Below are positions 1-64,000 of a DNA stretch of 64,000 bases, piece after piece. The notes under the pieces are model-generated. The model was given only the letters and a program-made list of their open reading frames with translations. It had not been told where the DNA came from and made no database searches. The stretch's first letter is position 1. Each line of letters begins with the position of its first letter. The position numbers were made by a program, and so were the translations under genes. Source of the DNA: an uncultured Eubacteriales bacterium (GTDB lineage: Bacteria; Bacillota; Clostridia; Oscillospirales; Acutalibacteraceae); assembly GCA_900314795.1 (NCBI GenBank), contig OMWP01000016.1, positions 30,817 through 94,816 on the forward strand, in the 5' to 3' direction.

Positions 1-161
1 ATTCCACTCCCGATTCCTCCACAAAGGATTCTTCTACCACTTCCCCGAAGACCGGTGATGCTTCCAACCTGTACTTATGGCTGATCATCACCCTGGCTTC
101 CATGGCAGGTGTTGTTGGCGTTCTGTATACTGCAAAGCGCAAGGGAATATTCACTAAATAA
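1..161 (+). CDS. C-terminal end of a sortase-anchored surface protein (partial)
   Basis: Only the last 52 codons are inside the window, read from base 3 to a TAA at 159-161. They encode a Ser/Thr-rich spacer, the motif SPKTGD, about 20 hydrophobic residues and a basic tail (AKRKGIFTK). This is the layout of a cell-wall sorting signal. SPKTG-type motifs are known substrates of the class B sortase of Clostridioides difficile, and a sortase B gene lies 1 kb downstream, so the pair may be enzyme and substrate. The function of the missing N-terminal part cannot be judged. Confidence 0.75.
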   Translation, partial: STPDSSTKDSSTTSPKTGDASNLYLWLIITLASMAGVVGVLYTAKRKGIFTK

Positions 162-183
162 TATTCGCTAACCCTAAACGAAC

Positions 184-221
184 GGGCGGCGACGGATTTC
201 CGCCGTCGCCCTGATGTTTTT
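184..221 (+). terminator. Rho-independent terminator after the anchored protein
   Basis: An 8-bp GC stem (GGCGACGG at 188-195 with CCGTCGCC at 203-210) is followed by TTTTT at 217-221. Confidence 0.75.
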
Positions 222-256
222 GGTATTGAGTTTTCAGACACTATTATTTCAAAATA

Positions 257-306
257 GTCATTGCGAGGGGCTGACACGCATGTTCAGTCCCGTGGCAATC
301 TCAACC
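257..306. repeat. REP-A intergenic palindrome (GTCATTGCGAG...GGCAATCTC family)
   Basis: It begins GTCATTGCGAG and ends CGTGGCAATCTCAACC, with an inner inverted repeat. The same module recurs at 4940, 7490, 22537 (variant) and three times in tandem at 26693. The rest of the gene-free stretch 162-506 shows only the terminator upstream and no further recognisable element from 307 to 506. Confidence 0.8.
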
Positions 307-506
307 GATGAGGACTGAATACTGAAAATAGATTGATGGTTGTAAATGCGCTATTCATCAAAAAGAAAACAGTCGGTTGTGTCGGGTGCAGTTTTTCGCC
401 ATCCGCGTCCGATCTACCGATCAAAATGGGTCAAATACCCCGTTGCCTGCCGCAAAAGCGGACATATGACGCACCGGGGAAGTTATTTTTATAAAGGATT
501 GATATT

Positions 507-1142
507 ATGAGCTATTCACCGAGAAGAGCGGCTCCTTCTTCAGAAAACCGGGATAACAGACACCAACCCCCAAGAAAAACTCCCGGCAATGTTACCGCAG
601 CCGAAAAGAAAAAGAAAAAAACATTGACGATCGCGATCATCGTAATCCTCGGTCTGGTGATCGCTGTGTCGTTGCTGTTTATTTTTGCTCCCGCTGACGG
701 TTCTTTTCTGGGCATCCACGGCGCCGGCGTCCTAACCGGAGGCGGTAAGGATACCGGATGGAAATCCAAGGGAGGTTCTAACGAAATTCAGGACGGTACG
801 ACGAATATCACACCGTATTATAAAAACGGTGTATTGCCGACTGCTGCCGACCGTCATGATATCACCCTTGCCGAAAACGGCGGTGCTAATGCCTCTGAGT
901 TGCTCGGCAAATGGAAGCTGGATCAGGGCACGACCTATATGTTCGACGGAAAGGGCAGAGGTATCATGCTCACGGGCGTAGATAACTATACCTTTGTTTA
1001 CAGTGCGGAAAACGGCAAGCTCGGCATCGATATGGATACCGCAAAGGGCAGCGACTTTGAATATGACTACAGCGTCAGCGGCGACACACTCACCATGACC
1101 CGCGACGGCAATACCTTTACACTGACGAAGGAACAGCAGTGA
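507..1142 (+). CDS. Small single-pass membrane protein with C-terminal lipocalin-like/DUF5640-like domain
   Basis: A 211-residue protein with a basic, Pro-rich cytoplasmic N-terminus (about 1-38), one transmembrane helix (about 39-61), a Gly-rich linker and a C-terminal domain of about 75 residues beginning LLGKWKLDQGTTYMFDG. The pattern of alternating short strands (GKW, YTFVY, LTMTRDG) resembles the DUF5640/lipocalin-like domains of clostridial lipoproteins; the lipoprotein at 45850-46212 has a similar motif. AAAGGA precedes the ATG. The stop codon overlaps the GTG start of the sortase gene by 4 bp, so the two are translationally coupled and may act together at the surface. Exact function unknown. 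Confidence 0.75.
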   Translation: MSYSPRRAAPSSENRDNRHQPPRKTPGNVTAAEKKKKKTLTIAIIVILGLVIAVSLLFIFAPADGSFLGIHGAGVLTGGGKDTGWKSKGGSNEIQDGTTNITPYYKNGVLPTAADRHDITLAENGGANASELLGKWKLDQGTTYMFDGKGRGIMLTGVDNYTFVYSAENGKLGIDMDTAKGSDFEYDYSVSGDTLTMTRDGNTFTLTKEQQ

Positions 1143-2092
1143 GACATATCAAACCTGAGTCGGAAACAAACAGACGGAGCGATCGCGTGCCCGAAAGCCG
1201 TGCTCGATCTGCTTCCGTTAGGCGCGCGCGTACCGTTCCCCCGCAATACACAGAGAACGGTGCCGATACACCCGCTGTTCCCGCTCAAAAGAAAAAAGGC
1301 AAGAAAGCGGTCATCGTCATCCTGTCGATCTTCATCATCGGCTTTATCGTCGGCTTGACCATGCTTTTGATCACACTGATCAGGGCGTGGAACGAACAAA
1401 AGACCTTTGACGATCTGTCCGATATGATAGTGGATACCGATGAAAGGAACGATGACGGTTCTCTGCGCAAATATGATGATCTGTATAATAAAAACCCCGA
1501 TTTCTTCGGCTGGCTGAAGATCGAGGGCACCAAGATCGATTACCCGGTCATGTACAAGCCCGAGGATCCGGAGTATTATCTCCACCGTGATTTCTACGGC
1601 AAGTATTCCGACAGCGGCATGCTGTTCATCGACGGCGAATGTCCCCGGGTGAGCAACTACTATTTGATCTACGGTCATCATATGAATAACGGCACAATGT
1701 TTGGTGAGTTGCCGAAATACGGTCAGGTCGATTTTTACAAGGAGCATAAGATCATTTTCTTTGACACCCGTTACGAAAACAGAGATTATGAGGTTGTGGC
1801 GGCGTTCTACGGAAAGATCTATCCGGAAGAAGAAGAGAAGGATCACTTCTGTTACTATAAGTATAAGAACCTCAGCTCCGAGACAAAATTTAACGAGTAT
1901 GTCAGGAATGTCAAGGCGAACGCCATCTACGAAACCGGTATCACACCGAAATTCGGCGATGAGCTGATCACACTTTCGACCTGTAACTATCATACCGAAA
2001 ACGGCAGATTTGTGGTCGTTGCACGCAGGATCAAGGAACCCGAAAAGAATCAGGCAAAAACAGGATCCTCTTCGAGCTCCAAGTCAAAATAA
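1139..2092 (+). CDS. srtB: Class B sortase
   Basis: A cysteine transpeptidase that would cut a sorting motif and attach the protein to the wall. The 317-residue product has a long basic cytoplasmic N-terminus, one membrane helix (about 57-80) and an extracellular sortase domain. Catalytic residues can be placed: His180 or 181 in YGHHMNNG, Cys282 in TLSTCNY, and Arg290 in NGRFVVVARR. The helical start (YNKNPDFFGWLKIEGTKIDYP) and TLSTC are class B features. The start is a GTG at 1139 overlapping the upstream stop, with AAGGAA seven bases before it. A basic Ser-rich tail follows the domain. The SPKTGD protein just upstream is a plausible substrate; the KTGD-ending protein at 30104-31126 could be another. 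Confidence 0.93.
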   Translation: MRHIKPESETNRRSDRVPESRARSASVRRARTVPPQYTENGADTPAVPAQKKKGKKAVIVILSIFIIGFIVGLTMLLITLIRAWNEQKTFDDLSDMIVDTDERNDDGSLRKYDDLYNKNPDFFGWLKIEGTKIDYPVMYKPEDPEYYLHRDFYGKYSDSGMLFIDGECPRVSNYYLIYGHHMNNGTMFGELPKYGQVDFYKEHKIIFFDTRYENRDYEVVAAFYGKIYPEEEEKDHFCYYKYKNLSSETKFNEYVRNVKANAIYETGITPKFGDELITLSTCNYHTENGRFVVVARRIKEPEKNQAKTGSSSSSKSK

Positions 2093-2104
2093 TACACTTT
2101 ACAG

Positions 2105-2141
2105 GCTCTCTTACCGCGGTGAGAGAGCTTTCCTTTTTTTT
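2105..2141 (+). terminator. Terminator after sortase B
   Basis: GCTCTCT (2105-2111) pairs with AGAGAGC (2122-2128), followed by a run of eight T. Confidence 0.85.
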
Positions 2142-2209
2142 CGTAGCAGGATCCGCGGTCGCGGGATTGTAAAAAGATTGTGAATTATCGGTTTTCCGTG
2201 TTTTTTGTA

Positions 2210-2238
2210 TTGCACTTTTCATCATTCTTTGATACAAT
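2210..2238 (+). promoter_or_regulatory. SigA-type promoter of the dockerin gene
   Basis: TTGCAC at 2210-2215, a 17-bp spacer and TACAAT at 2233-2238, about 75 bases before the start codon. Confidence 0.7.
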
Positions 2239-2313
2239 ATAGATACTGAGTAAGCGTTTGAGGCGGGTTGCTTCATACGCTGTGTTACAAAATAATCTTT
2301 AGGAGGAATTCAT

Positions 2314-3390
2314 ATGAGAAGATTTCTGAGCATTTTGCTCGCAGTTATGATCATTGCTTCCGTAAGCGTCGTTTCCATCGGCGCTGCCGACACCGGTGTC
2401 GCGAAGGTCACAATGATAAGCGTGAAGGGTAACAGCGTTACGGAAACTTATGCTGTAGGCGATACCATCACCGCTTACACCTATCTGAACGCAAGTCAGC
2501 TCAATCAAGGTAAGATCGGTTCTCTGGACGGCGCTCAGTACTACACCAATTCCGTGTTGGAGCTGACCGATGAGTATACCGTGAATGATGGTATCTTTGA
2601 CATTGAAGGCATGTTCCCGATCACCAAGACTGCCACGATGGCAAGCGGTCACTGGATCAACTCCGAGGAGTATGTCGGTATGGGCGCGATTTACTATAAC
2701 GCTTCTATCCCTTCTTACTCCGGCTTTAAGTTCAATTCCGATACTGCTGCGCTGATCGTGGCACACTACAAAGTCAAAGCTGCCGGTGACGCGACGATCA
2801 AGAACGAGATGAAGACGCTTGCGCAGTCGGACTATGATCTGACCAGAATCATCGACAGAGGTAAGATCGTGCAGAGCAACTTCACCAGCCCGGTCGCGCT
2901 CTCCGAGCCCACGATGCCTGTTCCGACCGGTTCTACTGTCAGCGGCGCAATCACCAGCTATCTGAAAACCGAATTCCCGACAGAGGTTTCTACCGTTACC
3001 CTGACCGGTACCGATAACAACTTCACCGCTAGCGTTACCGGTAATACTGAGTATTCCTTCGACGCTGTTCCCGCAGGCACCTATACTCTCACCGTAGAGA
3101 AGAAGTATCATGCTACCCGTGAGTATGAGATCACTGTCGGCACTGAGGCTGTCACTCAGGCGGTTACCATTAATCCTCTCGGCGACGCTAACCTGAACGG
3201 TAAGGTTGAGGCGAGAGACGCGATGAAGATCAACCAGAGCACTCTGGCTGAGGATCCGGCTGACAAGCTGTCCGGCTATGCAGCACAGTGCGCTGATGCT
3301 AACCTGAACGGTAAGGTTGAGGCAAGAGACGCAATGAGAGTATTCCAGCAGACTCAGGGCGGACAGACCCTCTATCCTACAACTGACTGA
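2314..3390 (+). CDS. Secreted dockerin-containing protein with cohesin-like/Ig-like N-terminal module
   Basis: A 358-residue exported protein preceded by AGGAGG. A signal peptide covers about 1-24 (ends IGAA/DT). Residues 25-200 form a beta-rich module (VGDTITAYTYLNAS, YYTNSVLELTD) that loosely recalls cohesins but could be another beta sandwich. Residues about 205-285 form a regulatory-like repeat (VTLTG, VPAGTYTLTVEK, YEITVG) often found before dockerins. The end, about 288-355, is a type I dockerin with two copies of DANLNGKVEARDAM separated by about 37 residues. Dockerins bind cohesins on scaffoldins, so this protein probably joins a cellulosome or amylosome-like assembly. No catalytic domain is visible. 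It has its own promoter and terminator. Confidence 0.85.
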   Translation: MRRFLSILLAVMIIASVSVVSIGAADTGVAKVTMISVKGNSVTETYAVGDTITAYTYLNASQLNQGKIGSLDGAQYYTNSVLELTDEYTVNDGIFDIEGMFPITKTATMASGHWINSEEYVGMGAIYYNASIPSYSGFKFNSDTAALIVAHYKVKAAGDATIKNEMKTLAQSDYDLTRIIDRGKIVQSNFTSPVALSEPTMPVPTGSTVSGAITSYLKTEFPTEVSTVTLTGTDNNFTASVTGNTEYSFDAVPAGTYTLTVEKKYHATREYEITVGTEAVTQAVTINPLGDANLNGKVEARDAMKINQSTLAEDPADKLSGYAAQCADANLNGKVEARDAMRVFQQTQGGQTLYPTTD

Positions 3391-3420
3391 TAATCATATT
3401 GCGTGAACCTATGATTAACA

Positions 3421-3448
3421 ACCCCCGTCTCTTTGAGGCGGGGGTTTT
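3421..3448 (+). terminator. Terminator after the dockerin gene
   Basis: CCCCCGTCTC pairs with GAGGCGGGGG around a 3-4 base loop, followed by TTTT. Confidence 0.85.
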
Positions 3449-3455
3449 GATATGG

Positions 3456-3484
3456 TTGACATTAGCGTCCGTTTCGATTATACT
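3456..3484 (+). promoter_or_regulatory. Promoter of the solute-binding lipoprotein gene
   Basis: Near-consensus TTGACA at 3456-3461, a 17-bp spacer and TATACT at 3479-3484. Confidence 0.8.
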
Positions 3485-3572
3485 TAGAGTGATATATCAG
3501 GTAAACTGAACGCGAAAAACCACAGCGGTCAAGCCGTGGCTTTCCGCTCGGTTTATGATAGGAGTATGTGAA

Positions 3573-4853
3573 ATGAGTCCCAAAAGAATAATCGCCCTGT
3601 TGATTTGTGTTGTGCTGGTCGTGTCGATGACCGCCTGCGGCTTCGGCGCACCCAAGGGTTCTGTTTATTGGCTGAACTTCAAGCCCGAGCTGGACGAAAC
3701 ATTGCAGACGCTGGCACAACAGTATAAGGAAGAAACCGGTGTAACGGTGAAGGTAGAAACGCCCGAGAGCGGCACTTATCTTCAGACGCTGCGTGAAGAG
3801 ATGAAATCCGAGGATCCGCCCTCGTTGTTTGTGATCAATAACCAGGATACCGCGGATGAATGGAAGGAAGAAGCGCTCGATCTGTCCGGTACCGGCGTCC
3901 ACAGCGAGCTGAACACATCCTCTTATAACTATACCACGGAAGAGGGCAAGCTGGTTGCGATCCCCTACTGCCTGGAGTGCTACGGTATCGCCGTGAACAC
4001 CGATCTGATCGCCAAGACAGGATATAAGGTAGATGACATCGATAACTTCGACACATTGAAAAACGTGGTCGAATCGATCCATCGGAATTCCTCGTGGCTG
4101 GGCTTCGACGCGTTCTGCTCGCCCGATCTGGACGCGGAGTCTTCATGGCGTATCACCGGTCATTTGGCGAACCTTGAGTATTATTACGAGGAGAAGGATT
4201 CCGGCACTTGGAAAGAAGCGCCCGCCTCGATCACCGGCGCGTATCTGCCGAATTATAAAAAGCTCTATGATCTGTGTATCAACAATTCGATCACCGCGCC
4301 CGAGGATCTCGCAAAGGGCGGCCATAATCCGACACAGGAGTTCACCTCCGGCAAGGCGGCGTTCTTCCTGACCGGTTCATGGGATTATGCCAAGCTGTCC
4401 GCGGCGGTGCCGAACGTGTCCATGATCCCGTACTACTGCGGCGTGAAGGGCGAGGAAAAGGCAGGATTGAACAGCGGATCGGAGAACTTCTGGGCGGTCA
4501 ACGCGGGTGTATCCGAGGCTGATCAAAAAGCGACCCTTGACTTTATGAAATGGCTTGTGACCGACGAGAAAGCGAGTGACGCGATGGTCACACAGATCGG
4601 TAACATGCCCTACAAGAACGCCGCTAAATCGAACAACGGCTTCTTGGCAAAGCAGAACGAGTATATCGAAAAGGGATGCTACAGAATGGATTGGGCGACG
4701 CTCTATCAGCCGAATCCTGATACCTACCGTTCCGAGCTGGTCACCGCACTGACCGCTTATAACGCCGATCGAACCGATGAAAAATGGGAGAAGGTCAAGG
4801 AGGCTTTTGTCGGTAACTGGGCAAAGCAGTATGCCGCTGTCAACAACAAATAA
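3573..4853 (+). CDS. Extracellular solute-binding lipoprotein, family 1 (sugar ABC type)
   Basis: A 426-residue lipoprotein. The start at 3573 is preferred over an ATG at 3555 because the ribosome site ATAGGAG lies between them. A signal peptide ends at a lipobox (SMTAC), so Cys is lipidated and the protein sits on the outer face of the membrane. The mature part shows the family 1 binding-protein layout: N-terminal lobe (LNFKPELDETLQTLAQQY, VTVKVETPESGTY), the hinge region, FTSGKAAFFLTGSWD and the late SENFWAVNAG segment. Such proteins deliver carbohydrates to ABC permeases; no permease or ATPase gene is adjacent, so it is an orphan relying on a transporter elsewhere. The substrate cannot be read from the sequence. 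Confidence 0.9.
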   Translation: MSPKRIIALLICVVLVVSMTACGFGAPKGSVYWLNFKPELDETLQTLAQQYKEETGVTVKVETPESGTYLQTLREEMKSEDPPSLFVINNQDTADEWKEEALDLSGTGVHSELNTSSYNYTTEEGKLVAIPYCLECYGIAVNTDLIAKTGYKVDDIDNFDTLKNVVESIHRNSSWLGFDAFCSPDLDAESSWRITGHLANLEYYYEEKDSGTWKEAPASITGAYLPNYKKLYDLCINNSITAPEDLAKGGHNPTQEFTSGKAAFFLTGSWDYAKLSAAVPNVSMIPYYCGVKGEEKAGLNSGSENFWAVNAGVSEADQKATLDFMKWLVTDEKASDAMVTQIGNMPYKNAAKSNNGFLAKQNEYIEKGCYRMDWATLYQPNPDTYRSELVTALTAYNADRTDEKWEKVKEAFVGNWAKQYAAVNNK

Positions 4854-4881
4854 GGATATGTTCGTGGAGAACAGCATAAAC

Positions 4882-4914
4882 AACAGCGTGTCGGAGATCC
4901 CGGCACGCTGTTTT
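4882..4914 (+). terminator. Terminator after the solute-binding protein gene
   Basis: ACAGCGTG pairs with CACGCTGT, followed by TTTT at 4911-4914. Confidence 0.75.
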
Positions 4915-4939
4915 GCGATCAGTATTCTCTATGAAGATT

Positions 4940-4989
4940 GTCATTGTGAGACCCCGGACACGCGGTTCGGGGCTGTGGTATGCTCAACC
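4940..4989. repeat. REP-A copy, diverged
   Basis: Starts GTCATTGTGAG, carries an inner CCCCGG/CGGGG pair and ends TGCTCAACC. It lies between convergent genes. Confidence 0.7.
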
Positions 4990-4997
4990 GATTAGTA

Positions 4998-5693
4998 TTA
5001 TCCGATCTGGGTCACGTTCAGGTTGCTGTCGACCTGTACGGTCATGTTGACGGGCTGCTGTACACCGTCAGCGGTGTTGTAATACAGCGTCAGGGTCGTG
5101 GTACCCGGAGCCACACCGGTGATGTTGAAGTCATACTGCTTGGTGTTGAAGTCGTAGTTACAGCCGACGTTGACGATACCGCCGCCGCCGGAATAGGTCC
5201 AGTCGTAGCCGTAGGATGTCTGACCGGATGCGGTATAGTGCAGGGAGTTGCCGCTGCTGTAGGAGCCGCCGGCAGAAGAGGCGCTGCTCGAAGAAGCATC
5301 GGAGGAAACATCGGAGGAGGCGGAAGAAGAGGCAGAGGAGGGGAGAGTCGACTGCTGTGTGTTGTTATCCTGTGAGGATGCGATATTATTGAGCGCGGGA
5401 TCTCTCGCGGGCTGGGTCGACTTCGGAGCGGTAGCCTCTGTCGATCCCTGCGTCTCCTGCGATACGGAGACGATGGTAGCTGTCACCGTGGAGGGCTCGG
5501 TATCACCTGACTTTTTGTTCTTTCCGACCAGAGAGGCGATCGCGATGATCATGCCGATGATCACAGCCACACCGATGACGATCACCAGAATACTGGAGAT
5601 ACGGCTCTTTCTCTTGGTTTGTTCTCTTCTTTCCATGCGGTCACGCTCGATGGCGTTCGGTTCATGGTCTTCATGAAAATCATTGTTGGGCAT
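4998..5693 (-). CDS. Ser-rich single-pass membrane protein with possible I42-like C-terminal domain
   Basis: A 231-residue protein starting at MPNNDFHEDHEPN, placed after AAAAGGAG. A charged cytoplasmic part is followed by one membrane helix (about 33-54), a Thr/Ser-rich stalk with about 25 serines in a short run (about 100-148), and a beta-rich C-terminal domain. That domain contains SYGYDWTYSGGGG and GVAPGTTTLTLYY. This spacing recalls chagasin-type cysteine-peptidase inhibitors (NPTTGYxW, GxGG) and also general bacterial Ig-like domains, so the assignment is tentative. The protein would display the domain outside the cell on a flexible stalk. It has its own promoter. Confidence 0.7.
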   Translation of the reverse strand: MPNNDFHEDHEPNAIERDRMERREQTKRKSRISSILVIVIGVAVIIGMIIAIASLVGKNKKSGDTEPSTVTATIVSVSQETQGSTEATAPKSTQPARDPALNNIASSQDNNTQQSTLPSSASSSASSDVSSDASSSSASSAGGSYSSGNSLHYTASGQTSYGYDWTYSGGGGIVNVGCNYDFNTKQYDFNITGVAPGTTTLTLYYNTADGVQQPVNMTVQVDSNLNVTQIG

Positions 5694-5828
5694 AATACTA
5701 CTCCTTTTGTATATCGATGATAGCCTCCCTTTGGTAAAGGCGAGGTGGGGCGGAACTCGTACCGACTCATAGGGGCGTATATTGGAGCGAGCCGCAGCGA
5801 GTTCCATATCAATTATTATTGCAATCAC

Positions 5829-5857
5829 ATTATAACCGACATAATTCTTTAAAGCAA
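5829..5857 (-). promoter_or_regulatory. Promoter of the Ser-rich membrane protein gene
   Basis: On the minus strand: TTGCTT (5852-5857), 17-bp spacer, TATAAT (5829-5834). Confidence 0.7.
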
Positions 5858-5984
5858 GAAAAATCGACGAAAATTTACAAACGATTCAAGAATTTTGCTT
5901 ATGCGCTATCCTAAAACAGATCTTTGTCGGCAAAAATCATAAAACTGATCGGCGCAGCGCTGAAAAAGTCGGCATATCCTCGGC

Positions 5985-6012
5985 TTGCCAAATCCGGCGA
6001 TTGTGCTATAAT
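5985..6012 (+). promoter_or_regulatory. Candidate promoter of the cobW-like gene
   Basis: TTGCCA (5985-5990), 16-bp spacer and TATAAT (6007-6012). Transcription would begin at the left edge of the inverted-repeat element at 6022, placing that whole element in the leader of the GTPase mRNA. Confidence 0.6.
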
Positions 6013-6021
6013 ACAAGTGTA

Positions 6022-6178
6022 ATACTGATTTCTGATATAACACTTTATCATCTATTGCGTAAAATCCCGCATATCATTGTTGTCGTCCTTGCTAGGCGCC
6101 AGCCTAGCGGCGTCCTCCGCCTCGCTCTGCGAGATTTTTCGCTAATATCTAATTAAATGTTATATCAGAAATCAGTAT
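6022..6178. mobile_element. MITE-like element 1 with perfect 21-bp terminal inverted repeats
   Basis: The 157-bp element begins ATACTGATTTCTG and ends with the exact reverse complement over 21 bases. The centre holds TTGTCGTCCTTG, the palindromic GGCGCC region and GTCCTCCGCCTCG, which also occur in the elements at 29833 and 63902. No coding capacity and no clear target duplication. The remainder of the gene-free stretch 5694-6203 holds the two promoters listed and nothing else recognised. Confidence 0.85.
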
Positions 6179-6203
6179 AACTCAAAACAAAGGACTGATA
6201 GAT

Positions 6204-7478
6204 ATGAGAAAAATTCTTCCCGTTACCCTGCTGACCGGTTATCTCGGCGCGGGCAAAACGACATTATTGAATCATGTGCTCAACAACCAGGAGGGCTATA
6301 AGGTCGCCGTCATCGTCAACGATATCGGCGAGGTCAACATCGACGCTGAGCTGATCCAAAAGGGCGGCGTCGTCAATGAGAAGGACGAGAACCTTGTACC
6401 GCTCCAGAACGGCTGTATCTGCTGTACTCTCAAGACCGATCTGATCGAGCAGATCCTCGGCTTGGTAAAGCAGCAGAAGTTCGATTACATCCTGATCGAG
6501 GCTTCGGGCATCTGTGAGCCGATCCCGATCGCGCAGACCATCTCTATGCTCGACGGCTCCTACAACGATCCCCGACTGCCCAAGCTCTGCCGTCTGGACA
6601 ACGTCGTGTCCGTCGTTGACGCGGCTCGATTGAGCAGTGAATTCGGCTGCGGCGGCGCTCTCTTGAATGACGATATCGACGATGAGGATATCGAGAACCT
6701 GCTGATCCAGCAGATCGAGTTCTGCAACACCATCATCCTCAACAAGATCGACCTCGTCACTGAGGAAGAGCTGGTCAATATCAAAAAGGTCATCCGCGCG
6801 CTCCAGCCCGAGGCAAAGATCATTGAGACTACCCACGGTGAGGTGGCAATCAGCGAGATCCTCAATACCAACAACTTCGACTTCGACAAGGTCGCTTCCT
6901 CCGCCGCATGGGTACAGGAGCTGAATGCTGATGTTGACGAAGATGACCATGATGAAGATGGACACCATCACGATCATGATGAGCATGAGCACCATCATCA
7001 CGACCACGATGAACATCACGACCATGATGATCACGACCATGATCATCATGAAAAAAGCAGCCACGGCTGCCATCATCACCACCATCATCACGAGGGCGGT
7101 GAGGTAGAGGAGTACGGCATCGGCACCTTTGTGTACTATCGCCGTCAGCCGTTCACCAAGGATAAATTCGAGAAATTCCTCGCGTCCTTCCCGAAGAACG
7201 TCATCCGCGCCAAGGGTCTGTTCTGGATCAAGGAGGACAAGGATTGGGCGATCATGTTTGAGCAGTCGGGCAAGCAGATGGACTGCACCGACTACGGTCA
7301 GTGGCTCGCTGCCGCTCCCGCTCACATCCGTCGCAAGATGTTCCAGGAGGATCCCGAGTTGCAGAAGGATTGGGACGACAAGTACGGCGACCGCATGATC
7401 AAGCTGGTGTTCATCGGTCAGAACCTCGACAAAGAGGCGATCACGAAGGCGCTCGACGAGTGCTTGACAGAACTCTAA
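6204..7478 (+). CDS. CobW/P47K-family GTPase metallochaperone with His-rich loop
   Basis: A 424-residue G3E-family GTPase. Walker A is GYLGAGKTT (residues 12-20), the metal-binding CxCC motif is Cys71-Ile-Cys73-Cys74, and NKID specifies guanine near residue 180. Between the GTPase domain and the CobW C-terminal domain (from about 305) is an insertion of about 55 residues made almost only of His, Asp and Glu, ending in seven consecutive His. Family members deliver zinc or other metals to metalloproteins; the His/acid loop is likely a metal store or sensor. Zinc is the best guess; cobalt or nickel are alternatives. The 5' leader appears to contain a MITE-like hairpin. Confidence 0.93.
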   Translation: MRKILPVTLLTGYLGAGKTTLLNHVLNNQEGYKVAVIVNDIGEVNIDAELIQKGGVVNEKDENLVPLQNGCICCTLKTDLIEQILGLVKQQKFDYILIEASGICEPIPIAQTISMLDGSYNDPRLPKLCRLDNVVSVVDAARLSSEFGCGGALLNDDIDDEDIENLLIQQIEFCNTIILNKIDLVTEEELVNIKKVIRALQPEAKIIETTHGEVAISEILNTNNFDFDKVASSAAWVQELNADVDEDDHDEDGHHHDHDEHEHHHHDHDEHHDHDDHDHDHHEKSSHGCHHHHHHHEGGEVEEYGIGTFVYYRRQPFTKDKFEKFLASFPKNVIRAKGLFWIKEDKDWAIMFEQSGKQMDCTDYGQWLAAAPAHIRRKMFQEDPELQKDWDDKYGDRMIKLVFIGQNLDKEAITKALDECLTEL

Positions 7479-7489
7479 TATAATAAATA

Positions 7490-7530
7490 GTCATTGCGAG
7501 GCACATTGATGCGCCGTGGCAATCTCAACC
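7490..7530. repeat. REP-A copy
   Basis: GTCATTGCGAG...CGCCGTGGCAATCTCAACC, directly after the GTPase gene. Confidence 0.8.
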
Positions 7531-7540
7531 GAATGAAGAA

Positions 7541-7569
7541 AAGCGCTTCCGTATGGAGGCGCTTTTTTT
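7541..7569 (+). terminator. Terminator after the cobW-like gene
   Basis: AAGCGCTTCC pairs with GGAGGCGCTT and is followed by seven T. Confidence 0.8.
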
Positions 7570-7598
7570 CGGGACGTCGCAAGCGTCGTCCCCTACAA

Positions 7599-8408
7599 TT
7601 ATGATATGATTCCCAATTCTTCCAGTGCTTTTGCGATGCCGTCGTGGTCACAGTCGTCGGTGATACGGTCGGCGACTTCCTTTAATGCGTCCTCGGCGTT
7701 GCCCATCGCGATGCCCGTTCCCGCGGCTTTGATCATGAAAATATCGTTGAAGCTGTCGCCGAACGCTACCGCGTCGCGGATGTCGATCCCCGCGTCGTCA
7801 CAGATCTTACGCAGACCCTCGCCTTTGTTAGCCTGTTTGGGCATCACCTCAAGGAACCACGGAGCGGAAAGGTAGATATCGACCTCGTCGCCGAGGGCGC
7901 GGAGCAGCTGCTGTTCCAGCTCTTTGAGTTCCTTCGGATCGCCCGCGATCAGGAACTTATGGATGTCCCAGTCGATGAACGACGGCAGATCGTCCACCAC
8001 GTTCAGCGGCAGACCGATCACATCGCTCTCAATGTGGGTGTAGTCGTTGACCTTGTTGTCGGCATAGATCGTCGCGCCCTTGTGCACCATGGTGGTGACG
8101 TTCGTCGGACGGAGAATGTCATAAACAGGCGCGATATATTTGCTGTCAAGGTAACACTTGCCGATCAGCTCGTCGCGACTGTTCATGATCGCACCGCCGT
8201 TGAAGCCCATGTAATAGCCACCGTAGCGGAACACCTCGAGCTGCTCGGCAAAGGGGCGCACGCCGTAGGGGAGGCGTCCCGACGCGACCGCGACCTTCAC
8301 GCCGTTTTCCTGCGCCTGTAATAATGCCGACTTGGTGAGGGGGGAGATCTCCTTTTTTCGATTGAGTAAGGTGTCGTCGATATCGACCGCGATCAATTTG
8401 TATTTCAT
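7599..8408 (-). CDS. Cof-type HAD-IIB phosphatase
   Basis: A 269-residue cytoplasmic phosphatase of the Cof subfamily. HAD motif I is DIDDTLL near the N-terminus with the two aspartates, motif II is the serine in VASGRLP, the motif III lysine lies in KGEGLRKI, and motif IV is GDSFND near residue 217. The large central cap (about 85-190) is of the IIB type. Such enzymes dephosphorylate sugar phosphates, flavin or pyridoxal phosphates; the substrate is not predictable here. It stands alone between repeat-rich gaps. Confidence 0.92.
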   Translation of the reverse strand: MKYKLIAVDIDDTLLNRKKEISPLTKSALLQAQENGVKVAVASGRLPYGVRPFAEQLEVFRYGGYYMGFNGGAIMNSRDELIGKCYLDSKYIAPVYDILRPTNVTTMVHKGATIYADNKVNDYTHIESDVIGLPLNVVDDLPSFIDWDIHKFLIAGDPKELKELEQQLLRALGDEVDIYLSAPWFLEVMPKQANKGEGLRKICDDAGIDIRDAVAFGDSFNDIFMIKAAGTGIAMGNAEDALKEVADRITDDCDHDGIAKALEELGIIS

Positions 8409-8486
8409 ATGGTACCTCAGTGTTCAAAATGTTCAACCATACGTTACCACAAAATGAGGAAGATGGCAAGCGGAATTTGGAGAGAA

Positions 8487-8765
8487 AATTGTAGGGTACG
8501 GCGCCGACACGCGTGTCCGACGTACCGCTGTAGGGTGTTGGATAACGAACCGCGTTGTTTCCTGTCCAATGTTTTCGATAACAGAAACGTCCGTCATTCT
8601 GCGGATTGTCGATGACCATCCCTACGGCAAATGCGATTTGCTCCGCAATTGGATGGCTTCGTAATCAAAGGTGCGGTACGTCATAAATGCCGTACCCTAC
8701 GGAGGGATGGATCTGCTTCGCGGCGGGTGACATCTTATCAAGCGTTCGGGACGTCGAGGCGCCGT
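8487..8765. repeat. Intergenic repeat patch (GTAGGGTACGGC family)
   Basis: Two inverted copies of the module GTAGGGTACGGC...GACGTACCG occur at about 8492-8527 (plus) and 8671-8701 (minus), joined by other repetitive sequence. The same module recurs at 15.6, 16.0, 25.2, 25.3 and 53.7-53.8 kb. The gene-free stretch 8409-9017 otherwise contains an AT-rich promoter region from about 8790. Confidence 0.7.
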
Positions 8766-8906
8766 TCCCGACAAAATGTCTCCGATTAATCCTTTGTTTT
8801 GCTTTAACGCATTACCGCATCAGCATAAAATCTGTACAATTTTGATCGCCGTATATAGCACAGGATAAAAAATCTGTAGAAAATATGATGAATCCTTAAA
8901 AAGTGA

Positions 8907-8934
8907 TTGAATTTTTTCAAAATTGTATTATAAT
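8907..8934 (+). promoter_or_regulatory. Promoter of the Dlt-like operon
   Basis: TTGAAT (8907-8912), 16-bp spacer and TATAAT (8929-8934) in AT-rich sequence, about 84 bases before the first gene. Confidence 0.7.
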
Positions 8935-9017
8935 GTTAAATGTATTAATGTGGATAATTATGGATACCTGTAGATTGTTTACAGACGCCGATTATCTAAT
9001 GAAAGGATGTGCTGAAT

Positions 9018-10523
9018 ATGCAAACATCGGTTCTCGAACGCTTAGACGCGAGTGTTTCGCGCTATGCGGAAAAAGTGATGTTCAAAGATCCCGAGCGCAG
9101 CCTGACCTTCGGTCAGTTTGACGTGCTCACCAAGTCGATCGGTACCTACCTCGCGGGCATTACCAAGCCCGGTGATCCGGTCGCTGTGATGTCCGGCAGA
9201 CATGTATACACCCCGTCGTGCTTTTTGGGCGCTGTCAGAGCGGGCTGCTTCTATGCTCCGATGGACGGCGATATGCCGAAAGCGAGACTCAACCAGATCC
9301 TCTCCGTCATCAAGGCGCCGAATCTGTTGGTAGATCAGGCTCACCTCGAGACGGCAAAGGCTCTGGACTATGACGGCAACATCATCATCATGGAAGAGAT
9401 CATGGATACTGTTGTTGATGAGGCACTCCTCGCTGAGCGTGCCGCGACGCTGGTATGCACCTCTCCGTTGTATGTGATCTTCACCTCCGGCTCGACCGGC
9501 AAGCCCAAGGGCGTTATCACCTCGCACCTTTCGCTGATGACGTATATCGACAGCGTGTGCAAGGTGCTCGATATCAACGATACCGACATCATGGGCAACC
9601 AGAGCCCGCTTGATTATATCGCGGCTGTCCGCGACATTTACTTCCCCATCACCAAGGGCGCTTCCACCTTCATCATCCCGAAGAATGAGTTCGCTGTGCC
9701 GACCGAGCTGTTCGGTACGCTGAATCGTGAGAAGATCACCGCGCTGTGCTGGAGTGTCGCCGGCGTTGAGATCCCGGCAAAGCTGGGTGCTTTTGACGAG
9801 AGCAAGCCCGAATACCTCAAGAAGCTCTGCTTCTCCGGTTCGGTCATGCCCTGCAAGTACCTCAAGATCTGGCAGGAGCATCTGCCCGACGTCCTCTATG
9901 TCAACCAGTACGGCCCCACCGAGTCCACCGCTTCCTGCACCTATTATGTGGTCAAGGAAAAGGTCGACGACGATACCGTTCTGCCGATCGGTAAGCCGTA
10001 TGACAACTATAAGATCATGCTTCTCAATGACGATAACACCCCGACTCCCGACGGCGAGATCGGTCAGATCTGCGTCAGCGGCCCGATCCTCGCGCTGGGC
10101 TATTACGGCAACAGAGAAGTCACCGAGGAGACCTTCATCCAGAATCCGCTGAACCCGAACTACCGCGAGCTGATCTATAAGACCGGCGACCTCGGCAGAT
10201 GGGCTGAGGACGGCAACCTGATGTTCCACGGCCGTATGGATCGCCAGATCAAGCATCTGGGTCACCGCATCGAGCTCGGCGAGATCGAAGAGACCGCAAA
10301 GCTGGTTGAGGGCGTCAAGGATTGCTGTGCGCTGTATAACAAGCCCAAGGCGACCCTATATCTCTTCTACACCGGTGACGCGACCAGCAGGGATATTGTG
10401 CTCTATTTCAGAGCCAACATGCCCGCCTTCATGGTGCCGCGTAAGCTGGTCAACCTTGAGGAGATGCCCACCCTGCCTAACGGAAAGCTGGACATGCAGG
10501 CACTCAAGGCGATGTTCAAATAA
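9018..10523 (+). CDS. DltA-like amino-acid adenylation enzyme with altered substrate pocket
   Basis: A 501-residue ANL-superfamily ligase that would activate a carboxylic acid with ATP and load it on the carrier protein encoded next. Visible motifs: FTSGSTGKPKG near 155, YVNQYGPTEST near 297, YKTGDLGRW, and the hinge/C-terminal lysine in LPNGKLD. By eye alignment with Bacillus DltA, the Asp that binds the D-alanine amino group is replaced by Ile201 (QSPLDYIAAVRD) and the Cys that senses D-chirality by Ser273 (CFSGSVMP). This argues against plain D-alanine. The start at 9018 is chosen because AAAGGA is ten bases upstream; a GTG at 9009 is too close to it. First gene of the operon that also holds carrier, decarboxylase, MBOAT and SGNH genes. 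Confidence 0.88.
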   Translation: MQTSVLERLDASVSRYAEKVMFKDPERSLTFGQFDVLTKSIGTYLAGITKPGDPVAVMSGRHVYTPSCFLGAVRAGCFYAPMDGDMPKARLNQILSVIKAPNLLVDQAHLETAKALDYDGNIIIMEEIMDTVVDEALLAERAATLVCTSPLYVIFTSGSTGKPKGVITSHLSLMTYIDSVCKVLDINDTDIMGNQSPLDYIAAVRDIYFPITKGASTFIIPKNEFAVPTELFGTLNREKITALCWSVAGVEIPAKLGAFDESKPEYLKKLCFSGSVMPCKYLKIWQEHLPDVLYVNQYGPTESTASCTYYVVKEKVDDDTVLPIGKPYDNYKIMLLNDDNTPTPDGEIGQICVSGPILALGYYGNREVTEETFIQNPLNPNYRELIYKTGDLGRWAEDGNLMFHGRMDRQIKHLGHRIELGEIEETAKLVEGVKDCCALYNKPKATLYLFYTGDATSRDIVLYFRANMPAFMVPRKLVNLEEMPTLPNGKLDMQALKAMFK

Positions 10524-10525
10524 TT

Positions 10526-10684
10526 GCCTTCCCCTTGAGGGGAAGGTGTCGCCGCCGACTGAGGCGGTGACGGATGAGGTGGAAGCGTTTCCATCTCATG
10601 ACATTGATTGTTGTATCGGAGAGGTATCCACCTCATCCGACCAATTCGCAAGCGAATTGCCCACCTTCCCATCAAGGGGAAGGC
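10526..10684. mobile_element. MITE-like element inside the Dlt-like operon
   Basis: A 159-bp inverted-repeat element separates the adenylation and carrier genes. Both ends read inward as GCCTTCCCCTTGA(G/T)GGGAAGGTG, and both arms carry GGATGAGGTGGA. Elements of this CCTTCCCCTTGAGGGGAAGG type are familiar from clostridial genomes. No reading frame of its own. Confidence 0.8.
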
Positions 10685-10743
10685 TAAAATCGTATATTAC
10701 CACAAGGTGATAAGATATAATAATTCTAAAGGAGAAATTTGTT

Positions 10744-10971
10744 ATGGATCAATTAATGAAAATCTTACAGGAACTCAGACCCGACGTAGATTTTGAGAAC
10801 GAAACCGCTCTGATCACCAACGGTATCCTCGATTCCTTCGATATCGTAGCGCTCGTAGGCGAGCTCAACGATGAGTTTGACATCGAGATCAAGCCGAACA
10901 ACCTCGTTCCCGAGAACTTCAACTCCGCCAAGGCTATGATGGCGCTGATCGAGAAGCTGCAGGACGAATAA
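10744..10971 (+). CDS. DltC-like acyl carrier protein
   Basis: A 75-residue acidic carrier protein. The phosphopantetheine attachment site is Ser31 in GILDSFDIVAL; helices 2 and 3 follow (LVGELNDEFDIEI, AMMALIEKLQ). The size and DSF motif match DltC and stand-alone carriers. AAAGGAG precedes the ATG. It would accept the acyl group from the upstream adenylation enzyme and present it to the downstream decarboxylase and the membrane acyltransferase. Confidence 0.9.
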   Translation: MDQLMKILQELRPDVDFENETALITNGILDSFDIVALVGELNDEFDIEIKPNNLVPENFNSAKAMMALIEKLQDE

Positions 10972-10997
10972 TCTGTCGGTACCTGAATGACGAATCC

Positions 10998-11018
10998 GCC
11001 TCCCTGTTTCAGGGAGGC
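10998..11018 (+). other. Stable intercistronic hairpin
   Basis: GCCTCCCTG and CAGGGAGGC pair perfectly around TTT, with no T run. It lies between the carrier and decarboxylase genes and may act as an mRNA processing or attenuation site. Confidence 0.5.
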
Positions 11019-11052
11019 AGAGCGTTGCTATGAACAATGAAAAAGGAATGAT

Positions 11053-12264
11053 ATGATGAATATCAATAAGTTAAAGGAGCTCCTGCCCAAGGTCGGAACC
11101 CCTTCCTATATTTTTGATCTCGATGCATTCGAGCAGCGTGCCGCCTTAGTCAAGAAGTACTTCGGCGATACGATCGGACTGTGCTTTTCGATCAAAGCCA
11201 ATCCGTTTTTGCTGGGCAGGATGCCTGAGCAGTTCGATAAGATCGAGGTTTGCTCCCCCGGTGAGCTGACGGTTTGTGAGCGCACCGGTGTGGATATGAG
11301 CACCATCATCTTCTCGGGCGTCAACAAGGGCTATGCGGATGTGGAGCGTGCCGCTGACGATAACGTCGGTACCTTCACCGCCGAATCCCCCCTGCATCTC
11401 GAGCTGATCAACGACGCGGCGCTTCGCAGAGGCAAGGTATTCAATCTGCTGCTGCGCGTGACCGATATCAAGGGCGGCAGCCAGTTCGGTATGAACGAGG
11501 AATGCACCCTCGACATCATCCGCCGCCGCGAGGAATACAAAGGCGTCAAGATCGTCGGTCTGCACTACTTCACCGGTACGGCAAAGCGTAAAGCAAAGCC
11601 CATCGAGCGTGAGTGCGACTATCTGATGGATCTGACCGCTCGCATCAAGAACGATCTCGGCTTCACCGTTGAGCGTATCGAATACGGCACGGGTCTCGCG
11701 GTCGACTACTTCTCCGACAATGCCGACGCCGAGGAAGAGGAGCGCCTCGCTTCCATCTCTCCGAAGCTGCAGGAGCTGGCTCAGGTAGCTGAGCTGACCG
11801 TCGAGATGGGTCGCTTCTTTGCGGCTCCCTGCGGTTATTACCTGACCAAGGTCGTGGATACCAAAACCAATTTTGATATCAACTACGCGATCGTGGACGG
11901 CGGTATGAACCAGGTCAAGTACAACGGCCAGCTGCAGGGTATGCAGATCCCCGAGATCCTGCACCTTACCGACCGTGACAAGGCGGAGGACAAGAAGCAG
12001 TGGACACTGTGCGGCTCCATCTGCACCACCGCGGATATTCTGGCGCGCAACGCGGAATTTGACGATCTGCGGATCGGCGATATCCTCGTGTTCTGCCGCA
12101 CCGGCGCTTACTCCTGCATGGAGGGTATCTCCACCTTCCTCAGCCGCGAGATGCCGGTCATCGCCGAATACAGTGAGAAAGAGGGCCTCAGGATCCTCCG
12201 TGAAATGCTGTATTCCGATGAGTTCAATACACCGAATAGAGAACAGATAACAGAGAACAGATAA
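11053..12264 (+). CDS. PLP-dependent fold-III decarboxylase (LysA/BtrK-like) of the Dlt-like operon
   Basis: A 403-residue enzyme of the alanine racemase-fold decarboxylase family. PLP Lys48 lies in CFSIKANP; the barrel shows SPGELTVCERTG, GLHYFTGTAKRK in place of the usual HIGSQ motif, EYGTGLAV, and the second-domain active-site Cys in CGSICTTADILARN followed by GAYSC. Relatives decarboxylate diaminopimelate, ornithine or arginine. BtrK of butirosin synthesis decarboxylates glutamate while it is bound to a carrier protein, a close parallel since this gene sits directly after a carrier. I infer an acyl-carrier substrate, but a free amino acid is possible. The last eight codons run into a short tandem repeat array (from 12241), so the C-terminus (REQITENR) is repeat-derived. 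Confidence 0.87.
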   Translation: MMNINKLKELLPKVGTPSYIFDLDAFEQRAALVKKYFGDTIGLCFSIKANPFLLGRMPEQFDKIEVCSPGELTVCERTGVDMSTIIFSGVNKGYADVERAADDNVGTFTAESPLHLELINDAALRRGKVFNLLLRVTDIKGGSQFGMNEECTLDIIRRREEYKGVKIVGLHYFTGTAKRKAKPIERECDYLMDLTARIKNDLGFTVERIEYGTGLAVDYFSDNADAEEEERLASISPKLQELAQVAELTVEMGRFFAAPCGYYLTKVVDTKTNFDINYAIVDGGMNQVKYNGQLQGMQIPEILHLTDRDKAEDKKQWTLCGSICTTADILARNAEFDDLRIGDILVFCRTGAYSCMEGISTFLSREMPVIAEYSEKEGLRILREMLYSDEFNTPNREQITENR

Positions 12265-12393
12265 CAGTTAAAGGAAAACCTGATGGTTTTTGAGTTTTCA
12301 ATATTTCATGAAAACCTGTGAAGATGATTGATAATCGGGTGTGGGTGTTCCGCCATTCACTGTTATCTGTTATCTGTCAACTGCTATCTGATA
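12241..12393. repeat. Intergenic element with inverted short-tandem-repeat ends (copy 1)
   Basis: The left array (12241-12270) repeats GAACAGATAACAG, the right array (12359-12393) repeats its reverse complement (TGTTATCTGTTATCTG). The core contains GGGTGTGGGTGTTCCGCC followed by ATTCAC, shared with the elements at 21363 and 23830. Confidence 0.75.
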
Positions 12394-12408
12394 TAAAAAA
12401 GGTTCATT

Positions 12409-14040
12409 ATGACTTATACATCAATCAATTTTATTTTCTTTGTGTTGGCGACCGCGCTGGTCTACTTCGTCCTGCCGTGGAAGAAGTATCGCTGGACGGT
12501 GCTGCTCGCCGCGAGTGCGATCTTCTACTGCCTCGCGAGCTACAAGTATGCCGTATTCATCCTGTTTACGGCGCTGAGTACGATGCTCATCGGCTTGTGG
12601 CTGGACAACGTGAATACGAAGTCCAAGGCACTCCTGAAATCCAAAAAGGGTGAGTGGGATCGCGAACAAAAGAAAGCGTTCAAAAACAAACTGAAGGTCA
12701 AGAAGCGCTGGATCATGGCGCTCTGCCTGATCCTCAACTTCGGCATTCTGGCTTTCTTAAAGTATTACAACTTCTTTGCCGGCTCTCTGAACGACATCCT
12801 CGGCTCGATGCGCATCGACTTTTCGGCTCCGACCTTAAAGCTGTTCCTGCCGCTGGGTATCTCGTTCTACACCTTCCAGAGCATGGGCTATATCGTGGAC
12901 GTCTACCGCGAGAAGGTCAAACCGCAGACCAACCCCTTCAAGTTCCTGCTGTTCGTTTCCTTCTTCCCGCAGATCATCCAAGGTCCGATCAGCAACTACT
13001 CACAGCTCGGACATCAGCTCTTTGAGGGTCACGACTTTGATTTTACCCGCTTTAAGCACGGCGCACAGCTGATTTTGTGGGGCTTCTTCAAGAAGCTGGT
13101 CATCGCCGACAGAGCGGTCGTGGCGATCAATACCGTCACCGCGACCCCTCAGGGCTACAATAAGTATTCCGGCACGACGCTGACCTTCACCATCCTGCTG
13201 TACGCGTTCCAGCTTTACGCCGATTTCTCGGGCGGTATCGATATCTCCCGCGGTGTGGCACAGCTCTTCGGCATCGATCTGATCGATAACTTCAAGCGTC
13301 CGTACTTCTCGAAGAGTATCAACGAGTATTGGCGCAGATGGCATATCTCGCTCGGCGCGTGGATGAAGGACTATATCTTCAACCCGCTGGCGATCAGCTC
13401 GGCGTTCCTCAACGCGAGCAAGAAGATGCGCGGCACCAAGTTCGGCAAGACCAAAGCCGGCGCGCATATCGCCAAGGTGCTGCCGACAGCGTTTGCATCC
13501 CTGATCGTCTTCCTGGTCGTCGGTATCTGGCACGGCGCAAATTATAAATATGTCGCGTTCGGTGTCTGGAACGGCGGTATCATCATGCTGTCGATCCTGA
13601 TGCAGCCGCTGTTTGACGCTGTGACCGACAAACTGCACATCAACCGTGATAACTTCTTCTTCCGTCTGTTCCAGATGATCCGTACCTTTATCGTGGTGCT
13701 GATCGGCTATGTCTTTGACGTAGCGCCGTCCTTCCAACAGGGTATGATGACGATCGGCAGATTCTTTACCAATCAGGATCTGGAACGCGGCAGAAACGAG
13801 ATCCTTAAGCTCGGTATCAACTGGAAGGATTATGTTCTCTTAGGCGTATGCGTGGTCATCATCTGGGCGGTCAGCATGATCCAAGAGAAACATTCCGACA
13901 CCACCATCCGCGAGATGCTGGACAAAAAGCCCTTCATCCTGCGCTGGCTGGTATTCTTCTTCCTGATCATGGCGGTCATCATTTTCGGTATCTACGGCTC
14001 CGGCTACGCTGCTTCCGACTTCGTCTACATGCAGTTCTAG
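12409..14040 (+). CDS. MBOAT-family membrane O-acyltransferase (DltB/AlgI-like)
   Basis: A 543-residue polytopic protein with about 11 membrane helices. The family's conserved His is His375 in GIWHGANYKY; other signatures are FLPLGISFYTFQSMGYIVDVYR, PQIIQGPI and the YWRRWHISL stretch. MBOAT proteins take an acyl group from a carrier or coenzyme on the cytoplasmic side and pass it across the membrane. With the carrier protein upstream and the SGNH protein downstream, it completes a Dlt/Alg-type export unit for an acyl or aminoacyl group. The protein is longer than typical DltB (about 400) and nearer to AlgI in length. Confidence 0.92.
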   Translation: MTYTSINFIFFVLATALVYFVLPWKKYRWTVLLAASAIFYCLASYKYAVFILFTALSTMLIGLWLDNVNTKSKALLKSKKGEWDREQKKAFKNKLKVKKRWIMALCLILNFGILAFLKYYNFFAGSLNDILGSMRIDFSAPTLKLFLPLGISFYTFQSMGYIVDVYREKVKPQTNPFKFLLFVSFFPQIIQGPISNYSQLGHQLFEGHDFDFTRFKHGAQLILWGFFKKLVIADRAVVAINTVTATPQGYNKYSGTTLTFTILLYAFQLYADFSGGIDISRGVAQLFGIDLIDNFKRPYFSKSINEYWRRWHISLGAWMKDYIFNPLAISSAFLNASKKMRGTKFGKTKAGAHIAKVLPTAFASLIVFLVVGIWHGANYKYVAFGVWNGGIIMLSILMQPLFDAVTDKLHINRDNFFFRLFQMIRTFIVVLIGYVFDVAPSFQQGMMTIGRFFTNQDLERGRNEILKLGINWKDYVLLGVCVVIIWAVSMIQEKHSDTTIREMLDKKPFILRWLVFFFLIMAVIIFGIYGSGYAASDFVYMQF

Positions 14041-14133
14041 CGGACGTCCTTACCGATGCGCGGCGCTGTGCCGAGGGCGCGGCCTTGCGATCATTATCCG
14101 CCAAAGTTTGATGTATGGAATATGAGGCAACCT

Positions 14134-15351
14134 ATGAAAAAGAAACTTTATATCACACGCGGTCTGAAACTGCTTTCGTTCGGACTGGCGGTGGTTTTAT
14201 CAACCCTACTGCTTCAGACCTTTTTGCTGAAGCGTATCGATAACAATACGATGCGTATGGAGGCGTTCTATCTCGAGGAGAAGAATACCGTAGACGCGGT
14301 CTTGATCGGCGCGAGCGACGTCTACGCCGGCTATTCCGCTCCCTACGCATATGAGAAATACGGCTATACCAGCTATCCTTACGCGACCCAGAGCTCTCCG
14401 GCAAATATCGTTCTGCCGCAGATCAAAGAGGTGCTCAAGTACCAGAATCCCAAGATGGTCATCGTAGAGATCAACGCTTTTCTGTATAAGGATGACGAGA
14501 TCCCCAACGAGGCGAGCGCGCGTATGTTTGCGGATAATGTTCCCAGAGATGATATCTGGAGAGATTATCTCAAGGATGCGATCCCCGAGGATAAGCAGAT
14601 CGAGTATTATCTGCCGATCATCAAATACCACAGCTCGTGGAACGAGTATCCGTGGAAGATCAAGTATCTGAACGCGGAGATCGGGCTCAAGCAAAAGGGC
14701 TATTCTCTCTTCCGCGGCTACAAGACCGTTGCGAACGAGTTCCATTGTGACACAAAGGTCTATAACGACCAGCTTGCCGACAATGATCAAACGCTGCCTC
14801 TGGCGGTCAACGGTGAGCGGTATCTGAGACAGACGCTGGAATATCTCAAGGATAACAATATCACGAATGTTATGTTCATGCGATTCCCGCATATCGTCAA
14901 TGATTCCGCGTATAGCCGCTTCAAGCGCTGTAACGAGGCGGGGAAGATCATTGAGAGCTATGGCTATGACTTTGTCAACCTGGAGCGTTACAGTTCGCAG
15001 GAGGGCTTTGATCCCAACAAGGATTACTACAACTGGGATCATCTGAATGTTTACGGCTCGGAGAAGGTCACCGACTATGTCGCCAACATGCTGCAGACAA
15101 AATACGGTATCACCAAGACGGAGCTGACAGATAAGCAGAAGGCTGAGTGGAATGATTCGGTCAATTATTATCACATGATCTACAACTACAGTCAGGAGAT
15201 GATCCGTCGCCGTCTGGAACTGGGCAAGACCGGTAACGGCGGTACGACCGTATCCGAGGACGAAAAGAGTATCAATACCATCAAACAGTATGCACGCAAC
15301 CATCCCGACGCGGGCAAATACGACGTCATACTCGATGATGAAGAATCATAA
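14134..15351 (+). CDS. Membrane-anchored SGNH/DltD-like acyl-transfer protein
   Basis: A 405-residue protein with an N-terminal signal anchor (about 8-30) and an extracellular domain. Start at 14134 follows GAGG with six-base spacing; an upstream in-frame ATG lacks a ribosome site. The SGNH nucleophile is likely Ser61 in GASDVYAGY and the late catalytic pair is in NWDHLNVYG (Asp302, His303). This topology and gene order match DltD and the AlgJ/AlgX proteins, which complete transfer of the acyl group to a polymer outside the membrane. The identity to true DltD looks low. It ends the operon, followed by a strong terminator. Confidence 0.82.
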   Translation: MKKKLYITRGLKLLSFGLAVVLSTLLLQTFLLKRIDNNTMRMEAFYLEEKNTVDAVLIGASDVYAGYSAPYAYEKYGYTSYPYATQSSPANIVLPQIKEVLKYQNPKMVIVEINAFLYKDDEIPNEASARMFADNVPRDDIWRDYLKDAIPEDKQIEYYLPIIKYHSSWNEYPWKIKYLNAEIGLKQKGYSLFRGYKTVANEFHCDTKVYNDQLADNDQTLPLAVNGERYLRQTLEYLKDNNITNVMFMRFPHIVNDSAYSRFKRCNEAGKIIESYGYDFVNLERYSSQEGFDPNKDYYNWDHLNVYGSEKVTDYVANMLQTKYGITKTELTDKQKAEWNDSVNYYHMIYNYSQEMIRRRLELGKTGNGGTTVSEDEKSINTIKQYARNHPDAGKYDVILDDEES

Positions 15352-15370
15352 GAATATCATTTGTGAGAAG

Positions 15371-15397
15371 GCTCCCGCAGCAATGCGGGGGCTTTTT
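15371..15397 (+). terminator. Terminator of the Dlt-like operon
   Basis: GCTCCCGCA and TGCGGGGGC pair around GCAA, followed by six T. Confidence 0.85.
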
Positions 15398-15584
15398 TAG
15401 TTAGGAGTGAGGAGTTAGGAGTGAGGAGTTACCGAACGAAGGAGCGTCTATCGTAGGGGAGGGGTGCTCCCCGTTGGGGAGACGTCACGAAGTGACAGTA
15501 GGGGAGGCGTCTCCGCCGAGGAATGCTCCTCCCGTCACACTTCCGATATATCCCATCCAAATGCGATGCAAATGAAATACTTCC

Positions 15585-15752
15585 GTAGGGTACGGCATTT
15601 ATGACGTACCGCAACCTTTCCGCTCCATCCCGTTTGCACGCGAAGCAGATCTCTGCTTCCGTAGGGTACGGCGCTTGCGACGTACCGAACCTTTCCGCTC
15701 CATCCTGTTTGCACGCGAAGCAGATCAATTCCTCCGTAGGGTACGGCGATTT
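15585..15752. repeat. Direct tandem repeat, period about 75 bp
   Basis: GTAGGGTACGGC starts at 15585, 15661 and 15736. The first two units agree closely through AACCTTTCCGCTCCATCC and CACGCGAAGCAGATC; the third is partial. Confidence 0.8.
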
Positions 15753-15822
15753 TAGTTAGGAGTTAGGAGTTAGGAGTGAGGAGTTACCATATGATGCAAC
15801 GTCTATCGTAGGGGAGGGGGCT

Positions 15823-16264
15823 TGCTCCTCCCGAAACGTCTGTCAAGATGACGTTATAATGCGGAGCAGATCTCTGCTTCCGTAGGGATGTTCCTCAGCC
15901 GGAGACGGCACCCCTCTGTCGCTATGCGACACCTCCCCTTAGGGGAGATCACATTGGTCATCCGCAGAATGCCTCGCGGTTCCGTTATCGAAAACGTGAG
16001 ATAGAAAACACACGGTTCAGCCACGCGGTACGTCGACAAGCGCCGTACCCTACAAAACGCACATCCCCTCAACCGACGTGCTTCATGATCCACCCCCCTG
16101 CCGCGGGAGCAGCACAGTGGCGCTTAGCCAATCGCGGATGAATCCGCTCTTGGAGCGCTGTTGCATGGGAGTTGTGAACCAAATCATAGATTTGCTCCTC
16201 CCGAAACGTCTGTCAAGATGACATTATAACGCGGAGCAGATCAATTCTTCCGTAGGGATGTTCC
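15823..16264. repeat. Duplicated 72-bp block flanking unrelated sequence
   Basis: The blocks 15823-15894 and 16193-16264 share TGCTCCTCCCGAAACGTC, TGTCAAGATGAC, GCGGAGCAGATC and CCGTAGGGATGTTCC with few differences. The 298 bp between them include LTR-free repeat fragments only. Confidence 0.75.
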
Positions 16265-16377
16265 ATATAGGCGCAATGAACCGCCTGACCCACCACATCT
16301 TGATACCCATCAAAAACATATACAAAGATATTGGTGAAAAAGTTGTAAAATTTATGATAAAAATGTTACAGATTCCC

Positions 16378-16406
16378 TTGATTTTATCTGTATCATGGTA
16401 TATAAT
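16378..16406 (+). promoter_or_regulatory. Promoter of the division/cell-wall cluster
   Basis: TTGATT (16378-16383), 17-bp spacer and TATAAT (16401-16406). Confidence 0.75.
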
Positions 16407-16410
16407 AGGT

Positions 16411-16441
16411 TCATTGGTGGCGTTTAGTGTCATTTTGTGGC
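16411..16441 (+). promoter_or_regulatory. Probable MraZ operator (10-bp-spaced GTG boxes)
   Basis: GTGG at 16417, GTGT at 16427 and GTGG at 16437 sit exactly 10 bp apart, just after the -10 box and before mraZ. MraZ proteins are known to autorepress by binding short direct repeats at about 10-bp spacing (TGGG or AAAGTG types), so the position and period fit. Confidence 0.65.
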
Positions 16442-16478
16442 ATAAAATGTCTGATAAACAACAAAAGGAGGCGGCAGA

Positions 16479-16898
16479 ATGTTTTTAGGTACCAGCGATC
16501 ATCACCTTGACAGCAAGGGCAGAGTCATTCTGCCGACCGATTTCAGAGAACAGCTCGGCGAAAGCTTTTATATCACGATGGGCTTTAATCGTTGCGCTCA
16601 GGTGATGAGCGTCGAGGAGTTTGATCGACTGCGTGAGCAGATTCGTCAGCTGCCTGCTGATAAGGCACTTTCGCTCCAATATCTGCTGATCTCTCCCGCC
16701 AAGCTCGTCAGTCCCAACTCACAAGGCAGGATCATCATTCCGCAAAAGCTCCGTGAGGATGCCGGTCTCAGCGACGACGTCACCGTAGTCGGTATGGACT
16801 CGCGCATCGAGATCTGGGATAAGGCGACCTTCGATGACTTTATGGAACAGCAAAAACAGGCTTCTGTGAAAGAAGCACTCGAGCTGCTGCGTCTTTAA
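16479..16898 (+). CDS. mraZ: MraZ transcriptional regulator
   Basis: A 139-residue DNA-binding protein made of two SpoVT/AbrB-like domains, each with a DxKGR-like signature: DSKGRVILP near residue 12 and NSQGRIIIP near residue 85. MraZ forms rings that bind the direct repeats ahead of its own gene and controls the division cluster. AAAGGAGG lies seven bases before the ATG. It is the first gene of the cluster, downstream of a clear promoter and GTG-box operator. Confidence 0.96.
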   Translation: MFLGTSDHHLDSKGRVILPTDFREQLGESFYITMGFNRCAQVMSVEEFDRLREQIRQLPADKALSLQYLLISPAKLVSPNSQGRIIIPQKLREDAGLSDDVTVVGMDSRIEIWDKATFDDFMEQQKQASVKEALELLRL

Positions 16899-16969
16899 AT
16901 CGTCATTACGAGATCAGAACACGCGACGATCTTCATCAATAAAACCCTACAGAAAGTGAGTGTCTGCGC

Positions 16970-17893
16970 ATGGAGTTCAACCATGTTTCCGTGCTGCTGA
17001 ATGAGGCGGTCGATAGCTTGAATATCCGTGAAGACGGTATCTATGTCGACGGCACTGCCGGCGGCGGCGGACACTCTGCGGCGATCCTCTCGCATCTGAC
17101 GAGCGGAACGCTGTACAGCATCGATCAGGATCCCGACGCGATCGCGACCGTGACGGAGCGTTTCCGCGGCGACAACCGTTCTCGTATTATTGAAGGCAAC
17201 TTCGGCGATATGAGCAATCTCTTGCGTGATGCCGGGGTCAAAGCCGTAGACGGCGTACTGCTCGATATCGGGGTATCCTCCCATCAGCTCGACGTTGGCT
17301 CCCGCGGTTTTTCCTATCATGTGGACGCGCCGCTGGATATGCGCATGAGCCAAAGCGGCGAGACTGCCGCCGATCTGGTCAACACTCTTTCAGTCGGTGA
17401 GCTCAGCCGTATCCTCTCACTCTACGGCGAGGAAAAATACGCTTATTCCATCGCAAAGGGGATCGCGCGATACCGCGAGACAAAGCGGATCGAAACGACC
17501 TTGGAGCTGGCGGAGATCATCAAAGACAACGTGCCGCAAAAGGTGCGCCGCGACGGACATCCCGCCCGAAAATCCTTTCAGGCGATCCGCATCGCGGTCA
17601 ACCATGAGCTTGATGTGCTGGAAAGCGGCTTGGAAGGCGCTTTCGAGATGCTCAGCAAGGGCGGACGACTCAGCGTCATTACCTTCCATTCGCTGGAGGA
17701 TCGCATCGTCAAGCAGTTTATGCGCGACAAGGCGCAGGGCTGTACCTGCCCAAAAGACTTCCCGGTGTGTGTTTGCGGCAAAAAACCGCAGGTCAAGATC
17801 ATCACCCGCAAGCCGATCTGCCCCACTGACGAAGAAAATGAGCGTAATCCGAGGGCGCGTTCGGCAAAGCTGAGGGTTTGTGAAAGACTTTGA
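16970..17893 (+). CDS. rsmH: 16S rRNA (cytosine1402-N4)-methyltransferase
   Basis: A 307-residue SAM-dependent methyltransferase modifying C1402 of 16S rRNA. Recognisable blocks: HVSVLLNEAVDSL, the SAM motif VDGTAGGGGHS, GVLLDIGVSSHQLD, GFSYHVDAPLDMRM, RRDGHPARKSFQAIRIAVN and TFHSLEDRIVKQFM. A Cys-rich stretch (GCTCPKDFPVCVCGKKP) lies before the C-terminal end. Length is normal. The gap from mraZ contains a decayed REP-A repeat, and the ribosome site (AAAGTGAG) is weak and distant. Confidence 0.96.
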   Translation: MEFNHVSVLLNEAVDSLNIREDGIYVDGTAGGGGHSAAILSHLTSGTLYSIDQDPDAIATVTERFRGDNRSRIIEGNFGDMSNLLRDAGVKAVDGVLLDIGVSSHQLDVGSRGFSYHVDAPLDMRMSQSGETAADLVNTLSVGELSRILSLYGEEKYAYSIAKGIARYRETKRIETTLELAEIIKDNVPQKVRRDGHPARKSFQAIRIAVNHELDVLESGLEGAFEMLSKGGRLSVITFHSLEDRIVKQFMRDKAQGCTCPKDFPVCVCGKKPQVKIITRKPICPTDEENERNPRARSAKLRVCERL

Positions 17894-18052
17894 TAACAGT
17901 ATATATTTCCCTATCGGAAGTATAAGAAAAATATTCTGGCAAATTGAGCAAATTCATCATGTTTCCGTTCCATATTTGTACAGTTTTACTATGGACATCG
18001 GCAACAGTATATAGTAAAATAATAACAAGATTGTAATAATTATTCTACACAA

Positions 18053-18120
18053 GAAATTGTGATGAAATCTGCGATTCGACACATTATCCTGTGAATCGGA
18101 ATATAAAATGTCACAATTTC
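18053..18120. other. Nested inverted repeats in the leader of ftsL
   Basis: GAAATTGTGA (18053-18062) pairs perfectly with TCACAATTTC (18111-18120), and inside it CGATTCGACA pairs with TGTGAATCG (18090-18098) with one bulge. The rest of the gene-free stretch 17894-18246 is AT-rich; a weak TTTACT-N17-TATATA is the only promoter-like sequence noticed. Confidence 0.55.
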
Positions 18121-18246
18121 GGTTAAAATTAGATTACAGAATAATTACAGCAAAATTCATCAGATATCTACATCCATTCATATAAAACAGAAACAGAAAC
18201 CAAAGTGCTTGGAAGGCACGCGTTGAAAAGACATTCGGGGTGCATT

Positions 18247-18804
18247 ATGGCTTACTATTCGAGTAGCAGTAACGCCTATGATTTCACTCTCTTTGAAGAA
18301 GATTTTGATTCTTCCGAGAGAATGAGAGCACAGGCGGATGACCGTCCCTCTACAGAGGACGGCGGCACACAGCAGAATAAGAGCAGAAGCGAAGAACGCC
18401 GCGCCGAGTCCGAGGCGAAGATCAAGCGCATGCGCAGACGCAGGTCCAATATCGCGCGTATCGCGATCGGCGTCGTATTCGGTATCGCTGTCGCGTTCAT
18501 CGTCGCTTCCATTATTCACGGACAGGTTCAGCTCACCGAGCTCAATCAGCAGATCTCGGACGCGAAGGCGCAGCTGGCAGAGCAGCAGAGTGTGTACACG
18601 CAGCTGGAGATGAAGGTCGATTCTTCCATCTCCACCTCCGTAGTAGAGGACTACGCAAAAAACAATCTCAAAATGAATAAGGCGACCAACTCCCAGAAGG
18701 AGTTTATACAGCTTTCCGACAGCGATAAGGCAGAGGTCACTCTCAGCAAGGACAAGAATATTTTTGAAACGATTGCAGAGGCGGTTTCTTCCTTATGGTC
18801 ATGA
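18247..18804 (+). CDS. ftsL: FtsL-like septum protein
   Basis: A 185-residue bitopic protein between rsmH and the division transpeptidase, the usual place of ftsL. A long charged cytoplasmic segment with an Arg-rich stretch (KRMRRRRSN) is followed by one membrane helix (about 75-98) and a short coiled coil (LTELNQQISDAKAQLAEQQ). The end (VVEDYAKNNLKMNKATN) matches the conserved FtsL tail region where positions follow the pattern of leucine-zipper divisome proteins. It likely pairs with DivIC and FtsQ in the divisome. Assigned by topology and position, since FtsL sequences are poorly conserved. The start at 18247 has GGGGTG before it. Confidence 0.8.
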   Translation: MAYYSSSSNAYDFTLFEEDFDSSERMRAQADDRPSTEDGGTQQNKSRSEERRAESEAKIKRMRRRRSNIARIAIGVVFGIAVAFIVASIIHGQVQLTELNQQISDAKAQLAEQQSVYTQLEMKVDSSISTSVVEDYAKNNLKMNKATNSQKEFIQLSDSDKAEVTLSKDKNIFETIAEAVSSLWS

Positions 18805-18845
18805 TTTGGTATATATTGAAAGCGTTTGAATAGAATGTAGATGTG

Positions 18846-18875
18846 ATAAGAGTTGAGATTTATCTTAACTCTTAT
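18846..18875 (+). terminator. Hairpin after ftsL, possibly an attenuator
   Basis: ATAAGAGTT pairs with AACTCTTAT and the stem extends inward; only TCGTGTTTTAT follows, so termination may be partial. Confidence 0.5.
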
Positions 18876-19037
18876 TCGTGTTTTATAGAATATTGATTTT
18901 TGGTTGCCGCGGCAGCAGTCGGCGCTCCAAGGTCGGTCAAATTCCGACAAATATCGGAGCAAAATCGCTGTAAAATTCAGATCGGTCAAACGGTAAAAAT
19001 CGTTTGACTTACCCGATGAAGAAAGGAGAAATCGCTT

Positions 19038-21362
19038 ATGGGTGCTAACCAAAAGCTCAGAAGAAGAACCGTATGGCTTTTGATTATTATCTTGGCGGTT
19101 GGATTCGGCGCGGTCATCACCCGACTGGCTTTCTTACAGCTGGTCCAGGGCGAAGAACTCCAGCGCAGAGCGATTGAACAGCAGCTTTCGGATACCCCCG
19201 TATCCGCTAAGCGCGGCACGATATATGACACCAAGGGCAAGATCCTCGCCCAGTCCGCCTCCGTATGGCAGGTGGTCATGGCGCCCGCGTATTTTGACGA
19301 CGGCGCGGATGGTGAGGAACAGCGCCGCTTTGTCGCAAAGCGCCTGCATGAGATCTTAGGCGTGGATGAAAACGAGACCTATGAGGAAACCACGCAGAAC
19401 ACCTACTATGTTTCCGTCAAGCGTAAGGTGGAAACCTCCGAAAAAGAGCAGATCATCGAGCTGCAAAACGAGCTCGCCGAAAAATACCAGAAATCCGGTA
19501 TCATCTCGCTGCTCGACGACTATAAGCGCTATTATCCCTACAGCGACCTCGCGTCCTCGGTCATCGGCTTCACCGGCTCCGAGGATCAGGGACTGTCGGG
19601 TGTTGAGTTCCAGTACAACGAATATCTTTCCGGTACGCCCGGACGAATCGTCTCGGCGCAAAACGGCGTCCAGACGGAAATGCCCTTTGACTATAACCAG
19701 AACATCGGCGCGATCGACGGCAGCTCTCTGGTGCTGACGATCGACGAGACCGTCCAGAGCATCGTCGAAAAGTACATGAAGCAGGGCGTTATCGATCATA
19801 ACGTCCATGAGCGCGGCGTTTGCATCGTCATGGACGTCAATAACGGCGAGGTGCTCGCAATGGCGTCGGTCAACGGCTTTGACTTGAACAAGCCGTATGC
19901 CATCAGTGATGACCAGCAAAAGGAGATCGACGCGATCGATACCGAGTATCTGGTCAAACATGATTATATCGAAGAGGGCGTTGATCCCTACAAGCTCAGC
20001 GAATCCAAGAAGAAAGAGCTGATCGAAAAGGCAAAGGCGGAGGCGAACAGCGCGGCGCTGGCGCGTAACTGGCGTAACAAGGCGATCTCCGACACCTACT
20101 ATCCCGGTTCCGTCTTCAAGATGGTCACCCTGTCGATGGCGCTGCAGGAGGGCGTGGTCAATGAGAACAGCCGCTTCGGCTGCTCCGGCGCGTTCCAGCT
20201 GTATAACGATACCATCCACTGTCATAACACTGCCGGTCACGGCTCCCAGACCTATCAGGAATGTCTGTGGAACTCCTGTAACCCCGGCTTCATCCAGATC
20301 GGTCAGCTGGTCGGCAAGGAAAAATTCTGGGATTATTACCAGGCGTTCGGCTTCTCCGACAAAACAGGCATCGACCTGCCCGGCGAATCCGACGACCAGT
20401 TCTTTATCCACGACGGCGTAGAGGGCAACATGCTCGACACCGACCTGGCGGTTGCCTCCTTCGGTCAGAACTTCTCGATCACCCCGATCCAAATGATCAC
20501 CGCGGCGAGCGCTGTCGCAAACGGCGGCAGGATCGTACAGCCCCATGTCGTTAAGCAGATCCTTGATTCCAACGGCAAGGTCGTCAAAAATACATCTACC
20601 GAGACAAAACGTCAGGTCATCTCCGAATCCGTTTCCAAGGAAATGTGCGGAATTTTGGAGGAGAACGCGACGACCGGTTCCGGTAAAAACGGTTACGTTG
20701 CCGGCTATCGCGTCGGCGGTAAGACCGGTACCTCCGAGAAACTCATCGACGTCAATGACGACGGCTCGGACGACTATATCGCCTCCTTCTGCGGCTTTGC
20801 GCCCGCCAACAATCCGCAGTACGCGGCACTGGTATTCTTTGACGCGCCTTTGGGCGGCAGCTACTACGGCTCCGAGGTCGCGGCTCCCGTATTCGCGAGC
20901 ATCATGAGCGAGGTTCTGCCGTATCTCGACGTCGCGGCACAGTACACCGACGAAGAGATGAGCAACATCGATACCGCGGCAGGCTCCTACACCGGTCAGA
21001 GTATCGAGGACGCGACCAAGGCGGCTGAGGCAGACGGCTTCACCGTAACGGTCAAGGGCGAGGGCTCGACAGTCATCTCCCAGAGCCCGGCTACCGGCGC
21101 TTCGATCCCGACGGGCGGCACGATCGTCCTGTATACCGACCAGAGCGCTTCCACCGATAAGGTCACGGTTCCGAACTTTGTCGGAATGGGCGTATCGGAG
21201 GTCAACGGACTCGCCGCTGCCAACAACCTGAACGTCAGCATGACGGGCATGGTATCCTCCTCGGACGGTACCTCGACTTCACAGAGTATCCCCGAGGGCA
21301 ATCAGGTCGCGCCGGGTACGGTCATCACCGTTACCTTCAGCAGCAGCGGCATAGCAGATTAG
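19038..21362 (+). CDS. Class B penicillin-binding protein with two PASTA domains (FtsI/SpoVD type)
   Basis: A 774-residue septal transpeptidase that cross-links peptidoglycan with FtsW. N-terminal membrane helix at about 10-30, a dimerisation domain, and the transpeptidase domain with Ser near 357 in YPGSVFKM (SxxK), SCN near 412 and KTGT near 562. Two PASTA domains close the protein (about 650-705 and 710-772), a feature of PBP2x and SpoVD. The ribosome site AAAGGAG is good. Within this division cluster it is most likely the vegetative FtsI; SpoVD is the alternative if the organism sporulates. Confidence 0.93.
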   Translation: MGANQKLRRRTVWLLIIILAVGFGAVITRLAFLQLVQGEELQRRAIEQQLSDTPVSAKRGTIYDTKGKILAQSASVWQVVMAPAYFDDGADGEEQRRFVAKRLHEILGVDENETYEETTQNTYYVSVKRKVETSEKEQIIELQNELAEKYQKSGIISLLDDYKRYYPYSDLASSVIGFTGSEDQGLSGVEFQYNEYLSGTPGRIVSAQNGVQTEMPFDYNQNIGAIDGSSLVLTIDETVQSIVEKYMKQGVIDHNVHERGVCIVMDVNNGEVLAMASVNGFDLNKPYAISDDQQKEIDAIDTEYLVKHDYIEEGVDPYKLSESKKKELIEKAKAEANSAALARNWRNKAISDTYYPGSVFKMVTLSMALQEGVVNENSRFGCSGAFQLYNDTIHCHNTAGHGSQTYQECLWNSCNPGFIQIGQLVGKEKFWDYYQAFGFSDKTGIDLPGESDDQFFIHDGVEGNMLDTDLAVASFGQNFSITPIQMITAASAVANGGRIVQPHVVKQILDSNGKVVKNTSTETKRQVISESVSKEMCGILEENATTGSGKNGYVAGYRVGGKTGTSEKLIDVNDDGSDDYIASFCGFAPANNPQYAALVFFDAPLGGSYYGSEVAAPVFASIMSEVLPYLDVAAQYTDEEMSNIDTAAGSYTGQSIEDATKAAEADGFTVTVKGEGSTVISQSPATGASIPTGGTIVLYTDQSASTDKVTVPNFVGMGVSEVNGLAAANNLNVSMTGMVSSSDGTSTSQSIPEGNQVAPGTVITVTFSSSGIAD

Positions 21363-21425
21363 TGAAGAGTGAAGAATGAAGAATGAAGAGTGAAGGGCGG
21401 GACACCCGCACCCGATCGGTATTCA
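21363..21425. repeat. Short-tandem-repeat-tailed intergenic element (copy 2)
   Basis: Repeats of GAAGAGTGAAGAAT run from just after the stop codon, then GGGCGGGACACCCGCACCC. On the other strand the core reads GGGTGCGGGTGTCCCGCC, matching the elements at 12241 and 23830. Confidence 0.7.
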
Positions 21426-21499
21426 AGATTTACCGATGGGATAGGTTGCTCGTTTATTAGCTCATCAATGAAATAGAACACAAAAAATGAGGTGTAAAA

Positions 21500-22525
21500 A
21501 TGGAGACAGGTTTATGGGCGTTCGGTGTGGCTGTGGTATCATTTGCCATCACCGCCGTGATCGGAAAGTTTTTGATCCCTTTCCTCCACAAACTGAACTT
21601 CGGTCAGACGATCTTAGAGGAAGGACCGAAATGGCATAAAAACAAACAGGGTACCCCCACGATGGGCGGTATCATGTTCATCATCGGTATCGTCATCGCG
21701 ACGACCGCGGGCGTACTGCTGTACGCGGTCGGTCATGGGATGGATTCCGTGAGCTTCTTTGTGTTTATCGGTTTGATCTACGCACTGATGAACGGCGCCA
21801 TCGGCTTTATCGACGATTATGTCAAGGTCGTCAAAAAGCGCAATCTCGGTCTGACCGCGATCCAGAAGCTCGTCCTGCAGTTCTTAGCCGCGGCGATCTA
21901 TCTGTTCCTGATGCACCTGTGTAAGGATAATACCCAGATCCTGATCCCCTTTGTCAACCACTATGTCGAGCTCGGGTTCTTCTACTATATCATCATGGCG
22001 ATCGCACTGGTTGCGATCGTCAACGCGGTCAACCTGACCGACGGTATCGACGGACTGGACGGTTCGATCACCTTCTTTGCCTGTCTGTTTATGATGCTGA
22101 TCGCCAATGTATTGGGCGATCACACGGCAAACGTGCTGTATACCGCGGCAGGCGCCGGCGGATGTCTGGGCTTTCTCGTGTGGAACTTCCATCCTGCCAA
22201 GTGCTTTATGGGCGATACCGGTTCGCTGTTCCTCGGCGGCATGGTATGTTCGATGGCGTTTGCGATGGATATGCACTTCATGCTGCTGTTGATCGCGCTG
22301 ACCTATCTGCTCGAGATGCTGTCCGTCGTATTGCAGGTCTCCTACTTCAAGCTGACCCACGGTAAGCGCCTGTTCAAAATGTCGCCGATCCACCATCATT
22401 TTGAAATGTGCGGTTGGTCGGAGACAAAGATCGTCTGTGTGTTCTCCGCGTTCACCGCTGTTTGCGGTCTGGCGGCACTGTTGCTGGTGATCTTCGGGAT
22501 CGCCATGGGAACACCGGCGGTGTGA
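21500..22525 (+). CDS. mraY: Phospho-N-acetylmuramoyl-pentapeptide transferase
   Basis: A 341-residue polytopic enzyme making lipid I from UDP-MurNAc-pentapeptide and undecaprenyl phosphate. Conserved blocks: GTPTMGG, FIDDYVKVVKKRN with the DD pair, NLTDGIDGLDGS, FMGDTGSLFLGG and the HHHFE loop (IHHHFEMCGWSE). About ten membrane helices. GAGGTG precedes the start. It is followed directly by ftsW with no murD between them. Confidence 0.97.
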   Translation: METGLWAFGVAVVSFAITAVIGKFLIPFLHKLNFGQTILEEGPKWHKNKQGTPTMGGIMFIIGIVIATTAGVLLYAVGHGMDSVSFFVFIGLIYALMNGAIGFIDDYVKVVKKRNLGLTAIQKLVLQFLAAAIYLFLMHLCKDNTQILIPFVNHYVELGFFYYIIMAIALVAIVNAVNLTDGIDGLDGSITFFACLFMMLIANVLGDHTANVLYTAAGAGGCLGFLVWNFHPAKCFMGDTGSLFLGGMVCSMAFAMDMHFMLLLIALTYLLEMLSVVLQVSYFKLTHGKRLFKMSPIHHHFEMCGWSETKIVCVFSAFTAVCGLAALLLVIFGIAMGTPAV

Positions 22526-22536
22526 TCCTCCCAAAC

Positions 22537-22580
22537 CATTGAGCGAGCTCCGACATGATCGGAGTGCAGCGATCTCAACC
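22537..22580. repeat. REP-A variant between mraY and ftsW
   Basis: CATTGAGCGAGCTCCGA...TCGGAG...GCGATCTCAACC keeps the outer ends and the inverted inner pair of REP-A. Confidence 0.6.
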
Positions 22581-22603
22581 TATCGAATGAAGGAATGAGG
22601 CAT

Positions 22604-23827
22604 ATGTCAACAATCGAAAACACCTCGCGCCGCAGGGCGCGGGATTATGAGCGTGATCGTCGTGCCTCTGACAATAGAGGCAGACGAAAAATCAATTTCT
22701 CGCTGCTGAACATCGGTAAAGGTATCGACATCCCCTTTGTACTGCTGATACTGGTACTGCTCACCATCGGTATCACCATGATGTTCTCTGCAAGCTATCC
22801 GGTCGCCTATTATGAGATCGGCGACAGCTATTATTATCTGAAACGTCAGCTCCTGTTCGCGCTGATCGGTTTGGCGATCATGTTCGGTATCTCCTTCTTG
22901 GATTACCACTATTATCATCGCTTCGCCGCGATCATCCTCGGACTGAGTTATTTTGCACTGCTCCTGGTTTTGGTACTGCCGTCGCAGGAGGGCGGCGTAC
23001 ACCGATGGATCGGATTCGGTGCGTTCGGTATCCAGGCGTCGGAGATCAGTAAATTTGCGATCATCCTGTTTTTGGCGCATTGGGGCAGCCGGTACTATGA
23101 TCGGATGGATACGTTCAAATTCGGTATCCTGCCCGGCGCGGCGGTATTCCTCTCCACCGCGCTGCTGCTGCTGTTCGAACCGCATTACTCCTGTATTGTT
23201 ATCATCGGTATCCTCACGGTCGTCATGCTCTATGTATCGGGCATCAAGGTCAAGTGGCTTGCCATCGGCGCGGCGATCCTCGCGGTGCTGATCCTGCTTT
23301 TGTGGGTGACCGGTATGCTGACCTACGCGATGGAGCGTATGGACGGCTGGGGTCAGGCTTTGAATGAAGATCTTGACCGTGAGATGTGGAACAGTACATG
23401 GCAGACGCGTAACAGCCTGTATGCGATCGGTTCGGGCGGACTGTTCGGACTGGGTCTCGGACAGAGCCGACAAAAATATCTGTACTTACCCGAGCCGCAG
23501 AATGACTTTATCTTCGCCATCGTGTGCGAGGAACTGGGGCTGGTCGGCGCGGTCATCATCCTGCTGATCTTTGCGCTGTTGGTATGGCGCGGCGTTATCA
23601 TTGCGCTGCGCGCGCGCGACCGCTTTGGAAAGCTGCTCGGTATCGGCTTGATCAGTCATATCGGACTGCAGGTCATATTGAATATTCTGGTTATCACGGA
23701 CTGGCTGCCCAACACGGGTATCTCCCTGCCGTTCTTCAGCTACGGCGGCTCCTCGCTGCTGACGCTGATGTTTGAGATGGGCGTTATCCTGTCGATATCC
23801 AGATCGTCGAACATTGAAAAGAGCTAA
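22604..23827 (+). CDS. ftsW: SEDS-family peptidoglycan glycosyltransferase FtsW
   Basis: A 407-residue membrane protein with a basic N-terminal tail and about ten helices. SEDS signatures: ASYPVAYYEIGDSYYYLKRQ, QEGGVHRWIGFG, EISKFAIILFLA, LPEPQNDFIFAIVCEELGL and PNTGISLPFFSYGGSSLL. It polymerises lipid II at the septum together with the class B PBP encoded upstream. The start at 22604 is preferred over the ATG at 22595, which overlaps the AAGGAA ribosome site. RodA is the alternative name, but the cluster context favours FtsW. Confidence 0.93.
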   Translation: MSTIENTSRRRARDYERDRRASDNRGRRKINFSLLNIGKGIDIPFVLLILVLLTIGITMMFSASYPVAYYEIGDSYYYLKRQLLFALIGLAIMFGISFLDYHYYHRFAAIILGLSYFALLLVLVLPSQEGGVHRWIGFGAFGIQASEISKFAIILFLAHWGSRYYDRMDTFKFGILPGAAVFLSTALLLLFEPHYSCIVIIGILTVVMLYVSGIKVKWLAIGAAILAVLILLLWVTGMLTYAMERMDGWGQALNEDLDREMWNSTWQTRNSLYAIGSGGLFGLGLGQSRQKYLYLPEPQNDFIFAIVCEELGLVGAVIILLIFALLVWRGVIIALRARDRFGKLLGIGLISHIGLQVILNILVITDWLPNTGISLPFFSYGGSSLLTLMFEMGVILSISRSSNIEKS

Positions 23828-23829
23828 TT

Positions 23830-23983
23830 TTAATGAGGAATTAGGAATAAGGAATTGAAGAAAACGCGTAACCGCGTTTTGATTCCTGTATCATTGGAAT
23901 GATGCGTATCCTCTGCTTTACCAATGGGTGTGGGCAACGCCCACCATTCATTCCTAATTTCTAATTACTAATTCCTAATTAAC
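23830..23983. repeat. Intergenic element with inverted short-tandem-repeat ends (copy 3)
   Basis: The left array repeats GGAATTAGGAATAAGGAATT (23833-23857) and the right array (23947-23982) repeats its reverse complement (ATTCCTAATT). The core includes GGGTGTGGGCAACGCCC and ACCATTCATTCC, related to copies 1 and 2. Confidence 0.75.
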
Positions 23984-23997
23984 AAACGGAGTTTATT

Positions 23998-25122
23998 ATG
24001 AAAGTATTACTCGCCGGCGGCGGTACCGCCGGACACATCAATCCCGCCATTGCGATCGCGGGCTATATCAAAAAGATGGAGCCGGATGCAGAGATTTTGT
24101 TCATCGGCAACCGTGACGGCATGGAACAGCGCCTGGTCAAGCAGGCGGGTTTCCCGATCAAATCCGTCGTGATCACCGGCTTCAAGCGCAGCCTCTCGCC
24201 GAAGAACATGATTCACAATATTAAGACAGTGGCTTATTCCTTTGAATCCCGCTCGAAGGCGAAGAAGATCATCAAGGAGTTTGACCCCGATATCTGTATC
24301 GGCACGGGCGGCTATGTCAGCGGTCCTGTCATTCTCGCGGCGTGCAATCTCGGCTACAAGGCGATCATCCACGAGCAGAACGCCTATCCCGGCGTGACCA
24401 ATAAGATGCTGGCGAAATCCGTCAATCGCGTCATGCTCGCGAACGAGGACGCCAAGAGCCGTTTTTCGGACAAGGCGCATTTCGTCCTGACGGGCAACCC
24501 GATCCGCCCCGCGATCCTTTCCACCAAGCACGATGAGGCAAAGGCGAAGCTGGGGCTGGATGACAGCAAGCCGATCATCCTCTCCTTCGGCGGATCCTTG
24601 GGTGCGGAGTGCATCAATCGCTCGATGGCGGAGCTGATCGCGCGTTCCGCAAAGGACAAAAAATATCATCATATCCACGCCTACGGACAGCAGGGCACAT
24701 GGATGCCCGATCTGCTCAAGTCCATGGGCGTTGACCCCAAAGATTACGATAATCTTGATATCAGACAATATATCGACAATATGGACGAATGTCTGGCGGC
24801 GTGCGATCTGGTAGTATCACGCGCGGGCGCGATCACCCTTTCCGAAGTGCAGGCAAAGGGCAGACCCGCGGTGCTGATTCCCTCGCCGTTTGTCGCGGAG
24901 AACCACCAGTACCACAACGCAATGTCCATGGTGAACAAAAAGGCGGCGAAGCTGATCGAGCAGGCTGACCTTACGGGCGAGCTGTTGATCGAGACCGTCG
25001 ACAGCATGCTTACCGACAAGTCCGTGCTCGAAGAATACCGCCAAAATGCCCAGAAAATGGCGATCACCGACGCGAACGAACGAATCTATCAGACAATTAA
25101 GGAAGTATTGGCAGAAGGCTGA
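23998..25122 (+). CDS. murG: UDP-GlcNAc:lipid I N-acetylglucosaminyltransferase
   Basis: A 374-residue peripheral membrane glycosyltransferase (GT28) converting lipid I to lipid II. N-terminal GGGTAGHINPA binds the acceptor side; CIGTGGYVSGP, IIHEQNAYPG, LSFGGSLGAECINR and CDLVVSRAGAITLSEV are diagnostic blocks, with the last binding UDP. Length is normal for clostridia. Confidence 0.97.
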   Translation: MKVLLAGGGTAGHINPAIAIAGYIKKMEPDAEILFIGNRDGMEQRLVKQAGFPIKSVVITGFKRSLSPKNMIHNIKTVAYSFESRSKAKKIIKEFDPDICIGTGGYVSGPVILAACNLGYKAIIHEQNAYPGVTNKMLAKSVNRVMLANEDAKSRFSDKAHFVLTGNPIRPAILSTKHDEAKAKLGLDDSKPIILSFGGSLGAECINRSMAELIARSAKDKKYHHIHAYGQQGTWMPDLLKSMGVDPKDYDNLDIRQYIDNMDECLAACDLVVSRAGAITLSEVQAKGRPAVLIPSPFVAENHQYHNAMSMVNKKAAKLIEQADLTGELLIETVDSMLTDKSVLEEYRQNAQKMAITDANERIYQTIKEVLAEG

Positions 25123-25126
25123 TACT

Positions 25127-25330
25127 GTAGGGGAGAGGCTTGCTCCTCCCGCAGGTAACGGCTGCTGTAAATAGAACAGTCCCTCAGTGCAGGGACGAGC
25201 CGTGCGGTGATTGGTAGGGTACGGCATTTTTGATGTACCGCACGGCAGAGTGGCTTCCGTTCTATCTTTCGCTTTTGCTAATTAAAACGTCCATCATTCT
25301 TCGGTACGTCGGCAAGCGCCGTACCCTACT
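25127..25330. repeat. Intergenic repeat patch between murG and murA
   Basis: A GTAGGGGAG-CTTGCTCCTCCC hairpin module is followed by two GTAGGGTACGGC modules in opposite orientation (25216 and ending 25330). No terminator was seen. Confidence 0.7.
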
Positions 25331-25402
25331 AATTGATCTGTCACAAAACCCACATCTGAAACATAGAATAAAAGGCAAGAGCTTTTGGAAAGGGTGTTGG
25401 GT

Positions 25403-26656
25403 GTGTCAGTGTTTGTCGTTGACGGAGGCAGAGTATTATCGGGAAAGGTGCGGCTGCAGGGCTCTAAGAACAGTTCCCTGCCGATCTTGGCGGCAACGCT
25501 GTTGTGCCGCGGCGAATGTGTGCTGCATAACTGTCCGCGGCTGAGCGATGTGGAGGCGTCGCTCAAGATCCTGCGATACATAGGCTGCACGGCTCACCGT
25601 GAGGAAAATACCGTCATCGTCGATACCGGCAGTGTGACGCGCTATGAGATCCCCACCGAGCTGATGCATCGGATGCGCTCGTCGATCATCTTCCTCGGCG
25701 CGATGATCGCGCGGTTCGACCGCGTGAAGATGTCGTTCCCCGGTGGATGCGAGCTGGGTCCCAGACCCATCGACCTGCATTTGAACGCCCTGCGTGAGAT
25801 GGGCGTCGAGATCTCGGAGGATCACGGCGAGCTCGATTGCTGTGTACAGGATATCCTGCACGGCGCGAATATCGTCCTGCCGTTCCCATCCGTCGGCGCG
25901 ACCGAAAATATCATGATCGCGGCGGCTACCGCAAAGGGCACCACGATCATCAGCAACGCCGCAAGAGAACCCGAGATCGTCGATCTCGCGGATTTCCTCA
26001 ATTCCTGCGGCGCGCTGATCCACGGGGCAGGGGAGAGCACCATCATCATCGACGGCGTCAAGCGCCTGACCCCGACCACACACGCAATGATCCCCGACCG
26101 CATCGTCGCGGCGACCTTGATGTCAGCCGCCGCGGTCACGGGTTCCGATATATTGATGACGGGCATCGTCCCGTCTCACCTCGAGTCGGTGTTTCCGGTC
26201 TTTCGGGACAGCGGCTGTGAGATCATCTTTGACGGCGAAGGCGTCCGTATCAGCGCGCCCTACCGCCTGCAAAGCCCCAAGCTGATACGCACCATGCCGT
26301 ATCCCGGCTTTCCGACTGACGCGCAGGCGCCGGTGATGAGTATGGCGGCTGTTGCCGACGGGATGACGGTCTTTGTCGAGAACATGTTTCTCAGCCGATA
26401 CAGCCATGTCAGCGAGCTGTGCCGCTTCGGCGCGGATATCCGCGTGGAGGGCAAGGTCGCGGTGGTCGACGGTGTGAGAAAGCTGCTGTCCGCGAATGTC
26501 CGCGCGCAGGATCTCAGGGGCGCCGCCGCGCTGGTGGTTGCCGCATTGTGCGCGAGGGGACAGAGTGAGATCAGCGGCATCGAATATCTCGAGCGCGGCT
26601 ATGAGGATTTTGAGCTGGTGCTCTCTTCACTGGGCGCGGATGTCAAAAAGCTGTAG
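25403..26656 (+). CDS. murA: UDP-N-acetylglucosamine 1-carboxyvinyltransferase
   Basis: A 417-residue cytoplasmic enzyme transferring enolpyruvate to UDP-GlcNAc, the first committed step of peptidoglycan synthesis and the fosfomycin target. The reactive cysteine is about residue 116 in PGGCELGPRPIDLH, so a fosfomycin-sensitive form is expected. Other blocks: SGKVRLQGSKNSSLPILAATLL and GFPTDAQAP. The GTG at 25403 is chosen as start (AAAGGG eight bases upstream); TTG codons at 25385 and 25397 are weaker. It occupies the place where murC/murB are often found. Confidence 0.95.
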   Translation: MSVFVVDGGRVLSGKVRLQGSKNSSLPILAATLLCRGECVLHNCPRLSDVEASLKILRYIGCTAHREENTVIVDTGSVTRYEIPTELMHRMRSSIIFLGAMIARFDRVKMSFPGGCELGPRPIDLHLNALREMGVEISEDHGELDCCVQDILHGANIVLPFPSVGATENIMIAAATAKGTTIISNAAREPEIVDLADFLNSCGALIHGAGESTIIIDGVKRLTPTTHAMIPDRIVAATLMSAAAVTGSDILMTGIVPSHLESVFPVFRDSGCEIIFDGEGVRISAPYRLQSPKLIRTMPYPGFPTDAQAPVMSMAAVADGMTVFVENMFLSRYSHVSELCRFGADIRVEGKVAVVDGVRKLLSANVRAQDLRGAAALVVAALCARGQSEISGIEYLERGYEDFELVLSSLGADVKKL

Positions 26657-26692
26657 GCAAATGGCGTGCTCACCATGTCATGACCACAAATC

Positions 26693-26823
26693 GTCATGCG
26701 AGATTCTAAGAACTGCGGCAATCTCAACCATAGATTATGTCATTGCGAGATTCAAAGAATCGTGGCAATCTCAACCATAGATTATGTCATTGCGAGATTC
26801 TAAGAATCGTGGCAATCTCAACC
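26693..26823. repeat. Three tandem REP-A copies
   Basis: Units start at 26693, 26739 and 26786, period 46-47 bp, each GTCAT(TG)CGAGATTC...GAATC...GGCAATCTCAACC, separated by ATAGATTAT. Inner arms GATTC/GAATC make each a hairpin. Confidence 0.9.
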
Positions 26824-26843
26824 TGATTAATAGGGCGAGTCGA

Positions 26844-26872
26844 TTGAAATCACAGCATCATTATGTTATAAT
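26844..26872 (+). promoter_or_regulatory. Internal promoter before ftsQ
   Basis: TTGAAA (26844-26849), 17-bp spacer, TATAAT (26867-26872), immediately after the triple repeat. Confidence 0.75.
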
Positions 26873-26913
26873 AAAGATTCAGTAAAAAAATCACGGAAGA
26901 AAGGAGGGGTACC

Positions 26914-28419
26914 ATGGCGTTCAAACGCAACAAAAAGGGGAAAAAGAACACCCGTAACGCGCCGAGAAAACATCCGTTGCGCCGTCCGGCAGAGCCGATG
27001 ATCGACGACGAGATGATCGAGGAAGATCCGCTCGACGATCGCTATGACGAGCGATTCGATGATCGGTATGATGATCGCTATGATGATCGATACGACGACA
27101 GATTCGACGACCGCTATGAGGATCGTTATGATGACGGATACCGTGACGACGGCTATGACCGTCGCTATGATGACGAAGATATGCTCAGCGAGTTTTCGGA
27201 TGATACCAACTCCTTTTACACCGATGAAGTGAGCGAGCGTGAGTATGATGAGCGTGATGAAAGATCGCGCCGCAATGACCGCAGAAACGATCGCAAGCGC
27301 AATCAAAGCAAACGCAAGGATGACAGGCGCGGCGCAAAAAGACTCGGTCAATCTAAAAAAAGCAAAAAATCCAAGCGTCCTAAGCCCGAGAAACAGCGTA
27401 AACCACTATCGCCTGTGCAGCGCAGAGCCATCCGCATCATCAGCTATGTTTCGATCATAGCGGTAGTACTGATCGTCGGTGTGATCCTCTCCCTGACCGT
27501 GCTGTTCAAGACACAGGCTTATGAGGTCTCCGGTATCACGAAGTATACGGAGGATCAGATCATCGAAGCCAGTGGGATCAAAAAGGGCGAGAATATCTTT
27601 TTGGCGCCTAAGCGTCCTGCCGAAAACCGCATCAAAAAAGAATTCCCCTATGTAGAAGAAGCGACTGTCAGCTTTAAGATCCCCGATACCATCCGTATCG
27701 CTGTTGTCGAAGCGGTCGAGGGCTATCTGGTGAAGGTGACTGACAGCGAATATCTGGTCATCAGCACCAAGGGGCGTATCCTGAATCGCATCACGGACGC
27801 TTCCCAATACGATCTTCCGATCTTCATCGGCCCGACCCTCACCTCGGGCGAGATCGGCGATTATGTCAACTATGAGGATGACAAGGTCGTCACCATGATC
27901 GAAAGCATCACCCAGACCTTTGCCGATAACGGCTATCAGGGTATCACCGAGATCGACGCGACCAATATGGCGGATATCTCCTTTACCTATGAGAACCGTA
28001 TCAAGGTCAAGCTCGGTATCCCCGAGGATCTGGACTATAAGATCCGTACCGCGATGATCATCATCAATGACAAGATCGACAGCGCTACCACCGTCAAGAC
28101 TGCCGGTGTGCTGGATGTATCCCGCTGCAATTCCACCAAGCGCTCTTACTTTGATGAGATCACGCCCACCGTGAACCCTTCTGAGAATCCTACCGAGAAT
28201 CCCACTGAAGCGAACGGCACATCCAATGCCGGTAACAGCGGTACATCAAACGGTGAGAACGGCGGTATCTCAAACGACGGTTCAACAGCTGAAAACGGCG
28301 GCGACGCCTATGTTCCCGAGGACAACTACAGCTACTATCAATACAGTGATGACGGCACCGGCGGCTATGCCGATTACGGCTATTATGCCGACTACGGCGC
28401 CTATACTGGTGAATGGTAA
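26914..28419 (+). CDS. ftsQ: FtsQ/DivIB division protein with repetitive RYDD head and long acidic tail
   Basis: A 501-residue bitopic divisome protein, about twice the usual size. The cytoplasmic head (about 30-90) is a tandem of RYDD/RFDD units, then a Lys/Arg-rich stretch. One membrane helix (about 170-198) leads to the POTRA domain (YEVSGITKYTEDQIIEASG) and the beta domain (to about 400). The tail from about 415 is rich in Asn, Gly and Thr (ENPTENPTE, then Tyr-rich YADYGYYADYG). The POTRA-beta core is ordinary, so the role in stabilising the FtsL/DivIC pair should hold; head and tail are probably disordered additions. AGGAGG lies upstream. Confidence 0.9.
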   Translation: MAFKRNKKGKKNTRNAPRKHPLRRPAEPMIDDEMIEEDPLDDRYDERFDDRYDDRYDDRYDDRFDDRYEDRYDDGYRDDGYDRRYDDEDMLSEFSDDTNSFYTDEVSEREYDERDERSRRNDRRNDRKRNQSKRKDDRRGAKRLGQSKKSKKSKRPKPEKQRKPLSPVQRRAIRIISYVSIIAVVLIVGVILSLTVLFKTQAYEVSGITKYTEDQIIEASGIKKGENIFLAPKRPAENRIKKEFPYVEEATVSFKIPDTIRIAVVEAVEGYLVKVTDSEYLVISTKGRILNRITDASQYDLPIFIGPTLTSGEIGDYVNYEDDKVVTMIESITQTFADNGYQGITEIDATNMADISFTYENRIKVKLGIPEDLDYKIRTAMIIINDKIDSATTVKTAGVLDVSRCNSTKRSYFDEITPTVNPSENPTENPTEANGTSNAGNSGTSNGENGGISNDGSTAENGGDAYVPEDNYSYYQYSDDGTGGYADYGYYADYGAYTGEW

Positions 28420-28601
28420 CGATGAATCGGCTGTATTTCTGCTGTACACTGTGAAATTTTATCAATTTTTTGAAAAATATTCAGAAAAAGATTGAATTTA
28501 TCTGCGATATATGGTAAGTTATAATATGATAGAAGAAATATAATGATAAGTATGCGCGAATCGTACTGACTTTCGCTCGTATGACAAGGAGGATATATAA
28601 A

Positions 28602-29750
28602 ATGGCTTTTGAAGTGGAAAAGAACCCGAACAGCGGTCTTCCCGTTATCAAGGTAATCGGCGTTGGCGGCGGCGGCGGTAACGCTGTTAACCGCATGATC
28701 AAAATGGATGTCAAGAACGTAGAGTTCATCGCCATCAACACGGACGAGCATGTGCTGCGTTATTCTCAGGCTCAGGAGAAGATCCAGATCGGTGAGAAGG
28801 CCACCCGCGGCAAGGGCGCAGGCTCTATGCCCAGCGTCGGACAGGCTGCTGCCGAAGAGAACCGTGAAGAGATCGCGGCGCTCCTGAAGGATACAGATAT
28901 GGTATTTATCACCGCAGGTATGGGCGGCGGCACCGGTACAGGCGCGGCTCCCATCGTTGCGAATATCGCAAAGGATATGGGTATTCTGACCGTAGCGGTC
29001 GTTACCAAGCCCTTTGCGTTTGAAGGCAAGAAGCGTATGGCGCAGGCTGAGCAAGGTATCGCGGAGCTGTCCGCATGCGTTGACTCCCTGATCATCGTAC
29101 CCAACGAGCGCTTGAAGCACGTTTCCGACCAGACCATCACCCTGCAGAACGCGTTCCTGATCGCGGACGACGTCCTCCGCCAGGGTGTACAGAGCATCTC
29201 CGATCTGATCGTTGTGCCCGGTCTTGTCAACCTCGACTTCGCCGATGTCTCCGCTATCATGCGTGACGCAGGCTATGCGCACATGGGTATCGGTAAGGCG
29301 ACTGGGAAGGATAAGAGCGTTGTGGCGGCTGATATGGCGATCTCCTCCGCATTGCTGGAGACCTCCATCGACGGCGCTACCGGCGTGATCATCAACATCA
29401 CCGCTTCTCCCGATATCACCCTCGACGATATCGACGCGGCTTCCACCATGGTTCAGCAGAAGGCTGCTCCCGACGCGAACATCATCTGGGGTGCTGTCAT
29501 CGACGAGGATATGAAGGACGAGATCAGCGTGACCGTTATCGCTACCGGCTGCGGCGGCAATAACGATAACTCCGGCGCGTTCCCGACTTCTGCTCCCACA
29601 GCAGCTTCCACTACTCCTGCCACTACTCCTGTTACGGCTCCCGATCCGCTGGCTGAGCCCACTCCCGCTGCTCCCAAGGTAGAAGTAGACTCCACCGACG
29701 ATGATGATTCCTTCTATGACATCATGTCGATCTTCAATTCCAAGAAATAA
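28602..29750 (+). CDS. ftsZ: Cell division GTPase FtsZ
   Basis: A 382-residue tubulin homologue that polymerises into the Z ring. GTP-binding blocks: [12 protein letters not shown] near the N-terminus, [10 protein letters not shown] near 107, and the T7 loop VNLDFADV. The core ends near 315, followed by an Ala/Thr/Pro linker and the tail [16 protein letters not shown], which departs from the common DIPxFLR peptide bound by FtsA and ZipA. The start at 28602 follows AAGGAGG; a TATAAT at 28520 may be its own -10 box. A terminator closes the cluster. Confidence 0.97.
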
Positions 29751-29794
29751 TTCAATAAGGGATTGTAAGGCGCTTTTCTTAATCATTGAGCATA

Positions 29795-29827
29795 AGGACA
29801 CTCACCTGCTTGTGAGTGTCCTTTTTT
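29795..29827 (+). terminator. Terminator of the division cluster
   Basis: GGACACTCAC and GTGAGTGTCC form a perfect 10-bp stem, followed by TTTTTT. Confidence 0.92.
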
Positions 29828-29832
29828 ATATA

Positions 29833-29991
29833 ATACTAAGTATCATTAAAACACTTTAACATTTATTGCGTTAAATTCCGTATAACTTCGTTGTCCTCCT
29901 TGACAGGCGCCAGCCTGCCTGCGTCGTCCGCCTCGTTCTACGAAATTTTCCGTTAATAAATTTGTTAAAGCGTTTAATGGATACTTAGTAT
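29833..29991. mobile_element. MITE-like element 2
   Basis: A 159-bp inverted-repeat element with ends ATACTAAGTATC; the arms agree imperfectly over about 29 bases to CTTTAACA. The core (CGTTGTCCTCCTTGACAGG, GGCGCCAGCCTG, GTCCGCCTCG) matches element 1 at 6022, and the ends match element 3 at 63902. Confidence 0.85.
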
Positions 29992-30038
29992 AAAAAGAGC
30001 ACTCCGATTGGATCAATCGATCTTGATCGAAGTGCTCT
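29991..30038 (-). terminator. Terminator of the minus-strand surface protein gene
   Basis: AGAGCACT and AGTGCTCT pair (inner CGAT/ATCG also pair); on the minus strand a TTTTT run follows. It abuts the MITE-like element. Confidence 0.7.
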
Positions 30039-30103
30039 GATTGCTTCTTTATTATTTTGAACAGGGGATCACGGTCGTGATGTCCGACGGTCAACCCAAA
30101 GGT

Positions 30104-31126
30104 TTATCGGATTTGTTCGCGCTTTTTGGTGTACAATAGGATGAACGCCGCGGCGATCAGCAAGAGTGCGCCGAGGATAAAGAGCGTTGCAGAATCTCCC
30201 GTCTTGACCGCATCGGCCTTATTCGTTGTTTTTCCTGAATCAGGTGTTGCCACGCTGTCGTTTGTCGCGCTGTCCTTTGCGGAGCCGTCAGCAGACGGCG
30301 CTTCGGTTGCCGCAGGACTGTCATCCGTCGCTTTTTTGTTGCGGAAGCCATGAACCGACATCGTGAACGCAAACGGATATCCGTCCTCCATGATGAGTGT
30401 TGACGGCAGATAGAACCAGAAGGATTCGCTCGACGGGTCAAAATCGGTGACCTCTGCTTCCGTCGGGAACTCGAACACGGAATTATCCGTATCATGATCC
30501 TCTGCCTCTTTGGTCTCAACATTATAGATACTGAGCGAGAAGAGCCACGGCGATTTCAGCAGCTTGACTGTCGCTTTATCGGGAGAGGAGGGGTCGTATT
30601 CCACGGTGAAATCCTCACCCTCGTACATCGCGGTGTATGCGCCTTCATAGCTGGGATATTTTTGGGCATCGGCGCTGTACTGAGAGGATACAACGGTGAT
30701 GGTGACCGGGATATCGACTTCCTCGATGCCATAGTCGCCGCCGAGATCGTAAATATGCACATTGGCATCCAGCTTTGTGGTTTCATACAGCAGATGATCC
30801 ACGGACGCCTTGACGCTCCATTCGGTATTCTCGTTCTTTTCGTAAACGAAGGTTTCGCTCGTGCTGTTGTTTTTGAGCGTCAAGGTGACGTCGCCGTTAT
30901 AATCATCCAGCTTGAAGATGCCTTCCGTTATGAAATCCTCGTCATACGGATAGCTGTCGTGAAAATCTTTTACGAAGTCATATTCTCTGTTCACCACGGC
31001 AGATACGACGGAATAAGTTACCTTATCTCCCAAAGGAGCAGCGTTTTCCAATGCTGCGGCAAAGGCGGTGGTCATGCAGCTTACTGCCAGAATAACCGCA
31101 AACAAGCAACTCAGGATTCGTTTCAT
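30104..31126 (-). CDS. Secreted protein with KTGD-type C-terminal membrane/wall anchor
   Basis: A 340-residue exported protein. The start at 31126 gives a clear signal peptide (MKRILSCLFAVILAV, cleavage after AFA). The mature part is acidic and beta-rich with several short repeats (YNGDVTLTLKNNSTSETFVYE); no known catalytic domain was recognised. A Pro/Asp/Thr linker leads to AVKTGDSATL, a 20-residue hydrophobic stretch and KKREQIR. This resembles a sorting signal without the full LPXTG, similar to the SPKTGD end at the left edge of the window, so sortase attachment is plausible. Function unknown. Confidence 0.75.
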   Translation of the reverse strand: MKRILSCLFAVILAVSCMTTAFAAALENAAPLGDKVTYSVVSAVVNREYDFVKDFHDSYPYDEDFITEGIFKLDDYNGDVTLTLKNNSTSETFVYEKNENTEWSVKASVDHLLYETTKLDANVHIYDLGGDYGIEEVDIPVTITVVSSQYSADAQKYPSYEGAYTAMYEGEDFTVEYDPSSPDKATVKLLKSPWLFSLSIYNVETKEAEDHDTDNSVFEFPTEAEVTDFDPSSESFWFYLPSTLIMEDGYPFAFTMSVHGFRNKKATDDSPAATEAPSADGSAKDSATNDSVATPDSGKTTNKADAVKTGDSATLFILGALLLIAAAFILLYTKKREQIR

Positions 31127-31189
31127 GATTTTCTCGACCTCATTTCTTAGTAAATCATCTGTAGGAGTCATAGCTTAAACAGTAATTCA

Positions 31190-31218
31190 ATCATATCATA
31201 ATATCATTTGAAATGCAA
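31190..31218 (-). promoter_or_regulatory. Promoter of the KTGD-anchored protein gene
   Basis: Minus strand: TTGCAT (31213-31218), 17-bp spacer, TATGAT (31190-31195). Confidence 0.65.
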
Positions 31219-31224
31219 GAGTAA

Positions 31225-31261
31225 CAATAAAACCGACCCATTCCGTTTGGAGTGAGTCGGT
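31225..31261 (-). terminator. Terminator of the GH3-like gene
   Basis: On the minus strand ACCGAC pairs with GTCGGT and TTTTATT follows. Confidence 0.6.
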
Positions 31262-31268
31262 CATTAGC

Positions 31269-33029
31269 TTATTCAGTCGGAGCAACGGTTTCGGCGGTGG
31301 TTTCTGTAGTTGTTTCGCCTGTCGTTTCAGCCGATGCAGTCGTTGCGTCAACTGATTCGGTCGCGTTAACGGCATCATCCATCAATCCGCTTTGGTATTT
31401 GAGCGTCAGGATGCGTTTGACCTTGGCGTCGAGCTGATCCTGTGTAATCTCACCGCTGTTGAGCAGATTCTCGATCTCTTGGACATAGCTCTGGATGCTG
31501 TTGGGATTCAGGATCAGGTCGATATCCGAGGCGAAAATGCCCTTGACGATGGTGCTGTATTTGTATTCTCTGGTGAAGTAGCCTTTAGACATATCGCCGG
31601 TAATGACTACGCCCTGATAATTGAGCTTTTCACGCAGTAATTGAGGGACGACCTTGTCGCTCAGTGTAGCGGGTCTCTCTGTGTCGAGCTGATCGACATA
31701 GATGTGATCGACCATGACCATTCCCGCGCCCGATTCAATGCCGGAGCGGAAAGCGCCGAATTCACTGCCGGCGTCAAGCTCATCTGCTGATTTGCCGATA
31801 TGGAGGAATGCGTCGGAGGCATCGGTACTGTTCTTGGCGTCGAGTATTCCGGGGAAGTATTTGAGCGAAGGGATCACGTTGTTCTCATTATAGCCCTTGA
31901 CAGCCGAGCTGATGATGTTGCCTGCGTCGGCGTCGCTCAAATCGGGCTTTGTCGCTCTCGCATCGGAGAGATCGGCATTGAGAGAGAAATCAATGTTGAA
32001 GCCGAGATTGCTCTTTTGCTGTGCGGCAGCGACAGCATTATTATATGCACCGTCGGCGGTGGTATCGACACCGTTTTGTCCGGTGGCCTGTTCGGAGATG
32101 ATCGCGTCATCATCCTGTGCGATGAACAGCGGGATCTTGGAGTTGTCCTGCAATCCCGTGATCAGCGCCTTGGTCTGGTCGTCGCCGGTAATGCTCTGCT
32201 GTGTGAGGATCACGCCGCCGACAGGATAATTTTCGAGCGCCGGCGCAGTGGTATTGTCCACGACGGTGACGATATCAGTGTTCATCAGCATTTCGGGTGT
32301 GACCACAAAGAGCTGACAGATCTTGTCACGCTGTGACATGGAACTCAGCGTGTCTGCCGCCTTTGCCTCATAAACGGATTCCGTCGGCGCGGCCGACTCA
32401 GCCTCGGCACTTGTCTGATCGGCAGCGTTTTTACCGCCGTTTCCGGAGAGCATGGGCGCGATCACAAAGTGTACCAGCGCGAATAATGCGGCGGCAACTG
32501 CAACAACCGCAAGAATGAGGAGAATGATCTTACCGGGGCTGCTCTTTTTGGCAGTGTCGGCTTTGTTGTCCTCTCCTGTGTCCGCGGAAACAATTCGTGT
32601 TTTTGTCACCTCTGACCTTCTTGTCGGTCGATTGGCTTTTTGAAGAGCCGAGAGGTTCTCTGCGTCGGCATTGGCGCCGATCGTATCTGACTTCTCGTCA
32701 TCGAGCAGGATCGTTTTTTCGGTGTCAAGATCACGAGGCAGCTTAAAATCATCTTCTGTGATCGGTTCAAATCTGCTGTCGGATGAGGAACGCGACTTGT
32801 CGGGGAAGATGTTATCTTCATCGCCTGATTTTTCTGCCTTATCGAGCGCTTCTTTGATCTCGCTCAGGACGTCGTCGTCGGTCGGTTCAGCAGTTTTTTC
32901 AACCGACACATTTTCGTTTTCTTGCGCTTTTATCTCTGACGCATCGCTGAGCGCTGCGGTGTTTTCATCAGCACCGTTGACAGGCTCATTCTCAGCATCG
33001 GGAGAGATATTCTTATTGTTTTCAGCCAT
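31269..33029 (-). CDS. Membrane-tethered GH3 (NagZ-like) protein with degenerate catalytic loop
   Basis: A 586-residue protein. An acidic, probably disordered cytoplasmic part (1-165) precedes one membrane helix (about 166-192) and an extracellular domain related to family 3 beta-N-acetylhexosaminidases: MSQRDKICQLFVV, YPVGGVILTQQSI, KYFPGILDAKNSTDASDA, MVMVDHIYVDQLD and VVITGDMSKG with the candidate nucleophile Asp. The NagZ loop normally reads KHFPGHG with a general-acid His and a partner Asp; here KYFPGILDA lacks the His. The enzyme may be inactive, altered in specificity, or use another acid. A Thr/Glu-rich tail ends the protein. The role is likely in peptidoglycan recycling or sensing, an inference. 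Confidence 0.8.
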   Translation of the reverse strand: MAENNKNISPDAENEPVNGADENTAALSDASEIKAQENENVSVEKTAEPTDDDVLSEIKEALDKAEKSGDEDNIFPDKSRSSSDSRFEPITEDDFKLPRDLDTEKTILLDDEKSDTIGANADAENLSALQKANRPTRRSEVTKTRIVSADTGEDNKADTAKKSSPGKIILLILAVVAVAAALFALVHFVIAPMLSGNGGKNAADQTSAEAESAAPTESVYEAKAADTLSSMSQRDKICQLFVVTPEMLMNTDIVTVVDNTTAPALENYPVGGVILTQQSITGDDQTKALITGLQDNSKIPLFIAQDDDAIISEQATGQNGVDTTADGAYNNAVAAAQQKSNLGFNIDFSLNADLSDARATKPDLSDADAGNIISSAVKGYNENNVIPSLKYFPGILDAKNSTDASDAFLHIGKSADELDAGSEFGAFRSGIESGAGMVMVDHIYVDQLDTERPATLSDKVVPQLLREKLNYQGVVITGDMSKGYFTREYKYSTIVKGIFASDIDLILNPNSIQSYVQEIENLLNSGEITQDQLDAKVKRILTLKYQSGLMDDAVNATESVDATTASAETTGETTTETTAETVAPTE

Positions 33030-33092
33030 GGTAAAACCCTTTCTGACAGTTGTTGATGGATGGGATCGTCTGATCTGATCCTATTCTTATTC

Positions 33093-33122
33093 ATATTACC
33101 ATAAGGACACCGTTTGTGTCAA
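33093..33122 (-). promoter_or_regulatory. Promoter of the GH3-like gene
   Basis: Minus strand: TTGACA (33117-33122), 18-bp spacer, TAATAT (33093-33098). Confidence 0.65.
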
Positions 33123-33175
33123 TTACAGCACTGTAATTTCTTTTAAAGAAATTCGAGCTAAATGGGACGTAGAAT

Positions 33176-33208
33176 AAAAGAGGGGCTGTCACATTTCTGC
33201 GACAGCCC
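33176..33208 (-). terminator. Terminator of gdhA
   Basis: GGGCTGTC pairs with GACAGCCC; on the minus strand CTCTTTTATT follows. Confidence 0.75.
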
Positions 33209-33314
33209 TGTTGATTCTGAATAGCGGTAGATCGTCTTTTCCGCACGCCGTTGATGAAACGTCAGATCAAATCCGCGTGATCAATAGGCGGAACAGGATG
33301 CAACGTCACGTTGC

Positions 33315-34658
33315 TTAGACGATACCCTGCATGAGCATAGCGTTTGCTACACGCTCAAAGCCTGCGATGTTAGCGCCTGCGATGAGGTCGTCACCCAGGT
33401 TGTACTTCTCGCAAGCCGCAACGCTCTGCTTGAAGATGTTGACCATGATCGCCTCGAGCTTCTCAAATACATCTTCCTCGGTGAAGATGGTGTGCTCAGC
33501 GTTCTGGCTCATCTCGATGCAGGAGCAAGCTACGCCGCCTGCGTTAGCAGCCTTGGAGGGACCGACGATAACGCCGTTCTCCTTGAAGTAATCGATCGCC
33601 TCGTTGGTGGTAGGCATGTTAGCAGCCTCGCACAGGAACTTACAGCCGTTCGCGACCATCGCCTTTGCCTCGTCGATCTTGATCTCGTTCTGAGTAGCGC
33701 AGGGGATGTAGAGGTCAGCCTTAACGCCCCAGGGCTTCTCGCCGGGGAAGAACTTCGCGCCCGGGAACTTGTCTGCGTAAGGAGCGCAGATGTTCTTACC
33801 GGAGGAGCGCAGCTCGAGGAGATAATCGATCTTCTCGCCGGTGACGCCGTCCTCGTCGAGGATGTAGCCGTCGGGACCGGAGATGGTGATCGCCTTAGCG
33901 CCGAGCTGTTCGAGCTTCTTCGCGGTACCCCAAGCAACATTACCGAAGCCGGAGATAACGACCTTCTTGCCCTCGAGGCTCTCGCCGAAGTGCTTGAGCA
34001 TCTCACGCGCATAGAAGACAACGCCGTAGCCGGTAGCCTCGTCACGACCTGCAAGACCGCCGTTCATGGTGCCCTTACCGGTGAGAGTGCCGTCATACAG
34101 GTTGCGGATGCGCTTATACTGACCCATCATGAAGCCGACTTCTCTGCCGCCTACGCCGATGTCGCCTGCGGGAACGTCGGTCTCGGGGCCGATATGACGA
34201 TAGAGCTCAGTGATGAAGCTCTGGCAGAAGCGCATGATCTCCATGTCGGACTTGCCGTTGGGATCAAAGTCGGAGCCACCCTTGCCGCCGCCGATCGGCA
34301 GACCGGTCAGGCTGTTCTTGAAGATCTGCTCAAAGCCGAGGAACTTGATGATACCGATATATACGGACGGATGGAATCTCAGACCGCCCTTGTACGGACC
34401 GATCGCGGAGTTGAATTGTACACGGTAACCGATGTTGACCTGTACCTGACCGTTATCGTCTACCCACGGAACGCGGAACTTGATCTGTCTCTCGGGCTCG
34501 GTGATGCGCTCGAGCAGAGCCAGCTTGCGATACTTCGCTTCGTCAGCGTCGATAACGGGACGAATGGAGTTGAGAACCTCTTCTACGGTCTGAAGGAATT
34601 CAGGCTCGGAAGCGTTCTTTTCCTTTACTTTTGCGATGACTTCATCAACATAAGACAT
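33315..34658 (-). CDS. gdhA: Glutamate dehydrogenase (NADP-type, hexameric)
   Basis: A 447-residue enzyme interconverting 2-oxoglutarate plus ammonia and glutamate. Substrate and catalytic blocks: GYRVQFNSAIGPYKGGLRFHP, LTGLPIGGGKGGSDFDPNGKSD with the catalytic Lys, VPAGDIGVGGREVGFM, and the dinucleotide fold VVISGFGNVAWG. Length and sequence match the bacterial NADP-dependent group that assimilates ammonia. AGGAGG precedes the ATG. It has its own promoter, with a palindrome and an inverted repeat upstream, consistent with nitrogen-responsive control beside a purine/hydantoin nitrogen locus. Confidence 0.96.
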   Translation of the reverse strand: MSYVDEVIAKVKEKNASEPEFLQTVEEVLNSIRPVIDADEAKYRKLALLERITEPERQIKFRVPWVDDNGQVQVNIGYRVQFNSAIGPYKGGLRFHPSVYIGIIKFLGFEQIFKNSLTGLPIGGGKGGSDFDPNGKSDMEIMRFCQSFITELYRHIGPETDVPAGDIGVGGREVGFMMGQYKRIRNLYDGTLTGKGTMNGGLAGRDEATGYGVVFYAREMLKHFGESLEGKKVVISGFGNVAWGTAKKLEQLGAKAITISGPDGYILDEDGVTGEKIDYLLELRSSGKNICAPYADKFPGAKFFPGEKPWGVKADLYIPCATQNEIKIDEAKAMVANGCKFLCEAANMPTTNEAIDYFKENGVIVGPSKAANAGGVACSCIEMSQNAEHTIFTEEDVFEKLEAIMVNIFKQSVAACEKYNLGDDLIAGANIAGFERVANAMLMQGIV

Positions 34659-34704
34659 AAAATATACCTCCTAATTTTGTGCCTTTATTTAATTGTGTTC
34701 CCTC

Positions 34705-34714
34705 GGGATATCCC
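34705..34714 (-). promoter_or_regulatory. GGGATATCCC palindrome in the gdhA leader
   Basis: A perfect 10-bp palindrome 24 bases downstream of the -10 box, between promoter and ribosome site. Possible operator; no known regulator is matched. Confidence 0.35.
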
Positions 34715-34737
34715 AAAAGAAAAATTGCACAGTTAAC

Positions 34738-34766
34738 ATTATATTACAAGCAGAGGATTTTTGCAA
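34738..34766 (-). promoter_or_regulatory. Promoter of gdhA
   Basis: Minus strand: TTGCAA (34761-34766), 17-bp spacer, TATAAT (34738-34743). Confidence 0.8.
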
Positions 34767-34831
34767 GATTTTTTCGCCAAAAATCATACAAAACAGCAAT
34801 TTCGTCACTTTTCACAGAATGAGGCAGCACG

Positions 34832-34863
34832 ATTTGCAACGGTATAGGTCAGAGGTTGCAAAT
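34832..34863. promoter_or_regulatory. Inverted repeat upstream of gdhA
   Basis: ATTTGCAAC (34832-34840) and GTTGCAAAT (34855-34863) are perfect inverted repeats 14 bp apart, about 70 bp upstream of the -35 box; a possible activator site. Apart from this and the terminator at 34966, the gap 34659-35016 shows nothing. Confidence 0.4.
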
Positions 34864-34965
34864 AATTTAGCGCATTAATGCCGTGAAAGAAAAATAGTGA
34901 AACAGTACGTTGAAGATTCCTTTTTTGGAGGGTTTATGTAAGTTTTTCGATAAAGAACCATACAT

Positions 34966-35002
34966 AATAAAACAGAGCCGCCGCATGATGCGACAGCTCT
35001 GT
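34966..35002 (-). terminator. Terminator of the NuoEF/flavoprotein operon
   Basis: ACAGAGC and GCTCTGT pair; on the minus strand TTTTATTATG follows. Confidence 0.7.
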
Positions 35003-35016
35003 GATGGATATATCGT

Positions 35017-37221
35017 TTATAGTTCAATTCTTTTGAGGAGTTCCTCACGGCTGAGTCCCGCGTTGCGGGAGATCTCGTCATTCGGGATGACGCGCAGGAT
35101 CTTGCCGTTGTAGCGGGAGACAAGAACGGATGCACGCGTCCCGTTGATGTCGATGGTTTCCTCGGTATAATCTTCATTGAGGGGGACTTGCTTTTTGAGG
35201 TTGGCTTTCTCGGTGAGCGCGCCGGTGGGACAGAGCTGAACGCAGAGTCCGCAGTTGTTGCACTTCGTCTGATCGAGCGGGAGTGCGAATGCGGGGGAGG
35301 GTTCGGTCGTGAAGCCTCTGCCCATCAAGCCGAGCGCGTGGATGTCCATGACCTCGCGACAGGAGCGTACGCACAGTCCGCAGAGGATGCACTTCGCGGT
35401 GTTGCGCTCGATAAAGGCGTTTGCGTCGTGTGTGTACTGTTGCGGCATTTCGCCTTTGAAGCGGCTCGGGTCGATGTCGTAGCGTTGCGCTACATTGAGC
35501 AGTTTGCACTTGTAATACTCACGACAACCGCATTCTAAGCATCGCGATGCTTCTGCCTGTGCCTCTTCCTCGGTGAAGCCTAAGCTGACCTCATCAAAGT
35601 TCTTGTTTCTTACCTCGGGGTCTAAAACGCGCGGCGTTTTTCTCGGCTCTTTTTTACGATCCGAATAATCAATCGTCGCTTCATCACGCTTACTGATATA
35701 GGGGACACGTGTATCAAGCTCTTGACCGTTCAAATATGCGTCGACAGCCTTTGCGCAACGGTCGGCTTCTCCGATCGCCTCGATCGCGATGGACGCGCCG
35801 CGGTTGGTCGCGTCGCCGATCGCGAATACACCGTCAATGCTGGTGGTAAAGAAGTCGGGATCGGCTTCGATGTTGCCGCGGTCATTTAATTGCAGTTCGC
35901 TGACGTCGCCCTGCACGAGCTTTTGACCGATGGCGAGGATTACGCTGTCGAGCGGTATTTCTTCCGTCTTGCCCTCAACGGGGACAGGTCTGCGGCGACC
36001 CGACGCGTCGGGTTCTCCCAGCTCCATGATCTGTAACGTCACGGATTTGAGCTTGCCGTTCTCGCCGTTGAACGAGATCGGGTTGGTGAGGAACTTGTAG
36101 ATCACGCCCTCTTCCTCGGCTTCGTCTATTTCCAAATCATCGGCAGGCATTTCCGCACGCGTGCGGCGGTAGATGACATATACTTCTTTTGCACCCAGTC
36201 TTACCGCGGTTCTGCACGCATCCATTGCGGTGTTACCGCCGCCGCAAATGGCGGTGCGCGCACCTATTTCCGGAGGGTTCCCCTCAATGACGTTTCTCAG
36301 GAAATCGATACCGCCGTATACGCCCTCGAGGTCCTCGCCCGGGGTACGCATGGAGGAGCTTTTCCACGCGCCGACCGCCACGATCACCGCGTCGTTCTCC
36401 GCTTTCAGCGATTCGATGGTAAAGTCCTTGCCAAGCTTGACATTATTGACGAGCTTCACGCCGCTTTTCTCAATAATGGCGATCTCTTTGTCCAGTACCT
36501 CTTTGGGTAAGCGATACTGCGGGATACCGTATCTGAGCATACCGCCCATCTTCTCCATCATATCATAGACGGTCACACTGTGACCCATGATGTTCAGGTA
36601 GTACGCGGCACTCAGTCCCGCGGGGCCTCCGCCTACAATCGCCACGCGCGCGTGGGTTTTTTCTTTTATCTCAGGAAGGTAGCTATCTCCATTCAAATCA
36701 ATATCCGCCGCAAAGGCTTTGAGCTGCGCAATATTGATCGGCTCTTCCACATTCTTTCTGCGACAGGCTTTCTCGCACGGATGCGGGCATACTCTGCCGA
36801 TAGACGCAGGGAGCGGGATCTTGTTTTTGATTAACTTTATTGCGCTGTCATATTCGCCGTTGGCGATCAGTCCGACATAGCCCTGACAGTCGGTTCTCGC
36901 AGGGCAGTTGAGCTGACAGGGAGCAACACAGTCGCCGTCGTGTGCGGACATCAACAGCTCCATGGCGATTTTCCGGCTCTGCACCACGCGTGGTGATTCA
37001 GTGTTGATGACCATGCCCTCGGTGCATTTCGCGGAGCAGGATCGGAGTAACTTCGGGATCCCCTCGGCCTCTACGACGCATAATCCGCACGCGCCGTAGA
37101 TCTCAACCGCCTTGTCATAGCAAAGGGTAGGGATGTCAATATTATTCGCTCTTGCGGCTTCCAGTATCGTCGCGCCCTCGGGGGCTTGAATCGCTTTTCC
37201 GTTGATGGTTAAATTGATCAT
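35017..37221 (-). CDS. NfnB/GltD-like iron-sulfur flavoprotein subunit with N-terminal [2Fe-2S] domain
   Basis: A 734-residue cytoplasmic subunit. Residues 1-75 are a [2Fe-2S] domain of the NuoG/HydA type (Cys34, 45, 48, 62). A Cys-rich GltD-type cluster region (about 98-153: CVAPCQLNCPARTDC, CPHPCEKAC) follows, then an FAD domain (VAIVGGGPAGLSAAYYL, about 193-209) and an NAD(P) domain (AICGGGNTAMDACRTAV, near 330). The C-terminus has two ferredoxin [4Fe-4S] motifs (CILCGLCVRSC and CNNCGLCVQLCP). Encoded 13 bases after the NuoF-like gene with AAAGGAGG. Together with NuoE- and NuoF-like partners it fits the family of electron-bifurcating complexes that share HydBC-like cores but differ in the third subunit. 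The substrate is unknown; NADPH or ferredoxin are likely. Confidence 0.88.
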   Translation of the reverse strand: MINLTINGKAIQAPEGATILEAARANNIDIPTLCYDKAVEIYGACGLCVVEAEGIPKLLRSCSAKCTEGMVINTESPRVVQSRKIAMELLMSAHDGDCVAPCQLNCPARTDCQGYVGLIANGEYDSAIKLIKNKIPLPASIGRVCPHPCEKACRRKNVEEPINIAQLKAFAADIDLNGDSYLPEIKEKTHARVAIVGGGPAGLSAAYYLNIMGHSVTVYDMMEKMGGMLRYGIPQYRLPKEVLDKEIAIIEKSGVKLVNNVKLGKDFTIESLKAENDAVIVAVGAWKSSSMRTPGEDLEGVYGGIDFLRNVIEGNPPEIGARTAICGGGNTAMDACRTAVRLGAKEVYVIYRRTRAEMPADDLEIDEAEEEGVIYKFLTNPISFNGENGKLKSVTLQIMELGEPDASGRRRPVPVEGKTEEIPLDSVILAIGQKLVQGDVSELQLNDRGNIEADPDFFTTSIDGVFAIGDATNRGASIAIEAIGEADRCAKAVDAYLNGQELDTRVPYISKRDEATIDYSDRKKEPRKTPRVLDPEVRNKNFDEVSLGFTEEEAQAEASRCLECGCREYYKCKLLNVAQRYDIDPSRFKGEMPQQYTHDANAFIERNTAKCILCGLCVRSCREVMDIHALGLMGRGFTTEPSPAFALPLDQTKCNNCGLCVQLCPTGALTEKANLKKQVPLNEDYTEETIDINGTRASVLVSRYNGKILRVIPNDEISRNAGLSREELLKRIEL

Positions 37222-37234
37222 TCTTACCCCTCCT

Positions 37235-38885
37235 TTACGCTTTTACTACCGCGTCAAAGCGGCATACGCTGTAGCACTTGCCGCACTTGATGCGGGCGCA
37301 TAAGGTACAGCCCTTACATTTATCTGCATTGATACTGTATTCGATCAGGTCGGAGCACTCGCCCGCGGGACACTTTTTGTCCTTGATGTGGGCTTCATAC
37401 TCGTCACGGAAATACTTGATTGTTGTTAATACAGGGTTGGGCGCAGTCTGACCCAGACCGCAGAGTGCGCCGTCCTTGATGGCGTAGCACAGCTCCTCGA
37501 GCAGCTCGATGTCGCCCTCTTTGCCCTCGCCCTTGGTGATGCGCTCGAGCATTTCGAGCATTCTCTTGGTGCCGATTCTGCAATGAATGCATTTTCCGCA
37601 GCTCTCCTTGGCAGTGAAGTCGAGGAAGAACTTTGCCATACCGACCATGCAGGTGGATTCATCCATGACGACCATACCGCCCGAGCCCATGATCGCGCCT
37701 GTCGCGCCGAGGGCTTTATAATCTATCACTGTGTCGATCAAGTCTGCTGGGATACACAGCCTTGAAGGGCTTGTCGGTCTTCATACCGCCGCCGATATCA
37801 AAGATGACGTCGCGGAGCGTCTTGCCCATGGGGATCTCGACGAGACCGCTTCTCTTGACCTTACCTGTAACGGCGAATACCTTGGTGCCCTTACTGCCCT
37901 CGGTACCCATCGCGGCGAAGGCTTCGCCGCCGTTGTTGATGATCCACGCGACGTTGGCAAAGGTCTCGACGTTGTTGATGTTACTGGGCTTTCTCCAAAA
38001 ACCACTTTGAGCAGGGAACGGAGGCTTCAATCTCGGCATACCTCTGTGACCCTCGAGCGATTCGATCAGCGCGGTTTCTTCACCGCAGACGAACGCGCCT
38101 GCTCCTGCCTTGATCATAAAGTCGCAGGAGAAGTCAGTACCAAAGATATAATTGCCGATGATGCCCTTTTCTCTTGCCTGTTCCAAAGCTTTTTTCAGTC
38201 GCTTGATGGCAAGCGGATACTCGGCTCTGACATAGACGACCGCGTGCTTTGCGCCGATGGCATACGCGCCGATCAGCATACCCTCGATCAGGTTGTGGGG
38301 GTCGGATTCGATAACAGCGCGATCCATGAACGCACCGGGATCGCCCTCGTCGGCGTTACAGATCAGGTATTTTTCCTCGCCCTCGGAGTTGCGGGCGGCG
38401 TTCCACTTGAACCATGTCGGGAAGCCTGCGCCGCCGCGACCCGCCAGACCCGAGGTTTTAATGATGTCTATCACCTCTTCGGGTGTCATACCGAGCGCTT
38501 TTTTCAGCGCGGTGTAGCCGTCTTTTTCGATATATTCCTCGATGATCTCGGGATTGATGATACCGCAGTTACGCAAGGCGATACGAGTTTGTTTCGAGAG
38601 GAACTCGCTGTCCTCATCGGTTACCACAAGTTTTTCGATCTTGCTTCTGTCGCCTGTATTGATGTACTCGGCGATCGCGGGAGCGTCGCTCTCCGACACC
38701 TTAACGAGCCGGGTCAATCTGTCCTCGTCATAGATATCTACGATCGGTTCAAGGTAGCACATACCGATACAGCCTGTGATGGAGATCGGGACGCGCGCGT
38801 CAATATTCTCTTTTATTAAAGCCTTACGCACCTTCTCGGCACCTGCCGCGATACCGCAGGAGCCCTGTCCGATAACGATCCTCAT
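37235..38885 (-). pseudogene. NuoF/HydB-like NADH-binding subunit interrupted by a frameshift deletion
   Basis: FMN/NADH-binding subunit with an N-terminal thioredoxin-like [2Fe-2S] segment, GRGGAGFPTWFKW, CNADEGDPGAFMDR, GAFVCGEETALIESLEG and, in a second frame, ESCGKCIHCRIGT. The frames break near 37738: one continues from FKAV to a premature stop at 37716, the other resumes at CIPADLIDTVIDY. Compared with the usual KAVQxGGPSGGCIPAD, about 26 bases encoding the Gly-rich loop are missing. Further on, the ferredoxin domain reads CKGCTLCARIKCGKCYSVC, as if about 22 residues (including two cluster cysteines) were deleted in frame. It starts at 38885, overlapping the NuoE stop by 4 bp. Real decay or assembly error cannot be told apart here. 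Confidence 0.85.
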
Positions 38886-39358
38886 CCTTTCGCCTCCCTT
38901 AACTCTTTTAAGATCTTCTTGGTCTTGTCGGGGGTGAGACTGCCGTAGGTGTCCTCGTTGATCATCATGACAGGGGAGAGAGAGCAACATCCCAGACACG
39001 CCACGCATTTGAGTGAGAACAAGCCGTCCTCGGTGGTCTGTCCGTCGTCGATCCCCAGTTCATCCTTGATGGTCTGCAAGATCAGCTCCGACGAGTTGAC
39101 ATGGCACGCGGTACCCTGGCACAGCATGATCAGATACTTGCCGACAGGCTCAAAGCGGAACTGGGTGTAGAATGTGCCCACACCCATGATCTCTGAGGTC
39201 GCGATACCTGTCCTCTCAGAGATACGCTCGATCGCTTCCTTTGGCAAATAACCGTAGATGTCCTGCGTGTGCTGTAAAATGGTGATCAGGCTGCCTTTGA
39301 CGGAGGCGTACTCCTCTAATACCCCGTCGAGCAGTGATAAGTCAATACATTTTTCCAT
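38882..39358 (-). CDS. NuoE/HydC-like [2Fe-2S] subunit
   Basis: A 158-residue thioredoxin-fold ferredoxin subunit of NADH-oxidising complexes. Blocks: LITILQHTQDIYGYLPKEAIERI, GVGTFYTQFRF and the four cluster cysteines in CQGTAC and CVACLGCC. The start at 39358 follows GGAGG with six-base spacing. First gene of the leftward operon, overlapping the NuoF-like start by 4 bp. In bifurcating hydrogenases and related complexes this subunit passes electrons between the flavin subunit and partners. Confidence 0.93.
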   Translation of the reverse strand: MEKCIDLSLLDGVLEEYASVKGSLITILQHTQDIYGYLPKEAIERISERTGIATSEIMGVGTFYTQFRFEPVGKYLIMLCQGTACHVNSSELILQTIKDELGIDDGQTTEDGLFSLKCVACLGCCSLSPVMMINEDTYGSLTPDKTKKILKELREAKG

Positions 39359-39397
39359 GGATAACCTCCATATTATCAATGTTTTACACTAACTTTA

Positions 39398-39426
39398 ATT
39401 GTACCGCAATCGGGGTTGGATTGCAA
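39398..39426 (-). promoter_or_regulatory. Promoter of the leftward NuoEF operon
   Basis: Minus strand: TTGCAA (39421-39426), 17-bp spacer, TACAAT (39398-39403). Its -35 box is part of a 16-bp repeat shared with the facing promoter. Confidence 0.8.
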
Positions 39427-39531
39427 TAGTTATCGAAAAATAGGGGATAGAAAATGCTGAAAGATAACAGCTGTGAATTTTTGTACAAAAACATCAAAAA
39501 TCACAAATGATTTTATCGATAACTATTGCAA
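39421..39531. promoter_or_regulatory. Mirror-image 16-bp boxes controlling divergent operons
   Basis: TTGCAATAGTTATCGA at 39421-39436 is the exact reverse complement of TCGATAACTATTGCAA at 39516-39531. Each contains the -35 box of its promoter and ten further bases on the upstream side. A 14-bp palindrome (TTTTTGTACAAAAA, 39478-39491) lies between them. This suggests one regulator acting on both operons; its identity is unknown. Confidence 0.7.
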
Positions 39532-39554
39532 ATGCCCTATGAGCATGCTAGAAT
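39526..39554 (+). promoter_or_regulatory. Promoter of ssnA-ygfK
   Basis: TTGCAA (39526-39531), 17-bp spacer, TAGAAT (39549-39554). Confidence 0.8.
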
Positions 39555-39627
39555 ATAAATGGAGAATACTACCTTTTATCGTTTCATTCCGAGCACGGAA
39601 ACGTGTAGGCAGAACAGGAGGGATTCG

Positions 39628-40959
39628 ATGTATTTGATCACAAACGGCAGGCTCTTTACCCGCGATCCCGAGCGCCCCTATATTGAGGACGGCGCTGTGG
39701 CGTTTGAGGGTGAGCGCATTACCGCTGTCGGTACCGAGAAGGAGCTGCGGCTGAAATATCCGCAGGCGCAGTTGATAGACGCCAAGGGTCAGCTCATCAT
39801 GCCCGCGTTTATCAACGCTCATACCCACATTTATTCGGGTCTGGCACGCGGTTTGTCCATCAACGGCTACAATCCCACCAACTTCTATGAGATTTTGGAC
39901 GGCATGTGGTGGAAGCTCGACCGTGAGCTGACCTTGGAAGATACCAAGGCGAGCGCATACGCGACCTACCTCGAGTGCATTCGCAACGGTGTGACCACCG
40001 TCTTTGATCACCACGCTTCCTACAAAGAGATCCCCGGATCGCTGTTTGCCATCGCCGATTGCGCCAAGGAGATGGGTATCCGCTCCTGCTTATGCTATGA
40101 GGTCTCCGACCGTGACGGCGAAGCGAAATGTGACGAAGCGATCAAGGAGAATGCCGATTTCATCCAATATTGCAAGGAGCAGAACGATCCGATGCTCAGC
40201 GCCATGTTTGGTATGCACGCGCTGTTCACGCTCTCCGACAAGACCTTTGAAAAATGCGTCAAGGCGAACGGCGGCAGAACAGGCTACCACATCCACATCT
40301 GCGAGGGGCTCAACGACGTGGAGGACAGCCGCGAGAATTATCATATGCTTCCTGTCGAACGACTGGAAAAATGGGGCATTCTCGGCGAGAAAACGATCCT
40401 CGGTCACTGTATCCATCTGACAGAGCCCGAGATGGAGAGGATCGCTGAATCCAACACGATGGTCGTCAACAATCCCGAGAGCAACATGGGCAACGCCGTG
40501 GGCTGTTCGCCGGTGCTCAAGATGTTTGAGAAGGGGATCATGCTCGGACTGGGCACGGACGCCTACACCCACGATATGCTCGAGAGCTTAAAGGTCGCGC
40601 TGACCATCCAGCGCCATAACGCGGGCATGCCGAATGTCGCGTGGAACGAGGTCACGACCATGCTCTTCCACAATAACGCCAAGATCGCGGCACGGTATTT
40701 TGACACGCCCCTCGGTGTGATCCGCGAGGGTGCCGCCGCCGATATCATCGTCATGGATTACTTGCCCTTCACACCGCTGTCGGGCGACAACCTGGACGGT
40801 CATATGATCTTCGGCATGAACGGCAGACAGTGCCGCACCACGATCGCCAACGGCAGACTGCTGTATCTTGACAGGCAGTTTGTCGATATCGATGAAGAAA
40901 AGCTCAGCGCAGAGATACTCGCGACTGCGGAAAAGCTCTGGGGCAGAGTAAACGGATAA
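39628..40959 (+). CDS. ssnA: SsnA-type aminohydrolase
   Basis: A 443-residue metal-dependent amidohydrolase, the length of E. coli SsnA (442). Metal ligands are visible: HTHIYSGLARG, the HIHICEG and HCIHL histidines, and Asp in GLGTDAYTHD. The start at 39628 follows CAGGAGGG; an upstream ATG at 39559 falls at the transcription start. SsnA relatives act on ring amino groups and the gene is part of known anaerobic purine/uric-acid degradation clusters with ygfK and hyuA, which are the next two genes here. The exact substrate is not established from sequence. Confidence 0.9.
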   Translation: MYLITNGRLFTRDPERPYIEDGAVAFEGERITAVGTEKELRLKYPQAQLIDAKGQLIMPAFINAHTHIYSGLARGLSINGYNPTNFYEILDGMWWKLDRELTLEDTKASAYATYLECIRNGVTTVFDHHASYKEIPGSLFAIADCAKEMGIRSCLCYEVSDRDGEAKCDEAIKENADFIQYCKEQNDPMLSAMFGMHALFTLSDKTFEKCVKANGGRTGYHIHICEGLNDVEDSRENYHMLPVERLEKWGILGEKTILGHCIHLTEPEMERIAESNTMVVNNPESNMGNAVGCSPVLKMFEKGIMLGLGTDAYTHDMLESLKVALTIQRHNAGMPNVAWNEVTTMLFHNNAKIAARYFDTPLGVIREGAAADIIVMDYLPFTPLSGDNLDGHMIFGMNGRQCRTTIANGRLLYLDRQFVDIDEEKLSAEILATAEKLWGRVNG

Positions 40960-41011
40960 AAATTGATGTGCGGGCGGAAGTTGACCGTCCCCAAGGTACG
41001 AGGTAAATGAT

Positions 41012-44000
41012 ATGAGTGAGAAAATGGTTCCGCTGAGCATACGCGAATTGCTCGACAGGATGACAACAGAATATAACAGAATAGAGAGAGCCTTTACCGT
41101 GCAGGAGGGCTTTAAGATCTCGCGCTATGAGGATTGGCGTAAAAAGTATGCCGACAGCCTCGGCAAGGAGGCTGTCGCCAATCTGAGCGGCGAGGATAAG
41201 TTCCTGCCGATCTTCGGTGAGAAGCTCGAGGTACCGCTCGGACCCGCCGCGGGACCGCATACCCAGATGGCGCAGAACATCATCTCCGCCTACATCGGCG
41301 GTGCACGCTTCTTTGAACTGAAAACCGTGCAGGTGATGGACGGTGAGGAGTTGGCGAAGTGCATCGCGCGTCCGTGCATCAAGGCGGATGACGAGGGCTA
41401 CAACTGCGAGTGGTCGACGGAGCTGACCGTCGAGCAGGCGCTGGAGGAATACGTCAAGGCGTGGTGCGTCATCAAGGTAATCGCGCGCGCGTTTGCTCTG
41501 GGTGATCCCGACGGCTTTGTGTTCAACATGAGCGTCGGCTATGACCTTGATGGTATCCGATCGGAGAAGATCGACCGCTTCATTGAGGGGCTCAAGGACG
41601 CCTCCGCACTCCCGATCTTTATCGATACGAAAAATGCTTTAAAAGAATATTATCCCGATTATACCGAGCTGATCGACAGCATTTCACCGCATATTTGCCG
41701 CAGCGTCACGCTGTCTACGCTCCACGGCTGTCCGCCCGATGAGATCGAGCGGATCGCGACCTATCTGCTCACCGAGAAGGGACTGCACACCTTCGTCAAG
41801 TGCAATCCCACCATCCTCGGCTACGAGGACGCGCGTGCAATCCTCGACAAGGCGGGTTTCGATTACATCGCCTTTGACGAGCACCATTTCAAGGAAGATC
41901 TGCAGTGGGATGACGCGGTGAAGATGTTCCGCAGATTGCAGGAGCTGGCAGAGAGCAGGGGGCTGGAGTTCGGCGTGAAGCTCTCCAATACCTTCCCCGT
42001 AGACGTCAAAAACGGCGAGCTGCCGAGCGACGAGATGTATATGAGCGGCCGCGCGCTCTTCCACCTCACCATTGAGATGGCGCACCGTTTCTCTCAGGAG
42101 TTCAACGGCAAGCTGCGCATCTCCTTCTCGGGCGGTGTGACCCAGCAGAATGTCAAGTTCCTGTTTTTGGCGGGCATCTGGCCGATCACGATGGCGACTG
42201 CCCTCTTGAAGCCGGGCGGTTATTCCAACATGGCGAGCATGGCATATACCCTGCGCATCTGCGACTATCAGCCGTTCACCCGCACCGATACGGGCAAGAT
42301 CGCCGCCTTGCAGAAGTGGTGCATGAAGCATCAAAGCTTCCGCAAACCGATCAAGCCGATTCCTTCGCGCAAAAACGGCGAGCATGTGCCGCTGTTCGAT
42401 TGTTACACGGCGCCGTGTCAGAGCGGCTGTCCGATCCACCAGGACATCCCTGCATATGTGCATTTGGTCGAAAAAGAGAAGCACCAAGAAGCGCTTGAGG
42501 TCATTCTCCAAAAGAACCCCTTGCCTTTTACCACAGGACTGATCTGCTCCCATCGCTGTATGAGCAAATGTACCCGAAACTATTATAACAACCTGCCCAT
42601 CGATATCAGGGGCATTAAGTATATCGCCGCCTGCGAGGCCTATGACGAGATCTATACCAAGCTCCAAAAGCCCGCTGAAAACGGCAGAAAGGTCGCCGTG
42701 ATCGGCGCCGGTGCGGCGGGATTATCCGCGGCATATTTCCTCGCCCGTGACGGCTTTGCAGTCGATGTGTTTGAGCAGTCGAACAAGGCGGGCGGTATCG
42801 TCACCAATGTCATCCCTGACTTCCGTATCTCTCCCTATTTTGTCAAGTGGGATATCGCTCTGATCGAGAAGATGGGCGCGAATATCAAGCTCAATACGCC
42901 CGCGCCGTCAATCGATCGGCTCAAGGCGGACGGATACGAAGCGGTCGTCTGCGGTATCGGCGCATACAAGGAGCGCAATCCGCATATCACGGGTAACGTG
43001 ATGAATGTGCTCGACTTTTTGTGCACGTTCAAAAACGGCGGATTCGCGGCGTCAGGTCTGAACGACGTCGTTGTGATCGGCGGCGGGAATACCGCCATGG
43101 ACGCCGCCCGTGCCGCGACGCGGATCGAGGGCGTAGAGAACGTCAGCATCGTTTACAGAAGGACAAAGAAATATATGCCCGCCGATGAAGAGGAGCTCAA
43201 AGAAGCGCTCAAGGACGGCGTAAAGTTCGTCGAGCTGGCGGCGCCGATCGAGCAGAAGGACGGCAAGCTCCTGTGCAGTGTCATGCGTTTGGGTGAGCCC
43301 GATGCGAGCGGAAGACGCCGTCCTGTCGCAACGGATGATACCATTGAAGTGCCCGCGGATCTGGTCGTCGCCGCGATCGGTGAAGAGGTGGATAATATGC
43401 TGTTTACCTCATATGGTATCTCTGCTGATGAAAACGGAAGAGTACCTTTCCTGACCGAAATCGACGGCATGAAGGTGTATAATATCGGTGACAGCCTGCG
43501 TGGTCCCTCTACGGTGGTCGAGTGTATCGCCGACGCGCAGCGTGCCGCGGATGATATCATCGGCGCAAAGTTTGAGGTCAACATCCCGATGGAGGCGATC
43601 CCCACGGCGATGGAGGCGATCGAGAGTAAGCGCGTGGTCGATCCCGTTGCGCTGACCCCGATCTCGTCCCGCTGCCTGAGCTGTGACACAGTCTGTGAGA
43701 ATTGCGTCAGCGTATGTCCCAACCGTGCCAATGCCGTGGTCGAAATGCCCGACGGCAGACGTGAGATCCTGCATATCGACCGCTTGTGTAACGAGTGCGG
43801 CAACTGCAGGAGCTTCTGTCCGTATGATTCCGCGCCGTATCTCGACAAGTTCACTTTCTTTGAGGACGCACAGAGCTTTGCGGCAAGTACACAAAAGGGC
43901 TTCTTGATCCTCGACGGTCACACGGTGCGCGTCCGATTGGAGGATGTGCAAGATGTTGATCTCGATCAGCCCAACGACCTGCCCAAGGATGTCGAAGTAC

Positions 44001-44041
44001 AGATCCTCACCGTGATGAAGGATGTTGTATTGTATCGTTAA
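41012..44041 (+). CDS. ygfK: YgfK-like flavin/iron-sulfur oxidoreductase (putative selenate reductase subunit family)
   Basis: A 1009-residue multidomain oxidoreductase (E. coli YgfK about 1030). Residues about 40-430 form a dihydropyrimidine/dihydroorotate dehydrogenase-like barrel (PLGPAAGPHTQMAQNI, FELKTVQVMDG, KLSNTFPVD, ISFSGGVTQQN). A GltD-type Cys region follows near 463 (CYTAPCQSGCPIHQDIPAY), then an FAD domain near 560 (VAVIGAGAAGLSAAYFL), an NAD(P) domain near 687 (VVVIGGGNTAMDAARAA) and C-terminal Fe-S motifs from about 887 (CLSCDTVCENCVSVCP, CNECGNCRSFCP). The family name 'selenate reductase' is historical; it is required for anaerobic purine breakdown in gut bacteria. GAGG precedes the start, 52 bases after ssnA. 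Confidence 0.92.
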   Translation: MSEKMVPLSIRELLDRMTTEYNRIERAFTVQEGFKISRYEDWRKKYADSLGKEAVANLSGEDKFLPIFGEKLEVPLGPAAGPHTQMAQNIISAYIGGARFFELKTVQVMDGEELAKCIARPCIKADDEGYNCEWSTELTVEQALEEYVKAWCVIKVIARAFALGDPDGFVFNMSVGYDLDGIRSEKIDRFIEGLKDASALPIFIDTKNALKEYYPDYTELIDSISPHICRSVTLSTLHGCPPDEIERIATYLLTEKGLHTFVKCNPTILGYEDARAILDKAGFDYIAFDEHHFKEDLQWDDAVKMFRRLQELAESRGLEFGVKLSNTFPVDVKNGELPSDEMYMSGRALFHLTIEMAHRFSQEFNGKLRISFSGGVTQQNVKFLFLAGIWPITMATALLKPGGYSNMASMAYTLRICDYQPFTRTDTGKIAALQKWCMKHQSFRKPIKPIPSRKNGEHVPLFDCYTAPCQSGCPIHQDIPAYVHLVEKEKHQEALEVILQKNPLPFTTGLICSHRCMSKCTRNYYNNLPIDIRGIKYIAACEAYDEIYTKLQKPAENGRKVAVIGAGAAGLSAAYFLARDGFAVDVFEQSNKAGGIVTNVIPDFRISPYFVKWDIALIEKMGANIKLNTPAPSIDRLKADGYEAVVCGIGAYKERNPHITGNVMNVLDFLCTFKNGGFAASGLNDVVVIGGGNTAMDAARAATRIEGVENVSIVYRRTKKYMPADEEELKEALKDGVKFVELAAPIEQKDGKLLCSVMRLGEPDASGRRRPVATDDTIEVPADLVVAAIGEEVDNMLFTSYGISADENGRVPFLTEIDGMKVYNIGDSLRGPSTVVECIADAQRAADDIIGAKFEVNIPMEAIPTAMEAIESKRVVDPVALTPISSRCLSCDTVCENCVSVCPNRANAVVEMPDGRREILHIDRLCNECGNCRSFCPYDSAPYLDKFTFFEDAQSFAASTQKGFLILDGHTVRVRLEDVQDVDLDQPNDLPKDVEVQILTVMKDVVLYR

Positions 44042-44043
44042 TA

Positions 44044-44265
44044 GCAGTAGGGGAGGGGCACGACAGGAATGTCTGTCCCTCCAATTTAGTGGTCAGTGGT
44101 TAGTGGTCAGTGGTCAGTGGTTAGTGGTCAGTGGTAGAATCAAGTGTCCGGCGGACGCTTGATTGGTTGCGAGGGTTGGCTGCCGACGGCGTGTTGCAGG
44201 AGAATTGTAGGGGGCGGCGCCTCGACGCCCCGATGGCAGAATGTTATATTAATCGTAGGGCGGGG
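44044..44265. repeat. Short-tandem-repeat array and GTAGGG hairpins before hyuA
   Basis: TTAGTGGTCAGTGG units run at 44091-44138, then a pair of inverted CAAGTGTCCG/CGGACGCTTG arms (44140-44165), and two GTAGGG-type modules (44207 and 44256). Confidence 0.75.
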
Positions 44266-44267
44266 GC

Positions 44268-44296
44268 TTGCTCCCGCCGTAAAAATATCGTATAAT
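44268..44296 (+). promoter_or_regulatory. Promoter of the hydantoinase gene, -35 inside a repeat
   Basis: TTGCTC (44268-44273) lies within the GGGGCTTGCTCCCGCC repeat module; a 17-bp spacer leads to TATAAT (44291-44296). Confidence 0.6.
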
Positions 44297-44328
44297 ACAT
44301 ATAATACCAATCAAAAGAAAGTGATAAC

Positions 44329-45699
44329 ATGAACAAGCTATTATTGAAAGGCGGCACGCTGGTCTCGGCGCGTGGTACCAAAAAGGCGGATGTGCTGATC
44401 TCGGGCGAGAAGATCGTAGCGGTCGGCAAGCATCTTGCCGCTGATGCGCAGGAGATCAGCGTCAGCGGTAAACTGATCTTTCCCGGATTCATCGACGCGC
44501 ATACCCATTTTGATCTGGAGGTCAGCGATACCGTGACCGCCGATGACTTTGAAGCGGGCACCAAATCCGCTATTGCCGGCGGTGTGACGACGGTGGTGGA
44601 CTTTGCGACCCAAAACAAGGGTGAGACGCTCACCGACGCCTTGAATAACTGGCACATGAAGGCGTTTGCCAACTCGAGCTGTGACTACGCCTTTCATATG
44701 GCGATCTCCGACTGGCGCGAGGATATCAAAAAAGAACTCCCCGCCATGTTTGAGCAGGGAGTGACTTCGTTCAAGGTCTATATGATTTATGACGCGATGG
44801 AGCTCAGCGACAAGGCGATCTATGAGCTGATGACCGAGCTTAAACAATACGGCGGTATTGTCGGCTGTCATAGCGAGAACTCCGGCATCATCGGCAAGCT
44901 CAGGGAAGAGGCGATCGCACGCGGCGATACCGCACCCGTGTTCCATCCGAGAACCCGTCCCGACTACACCGAGGCGGAGGCGATCAACCGTTTCCTCAGT
45001 ATTGCCAAGGCCGCCGACGCACCCTGCATCGTGGTGCATCTGAGCACCAAGGCGGGCTATGAGGAGATCCTCCGCGCACGGCAAAACGGCGTGAAGGTCT
45101 ATGTCGAGACCTGCCCGCAGTACCTGTTGCTCGACGACAGCGTGTACCGCAATTCGTTTGACGAGAGCGCCAAATATATCTGCTCGCCGCCGCTGAGAAA
45201 GCCCGAGGATAACCGTGCGTTATGGAATGGCTTGAAGGCGGGCAACATCGATACCGTCAGCACCGACCACTGCTCCTTTACGCTCGAGCAGAAGAGGGCG
45301 GGGGAGAGCGACTTCACCAAGATCCCCAACGGGATGCCCGGCGTGGAAACAAGAGCGATGTTGATGTACACCTACGGCGTGAAGAAGCACCGCATCAGCC
45401 TGCCGCAAATGTGCGCTTATCTCAGCGAGAATCCCGCGCGCCTCTACGGCATGTACCCGAAGAAGGGCGCGATCAAAGCCGGCAGTGACGCCGATCTGGT
45501 GGTGTTCAACCCCAAGGGGAACGGTGTGATCTCGGCGAAGAACTGCCACAGCAAGTGCGGCTACACACCGTTTGAGAACGTCAAAACGCTCGGTGGGATC
45601 GAGAGAGTTTATCTGCGCGGTAAGCTCGTGTGCAGTGATAATGATATTATCCTTGAGAACAGCGGCAGATTTATTACCAGAGGAAAGGTCAAGCTCTGA
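44329..45699 (+). CDS. hyuA: Hydantoinase/dihydropyrimidinase
   Basis: A 456-residue cyclic amidohydrolase opening hydantoin or dihydropyrimidine rings. Binuclear metal site: HTHFDL near 58-62, the carbamylated Lys in TSFKVYMIYD near 150, His in GCHSEN and VHLSTK, and Asp in STDHCSF. FPGFIDAHTHF and PNGMPGVETRAMLM are family signatures. With ssnA and ygfK immediately upstream it completes the three-gene core (hyuA/ssnA/ygfK) of purine-degradation loci. It seems to have its own promoter; the ribosome site (AAAGTG) is weak. An allantoinase role is the main alternative. Confidence 0.93.
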   Translation: MNKLLLKGGTLVSARGTKKADVLISGEKIVAVGKHLAADAQEISVSGKLIFPGFIDAHTHFDLEVSDTVTADDFEAGTKSAIAGGVTTVVDFATQNKGETLTDALNNWHMKAFANSSCDYAFHMAISDWREDIKKELPAMFEQGVTSFKVYMIYDAMELSDKAIYELMTELKQYGGIVGCHSENSGIIGKLREEAIARGDTAPVFHPRTRPDYTEAEAINRFLSIAKAADAPCIVVHLSTKAGYEEILRARQNGVKVYVETCPQYLLLDDSVYRNSFDESAKYICSPPLRKPEDNRALWNGLKAGNIDTVSTDHCSFTLEQKRAGESDFTKIPNGMPGVETRAMLMYTYGVKKHRISLPQMCAYLSENPARLYGMYPKKGAIKAGSDADLVVFNPKGNGVISAKNCHSKCGYTPFENVKTLGGIERVYLRGKLVCSDNDIILENSGRFITRGKVKL

Positions 45700-45807
45700 C
45701 GCTCATCCTAACAGCTCCTTGGCGGATGTAAGAGTCTGTTTTTACCGAATAATGATGGATCTGTCATAGTGCGGACACGTGCATTTTATAACAATGTTGA
45801 CAAATAA

Positions 45808-45836
45808 TAAAAGCCCGACTGCGTGTCGGGCTTTTG
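45808..45836. terminator. Bidirectional terminator between hyuA and the small lipoprotein gene
   Basis: AAAGCCCGAC and GTCGGGCTTTT pair around TGCGT, with A run on one side and T run on the other, serving both convergent genes. Confidence 0.85.
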
Positions 45837-45849
45837 TCATACATAATCG

Positions 45850-46212
45850 TTACTGTTTTTTGCAGTAATAGATATCGTCAAAGGATTCAAGGTCGAGCGC
45901 CTTCGGGGTAACGGTGTAGGTGAACATTTTTTCTTCTTTCCACTCTTTCAGGTTGATCTTGATCTTACCGAGATTCGGATCACCGATGAAGAAGGTACCC
46001 TCGCTGGAGAAATTATCAGGACCGCCTTCGAGCTTGCAGGTGCCATCCTTGTTGAATGTCCAGGTCCAGTTACCGTTTTTGTCGTCAGTCTGTTTCCATG
46101 TGCCGATCAGATTGTCGTCGATATAGTTCTTGGGCTTACCGCAGGCAGCCATCAGGGTTGCGAGCATCGCGACCATCATCAGAACAGCGACGACTCTGGT
46201 AATAGTTTTCAT
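45850..46212 (-). CDS. Small lipoprotein with DUF5640-like domain
   Basis: A 120-residue lipoprotein: signal peptide ending at lipobox LMAAC, then IDDNLIGTWKQTDDKNG and a short beta-rich domain ending in DDIYYCKKQ. The GTWxxTF/DGTC pattern is shared by small clostridial DUF5640-like proteins and by the C-terminal domain of the 507-1142 protein. Function unknown. It has its own promoter; CTCC(T) complement shows a good AGGAGG site. Confidence 0.8.
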   Translation of the reverse strand: MKTITRVVAVLMMVAMLATLMAACGKPKNYIDDNLIGTWKQTDDKNGNWTWTFNKDGTCKLEGGPDNFSSEGTFFIGDPNLGKIKINLKEWKEEKMFTYTVTPKALDLESFDDIYYCKKQ

Positions 46213-46245
46213 TGTTTTTCCTCCTGATTATTAATTAGCAAAAGT

Positions 46246-46274
46246 ATTATAGCATATGACTTTGAAAAATGCAA
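46246..46274 (-). promoter_or_regulatory. Promoter of the small lipoprotein gene
   Basis: Minus strand: TTGCAT (46269-46274), 17-bp spacer, TATAAT (46246-46251). Confidence 0.75.
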
Positions 46275-46303
46275 AGATTTTTCGTGTTATTTACATTACG
46301 TTC

Positions 46304-46342
46304 AAAAATAAAAACAAAAAGGTCGGTTCAAGTGAACCGACC
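46304..46342 (-). terminator. Terminator of the Lys/Ala-tailed protein gene
   Basis: GGTCGGTTCA and TGAACCGACC pair perfectly; on the minus strand TTTTTGTTTTT follows. Confidence 0.85.
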
Positions 46343-46360
46343 CCTCATTGTCGTAATTGA

Positions 46361-46744
46361 TTAGTCAGCTACGAAGAATACATCCATGCCGGTGGTCTCG
46401 CCGTCAGCTACGATGTAAGCCTTGCTCTCTTCGGGCTTGACATAAACGGTGTAAGCCTTCTTGCCCTTAACGACCTTCTTGACATTATTCTCGATGTCAG
46501 CTACAGCAACGGTAGCGCCGCCGAACTGGATGAACAGCTCGAACTTGGGCTCGGTCTTCTTAGCAGCAGTGGTCTTGGTGGCAGCCTTCTTGGTAGCAGT
46601 GGTCTTAGCGGCAGCCTTGGTCTCAGTCTTCTTAGCAGCTGTCTTGGTAGCAGCAGCCTTCTTGGTAGCGGTGGTCTTAGCAGCTGTCTTCTTAGCAGTG
46701 GTCTTAGTCTCTGCCTTAGCAGCAGTCTTCTTAGTAGTTGCCAT
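46361..46744 (-). CDS. Histone H1-like Lys/Ala/Thr-tailed protein with DUF6465-like domain
   Basis: A 127-residue protein. Residues 1-67 are almost only Ala, Lys and Thr in irregular AAKKT/TATKKAA repeats, as in bacterial histone H1-like tails that bind DNA. Residues 68-127 form a small domain (FELFIQFGGATVAVADIENNVKKVV, AYTVYVKPEESKAYIVADG) that I recall from clostridial DUF6465 proteins. The basic tail suggests a nucleoid role; the folded domain's function is unknown. The repetitive tail codons (GCAGCTAAG-type) make the segment prone to length change. It has a strong promoter and terminator, so expression may be high. Confidence 0.82.
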   Translation of the reverse strand: MATTKKTAAKAETKTTAKKTAAKTTATKKAAATKTAAKKTETKAAAKTTATKKAATKTTAAKKTEPKFELFIQFGGATVAVADIENNVKKVVKGKKAYTVYVKPEESKAYIVADGETTGMDVFFVAD

Positions 46745-46815
46745 GATAAAATCCTTCTTTCATAATTTCAAAAAATATATTTAAGCGGAAGCTTATTTGC
46801 TTGCTTACATCTCGT

Positions 46816-46844
46816 ATTATATCTATCTATATTGCGGATGTCAA
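46816..46844 (-). promoter_or_regulatory. Strong promoter of the Lys/Ala-tailed protein gene
   Basis: Minus strand: consensus TTGACA (46839-46844), 17-bp spacer, consensus TATAAT (46816-46821). Confidence 0.88.
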
Positions 46845-47076
46845 ATGATAATGAAAAATTTGGTTGTTTATACAAATGGAGCTAAACAGCGGGGAGTTTT
46901 GTAGGTATTGTTGACGGATAAAAATTGCACAAAACGCCGAATTGGCAGTTTTTTGCTTTGCATTATTCACAAATAATATAGTATATTTTGTACAGTTTCA
47001 CAGAGTAATATTCGGGACTTAGACATTTTAACTATTTTCTTGTGCAAATTATTAGTTCATTTTACTATTCGTGCTG

Positions 47077-47105
47077 TTGCATTTTGCAGGAAATCCTGCT
47101 ATAAT
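47077..47105 (+). promoter_or_regulatory. Promoter of the AEC transporter gene with palindromic spacer
   Basis: TTGCAT (47077-47082), 17-bp spacer, TATAAT (47100-47105). The spacer holds GCAGGA-AA-TCCTGC (47086-47099), a likely operator. The rest of the gap 46745-47202 is AT-rich and ends in a purine-rich short repeat (47135-47170). Confidence 0.7.
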
Positions 47106-47202
47106 GTCTGAGTACAACAATCGGGACTCAACGCTTTGAGAACTAAGAATGAAGAAAGAAGAAATAAGAACTGTTTTTTTAAACTGAGGTAAGGGGGAGA
47201 AT

Positions 47203-48135
47203 ATGCTTGGGTCGTTTTTAGACGTCGGTACGCAGGTGCTGGTGCTGTTCATTCTGATCGCGGTCGGCGCGCTGTTGACAAAGCTCGGGATCATCACCGA
47301 GCAGGGGTCGCGCTCGATGACTGACGTTGTCCTTTACGCAGTCACCCCGTGCGTCATCATCAACGCGTTTCAGCGTGAGTACCGTCCCGAGATGCTCAGC
47401 GGTTTGTTGATCGCACTGCTGGCAGCTTTTTTATCGCTCCTGTTTTCGGTATTGCTCGCAGAGCTGATCTATCGCAAAACCGAGCTCTCCCGCGCCGTGG
47501 TACTCAAATTTGCGCTGGTGTTCAGTAACTGCGGCTTCATGGCGCTGCCGCTGCAGCAGGCGATCCTCGGCGATGACGGTGTGTTCTACGGCGCGGCGTT
47601 CGTTGCGATATTCAACATCTTCATGTGGACATACGGGCTGTTGACCATGAGCCGCAAGGGTGAGTGGCGTTCCGCACTCAAGGCGATCTGCAACCCCGGC
47701 ATCATCGGCACAGCGATCGGGATCATCCTCTTTTCGTTTTCCATAGAATTACCGACGGTGATCCTCTCGCCGATCAAAATGCTGGCGGCGCTGAATACCC
47801 CTGTTCCGATGCTGGTGATCGGCTACCACCTGATGCACGCCGACCTCAAACGTGTGCTCACCGACAAGGGTGCGTATTTCGCCATGGCGATGCGCCTGAT
47901 CGTCATCCCGCTGATTGTGATGGGTGTGATGGTTGCGCTGCATATCGATGCAACGATCACGACCGCCACGGTGATCGCGGTGAGTGCGCCCGTTGCGGCG
48001 TTCACCACCATGATGGCGTCAAAGTACGGCCGTGATACCGAGCTGTCGGCAGGGATCGTTTCCGCCTCGGCGTTGTTCTCCTTGATTACGATGCCGCTGG
48101 TGGTCGGATTGACGCAGTACCTTTTGATGAACTAA
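47203..48135 (+). CDS. AEC-family transporter (auxin efflux carrier/malate permease type)
   Basis: A 310-residue membrane protein with about ten helices in two five-helix halves. AEC signatures: LIAVGALLTKLGIIT, GSRSMTDVVLYAVTPCVIINAF, and SNCGFMALPLQQAILGDDGVFYGA. Bacterial members export or import organic anions such as malate or malonate and amino-acid derivatives. The adjacent WYL regulator could control it. AAGGGGGAG precedes the start. Confidence 0.9.
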   Translation: MLGSFLDVGTQVLVLFILIAVGALLTKLGIITEQGSRSMTDVVLYAVTPCVIINAFQREYRPEMLSGLLIALLAAFLSLLFSVLLAELIYRKTELSRAVVLKFALVFSNCGFMALPLQQAILGDDGVFYGAAFVAIFNIFMWTYGLLTMSRKGEWRSALKAICNPGIIGTAIGIILFSFSIELPTVILSPIKMLAALNTPVPMLVIGYHLMHADLKRVLTDKGAYFAMAMRLIVIPLIVMGVMVALHIDATITTATVIAVSAPVAAFTTMMASKYGRDTELSAGIVSASALFSLITMPLVVGLTQYLLMN

Positions 48136-48194
48136 GAACGAAGAAATAAGAAATAAGAACTGATATGACATACATTTAATCTATGGAGGATATG

Positions 48195-49202
48195 ATGCCG
48201 AAGAATCCCAAGCAAAAGCAAAAGCTGCTCTATATCATGAAACTCTTTTTGGAGAAAACCGACGAGGAATACGGCGTGACCGTCGCGGATATCATCGACT
48301 ATCTCGACGATTACGGGATCACCGCCGAGCGCAAGAGCATTTATAATGATATCGAATGCCTGCGTGATTTCGGTATGGATATCGTCAAATCGAAGGTCGG
48401 CAAGATCTCGCTGTTCAGCCTGGTGTCGCGCGACTTTACGCTCGAAGAGATCAAGCTCTTGATCGACGCGGTGCAAAGCTCCAAGTTCATCACCCTCAAA
48501 AAGAGTCGTGAGCTGATCCACAAGATCGAGACCCTCACCTCTGAGAATCAGGCGAAGGAGCTGCATCGGCAGGTTATTGTCGCCAACCGCGTCAAGAACT
48601 CGAATGAGGAGATCTACCGCAATATCGATTCGATCAACCGCGCTATCAACAAAAAGCGCAAGATCGGCTTTTATTATACGCAGTGGGCGGTATCCCGCAC
48701 CGGCGCGAAGAAGATCGTGAAGGTGCGCCGTCACGACGGTATGCGCTACCTCCTGACACCCAAGGCGCTGACATGGGACGATGAAAACTACTACCTGATC
48801 GCTTATGATAAAGAGGTCGATAAGCTCAAGCATTTTCGTGTGGACAAGATGGAGTCGATCTCGGTGGAGGAGGAACGTGCCGACAGCACAAAGGCGGTCG
48901 ATAAATTCGACCTTGCCGTGTACACCAAGCAGGTGTTCGGCATGTACGGCGGCGACACGGTCAACGTCAAGCTGCGCTTCGACGACAGCCTGATCGGTGT
49001 GGTGATCGACCGCTTCTCCGACAAGGTCTTTATCCAGCCGATGGGCGACGGCACCTTTACCATGAGCGCTGAGGTGATGCTCTCACCGCAGTTCTACGGA
49101 TGGCTGTTCTCCTTTGGCGACAAGGTGAAGATCGTCTCCCCGAAAGCCGCCGTCAACGGCTTTGGTGAGTGGCTCGACAGCGTCAAGGCACAGTATGAGT
49201 GA
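48195..49202 (+). CDS. WYL-domain transcriptional regulator
   Basis: A 335-residue regulator with an N-terminal winged helix (about 5-65: KLLYIMKLFLEKT, VTVADIIDYLDDYGITAERKSIYNDI) and a WYL ligand-sensing domain (about 150-230; YLLTPKALTWDDENYYLIAYD), then the WCX C-terminal part (KLRFDDSLIGVVIDRF). WYL proteins sense small ligands or nucleic-acid signals. The start at 48195 follows GGAGG; ATGs at 48183 and 48192 overlap or crowd it. Separated from the AEC gene by 59 bases containing a short AAGAA repeat, so possibly co-transcribed. Confidence 0.9.
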   Translation: MPKNPKQKQKLLYIMKLFLEKTDEEYGVTVADIIDYLDDYGITAERKSIYNDIECLRDFGMDIVKSKVGKISLFSLVSRDFTLEEIKLLIDAVQSSKFITLKKSRELIHKIETLTSENQAKELHRQVIVANRVKNSNEEIYRNIDSINRAINKKRKIGFYYTQWAVSRTGAKKIVKVRRHDGMRYLLTPKALTWDDENYYLIAYDKEVDKLKHFRVDKMESISVEEERADSTKAVDKFDLAVYTKQVFGMYGGDTVNVKLRFDDSLIGVVIDRFSDKVFIQPMGDGTFTMSAEVMLSPQFYGWLFSFGDKVKIVSPKAAVNGFGEWLDSVKAQYE

Positions 49203-49239
49203 TGATCGCTTGATCGCAATAGAATTGGTTAATGATATC

Positions 49240-49271
49240 GCAGTATGCCGCTTCGGTGTACTGCATTTTTT
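49240..49271 (+). terminator. Terminator after the WYL regulator gene
   Basis: GCAGTA pairs with TACTGC around a CCGCTTCGG stem-loop, followed by seven T. Confidence 0.8.
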
Positions 49272-49370
49272 TAGTGGTCAGTGGTTAGTGATTAGTGGTC
49301 AGTGGTTAGTGGTCAGTGGTTAGTGGTCAGTGGTTAGTGATCAGCGGTTAGTGGTCAGTGGTCAGTGATC
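49272..49370. repeat. Heptamer tandem array TTAGTGG/TCAGTGG
   Basis: About 14 seven-base units, mostly TTAGTGG or TCAGTGG with a few TTAGTGA/TCAGCGG variants, start directly at the terminator T run. A shorter array of the same units is at 44091. Confidence 0.9.
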
Positions 49371-49757
49371 GCGTATAAAATAGTGGGTATTACTTGCGTT
49401 TACTTTTACAATTAAAGAAGGGCACGCGTGCCCAGAGTCCCGTTTATGGGCATATATTTCTGTTATGATAGGATCACGGGGAGATGATCTCCGACTCGAA
49501 CTCGCTGTTCGGGAGATTTTCGGGGTGATCCCCGTGACAGGATGTGAAAGGTATGTTGAATTTTTGTATTTTTGTGTTTATTTTTTGCGCGGTTTGTGCT
49601 ATTATTAAAAGGATGGTACAAAAACAGGAGTTTTTTACCGTGTATAAACGCATCAAACGCAGATAATGTCGTTGTTCTTGTGCTCTTTTGTGAACCCGAA
49701 CGGTTCATGAGCATGAGCGGTTGAGGGACAGGCTGTCTGCGGTCATCGAGGAGAGCT
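49371..49757. other. Gene-free stretch before maf with hairpins
   Basis: Contains a GGGCACGCGTGCCC palindrome (about 49422-49435) and ATCACGGGGA/TCCCCGTGA arms (about 49472 and 49528) around GGAGATGATCTCC. From 49555 it is T-rich; a TATTAT at about 49600 may be a -10 box. No gene seen. Confidence 0.5.
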
Positions 49758-50330
49758 ATGAGCAGATTCATTTTAGCGTCAAAATCGCCGCGCCGTCAGG
49801 AACTGATCGGTTATATCCTATCGGATCACGAGGTCATCGTGTCCGATGTGGAGGAGATCCTTCCCGAGGGCATCGCACCTGAGGATGTGCCCGCGTATCT
49901 GGCGGGTATCAAGGCACAGGCTGTTGCGGCGGAGCATCCCGACGACGTCGTGATCGGCGCCGATACGGTGGTGATCCTCGACGGGGAAGTGTTGGGTAAA
50001 CCGAAGGATCAGGATGACGCTTTTCGTATGCTGCGTGCTCTTTCGGGCAAGGCGCATACCGTGATCACCGGCTGCGCGATCATACAGAACGGTGTGACGA
50101 CGACCTTCGCCGACCATACGCGCGTGGAGTTTTATCCTCTCAGCGATCGGGAGATTTTGGATTATATCGCCACCGGCGAGCCTTTTGACAAGGCGGGCGC
50201 TTACGGCATACAGGGCAAGGGCTCTGTGCTGGTCAAGCGCATCGAGGGCGATTTCTTCAATGTTATGGGGCTTCCCGTCGCTCGACTCAAGCGTGAGATG
50301 GAACGTGTGGGGGCGTTATCGAATCTGTAA
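49758..50330 (+). CDS. maf: Maf-family nucleoside triphosphate pyrophosphatase
   Basis: A 190-residue housecleaning pyrophosphatase acting on non-canonical or methylated NTPs such as dTTP/UTP. Motifs: SKSPRRQELIG at the N-terminus, GADTVVILDGEVLGKPKDQDDA in the centre, and FDKAGAYGIQGKG. It is the first gene of a compact group with a lipid kinase, an SGNH protein and a glycosyltransferase. Confidence 0.95.
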   Translation: MSRFILASKSPRRQELIGYILSDHEVIVSDVEEILPEGIAPEDVPAYLAGIKAQAVAAEHPDDVVIGADTVVILDGEVLGKPKDQDDAFRMLRALSGKAHTVITGCAIIQNGVTTTFADHTRVEFYPLSDREILDYIATGEPFDKAGAYGIQGKGSVLVKRIEGDFFNVMGLPVARLKREMERVGALSNL

Positions 50331-50343
50331 AGGGAGAAACGAT

Positions 50344-51258
50344 ATGACGCATCTGTTTATCCTCAATGCGTTTGCCGGGATCGTTGACGCGACCCCTGAG
50401 ATCAAAGCACAGATCGAGGCATTACAAATGCCTAACGCAGTGATCGAATATACGCAGAAAGCGGGTGACGCGGAGCATATCGCGCGCCGCTATGCCGAAC
50501 AAGGCGACGAGCTGCGTGTCTACGCCTGCGGTGGCGACGGTACGGCGAATGAAGCGCTGCACGGGATCCTCGGTTTTGAGAATGCCGCGCTCGGCGTGAT
50601 CCCTGTCGGTACCGGCAACGATTATGTGCGTTCGCTGCCCGGTGAGACAAAAGACTTTTTGGATATCGCGAAAATGGTGCACGGTGCAACGATACGCGTC
50701 GATCTGCTCAAATGCGGGGACAGATATGCCCTCAATGTTGTTTCTGTAGGCTATGACTGCGAGGTCGCCGACCGTGCGCAGAAGAATAAACGCCTGCCGA
50801 TGATGTCGGCGGTACTCGCGTATCGGCTCGCCATCGTGCAGTGCCTTTTGACAAAGAGAAAACATACCTTCACACCCTATGCCGACGGCAAGATGATCCC
50901 CATCGCAAAGGGCTTCAAGAGTCAGATGCTCGCCGTAGCCGCTAAGGGCAAGTATTACGGCGGCGGGATCAAGGCAACCCCTTATGCCGCGCTCGACGAC
51001 GGTTTGATCGACTTCATGGCGATCCCTACCGTGCCGATCAGCTATTTTGCGTGGATGTTCGGCGCGTTCACCCGTGGTGAGCACATTGACCACCCCAAGG
51101 GCAAGACATTCATTCAGCATCAAAAGTGCAAGACTTTAAAAATCGATAACCACGGCGCGATCAAGGTCAGTATCGACGGCGAGATGTTCGTGATGCAGGA
51201 TCCCGAGATCACGGTGGTTCCGAACGCATTGGATGTTATTATTCCTGTCAAGAATTAA
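50344..51258 (+). CDS. Diacylglycerol/lipid kinase family protein (YegS/DagK-like)
   Basis: A 304-residue kinase with the DAGK catalytic motif GGDGTANEALHGI (near 62) and GVIPVGTGNDYVRSL, then the C-terminal beta domain (YYGGGIKATPYAALDDGLIDFM). It would phosphorylate diacylglycerol or a related lipid at the inner membrane face, returning lipid from polymer synthesis to phospholipid pools. Starts 13 bases after maf with AAGGGAG. Lipid recycling fits the downstream cell-surface enzymes. Confidence 0.92.
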   Translation: MTHLFILNAFAGIVDATPEIKAQIEALQMPNAVIEYTQKAGDAEHIARRYAEQGDELRVYACGGDGTANEALHGILGFENAALGVIPVGTGNDYVRSLPGETKDFLDIAKMVHGATIRVDLLKCGDRYALNVVSVGYDCEVADRAQKNKRLPMMSAVLAYRLAIVQCLLTKRKHTFTPYADGKMIPIAKGFKSQMLAVAAKGKYYGGGIKATPYAALDDGLIDFMAIPTVPISYFAWMFGAFTRGEHIDHPKGKTFIQHQKCKTLKIDNHGAIKVSIDGEMFVMQDPEITVVPNALDVIIPVKN

Positions 51259-51340
51259 ACATTGCTTGACGGATAAGATAAATGATAGAATAATGAGCCG
51301 ACATAAAGAGGCTCTGTTCTCATCAAAACAGGATTCAGAT

Positions 51341-52567
51341 ATGAAAAAAACATCATGGAAGAGGATCGGTCTGATCGCCTTGATCATCGCACTGGTGACA
51401 ATGTTGATCGTCGGTGTATCTATGGTCAGCGCGATCGCGAAGCATACCTCTGAGAAATCGGAGTCTTCCCCTCACAGCGGCACATCCTCCGATCAAAAAG
51501 TGAATAATGAGTTGTTCGATTCACAATTGTTCAACGCTACGCACAATCGTTCCAGATGGTTGTATGACTTGATCAATGCGTCGGGGCGTGCAAAGATCGA
51601 TAACGAAAGTGACGGTAATGCCATCTTCCGAACAGCCTATCAGCTCGGGCTGATCGACACGGTTTCTGAGGATGACCTTTTCCGGCCGCTTGATCGACTG
51701 TTTATCGCACAGACGACGGTGAGAGCACTGGGTTACCCCGAGCGAACGGTGGGCGATTTGGCCGATGTGCCCCCGGAGCAGAAAAGCGTGATGGGCACGA
51801 TGGCGTACTACGGCTATTTCGTACCCGATCACGAAGATATGGTGTATCCCAACGCAGCGATCAGCGCCAAGGAGTATGAGAGGCTGAAAACGGAGCTCAA
51901 CCGTTACAGGGCGCTCAAGGGCAAAAAAGTCCTTGCCTTTGGCGACAGCATCATGCACGGCAACGGAAATCATGAAGAAGGGATCGCTGTGCTGATCGCG
52001 ACAAAATACGGGATGACGGTCAATGATTATTCCGTACCCGGCGCGTCGTTTGGTGATCGCGGTGAGCGCAGTCGAATTTGCAACCAGATACGGGTAGCTC
52101 AGATGGCTGATGAAAAGGCGGATCTGATCTTGCTCAACGGCGGTACCAACGATATGGGACATACGCCGTTCGGCGAGAATGACGCCGGCTTTGATATGAC
52201 CGATGCGGATGAGACCACCTTCACGGGCGGCATGCAAAAGGCGCTGTGGATGCTGAGGATGAATTGGAAAGGGATTCCGGTCGTCTATACGCGCGTCCAT
52301 AATATGGATCTGGTCGAGGATAAGCTCGAGCGCCAATACGGCGATTGGGCGTTGGATATCACCGATAAATGGGAGATCCCCTCGGTCGATCTGTATAACG
52401 GTACGTCGATGAATACCGAGAATAAGGCGATCTGTGATCGCTACACCTTTGTGGATGAGCGGTACGGAGAAGATCACGATTCTATCCATCCCAACGCGCT
52501 CGGATACGCAAAGTATTATTTGCCGCCTATTGCCAAAGCGGTGGCGGAACAGTTCAACGAGGTGTAA
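51341..52567 (+). CDS. Membrane-anchored SGNH/GDSL hydrolase with SLH-like segment
   Basis: A 408-residue protein with an N-terminal signal anchor (about 8-30), a linker, an SLH-like region (about 85-175: NAIFRTAYQLGLIDTV, FRPLDRLFIAQTTVRALGYPE, MAYYGYFVPD) and a GDSL esterase domain. Block I is FGDSIMHG (Ser near 203), block III GGTNDMG (near 268) and block V DSIHPNALGY (Asp and His near 381). It would act outside the membrane, deacylating or modifying a surface polymer. The start at 51341 has AGGA upstream and gives a proper anchor; earlier ATGs lack a ribosome site. The next gene begins 2 bases after its stop. Confidence 0.85.
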   Translation: MKKTSWKRIGLIALIIALVTMLIVGVSMVSAIAKHTSEKSESSPHSGTSSDQKVNNELFDSQLFNATHNRSRWLYDLINASGRAKIDNESDGNAIFRTAYQLGLIDTVSEDDLFRPLDRLFIAQTTVRALGYPERTVGDLADVPPEQKSVMGTMAYYGYFVPDHEDMVYPNAAISAKEYERLKTELNRYRALKGKKVLAFGDSIMHGNGNHEEGIAVLIATKYGMTVNDYSVPGASFGDRGERSRICNQIRVAQMADEKADLILLNGGTNDMGHTPFGENDAGFDMTDADETTFTGGMQKALWMLRMNWKGIPVVYTRVHNMDLVEDKLERQYGDWALDITDKWEIPSVDLYNGTSMNTENKAICDRYTFVDERYGEDHDSIHPNALGYAKYYLPPIAKAVAEQFNEV

Positions 52568-52569
52568 CT

Positions 52570-53514
52570 ATGACGAAATTATATATCGCGGTACCCTGCT
52601 ATAATGAAGAGGAGGTACTGCCCGACAGCGCCGAAAAACTGCGCGCAAAGCTGAACCAAATGATGGACAACGGGCTGATCGGCTCCGACAGCCGCATCGT
52701 GTTCATCGACGACGGCAGCCGTGACAAGACATGGGAGTTGATCACACAGCTCCATGACAGTGACAGCATCTATAGCGGCATCAAGCTCAGTCGCAACCGC
52801 GGCCACCAGAACGCCTTGATGTGCGGCTTGATGACCTTGAAGGATGAGGCGGACGCGGTGATCTCCATCGACGCTGATCTGCAGGATGATATCGAGGTCT
52901 TTGACGAGATGGTCGAAAAGTATCAGCAGGGCTGTGATGTGGTCTACGGCGTGCGCTCAAAGCGCGAGACCGATACCTTCTTCAAGCGCTTTACCGCCGA
53001 GGGCTATTATAAGGTGCTCGACAAGATGGGCGCGAAGGTGATTTTTAACCACGCTGATTTCCGCCTGATGAGCGCGCGTGCACTGCAGGCGTTTGCCGAA
53101 TTCAAGGAGACCAATCTCTTTTTGCGCGGCATGGTGCCGATGGTGGGCTACAAGAGCGATATCGTGACCTACGAGCGTTCGGAGCGTCTCGCCGGCGAAA
53201 GCAAATATCCGCTCAAAAAGATGCTGGCGCTCGCGTGGGAGGGCATCACCTCGCTGTCCACCAAGCCGATCAAGCTGATCACCCGGCTGGGTCTGATTAT
53301 TTTCCTGATTAGCATTGTGATGCTGATCTACACGCTGATCCGCTTCTTCATGGGCGCGACCGAGACCGGCTGGGCGTCGCTGGCGGTGTCGATCTGGGCG
53401 ATCGGCGGCCTGCAGATGATGGCGATCGGTATCATCGGCGAGTATATCGGAAAGATCTATCTCGAGTCAAAACGCCGACCGCGCTATATCGTAGAAGAAT
53501 ATCTGCACGATTGA
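52570..53514 (+). CDS. Family 2 glycosyltransferase with two C-terminal membrane helices (GtrB/DPM-like)
   Basis: A 314-residue enzyme. GT-A nucleotide binding begins IAVPCYNEEEVLP; the metal/sugar site is VISIDADLQDD (near 95), with FKRFTAEGYYK and NHADFRLM later. Two membrane helices at about 232-285 and the tail YLESKRRPRYIVEEYLHD are typical of GtrB-type enzymes making undecaprenyl- or polyprenyl-phosphate sugar for wall glycosylation. GAGGTG precedes the start, coupled to the SGNH gene. Confidence 0.93.
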   Translation: MTKLYIAVPCYNEEEVLPDSAEKLRAKLNQMMDNGLIGSDSRIVFIDDGSRDKTWELITQLHDSDSIYSGIKLSRNRGHQNALMCGLMTLKDEADAVISIDADLQDDIEVFDEMVEKYQQGCDVVYGVRSKRETDTFFKRFTAEGYYKVLDKMGAKVIFNHADFRLMSARALQAFAEFKETNLFLRGMVPMVGYKSDIVTYERSERLAGESKYPLKKMLALAWEGITSLSTKPIKLITRLGLIIFLISIVMLIYTLIRFFMGATETGWASLAVSIWAIGGLQMMAIGIIGEYIGKIYLESKRRPRYIVEEYLHD

Positions 53515-53532
53515 GTGTTAATAGAACAGAAT

Positions 53533-53567
53533 GCTCCCTTGGTTATTCAACGACCGAGGGAGCTTTT
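53533..53567 (+). terminator. Terminator of the maf-GT2 operon
   Basis: GCTCCCT(T)GGT pairs with ACCGAGGGAGC, followed by TTTT. Confidence 0.8.
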
Positions 53568-53573
53568 GTATGA

Positions 53574-53860
53574 TAAACTGAAAATTGAATACTGAAAACT
53601 GAATAATAAATAATACACCTCCCCGATCATCTAATGATCGGGGGTGGAGGTGTAGGGGAGGAGCGCCCCTCCCGATACGTTTCCGATCAACGTCACTCAA
53701 CCGCGAAGCAGATCAATTCTGCCGTAGGGTACGGCGCTTGCCGACGTACCGAAGCCTTTCCGATCAATGTCATCCAAACGTACAGCAGATCAAACGCCCT
53801 GCCGCGGTACGTCTGACACGCGTGTCGGCGCCGACCCCTACATTACTTTGAACATATCAA
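53574..53860. repeat. Repeat-filled gap between convergent genes
   Basis: A short array AACTGAAAATTGAATACTG (53575-53612), a strong palindrome CACCTCCCCGATCAT-N-ATGATCGGGG...GGAGGTG (53616-53653), a GTAGGGGAGG module, and two GTAGGGTACGGC-type modules in opposite orientation (about 53724 and 53806-53840). No gene seen. Confidence 0.7.
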
Positions 53861-53891
53861 AAAAAGCTGACCTGTTCGGGTCAGCTTTTTT
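53861..53891. terminator. Bidirectional terminator
   Basis: AAAAAGCTGACC and GGGTCAGCTTTTTT pair around TGTTC, flanked by A and T runs. Confidence 0.88.
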
Positions 53892-53903
53892 ATATCCGTA
53901 TTG

Positions 53904-54380
53904 TCATAAATGGAACGCGCGCTTTAAAAACAGCTTGCCCGTGTTGGTCAGGAAGATGTCCTCCGCCTTGCGGATGATCTCCTTCTCAGGGGTGTTCTGC
54001 TCCTTGAAATCGACGATCAGCTTGGCTTCGATCAGGATCTGGTGATCAAGCGTGCCGATATGCTCGTAATTCTCGGTGTTCTCCACCATATGGCACACCT
54101 TCATCGCCGCGGCCTCTGTTACGCCGCATTCGCGCAGGATGTCGCGCACGACAGGGATGCGGTCGCCCTCGACGTTGTGCACCACCGCCGCCAGCTCTAA
54201 GTCAAACTGCTCTTCATCGCTCAGGTGCTCTAATTCGCCGATGCTCTTTGCCAGCGTATAGACGCGGACAAAATGCTGTACCTTGTCCATATCGCCGCGG
54301 TAATACTGCTTCATTCTCAGCGCGACGCGGTTGACGTCCTGTGTGCGCTGTTTTGCCGCCGCGTCAATTTCCTTCGGCAT
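53904..54380 (-). CDS. HD-domain-like protein with HN variant
   Basis: A 158-residue all-helical protein resembling small HD phosphohydrolases: DKVQHFVRVYTLAKSIG gives the first His, and ELAAVVHNVEGDR stands where HD is expected, with Asn replacing the metal-binding Asp. CHMVENTENYEHIG supplies a later His. It may be an inactive or altered phosphohydrolase. The start at 54380 lies inside the end of the upstream gene (17-bp overlap), so the two are translationally coupled. Confidence 0.78.
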   Translation of the reverse strand: MPKEIDAAAKQRTQDVNRVALRMKQYYRGDMDKVQHFVRVYTLAKSIGELEHLSDEEQFDLELAAVVHNVEGDRIPVVRDILRECGVTEAAAMKVCHMVENTENYEHIGTLDHQILIEAKLIVDFKEQNTPEKEIIRKAEDIFLTNTGKLFLKRAFHL

Positions 54381-54966
54381 CTTTTTGCGCCTTCTTTCTC
54401 TTTTTTCTGTCAATTTTATCCTGCTTGATGACCTTTCGCAGGTAGGCAAAGGTCTTTTCTTCACCATTCTCGGCAAGGTAGGTCAAATAGTGCTCGATCA
54501 GATCGCAGGACGCGGGGTGCATCAGCTCGCCGCGGAAGACGCGCCCTTTGCGCTCTTTGCCCTTGATGAAATACTCCAGCGGACTGCGGTCGGTGTAGTT
54601 GTCGCCCTGATAGGTCTTGCATGCCGCCATGCGGTCGCAGAACATCTCGACCACATAGCGCACCGGCATTTCGACGGGTTTGATCTTGCGGTCGACGGGG
54701 GAGTAGTCCGTCCAGTATTCCAGGTGATGGCGGTTTCTGCCCTTGTGGTGCATCCACGCCTCACTGTAGCCCTTGACCTCACGCTCGCGGTCGTTCGGAC
54801 TGCGGGTGCCCTGCCAGTAACGGGCGCCTTCGCTGAACTCCGTCCACGAGTATTTGGAAAGATCGTGCTTTAGCCCCTGCCACGGGATCCCCGCCTTAAA
54901 GCAGTTGCGGATCACCTGATGACGGTGGTGGGTGATGGTTTTAAAATGATTCAGCGCCTTGCTCAT
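54364..54966 (-). CDS. DUF5662-like His-rich protein
   Basis: A 200-residue cytoplasmic protein with the sequence pattern I recall as DUF5662: HFKTITHHRHQVIRNCF, GLKHDLSKYSWTEFSEG, RYWQGTRSPNDRERE, MHHKGRNRHHLEYWTDY and EMFCDRMAACKTYQGDNY. The many conserved His and Asp positions suggest a metal-binding helical fold akin to HD proteins; function is unknown. GAGGGATCCG precedes the ATG at 54966. It overlaps the HD-like gene downstream, hinting at a joint role. Confidence 0.82.
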   Translation of the reverse strand: MSKALNHFKTITHHRHQVIRNCFKAGIPWQGLKHDLSKYSWTEFSEGARYWQGTRSPNDREREVKGYSEAWMHHKGRNRHHLEYWTDYSPVDRKIKPVEMPVRYVVEMFCDRMAACKTYQGDNYTDRSPLEYFIKGKERKGRVFRGELMHPASCDLIEHYLTYLAENGEEKTFAYLRKVIKQDKIDRKKRKKAQKDAEGN

Positions 54967-54990
54967 CGGATCCCTCTTTTCTGAATACTT

Positions 54991-55019
54991 ATTATAATAC
55001 AAGGCGACGGATTGTGCAA
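54991..55019 (-). promoter_or_regulatory. Promoter of the DUF5662/HD pair
   Basis: Minus strand: TTGCAC (55014-55019), 17-bp spacer, TATAAT (54991-54996). A GGTGAATGGTGAA short repeat (55034-55060) lies just upstream. Confidence 0.8.
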
Positions 55020-55214
55020 GGGGCGTTTTGGGAATGGTGAATGGTGAACGGTGAAGGGGGCTTCGCTCTTGCCCATTGGGATGAAAATTCCGCAGTGTTT
55101 CAACTATAATGAGAATAGGAATCAATCATCCGCAAGGATTTTCCACTGCAGTCACCCTATCCTCAAAGGACTTCCTCTCCCGTGCAAGTTCTCTGCGGCT
55201 CAGACAACATTCTC

Positions 55215-55243
55215 TTGCAACTTGAAACCGATTATACTATAAT
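55215..55243 (+). promoter_or_regulatory. Promoter of the CDF transporter gene
   Basis: TTGCAA (55215-55220), 17-bp spacer, TATAAT (55238-55243). The start codon at 55257 follows closely. Confidence 0.75.
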
Positions 55244-55256
55244 AAGGAAAACAATC

Positions 55257-56384
55257 ATGATTGGGAGGCGTGTTATTATCGATAGACAAAAAATCATCGT
55301 GCGCACCAGTATCATCGGCATCATCGCCAACATTGCGCTTGCCGCGTTCAAGGCGGCGGTCGGACTGTTTTCCAACTCGATCTCTGTCACGCTGGATGCG
55401 GTCAACAACCTGAGTGACGCGCTGTCATCGGTCATCACGATCATCGGCGCCAAGCTCTCTGTCAAGCCTGCCGACAAAAAGCATCCGCTGGGCTACGGGC
55501 GCGTCGAATACCTCAGCTCCATGATCATTGCGCTGATCATTCTCTATGCCGGCATTTCGGCGGCGATCGAGTCGGTGAAGAAGATCATCACCCCTGAGGC
55601 GCCCGACTACAGCGCTACCTCGCTGATCATCATCGCGGTGGCGGTCGTCGTCAAGATCGTGCTGGGTACCTATGTGTCACGCGTTGGTAAGAAGGTGAAT
55701 TCCGATTCCCTCGCGGCGTCGGGCAAGGACGCGCTGATGGATTCCATCATCTCCGCATCGGTGCTGGTGGCGGCGGTCATCTACCTGATCTGGGGCGTTT
55801 CGCTGGAAGCGTACCTCGGCGTAGTGATCTCGCTGTTCATCATCAAGGCAGGCTTGGATATCCTGCGCGAGACGATCTCGCAGATCCTGGGCGAGAGGAT
55901 CGACTCCGAGGTGAGCCGTCAGATCAAGGCGGAGCTGTGTTCCTATGAAGGCGTCAACGGCGCGTATGATCTGATCCTGCACAGCTACGGTCCCGACCAG
56001 CTGATCGGCTCCGTGCACATCGAGGTGGATCACACCATCACGGCACCGGAGCTTGACGCGCTGGAGCGCAGAATGACTGCCGAGATCTATCAAAAGCACA
56101 ATGTCGCGCTGACGGGTATCTCGATCTACTCGGTTGATCTGAGTGATCCCGAGACCGATACCCTGTTCCATCAGGTGCACGACGAGGTGATGGCGGATGA
56201 GAACATCCTGCAGATCCACGGCTTCATGCTCGATAAGAAAACCTCGACCGCGGTATTTGATCTGGTCGTCAGCTTTGATGTGGATGACCGACGGGCGTTG
56301 ATCGATCAGATCACCAAGAAGCTGAGTGAACAGCACCCCAAGTATCATTTTATCGTCAATCAGGACAACGATATCTCGGATTAA
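55257..56384 (+). CDS. Cation diffusion facilitator (CDF) metal exporter
   Basis: A 375-residue protein with six membrane helices, then a long cytoplasmic region. Metal-site motifs: SVTLDAVNNLSDALSS in helix 2, KKHPLGYGRVEYLS in the loop, and SGKDALMDSIISASVLV in helix 5. The cytoplasmic part (about 210-375) holds the CDF C-terminal domain (HSYGPDQLIGSVHIEVD) plus a second similar domain (ILQIHGFMLDKKTSTAVFDLVVSF). Exports Zn, Fe, Mn or Co by proton exchange; the specificity is unclear. An earlier frame start at 55182 would lie upstream of the promoter. Confidence 0.93.
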   Translation: MIGRRVIIDRQKIIVRTSIIGIIANIALAAFKAAVGLFSNSISVTLDAVNNLSDALSSVITIIGAKLSVKPADKKHPLGYGRVEYLSSMIIALIILYAGISAAIESVKKIITPEAPDYSATSLIIIAVAVVVKIVLGTYVSRVGKKVNSDSLAASGKDALMDSIISASVLVAAVIYLIWGVSLEAYLGVVISLFIIKAGLDILRETISQILGERIDSEVSRQIKAELCSYEGVNGAYDLILHSYGPDQLIGSVHIEVDHTITAPELDALERRMTAEIYQKHNVALTGISIYSVDLSDPETDTLFHQVHDEVMADENILQIHGFMLDKKTSTAVFDLVVSFDVDDRRALIDQITKKLSEQHPKYHFIVNQDNDISD

Positions 56385-56391
56385 TCGCAGA

Positions 56392-56429
56392 AAAAAGGCT
56401 GTCGCATTTGAGCGGCAGCCTTTGTTTTA
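56392..56429. terminator. Bidirectional terminator between CDF gene and ribU
   Basis: AAAAAAGGCTGTCGC pairs with GCGGCAGCCTTTGTTTT around ATTTGA. Confidence 0.8.
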
Positions 56430-56437
56430 TCCGGCAG

Positions 56438-57112
56438 TTATATTTTTCCCGCGAAGATCAGCATGACCAGCACCAGCGTGATGACCAGCACCGCAGAGAT
56501 GCTGACGGTGAGGATGGTGTTCGAGCGCTTCTTTGCGCCATCGTTGCTCTCTCGTGTGGGGATCAGGTGCGATTTTCTCAGCGCGGTGACCACCGCCTTG
56601 TAGAGGAAGAGGATCAGCGCGGAGTTGAGCCCCGCCTTGATCAGGTTGAACGGGATCAGCAGCGGCAGGAACATGCCGAGCACCGCTTCACGCGGCACAC
56701 CCATGAAGATCGGCGTCATGATGTAGTTCCACAGCAGCATGATCACCAGCATGGACAGCGAGCCCATCACGAGCCCCAGTATCGCGCGCGACATGGTTTT
56801 CTTACGCCAGTAGATCACGGCGCTCACGCCGACGAATACGCCCGAGGCGAGGAAGTTCATCAACAGCCCGATGAAGCCCGTGGTGCTGATCGTGACCATC
56901 TCGATCAGACAGACGATCAGGGACATGACCAGTCCCGCGATCGGCCCGAAGATAAACGCGCCGATGGTCAGGATCACATCTTTGGGCTCATAGGTGAGGA
57001 AGCCGCCGATGCCCGGAATCCGCAGAAAGATATCCGCCGCCACAGCCAGCGCCGTGAGCATCGCCATCGCGAGCAGTGCTTTCAGCCGATCGTTGTTCTT
57101 TGTGTTTGCCAT
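56438..57112 (-). CDS. ribU: Riboflavin ECF transporter S component
   Basis: A 224-residue substrate-binding membrane subunit with six helices: LLAMAMLTALAVAADIFLRIPG, GGFLTYEPKDVILTIGAFIFGP, GLVMSLIVCLIEM and FNLIKAGLNSALILFLYKAV are typical of RibU. It works with the shared EcfT/A/A' module encoded elsewhere. The FMN riboswitch upstream confirms the substrate. The longer frame reaching 57250 runs into the riboswitch terminator, so translation must begin later: AAAGGAG lies just before ATGATG at 57115/57112, and the second ATG has the better spacing. Confidence 0.95.
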   Translation of the reverse strand: MANTKNNDRLKALLAMAMLTALAVAADIFLRIPGIGGFLTYEPKDVILTIGAFIFGPIAGLVMSLIVCLIEMVTISTTGFIGLLMNFLASGVFVGVSAVIYWRKKTMSRAILGLVMGSLSMLVIMLLWNYIMTPIFMGVPREAVLGMFLPLLIPFNLIKAGLNSALILFLYKAVVTALRKSHLIPTRESNDGAKKRSNTILTVSISAVLVITLVLVMLIFAGKI

Positions 57113-57203
57113 CATTTCTCCTTTGTGCAGCAGCACAAGACATGATTTGGATTTTGCGCAGGTATGACAGCCGCAGACCCGATCACATATCGGATATACG
57201 GTG

Positions 57204-57241
57204 ACAAAAAAGCTCCGCAGGTTCGGGTACCTACGGAGCAG
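57204..57241 (-). terminator. Riboswitch-controlled terminator before ribU
   Basis: Minus strand: TGCTCCGTAGGT pairs with ACCTGCGGAGC and TTTTTT follows. It sits between the FMN aptamer and the ribU start, as the expression platform. Confidence 0.88.
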
Positions 57242-57252
57242 TTCGCGCAATC

Positions 57253-57395
57253 ATATCTTCTCACATCCGGACTTCATACCATGGTTATCAGGTATGTTAC
57301 CGTCGGTTACGGAATCGCACCGTATCATGCGCCTTTGACAGCGCTCGCAGACTTTACTGCCGGTTGGGAGTTTCACCCTACCCCGAAGATTATTC
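57253..57395 (-). promoter_or_regulatory. FMN riboswitch (RFN element)
   Basis: Minus strand shows the conserved blocks in order: TCTTCGGGGTAGGGTGAAAC, TCCCAACCGGCAGTAA, AGTCTGCGAGC, GGTGCGATTCCG, ACCGACGGT, and AAGTCCGGATGTGAGAAGAT. FMN binding would favour the downstream terminator and shut off ribU. The gap 57113-57513 holds only this, the two terminators and the promoter. Confidence 0.96.
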
Positions 57396-57423
57396 AGTTA
57401 GCGGGTCACAACCCACTGCTATT

Positions 57424-57452
57424 ATATTATCACGCTAAAGGGTATGTGTCAA
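57424..57452 (-). promoter_or_regulatory. Promoter of the FMN riboswitch-ribU transcript
   Basis: Minus strand: TTGACA (57447-57452), 17-bp spacer, TAATAT (57424-57429). Confidence 0.8.
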
Positions 57453-57471
57453 TAGCGGATGAAAAATTCCG

Positions 57472-57500
57472 AAAAAAACGGACGTCGATGTCGGCGTCCG
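57472..57500 (-). terminator. Terminator of the lectin-dockerin gene
   Basis: Minus strand: CGGACGCCGA pairs with TCGACGTCCG (one mismatch) and seven T follow. Confidence 0.78.
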
Positions 57501-57513
57501 CTTTTGGTTGATG

Positions 57514-60168
57514 TTATTTGATTCGTTCTCCGATCTGATACGGAGTCTCCAGCCCCACCAGATGTCTGAGAATGTAGGTGGCGTCGATGGCGTTGAGCTC
57601 GCCGTCGCCGTTGACGTCGCCGCGCATCCAAACGTCAGAATAGTCGTCAATGTCCAATCCGGCACAATTGCGCTGGATCAACGTCACGTCGATTGCTTCG
57701 ACCTCATCGTTGCCGTTGGTATCGCCGAGGATAGCGGGATCGTCATACTCACAGATATAGAAGGAGTTGTAGTAGCCGTAGAAAGAGCTGTAGTAGTTAC
57801 TGCCTTTGCATTTGTTCCATTTGCTCGCATAGGATGTGATGCCGTAATCCATCGGGTACAGCATCGCGTAATACTCCTTGGTATCGATGGTGCCGTCGGA
57901 GGGATCATACCAATTGTTGTAGTCGGAAAGGTCGGTATCATCGACCCATTCCCAGCCTGACGGAGGCGTCACACACTTGAGCCCGATCCAGCAGTAGCCC
58001 TGTCTGTCGTCGATCATGTCGTACACAGCGTCGTTCTCAGCGGCAGATCCGATGCTCACCAGATGACCGCCCATCGTTTGGCAGAATGTCGAGGCTTCTT
58101 CCCATGAGAGCTGATTGTCATACACCTCATAGATATGTCCGCCCCACTTGACGGTCTTGACCGGTGTATGAGAGACGTCCTTGCGCCAGTGGGCATAGAG
58201 CCTGATGACGCTGTGGTCGATCGGGGTGGAGGCGGTGACCTGAGTGCCGCCCTCCGCCGCGGTGTACCATCCCGTAAAGGTGTAACCGCTGCGTGTGGGG
58301 ATGGGCAGATTTCCCGGTGCGCTGCCGCGGGTGAACGTCATGTCGGATGCGGCTTTGACGCCGGATTCCGCTATTACGTTGGATGTATCGGAAAAATCAC
58401 CTAACGCGAGGGAGTTGACATAGAAGGTTCCTTTTTGGTCAAAGTACGGATGGAGTACAGAACCGTAGTATGGCGTCTTGGGGAGCTCGATCGAGTACAT
58501 CTGCCACCGTTGTGTCAGCGATACAGATGTAACGTCGCTCGAAAAGCCCCATCTGAAATACATTTTTGCGCCGTCAACATTTGCCTTGGCGTAGAAATGC
58601 AGGCGATAAGACTGATTGTCGCCTATGGGCGCCGCAGTGGAATAGCCGTCGCCGTAGCCGTAGTTGGTAGAAGTCTTGAAGGCGAGGTCGGATCCGGAGG
58701 CGCCTGCCTTACTGCCGACGATCTTCAGTGAATCGGCGTTGTTCAGGCGTTGGGTGCTGTCGCGTGAGACCGAGTAGGTCGTGTTATCGCGGGAGTAGAT
58801 GTAGCTCGAATAGTTGTCCTTTAAGTCGGAGCCGAGCATATAATTGTAGCCGCTGTAGTTTGCCATGAACTCGATCTTGGTATTCTTGGGAACCCACTGC
58901 GCGTAGAAGGTGAGCGTGGTGGCGGTATCAAGATCCTCGAGCCAGTTGACGCTCATTTTGTAGCGTTCATCCGGATGGTAGTAGCCGTATTGATAGTTGT
59001 TGCGATAGATATCGCTCTGCGACTGCCAGCCGTTGCCGCCCGAGGCGAACCACTTGTTGTCGGAGGAACGCTTGACGATATAGCCCACAAAATCATAGCC
59101 CTCGCGGGTGAAGCCGTTCTCCTTGATGGTGAACGATTCATTAGCCCCGTATTTCTCCGTGTCGATACTGCCGGAGCCGCCGTTTGCGTTATATGCAACG
59201 GCGTGGATCGGCTCCCACTGCGCGTAGAAGGTGAAGGTGGTGGGTGAGGTGTTGCCGCTCAGCCACGCCGAGCTCATGTAGTATTCTTCGCCCGGGTCAT
59301 AGATCGCGTAGGTATAGCCGTAGTCCTCGACGTCATCCGCGTACTGCCAGCCCTTACCGCCCAGACAGAACCACTTGCCGTCGGAGGAGCGCTTGACGGT
59401 ATAGCCCGCGAATCGATATCCCGCGCGATAAAAGTCATTATCCTTGACGTAGAACTCACCGCCCGGCGCGACGCTCTGGGAGCTGACGCTGCCGGAACCG
59501 CCGTTCGCGTTATACGCGATCGTGTGCAAAACGGCGTTACCGGTCAGATCGTTGCCGGGGACATGCAGTCGATAGCTGAAACGGGAATATAGCTCCGACC
59601 AGGAGTAGAAGCCGTCCCAGCGAACCTGGTTATACACGCCGGTACCGTTACCGTCGGTGAAATAGACGCCGTTGTCGGTGATCTTGGTGATGAAGATCGA
59701 GTGCGAATCCCAGTCGATGCGCACCCAGTCGCCCGCGCAGATGCCGTAGACGTCATAGTAGATGTTGTCCATCATCCGGTCGCCGTAGAATTTTACGCCG
59801 AATACTTCATACAGCATTTGGGCGGCGTATGCCCAGCATGTCCACGCTCTCGCCGTGCCGCCTTCATAGTAGACGCCTTCCCAGACGCTGCCGTCGGGAT
59901 ATTTGGAACGCAGGGCGTTGAGCTTGGTCTGAAACTGTGCTTCGGTGAGCAGGGTGTAGCCGGTAGAAGCCGTATCGTCGGCGTTTGCGCCGACCTCGGC
60001 GATCTCCGCATCAGCGGCTTGATCGGCAATGTCTTTGTCGGCGGCTTGATCGGCGATCTCCATATCGGCGGATAATCCGCTTAGTTTTATTTCAGCCGCT
60101 CCGACGGTGAAGCTCAGCGGGCTGAGCACCATGACAGAGCATAACAGAAAAATCAGTAATCGTTTCAT
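57514..60168 (-). CDS. Large secreted CHAP-like / InlB-repeat / C-type lectin / dockerin protein
   Basis: An 884-residue exported protein. Signal peptide 1-25 (MKRLLIFLLCSVMVLSP). Residues about 55-190 look like a papain-fold amidase domain: Cys near 109 in RAWTCWAYAAQML and His near 156 in DSHSIFITKI after GDWVRI. Two InlB-type repeats follow (about 214-320 and 323-425; each AYNANGGSGS...FYAQW), a carbohydrate-binding-like module (about 431-600; RLHFYAKANVDGAKMYFRWG), a third repeat (about 619-665), a C-type lectin domain (about 672-809; WEEASTFCQTMGGHLVSI, CWIGLK, ICEYDD) and a type I dockerin (about 811-878; DTNGNDEVEAIDVTLIQRN, DVNGDGELNAIDATYILRH). The start at 60168 has GAGG five bases upstream. 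A cellulosome-docked protein acting on peptides, walls or host glycans is inferred. Confidence 0.88.
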   Translation of the reverse strand: MKRLLIFLLCSVMVLSPLSFTVGAAEIKLSGLSADMEIADQAADKDIADQAADAEIAEVGANADDTASTGYTLLTEAQFQTKLNALRSKYPDGSVWEGVYYEGGTARAWTCWAYAAQMLYEVFGVKFYGDRMMDNIYYDVYGICAGDWVRIDWDSHSIFITKITDNGVYFTDGNGTGVYNQVRWDGFYSWSELYSRFSYRLHVPGNDLTGNAVLHTIAYNANGGSGSVSSQSVAPGGEFYVKDNDFYRAGYRFAGYTVKRSSDGKWFCLGGKGWQYADDVEDYGYTYAIYDPGEEYYMSSAWLSGNTSPTTFTFYAQWEPIHAVAYNANGGSGSIDTEKYGANESFTIKENGFTREGYDFVGYIVKRSSDNKWFASGGNGWQSQSDIYRNNYQYGYYHPDERYKMSVNWLEDLDTATTLTFYAQWVPKNTKIEFMANYSGYNYMLGSDLKDNYSSYIYSRDNTTYSVSRDSTQRLNNADSLKIVGSKAGASGSDLAFKTSTNYGYGDGYSTAAPIGDNQSYRLHFYAKANVDGAKMYFRWGFSSDVTSVSLTQRWQMYSIELPKTPYYGSVLHPYFDQKGTFYVNSLALGDFSDTSNVIAESGVKAASDMTFTRGSAPGNLPIPTRSGYTFTGWYTAAEGGTQVTASTPIDHSVIRLYAHWRKDVSHTPVKTVKWGGHIYEVYDNQLSWEEASTFCQTMGGHLVSIGSAAENDAVYDMIDDRQGYCWIGLKCVTPPSGWEWVDDTDLSDYNNWYDPSDGTIDTKEYYAMLYPMDYGITSYASKWNKCKGSNYYSSFYGYYNSFYICEYDDPAILGDTNGNDEVEAIDVTLIQRNCAGLDIDDYSDVWMRGDVNGDGELNAIDATYILRHLVGLETPYQIGERIK

Positions 60169-60269
60169 CATAACCTCTTCTTTGATCGGTGTTGCGTTGC
60201 TTGCGCAGTGCGGATGGAACATGCCGCGGTAAGCGCAGCCGATCTGTTCGTTTTGACGCATAGTTTCTG

Positions 60270-60298
60270 ATTATAATTATAATAACAAATTATAGCAA
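60270..60298 (-). promoter_or_regulatory. Promoter of the lectin-dockerin gene
   Basis: Minus strand: TTGCTA (60293-60298), 17-bp spacer, TATAAT (60270-60275). The gap 60169-60481 holds this promoter and the terminator at 60428 only. Confidence 0.7.
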
Positions 60299-60427
60299 AA
60301 AATCCCTTTTCTGTCTACGGACAATTCGTGAATAAAAGATGTACAAAAAATGAACAAAACCGTGCAATTAGACGGATGTTGCCGTGTGAAGCCGATCCCC
60401 GATGAACGCGATGGGTGAAATTCGCCG

Positions 60428-60459
60428 AAAAAAAGCGGACAGGGCGCAATGCCTGTCCG
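60428..60459 (-). terminator. Terminator of the PPC-domain gene
   Basis: Minus strand: CGGACAGG pairs with CCTGTCCG and seven T follow. Confidence 0.85.
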
Positions 60460-60481
60460 TGGGTGTGTTGGATGTGTGGTT

Positions 60482-60913
60482 TTATGAGAAATCCCAGACG
60501 CGGATGCCGAGCTCTTCGATGAACTTTCTGCCGATCTCACCGTTGGCGGGGGTGATCACGATCTCACCCGTCAAGCCGATGTTGGCTTTGAGCAGATGAC
60601 CCGACAGCAGCTTGATCTCGCCGTCCTCGCGATAGGCGAAAGTCGCGTGCAGATGCAGATAGGGCTTGCCCTGATAGTAGGTCAGGTTGCCGTCGAGCGA
60701 GGTCATCTCGAGCAATCCCTCGACCGTTTTATCGTTGTACACCTTCTTCTCACCGTCGAACACGCCGACCGTGACGCTGTCACAGCCGCCGATACCCTGT
60801 ATCTGCGCGACGGTCAGATCCTCCTTGGCGCATACATCCGTTAAGGTGCTGATGACCTCATCATCCTTGTCGAGCCGTACATAGATCTTGTCGTCAAATC
60901 TTCTGTAATCCAT
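60482..60913 (-). CDS. PPC/DUF296-domain protein
   Basis: A 143-residue protein consisting of one PPC domain: DYRRFDDKIYVRLDKDDEVISTL, CAKEDLTVAQIQGIGGCDSVTVGVFD, and the conserved His segment YLHLHATFAYRED...LLSGHLLKANIG, which can bind metal in bacterial members. In plants this domain accompanies AT-hooks; the bacterial form is a stand-alone trimer of unknown role, possibly DNA-binding. The start at 60913 follows AAAAGGAG. Confidence 0.92.
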   Translation of the reverse strand: MDYRRFDDKIYVRLDKDDEVISTLTDVCAKEDLTVAQIQGIGGCDSVTVGVFDGEKKVYNDKTVEGLLEMTSLDGNLTYYQGKPYLHLHATFAYREDGEIKLLSGHLLKANIGLTGEIVITPANGEIGRKFIEELGIRVWDFS

Positions 60914-60962
60914 AGCTTTTCTCCTTTTGCCTGATGTTGTTAAAGTAATGTTGTACAACCCT

Positions 60963-60991
60963 ATTATAACGCGCTGTAAAACCTTTGTAAA
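60963..60991 (-). promoter_or_regulatory. Promoter of the PPC-domain gene
   Basis: Minus strand: TTTACA (60986-60991), 17-bp spacer, TATAAT (60963-60968). Its -35 box lies 4 bp from the -35 of the divergent promoter. Confidence 0.75.
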
Positions 60992-60995
60992 GATA

Positions 60996-61024
60996 TTGAC
61001 GGCGGCTTTTTCAAGTGGTATAAT
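60996..61024 (+). promoter_or_regulatory. Promoter of the asparagine-synthetase-like gene
   Basis: TTGACG (60996-61001), 17-bp spacer, TATAAT (61019-61024). Confidence 0.8.
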
Positions 61025-61059
61025 TTTGACAAAATTCGACACGGAAGGTTGGAGAAAAC

Positions 61060-62574
61060 ATGGTTCAGGTACGTTACTACAGCGGATACATCCGCAACTT
61101 CAAGAAATTATGCGAAGAGCTCGGCATCACGCCGCTCAGTCGCGAACAGCGTGAGGAGCAGATTCTGATCAAGGGCTTTGCAAAATGGGGCACACAGCTC
61201 CCTATGCACCTTTTCGGCGCATTTGCGTTCGCACTTTATGATGATTCTGCGGATAAGCTCTATGTATTCCGCGATCAGGTCGGTCAAAAGCAGCTGTTCT
61301 ATGCCGTTGTCGGCGACGAGCTACTTTGCAACGGCGATATCGACGCGATCGTATCGGACAGCCGTTTTGAGAAGCGTTTGAATAAGCGTATGCTCCAGCA
61401 GTATCTGTTCTACGGCTATCCGATCGGCGAAGAGACCTTCTATGAGGGCGTCTATAAGCTCAAGGGCGGTCACTGGCTCGAATGGGACGGAAAGTCCGTC
61501 AAGCTGAACTGTTACTTCAAGCCGCTCTTCCACCCCGAGGACAAGACGCTCGATGAGTTTGCCGAGGAGATCAAAGCCGTCGTCACCGAGATCCTTGAGG
61601 AGGAGCGTGCCGATACCGAACTGCCGTATAAGGAATCGTTCCTCTCCGGCGGCGTGGATTCATCCTATCTCTTGGCGGCGAGTGACGCACAGTGTGCCAA
61701 CACCGTCGGTTATGAGGAGGCGGATTTCAGCGAGGCGCACCTCGCAAAAGAGACCGCGGAGCATTTCAACAAGGGCTTCCGCGTCAAGATGATCACCCCC
61801 GAAATGTACTTTGAGCGCATCCCCACCGTGATGGATAAGATGGGTCAGCCCCTCGGCGACGCCTCTGCCGTAGCCTTTTCCATCGGCTGTCAGGCGGTCA
61901 AGGAGCATGCCGACGTCGTCTACTCGGGCGAGGGTATCGATGAGTTCTTCGGCGGCTACAACGCCCACAAGCGTGAGATCCCGAGCGACTGGGTCTATCT
62001 GACCTGCTCGCATATCATGAACACCGACGTCGTCAAGTCCCTGATGCTCGATTTTGACGAGGACGTCAAGCCCTCCGATCCGCTGATGAGTATGTGGGAA
62101 GAAGCGAAAGAGGAGGATCAGCTCGATTCCAAGCTGACGATGGATATCTCCTTCTGGCTCGACGGCGATATCTACCTCAACACCGACCGTACCTCCACCG
62201 CCTGCGGGATCGAGCTGCACACGCCGTTCTCCGATTACCGCCTGTTCGAGGTCGCCAGCCGTATTCCGTCCAAATATCAGTTTCGCGAGGAACAGAACAA
62301 ATATGTGTTCCGCAAGGCGGCGAGCAGTATCCTGCCGTATGAGTCTGCCTTCCGCAAGAAGGTCGGATTCCCCGTGCCGGTACGTCAGTGGCTCGCGGAT
62401 GAGCGCTACAATCAGCCGGTCAAGGAGAAACTCTTCGGCTCGTCATCACAGATATTCTTCGATCAGGCGCAGATGAAGGACATGTGGGATCGCTTCATCG
62501 GCGGCGAGACCTTACTGTGGAACCGCGTCTACGCGATCTACGCTTTCCTGCTGTGGTATGATCTGAAATTCTGA
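61060..62574 (+). CDS. Asparagine-synthetase-like protein without the glutaminase nucleophile
   Basis: A 504-residue protein. The C-terminal synthetase domain has the ATP pyrophosphatase loop SFLSGGVDSSYLLA (near 197), the aspartate/AMP region YSGEGIDEFFGGYNAHKR and the late blocks THFSDYR-like HTPFSDYRLFE and RKKVGFPVPVRQWL. The N-terminal domain keeps the later glutaminase blocks (MHLFGAFAFALYDDSADKLYVFRDQVGQKQLFYA) but begins MVQVRYYSGY, without the Cys2 of MCGI and the first 60-70 residues of AsnB. The promoter is only 35 bases from the ATG, so the short form is genuine. It may use ammonia, or be an amide/beta-lactam-synthetase-like enzyme. Confidence 0.85.
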   Translation: MVQVRYYSGYIRNFKKLCEELGITPLSREQREEQILIKGFAKWGTQLPMHLFGAFAFALYDDSADKLYVFRDQVGQKQLFYAVVGDELLCNGDIDAIVSDSRFEKRLNKRMLQQYLFYGYPIGEETFYEGVYKLKGGHWLEWDGKSVKLNCYFKPLFHPEDKTLDEFAEEIKAVVTEILEEERADTELPYKESFLSGGVDSSYLLAASDAQCANTVGYEEADFSEAHLAKETAEHFNKGFRVKMITPEMYFERIPTVMDKMGQPLGDASAVAFSIGCQAVKEHADVVYSGEGIDEFFGGYNAHKREIPSDWVYLTCSHIMNTDVVKSLMLDFDEDVKPSDPLMSMWEEAKEEDQLDSKLTMDISFWLDGDIYLNTDRTSTACGIELHTPFSDYRLFEVASRIPSKYQFREEQNKYVFRKAASSILPYESAFRKKVGFPVPVRQWLADERYNQPVKEKLFGSSSQIFFDQAQMKDMWDRFIGGETLLWNRVYAIYAFLLWYDLKF

Positions 62575-62580
62575 GTGAAA

Positions 62581-62605
62581 GTAGGGCGGGTCTTGCCTGC
62601 CCTAC
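62581..62605. repeat. GTAGGGCGGG hairpin module
   Basis: GTAGGGCGGG and CCTGCCCTAC pair around TCTTG; same class as the modules at 44256 and 53655. Confidence 0.65.
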
Positions 62606-62610
62606 ATAAA

Positions 62611-62638
62611 AAATCCTTCCCCGAGGGGAAGGATTTTT
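62611..62638 (+). terminator. Terminator after the asparagine-synthetase-like gene
   Basis: AAATCCTTCCCC and GGGGAAGGATTTTT pair around GA. A short repeat of CTCCTCACTCCTAA (62745-62770) lies beyond. Confidence 0.88.
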
Positions 62639-62775
62639 ATTTCTCACTTCTCAGCAGTAGCTCTCAGCCAATCAGCGTTCGCAGGTATGCTCCGCTTCTT
62701 GGGAGAGCCTTGCATGGGAGTTGTTAGCCAAATCACAGATTTGGACAACTCCTCACTCCTAACTCCTCACTATCG

Positions 62776-63558
62776 TCACCCCAGCGCCACATCTAGCGAC
62801 ATCATCAGCGTAAAGCCGACCGCGAAGAACATCACGCCGCTGTGGGAGTGCTCTCCCTGCGTCATCTCGGGGATCAGCTCCTCGACGACGACATACACCA
62901 TCGCCCCTGCCGCAAAGCTCAGCAGATACGGCATCGCGGGGACGATCAGCGCGGCGCATAACAGCGTCAGTATGCCGAAGATCGGTTCTACCGCGCCCGA
63001 CAGCACGCCGCCGAGAAAGGCTCTTGACTTACTTTGTCCCTGCGCGTGCAGAGGCATGGAGATGATCGCGCCCTCGGGCAGGTTCTGGATCGCGATCCCG
63101 AGCGCCAGTGCCAGCGCGCCGCCGAGGGTGACGTTCTGTGTGCCTGCCAAGAGTCCCGCGTAGATCACGCCGACCGCCATTCCCTCGGGGATGTTGTGCA
63201 GCGTGACCGCCATGATCATTAACGTGCGGGTACGCGCGCCGGAACTCCCTTTTTCTGTCATTGCGTTTTGCTTGACGACCGGGATGACCCGATCCAGCAG
63301 ATAGAGGAAGAGGATGCCCAGCCAGAAGCCGATGAACGCGCTGAGGAATGAGAAGCGCCCCATGTGCTCCGACTGCTCGATCGCGGGGATGATCAGGCTC
63401 CATACCGACGCCGCGATCATCACACCCGCCGCAAATCCCGTGAGCGCACGCGAGAGGTTCTCGCTGAAGGTATGTTTCATAAAGAATACCGCCGCAGCGC
63501 CGAGCGACGTGCCCAGAAACGGTATCATCAATCCGAGTATTGCGTCTGAATTTATCAT
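62776..63558 (-). CDS. ZIP-family metal transporter
   Basis: A 260-residue membrane protein with eight helices. The binuclear metal site is in helices 4 and 5: TLHNIPEGMAVGV and IAIQNLPEGAIISMPL; VVEELIPEM lies in helix 7. ZIP proteins import Zn, Fe or Mn. The start at 63558 follows AAGGAATCAG; the longer frame to 63687 has no ribosome site and no membrane-compatible N-terminus. Together with the CDF exporter and the His-rich CobW GTPase, the window carries import, export and delivery functions for metals, though at separate loci. Confidence 0.93.
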   Translation of the reverse strand: MINSDAILGLMIPFLGTSLGAAAVFFMKHTFSENLSRALTGFAAGVMIAASVWSLIIPAIEQSEHMGRFSFLSAFIGFWLGILFLYLLDRVIPVVKQNAMTEKGSSGARTRTLMIMAVTLHNIPEGMAVGVIYAGLLAGTQNVTLGGALALALGIAIQNLPEGAIISMPLHAQGQSKSRAFLGGVLSGAVEPIFGILTLLCAALIVPAMPYLLSFAAGAMVYVVVEELIPEMTQGEHSHSGVMFFAVGFTLMMSLDVALG

Positions 63559-63593
63559 GTAAACTGATTCCTTATCACATTTTTTGCCGACTG

Positions 63594-63606
63594 ATACTGT
63601 CAGTAT
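63594..63606. promoter_or_regulatory. Palindrome upstream of the ZIP gene
   Basis: ATACTG-T-CAGTAT, a perfect 13-bp odd palindrome 36 bp before the start codon; a possible metal-regulator site. Confidence 0.35.
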
Positions 63607-63681
63607 TATCATCCTATGCGGGAGGATAGGGAAGGTGATAGGGGATCGACAAACAATAGGAAAAGAGACTGTCACAAGAAA

Positions 63682-63815
63682 TGTCATTCTGAACGGACAC
63701 GTGTGTCAAGTGAAGAATCTGAAAGTGCTCACCTTTCCGTTGGATTACACCGGATAGGTGTAATCTAATGGGGTAAATTGCACTGTAAGATTCTTCGCTA
63801 AAGCTCAGAATGACA
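63682..63815. mobile_element. Inverted-repeat element with TGTCATTCTGA ends
   Basis: Ends are TGTCATTCTGA (63682-63692) and TCAGAATGACA (63805-63815); inner GAAGAATCT and AGATTCTTC also pair, and the core has GATTACACC/GGTGTAATC. A 134-bp non-coding hairpin element. Confidence 0.8.
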
Positions 63816-63837
63816 ATCAAAGGCTTTTCTGTAGACT

Positions 63838-63872
63838 AAAAGCAGGAGTTTTCGTATGAAAACTCCTGCTTT
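63838..63872. terminator. Long perfect hairpin, probable bidirectional terminator
   Basis: AGCAGGAGTTTTC and GAAAACTCCTGCT pair around GTAT, flanked by AAA and TTTG. Confidence 0.7.
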
Positions 63873-63901
63873 GTTGTTTCAAGCGTTTATTCGGGGGATT
63901 C

Positions 63902-64000
63902 ATACTAAGTATCCATTAAACGCTTTAACAAATTTGTTAGCGAGAAATTTCGCAGAGCAAGGCGGAGGACGCAGGCATACTGGCGTATGTCATCTTTCGG
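63902..64000. mobile_element. MITE-like element 3, cut by the window edge
   Basis: Begins ATACTAAGTATCCATTAAAC, matching one end of element 2 (reverse orientation), and continues through GGCGGAGGACGCAGGC, the complement of the shared core. Confidence 0.8.

Follow-up and report, generated by a model that had tools for sequence, protein, structure and literature searches.

A Dlt-like operon with a PLP decarboxylase in Clostridia and a possible omega-aminoacyl decoration of the cell envelope

D-alanylation is the standard means by which Gram-positive bacteria tune the charge of their envelope and resist cationic peptides, and in the Dlt machinery the FxYxxF acyl-shuttle motif resides on a separate peptide, DltX. 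Decarboxylation of a carrier-bound amino acid is typified by BtrK, the glutamyl-carrier decarboxylase of the butirosin pathway. In peptidoglycan O-acetylation by PatA/PatB, the MBOAT protein PatA has extra helices that bear an FXYXXF shuttle motif at the C-terminus, and it works with a partner SGNH protein (PMC12148441); PatA uses acetyl-CoA and no carrier protein. A further group of described systems prepares amino acid starters for polyketide synthases, mainly in actinomycetes. VinN loads 3-methylaspartate and not its decarboxylated product, VinO performs the decarboxylation on the carrier VinL, and FlvN accepts Asp for the beta-alanine starter of fluvirucin (PMC11284099).

The locus analysed here resembles a Dlt operon in that a stand-alone adenylation enzyme (A), a carrier (C), an MBOAT protein (B) and a distant SGNH/DltD-like protein (D) are encoded together, and differs from it by an extra PLP decarboxylase (K), by the pocket of A and by a shuttle tyrosine fused to B. 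With the VinN-VinL-VinO and FlvN systems (PMC11284099) it shares an adenylation enzyme, a stand-alone carrier and a PLP decarboxylase for a carrier-bound acidic amino acid, but here an MBOAT/SGNH pair accompanies the three. The likeness to PatA/PatB lies in that pair, whereas the present locus also encodes a carrier and an adenylation enzyme. Judged by title and abstract opening, none of the matches listed (e.g. the best 10 of 1,794 and the best 15 of 48), in a search lying outside subscription papers and preprints, describes the five-gene set.

The five-gene locus and its conservation

Within the window, by which we mean the whole stretch of 64,000 nucleotides that was analysed, ORF reading places A, C, K, B and D in this order on the + strand between 9018 and 15351 (Table 1), in agreement with the single operon of ligase, carrier, decarboxylase, MBOAT and SGNH proteins put forward in a preliminary description of this DNA. 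Pfam recognizes A as AMP-binding (E 6.6e-56), C as PP-binding (E 1.8e-4), K as an Orn/DAP/Arg decarboxylase (E 5e-21 and 5e-16) and B as MBOAT (E 6.7e-18). Four of the five proteins had been said to match the logic of D-alanylation. The layout stands, with the decarboxylase added to it, but the proteins are better termed Dlt-like than Dlt, because the NCBIfam models for DltA (253 bits on A, cut-off 476), DltC (34.6 bits on C, cut-off 68) and DltB (139 bits on B, cut-off 375) match only below their curated cut-offs. The exosortase A-associated proteins ligase_PEP_1 and dCO2ase_PEP1 likewise pair a ligase with a PLP decarboxylase, and their models also fall far below cut-off, TIGR03098 giving 164 bits on A (cut-off 592) and TIGR03099 giving 173 bits on K (cut-off 478).

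Table 1. Positions of genes and non-coding elements at the locus, in window coordinates
Feature	Position	Strand	Basis or remark
Promoter-like site TTGAAT-16-TATAAT, 5' of A	8907..8934	+	Consensus scan, 10/12 matches; such matches are no proof of function
A, stand-alone amino-acid adenylation enzyme, 501 aa from ATG (504 aa from GTG 9009)	9018..10523	+	
Inverted-repeat element, A-C spacer	10527..10683		
C, carrier protein, 75 aa, phosphopantetheine Ser31 (LDSF)	10744..10971	+	
K, fold-III PLP decarboxylase, 402 aa from ATG 11056	11053..12264	+	
B, MBOAT, 543 aa	12409..14040	+	
D, membrane-anchored SGNH/DltD-like protein, 405 aa from ATG 14134 (ORF 431 aa)	14134..15351	+	
Terminator-like hairpin, then T6	15371..15398	+	Direct sequence reading; absent from the scan's list

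The preliminary description had suggested a search for the five-gene order, and a scan of genome contigs found A-C-K-B-D retained in 59 of 80 named loci; by our own reading, the other 21 comprise 12 cut by a contig end, 3 with D upstream, 4 with no B or D in the available flank, 1 without A and 1 with K alone. In distant relatives the five genes also stay together, in reshuffled orders, namely AKCBD (18 loci), AKBDCBD (3), KCABD (2) and BDAKC (1), and AKCBD is the order in a genome that shares only the phylum (G746). K is accompanied by a close A (at least 57% identity) in 11 of 23 genus mates, and the other 12 lack both, such that the two are present or absent together in every one. The gene set is not a chance association. 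Many relatives of Ruminococcus in the gut retain it as a unit, and Ruminococcus bromii itself carries the operon (locus L084). A-C-K also occurs without adjoining B and D (L102, L110-L112), and in one genome, G021, a contig with A-C-K exists alongside a different contig that bears its own A-C-B-D operon without K. Besides the genome of the window, 53 family genomes have a match to A, and regions from 50 were used, leaving out G211, G228, G299 and the second match in G265.

Counts of carrier, B and D residues and of pockets leave out the short excerpts L001-L032 and L113-L134, the window itself, A frames scoring below 400 bits, B frames no longer than 480 aa and D frames no longer than 280 aa. 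On this basis, the carrier serine named in the preliminary description, Ser31, is conserved in all 137 aligned carriers, L096 and L148 being one place entered twice.

The proposed route, the decarboxylase and the adenylation pocket

The gene set, its conservation, the catalytic residues and the link between K and a distinctive pocket are shown by sequence. To these we fit a route that we judge slightly more likely than not, in which an omega-amino acyl group would be made on the carrier and exported to an envelope polymer by A, C, K, B and D. We infer that A would adenylate the side-chain carboxyl of an acidic amino acid, with L-Asp and L-Glu the likeliest candidates, and load this acid on the Ser31-phosphopantetheine of C; that K, a BtrK/VinO-like enzyme, would next strip the free alpha-carboxyl on the carrier to leave a beta-alanyl or 4-aminobutyryl thioester; that B would pass the acyl group through the membrane and place it on the tyrosine in the FVYMQF motif at the C-terminus of B itself; and that D would esterify a polymer of the cell envelope with this group, adding positive charge as D-alanylation does.

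The residues of K are PLP Lys47, Glu250, Arg253, Cys323-Thr324, Asp327 and Tyr352, and the corresponding fold-III PLP residues (Lys, Glu, Arg, Cys, Asp, Tyr) are found in all 35 K proteins that we selected for the comparison. The catalytic Cys is followed by Thr in 30 of these (CT, as in the window's K) and by Ser in 5 (CS), as against CE in all 18 LysA-type controls, the one from the same genome included, and in 2 solved DAP decarboxylases; in the alignment, the Arg-Tyr loop of LysA is missing from all 35. As a point against the proposed route, position 170, a His in the K of the window, holds Gln or Glu in 19 of the 22 proteins of type II. In a PDB search the best match of K is BtrK (E 5e-30), the title of which names a carrier-bound substrate, and comparison of loci places a carrier and a loading enzyme next to K. 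BtrK shares the CT motif, and where LysA has its Arg-Tyr loop the loop of BtrK is longer, although its similarity to K amounts to just 108 bits and its partner proteins are unlike those encoded here. The likeness to BtrK claimed earlier is thus upheld, BtrK being the nearest solved structure and the substrate residues being of BtrK type and not of LysA type. K as the sole lysA of the genome, which the preliminary description had named as an outcome counting against its reading, is ruled out by a second LysA-like protein that beats K with the LysA model TIGR01048 (262.9 against 185.8 bits), both lying below the cut-off of 297.9. Given this second gene, CT in place of CE and the missing loop, K is probably not the LysA of the cell.

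In the 504-aa numbering, the pocket of A is formed by Asp202, Ile204, Arg208, Ser276, Gln300 and Lys493. We take Ile204 to occupy the place of the usual Asp235, and Arg208 that of position 239, in GrsA numbering; in a DltA-type pocket for D-Ala, positions 235 and 301 are Asp and Cys, where A has Ile204 and Ser276. Asp202 together with Arg or Lys at 208 occurs in all 107 readable A proteins of K operons (106 distinct places, since L096 and L148 are one place counted twice) and in 2 of 28 from K-less loci, a comparison in which the K-less rows include L174, L186, L188, L192 and L193, none of them an A-C-B-D operon, and in which genomes G111 and G291 each contribute more than one locus. In both K-less loci with the Asp and basic pocket, a GNAT acetyltransferase occupies the slot of K. 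Lys at 208 is present in 7 of the 28 K-less A proteins, and a basic side chain at this position is therefore not specific by itself. The pocket of A differs in operons that hold K, and in this sense the pocket is coupled to K. In a quick tree of A, the K label is explained by 2 changes only, so the match between pocket and K does not represent many independent events; both may go back to a single origin, which weakens the argument from the pocket. Type I A proteins, the type of the window, lack the usual amino-binding Asp (Ile204), whereas type II proteins retain it, and for this reason the two types may perhaps not load the same acid.

The same gene set and the same end product would be expected if K acted first, on a free amino acid (e.g. 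turning Glu into GABA or Asp into beta-alanine), and A activated the decarboxylated product afterwards. A precedent is IdnL3 of the incednine pathway, which decarboxylates beta-glutamate to free 3-aminobutyrate (PMC11284099). However, the invariant basic residue beside the invariant Asp would be unexpected for a substrate without a second carboxylate, and the substrate residues of K resemble those of BtrK with its carrier-bound substrate, so that we regard this order of events as unlikely. Still less likely is that A loads meso-diaminopimelate or another long diamino acid, with K acting as a carrier-bound LysA and a lysyl group being exported. K falls in the same fold family as LysA (TIGR01048, E 9e-55), an Asp and basic pocket could fit the distal amino and carboxyl groups, and lysyl esters would likewise add charge; K as a DAP decarboxylase is nonetheless rejected on its residues, with CT or CS for CE and no aligned Arg-Tyr loop, and type I A lacks the usual Asp for binding an alpha-amino group.

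The membrane step

In the proposed route, export would fall to B and D. B has a catalytic-type His375, two additional C-terminal hydrophobic helices and, at its very end, FVYMQF, a predicted acyl-shuttle motif; among 121 B proteins, His375 is present in all, the C-terminal Tyr540 in 119 and the full FxYxxF in 85. D has a candidate Ser-Asp-His set at S61, D297 and H303 of the 405-aa protein, equivalent to S87, D323 and H329 of the 431-aa ORF, and in a set of 117 D proteins these are found in 113, 107 and 115, respectively. D itself has no match in Pfam or NCBIfam at E 0.001, and its profile yields only a chance-level match in the PDB (E 0.75). A search with 38 D members against Pfam and NCBIfam returned weak and scattered family matches, and one relative (L183) passes the cut-off of the DltD model; D is tied to SGNH/DltD proteins solely through such distant relatives.

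Among 145 short frames between 8400 and 16500, no sense-strand DltX-like frame bears FxYxxF, and the single frame with the motif is antisense, 30 aa long and, by eye, without an obvious TM segment. At the membrane step the operon is less Dlt-like than the preliminary description held, with the shuttle motif on B itself, as on PatA (PMC12148441).

This arrangement also bears on whether the product of the five genes is a secreted small molecule or lipid and no polymer is decorated. Carrier-bound decarboxylation is known from antibiotic pathways (PMC11284099), and the A-C-K loci without adjoining B and D would fit such a role, but a B with the MBOAT His and a fused shuttle motif, usually followed by a D with Ser, Asp and His, is the layout of a polymer-acylation pair. 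No recurring biosynthetic genes were seen by eye in the flanks of ten loci, from the first 60 residues per frame, and we hold a small-molecule product to be quite improbable. Least probable of all is an ordinary D-alanylation operon in which K is a bystander or provides some other metabolite, since the overall layout, the matches to DltA, DltC and DltB models and the DltA structures among the PDB matches of A are outweighed by model scores far under the cut-offs, Ile204 and Ser276 where we take DltA to have Asp and Cys, the lack of a DltX-like frame in 8400-16500, and the joint presence or absence of K and close A in all 23 genus mates; a plain Dlt operon is rejected on the first three of these.

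Acceptor polymer and wider significance

The operon resembles a variant of the D-alanine wall machinery rebuilt with a decarboxylase, and it probably attaches some other small amine-bearing acid. Teichoic acid is uncertain as the acceptor, because no sulfatase-fold protein of the LtaS kind is matched in the genome at E 0.001 and the two genome matches to the CDP-glycerol transferase family are one strong and one borderline.

If the attached acid differs from D-alanine, the operon would represent a new variant of wall decoration. A broader reading, which we advance tentatively and at slightly less than even confidence, is that Clostridia possess a modular chassis for wall aminoacylation, in which a carrier-fed MBOAT protein with its own shuttle tyrosine and an SGNH protein would be served by swappable adenylation and on-carrier tailoring enzymes (K in many loci, GNAT in two), and envelopes would receive omega-amino acids such as beta-alanine or GABA in place of D-alanine. 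We know of no earlier case of on-carrier amino acid editing in the acylation of an envelope polymer, and this would be the first if the chassis reading is true. Envelope chemistry could then become predictable from operon type, and the pathway would join the logic of beta-amino acid natural products with wall decoration, in a gut lineage, Ruminococcus bromii included, with an apparent pathway for editing an amino acid on its carrier before export.

Some minor features of the locus may be added. ATG 9018, preferred over GTG 9009, and ATG 14134 are the likely starts of A and D, favoured by start context and by the many orthologue matches that begin near these residues. The inverted-repeat element between A and C probably lies outside the pathway.

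The five-gene operon and its decarboxylase

Five genes on a single strand make up the operon (Table), as identified from translations of the window and searches of Pfam and NCBIfam, confirming the gene set of the preliminary description: an adenylation enzyme (A), a carrier (C), a PLP decarboxylase (K), an MBOAT (B) and a membrane-anchored protein (D), the last without a Pfam or NCBIfam match at E 0.001. The genome spans 2.5 Mb in 67 contigs, of which the window covers 64 kb. The operon is bordered by a HAD phosphatase-like gene and, as read from translations, by an mraZ-rsmH cell-division cluster. A, C and B are recognized by the Dlt models with scores well short of the respective cut-offs. 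The operon probably encodes a Dlt-like aminoacylation system with K acting as an on-carrier decarboxylase. The Dlt-like logic with an added decarboxylase proposed in the preliminary description is supported in outline, with substrate, step order and polymer being proposals. Among the papers listed, drawn from literature other than subscription papers and preprints, no title or abstract opening describes the gene set.

Features of the operon, its surroundings and compared loci
Feature	Position	Strand	Description or basis
HAD phosphatase-like gene	7599-8408	minus	Pfam search
A	better start likely ATG 9018		stand-alone amino-acid adenylation enzyme
C			carrier, 75 residues, Ser31
K			fold-III PLP decarboxylase
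B			MBOAT
D	better start likely ATG 14134		membrane-anchored
Inverted-repeat element	10527-10683		between A and C; ends CCTTCCCC...GGGGAAGG
Repeat clusters	8556-8722 and 15390-16264		flank operon on both sides
CobW-family GTPase	6204-7478	+	very long His/Asp-rich stretch
GNAT-like acetyltransferase, ~280 aa	L167:6985-7821	-	Pfam Acetyltransf_1, E 5e-12
GNAT-like acetyltransferase, ~280 aa	L171:1525-2364	+	by eye, translation resembles that of L167
Second MBOAT of the genome and the protein after it	L217:4878-7642 (contig C28)		MBOAT ends in FLYFRF

By its sequence, K is a decarboxylase of the BtrK type and not of the LysA type. Among solved structures, BtrK ranks first with two entries (E 5e-30 and 6e-30), ahead of DAP decarboxylases. 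We aligned 35 selected K proteins with BtrK, two DAP decarboxylases and 18 LysA-type proteins taken from this genome and related ones; the PLP lysine, Glu250, Arg253, Cys323, Asp327 and Tyr352 are invariant in all 35 K proteins. The residue next to the catalytic Cys is Thr (30/35) or Ser (5/35) in K, Thr in BtrK and Glu in every LysA-type protein (18/18). The Arg...Tyr loop of LysA, the site gripping the far end of DAP, is missing from K and replaced by a longer loop, likewise present in BtrK. Nor is K the sole lysA of the genome, a possibility raised in the preliminary description: a second LysA-like gene bearing the LysA residues occurs on contig C58. A single search scored this gene at 262.9 bits and K at 184.8, both under the LysA model cut-off of 297.9, and K would therefore be free for another task. 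One complication is His170, which 19 of 22 K proteins from type II loci (see below) replace with Gln or Glu.

Conservation of the gene set

The preliminary description had proposed seeking the five-gene order across Firmicutes. A scan with a K profile, using one genome per species, returned 252 related stretches, and in the best 80 loci, the frames of which were read with profiles, the order A-C-K-B-D occurs in 59, followed by ACKB (11), ACK (6), CKBD (2), DACKB (1) and K alone (1). By our reading, the 21 loci without the full order comprise 12 cut by a contig end, three with D upstream (L075, L079, L086), four with an examined flank devoid of B and D (L102, L110, L111, L112), one without A (L078) and the solitary K (L106). 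At these four loci the gene after A-C-K encodes a low-molecular-weight phosphatase (L102) or a transglutaminase-like protein (L111), or was read by eye as sulfotransferase-like (L110) or MFS-like (L112). A-C-K without adjoining B or D also occurs at L215 of genome G021, which additionally encodes, at a separate site, an A-C-B-D operon lacking K.

The distribution of the system is wide but patchy. K together with a close A (at least 57% identity) is present in 11 of 23 genus mates; the other 12 possess neither, and one of these (G018) has only a distant A (37% identity). At E 1e-45 or better, K was detected in 14 of the 391 genomes from the class and 4 of the 398 from the phylum, counts that each include the genome under study and share two further genomes. 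Farther relatives carry the same set reordered, as AKCBD (18 loci), AKBDCBD (3), KCABD (2) and BDAKC (1), and a genome related at the phylum level only (G746) has AKCBD. The AKBDCBD loci (L155, L160, L163) combine two MBOAT/SGNH pairs with one carrier. K-less A-C-B-D operons also occur within the same family.

Coupling of the adenylation pocket to K

Judged from aligned residues, the adenylation pocket of A differs along with the presence of K. K-linked pockets of type I (order A-C-K) present D202, I204, A205, R208, mostly C247, S276 and Q300 (numbering of the 504-residue A of the window), and those of type II (order A-K-C and others) present D, D, V, K, I/V/T, S and L/V in the same places. 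The A4-motif Asp of LgrA, Asp235 in GrsA numbering, aligns to Ile204 by HMMER. Asp202 together with Arg or Lys208 is found in all 107 readable A proteins of K operons, representing 106 distinct places, compared to 2 of 28 K-less proteins; Lys208 by itself is unspecific, occurring in 7 of the 28. Both K-less exceptions (L167, L171) bear the type II pocket and a GNAT-like frame in the slot of K, flanked by A and C; in these two operons acetylation of the loaded amino acid perhaps takes the place of decarboxylation. On a tree of A built by a quick method, the K label requires only two changes, and the match of K to pocket may thus reflect one gain and one replacement rather than many independent events.

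The pocket of A would accommodate an acid with a second carboxylate. The acid specificity of VinN, which loads 3-methylaspartate and not the decarboxylated acid, is in line with this reading (PMC11284099).

Several K-less A-C-B-D operons (L170, L173, L178, L183, L187, L189 and others) display an unusual pocket of Ser235, Met236, Ala301 and Asp330 (GrsA numbering) that matches neither K-linked type nor DltA.

Putative export, target polymer and genomic surroundings

His375 of B is present in 121 of 121 homologs and a tyrosine four residues from the C-terminal end in 119. The full FxYxxF motif is present in 85 of these proteins; the remaining 36 mostly finish in xIYAxF, xMYAxF or xIYGxF. B also extends past the part aligned to the DltB model with two more hydrophobic stretches. 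No DltX-like frame was found on the sense strand of window 8400-16500. The Dlt shuttle motif sits on DltX, and carrier-less MBOATs such as PatA have the motif fused and use acyl-CoA (PMC12148441). Being carrier-fed as in Dlt and bearing a fused motif as in self-shuttling PatA, the operon mixes these two plans. In D, the Ser, Asp and His are retained in 113, 107 and 115 of 117 proteins, respectively. The family is linked to DltD only via relatives, with L183 exceeding the DltD cut-off, and D is thus likely an SGNH protein. The downstream neighbor of the second MBOAT is a 376-residue protein with, by eye, an N-terminal hydrophobic segment, and the two may form an O-acetylation pair.

No sulfatase-fold (LtaS-kind) protein was matched in the genome at E 0.001, and the CDP-glycerol transferase family gave one strong and one borderline match. 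A search for a second A in the genome returned no match at E 1e-60; the general adenylation model gave 15, some in long NRPS-like frames on contigs C27 and C33 and others in frames of 421-639 residues on C27, C53 and C58. In three of ten flanks examined (L137, L140, L141), A is directly preceded by genes for a response regulator and a histidine kinase, an arrangement that would suit an envelope-stress response.

The repeat clusters on either side of the operon share common sequence in inverted orientation, and 5 copies of CCGTAGGGTACGGC are present in the window, where 0.02 are expected. The His/Asp-rich stretch of the CobW-family GTPase probably serves in metal binding.
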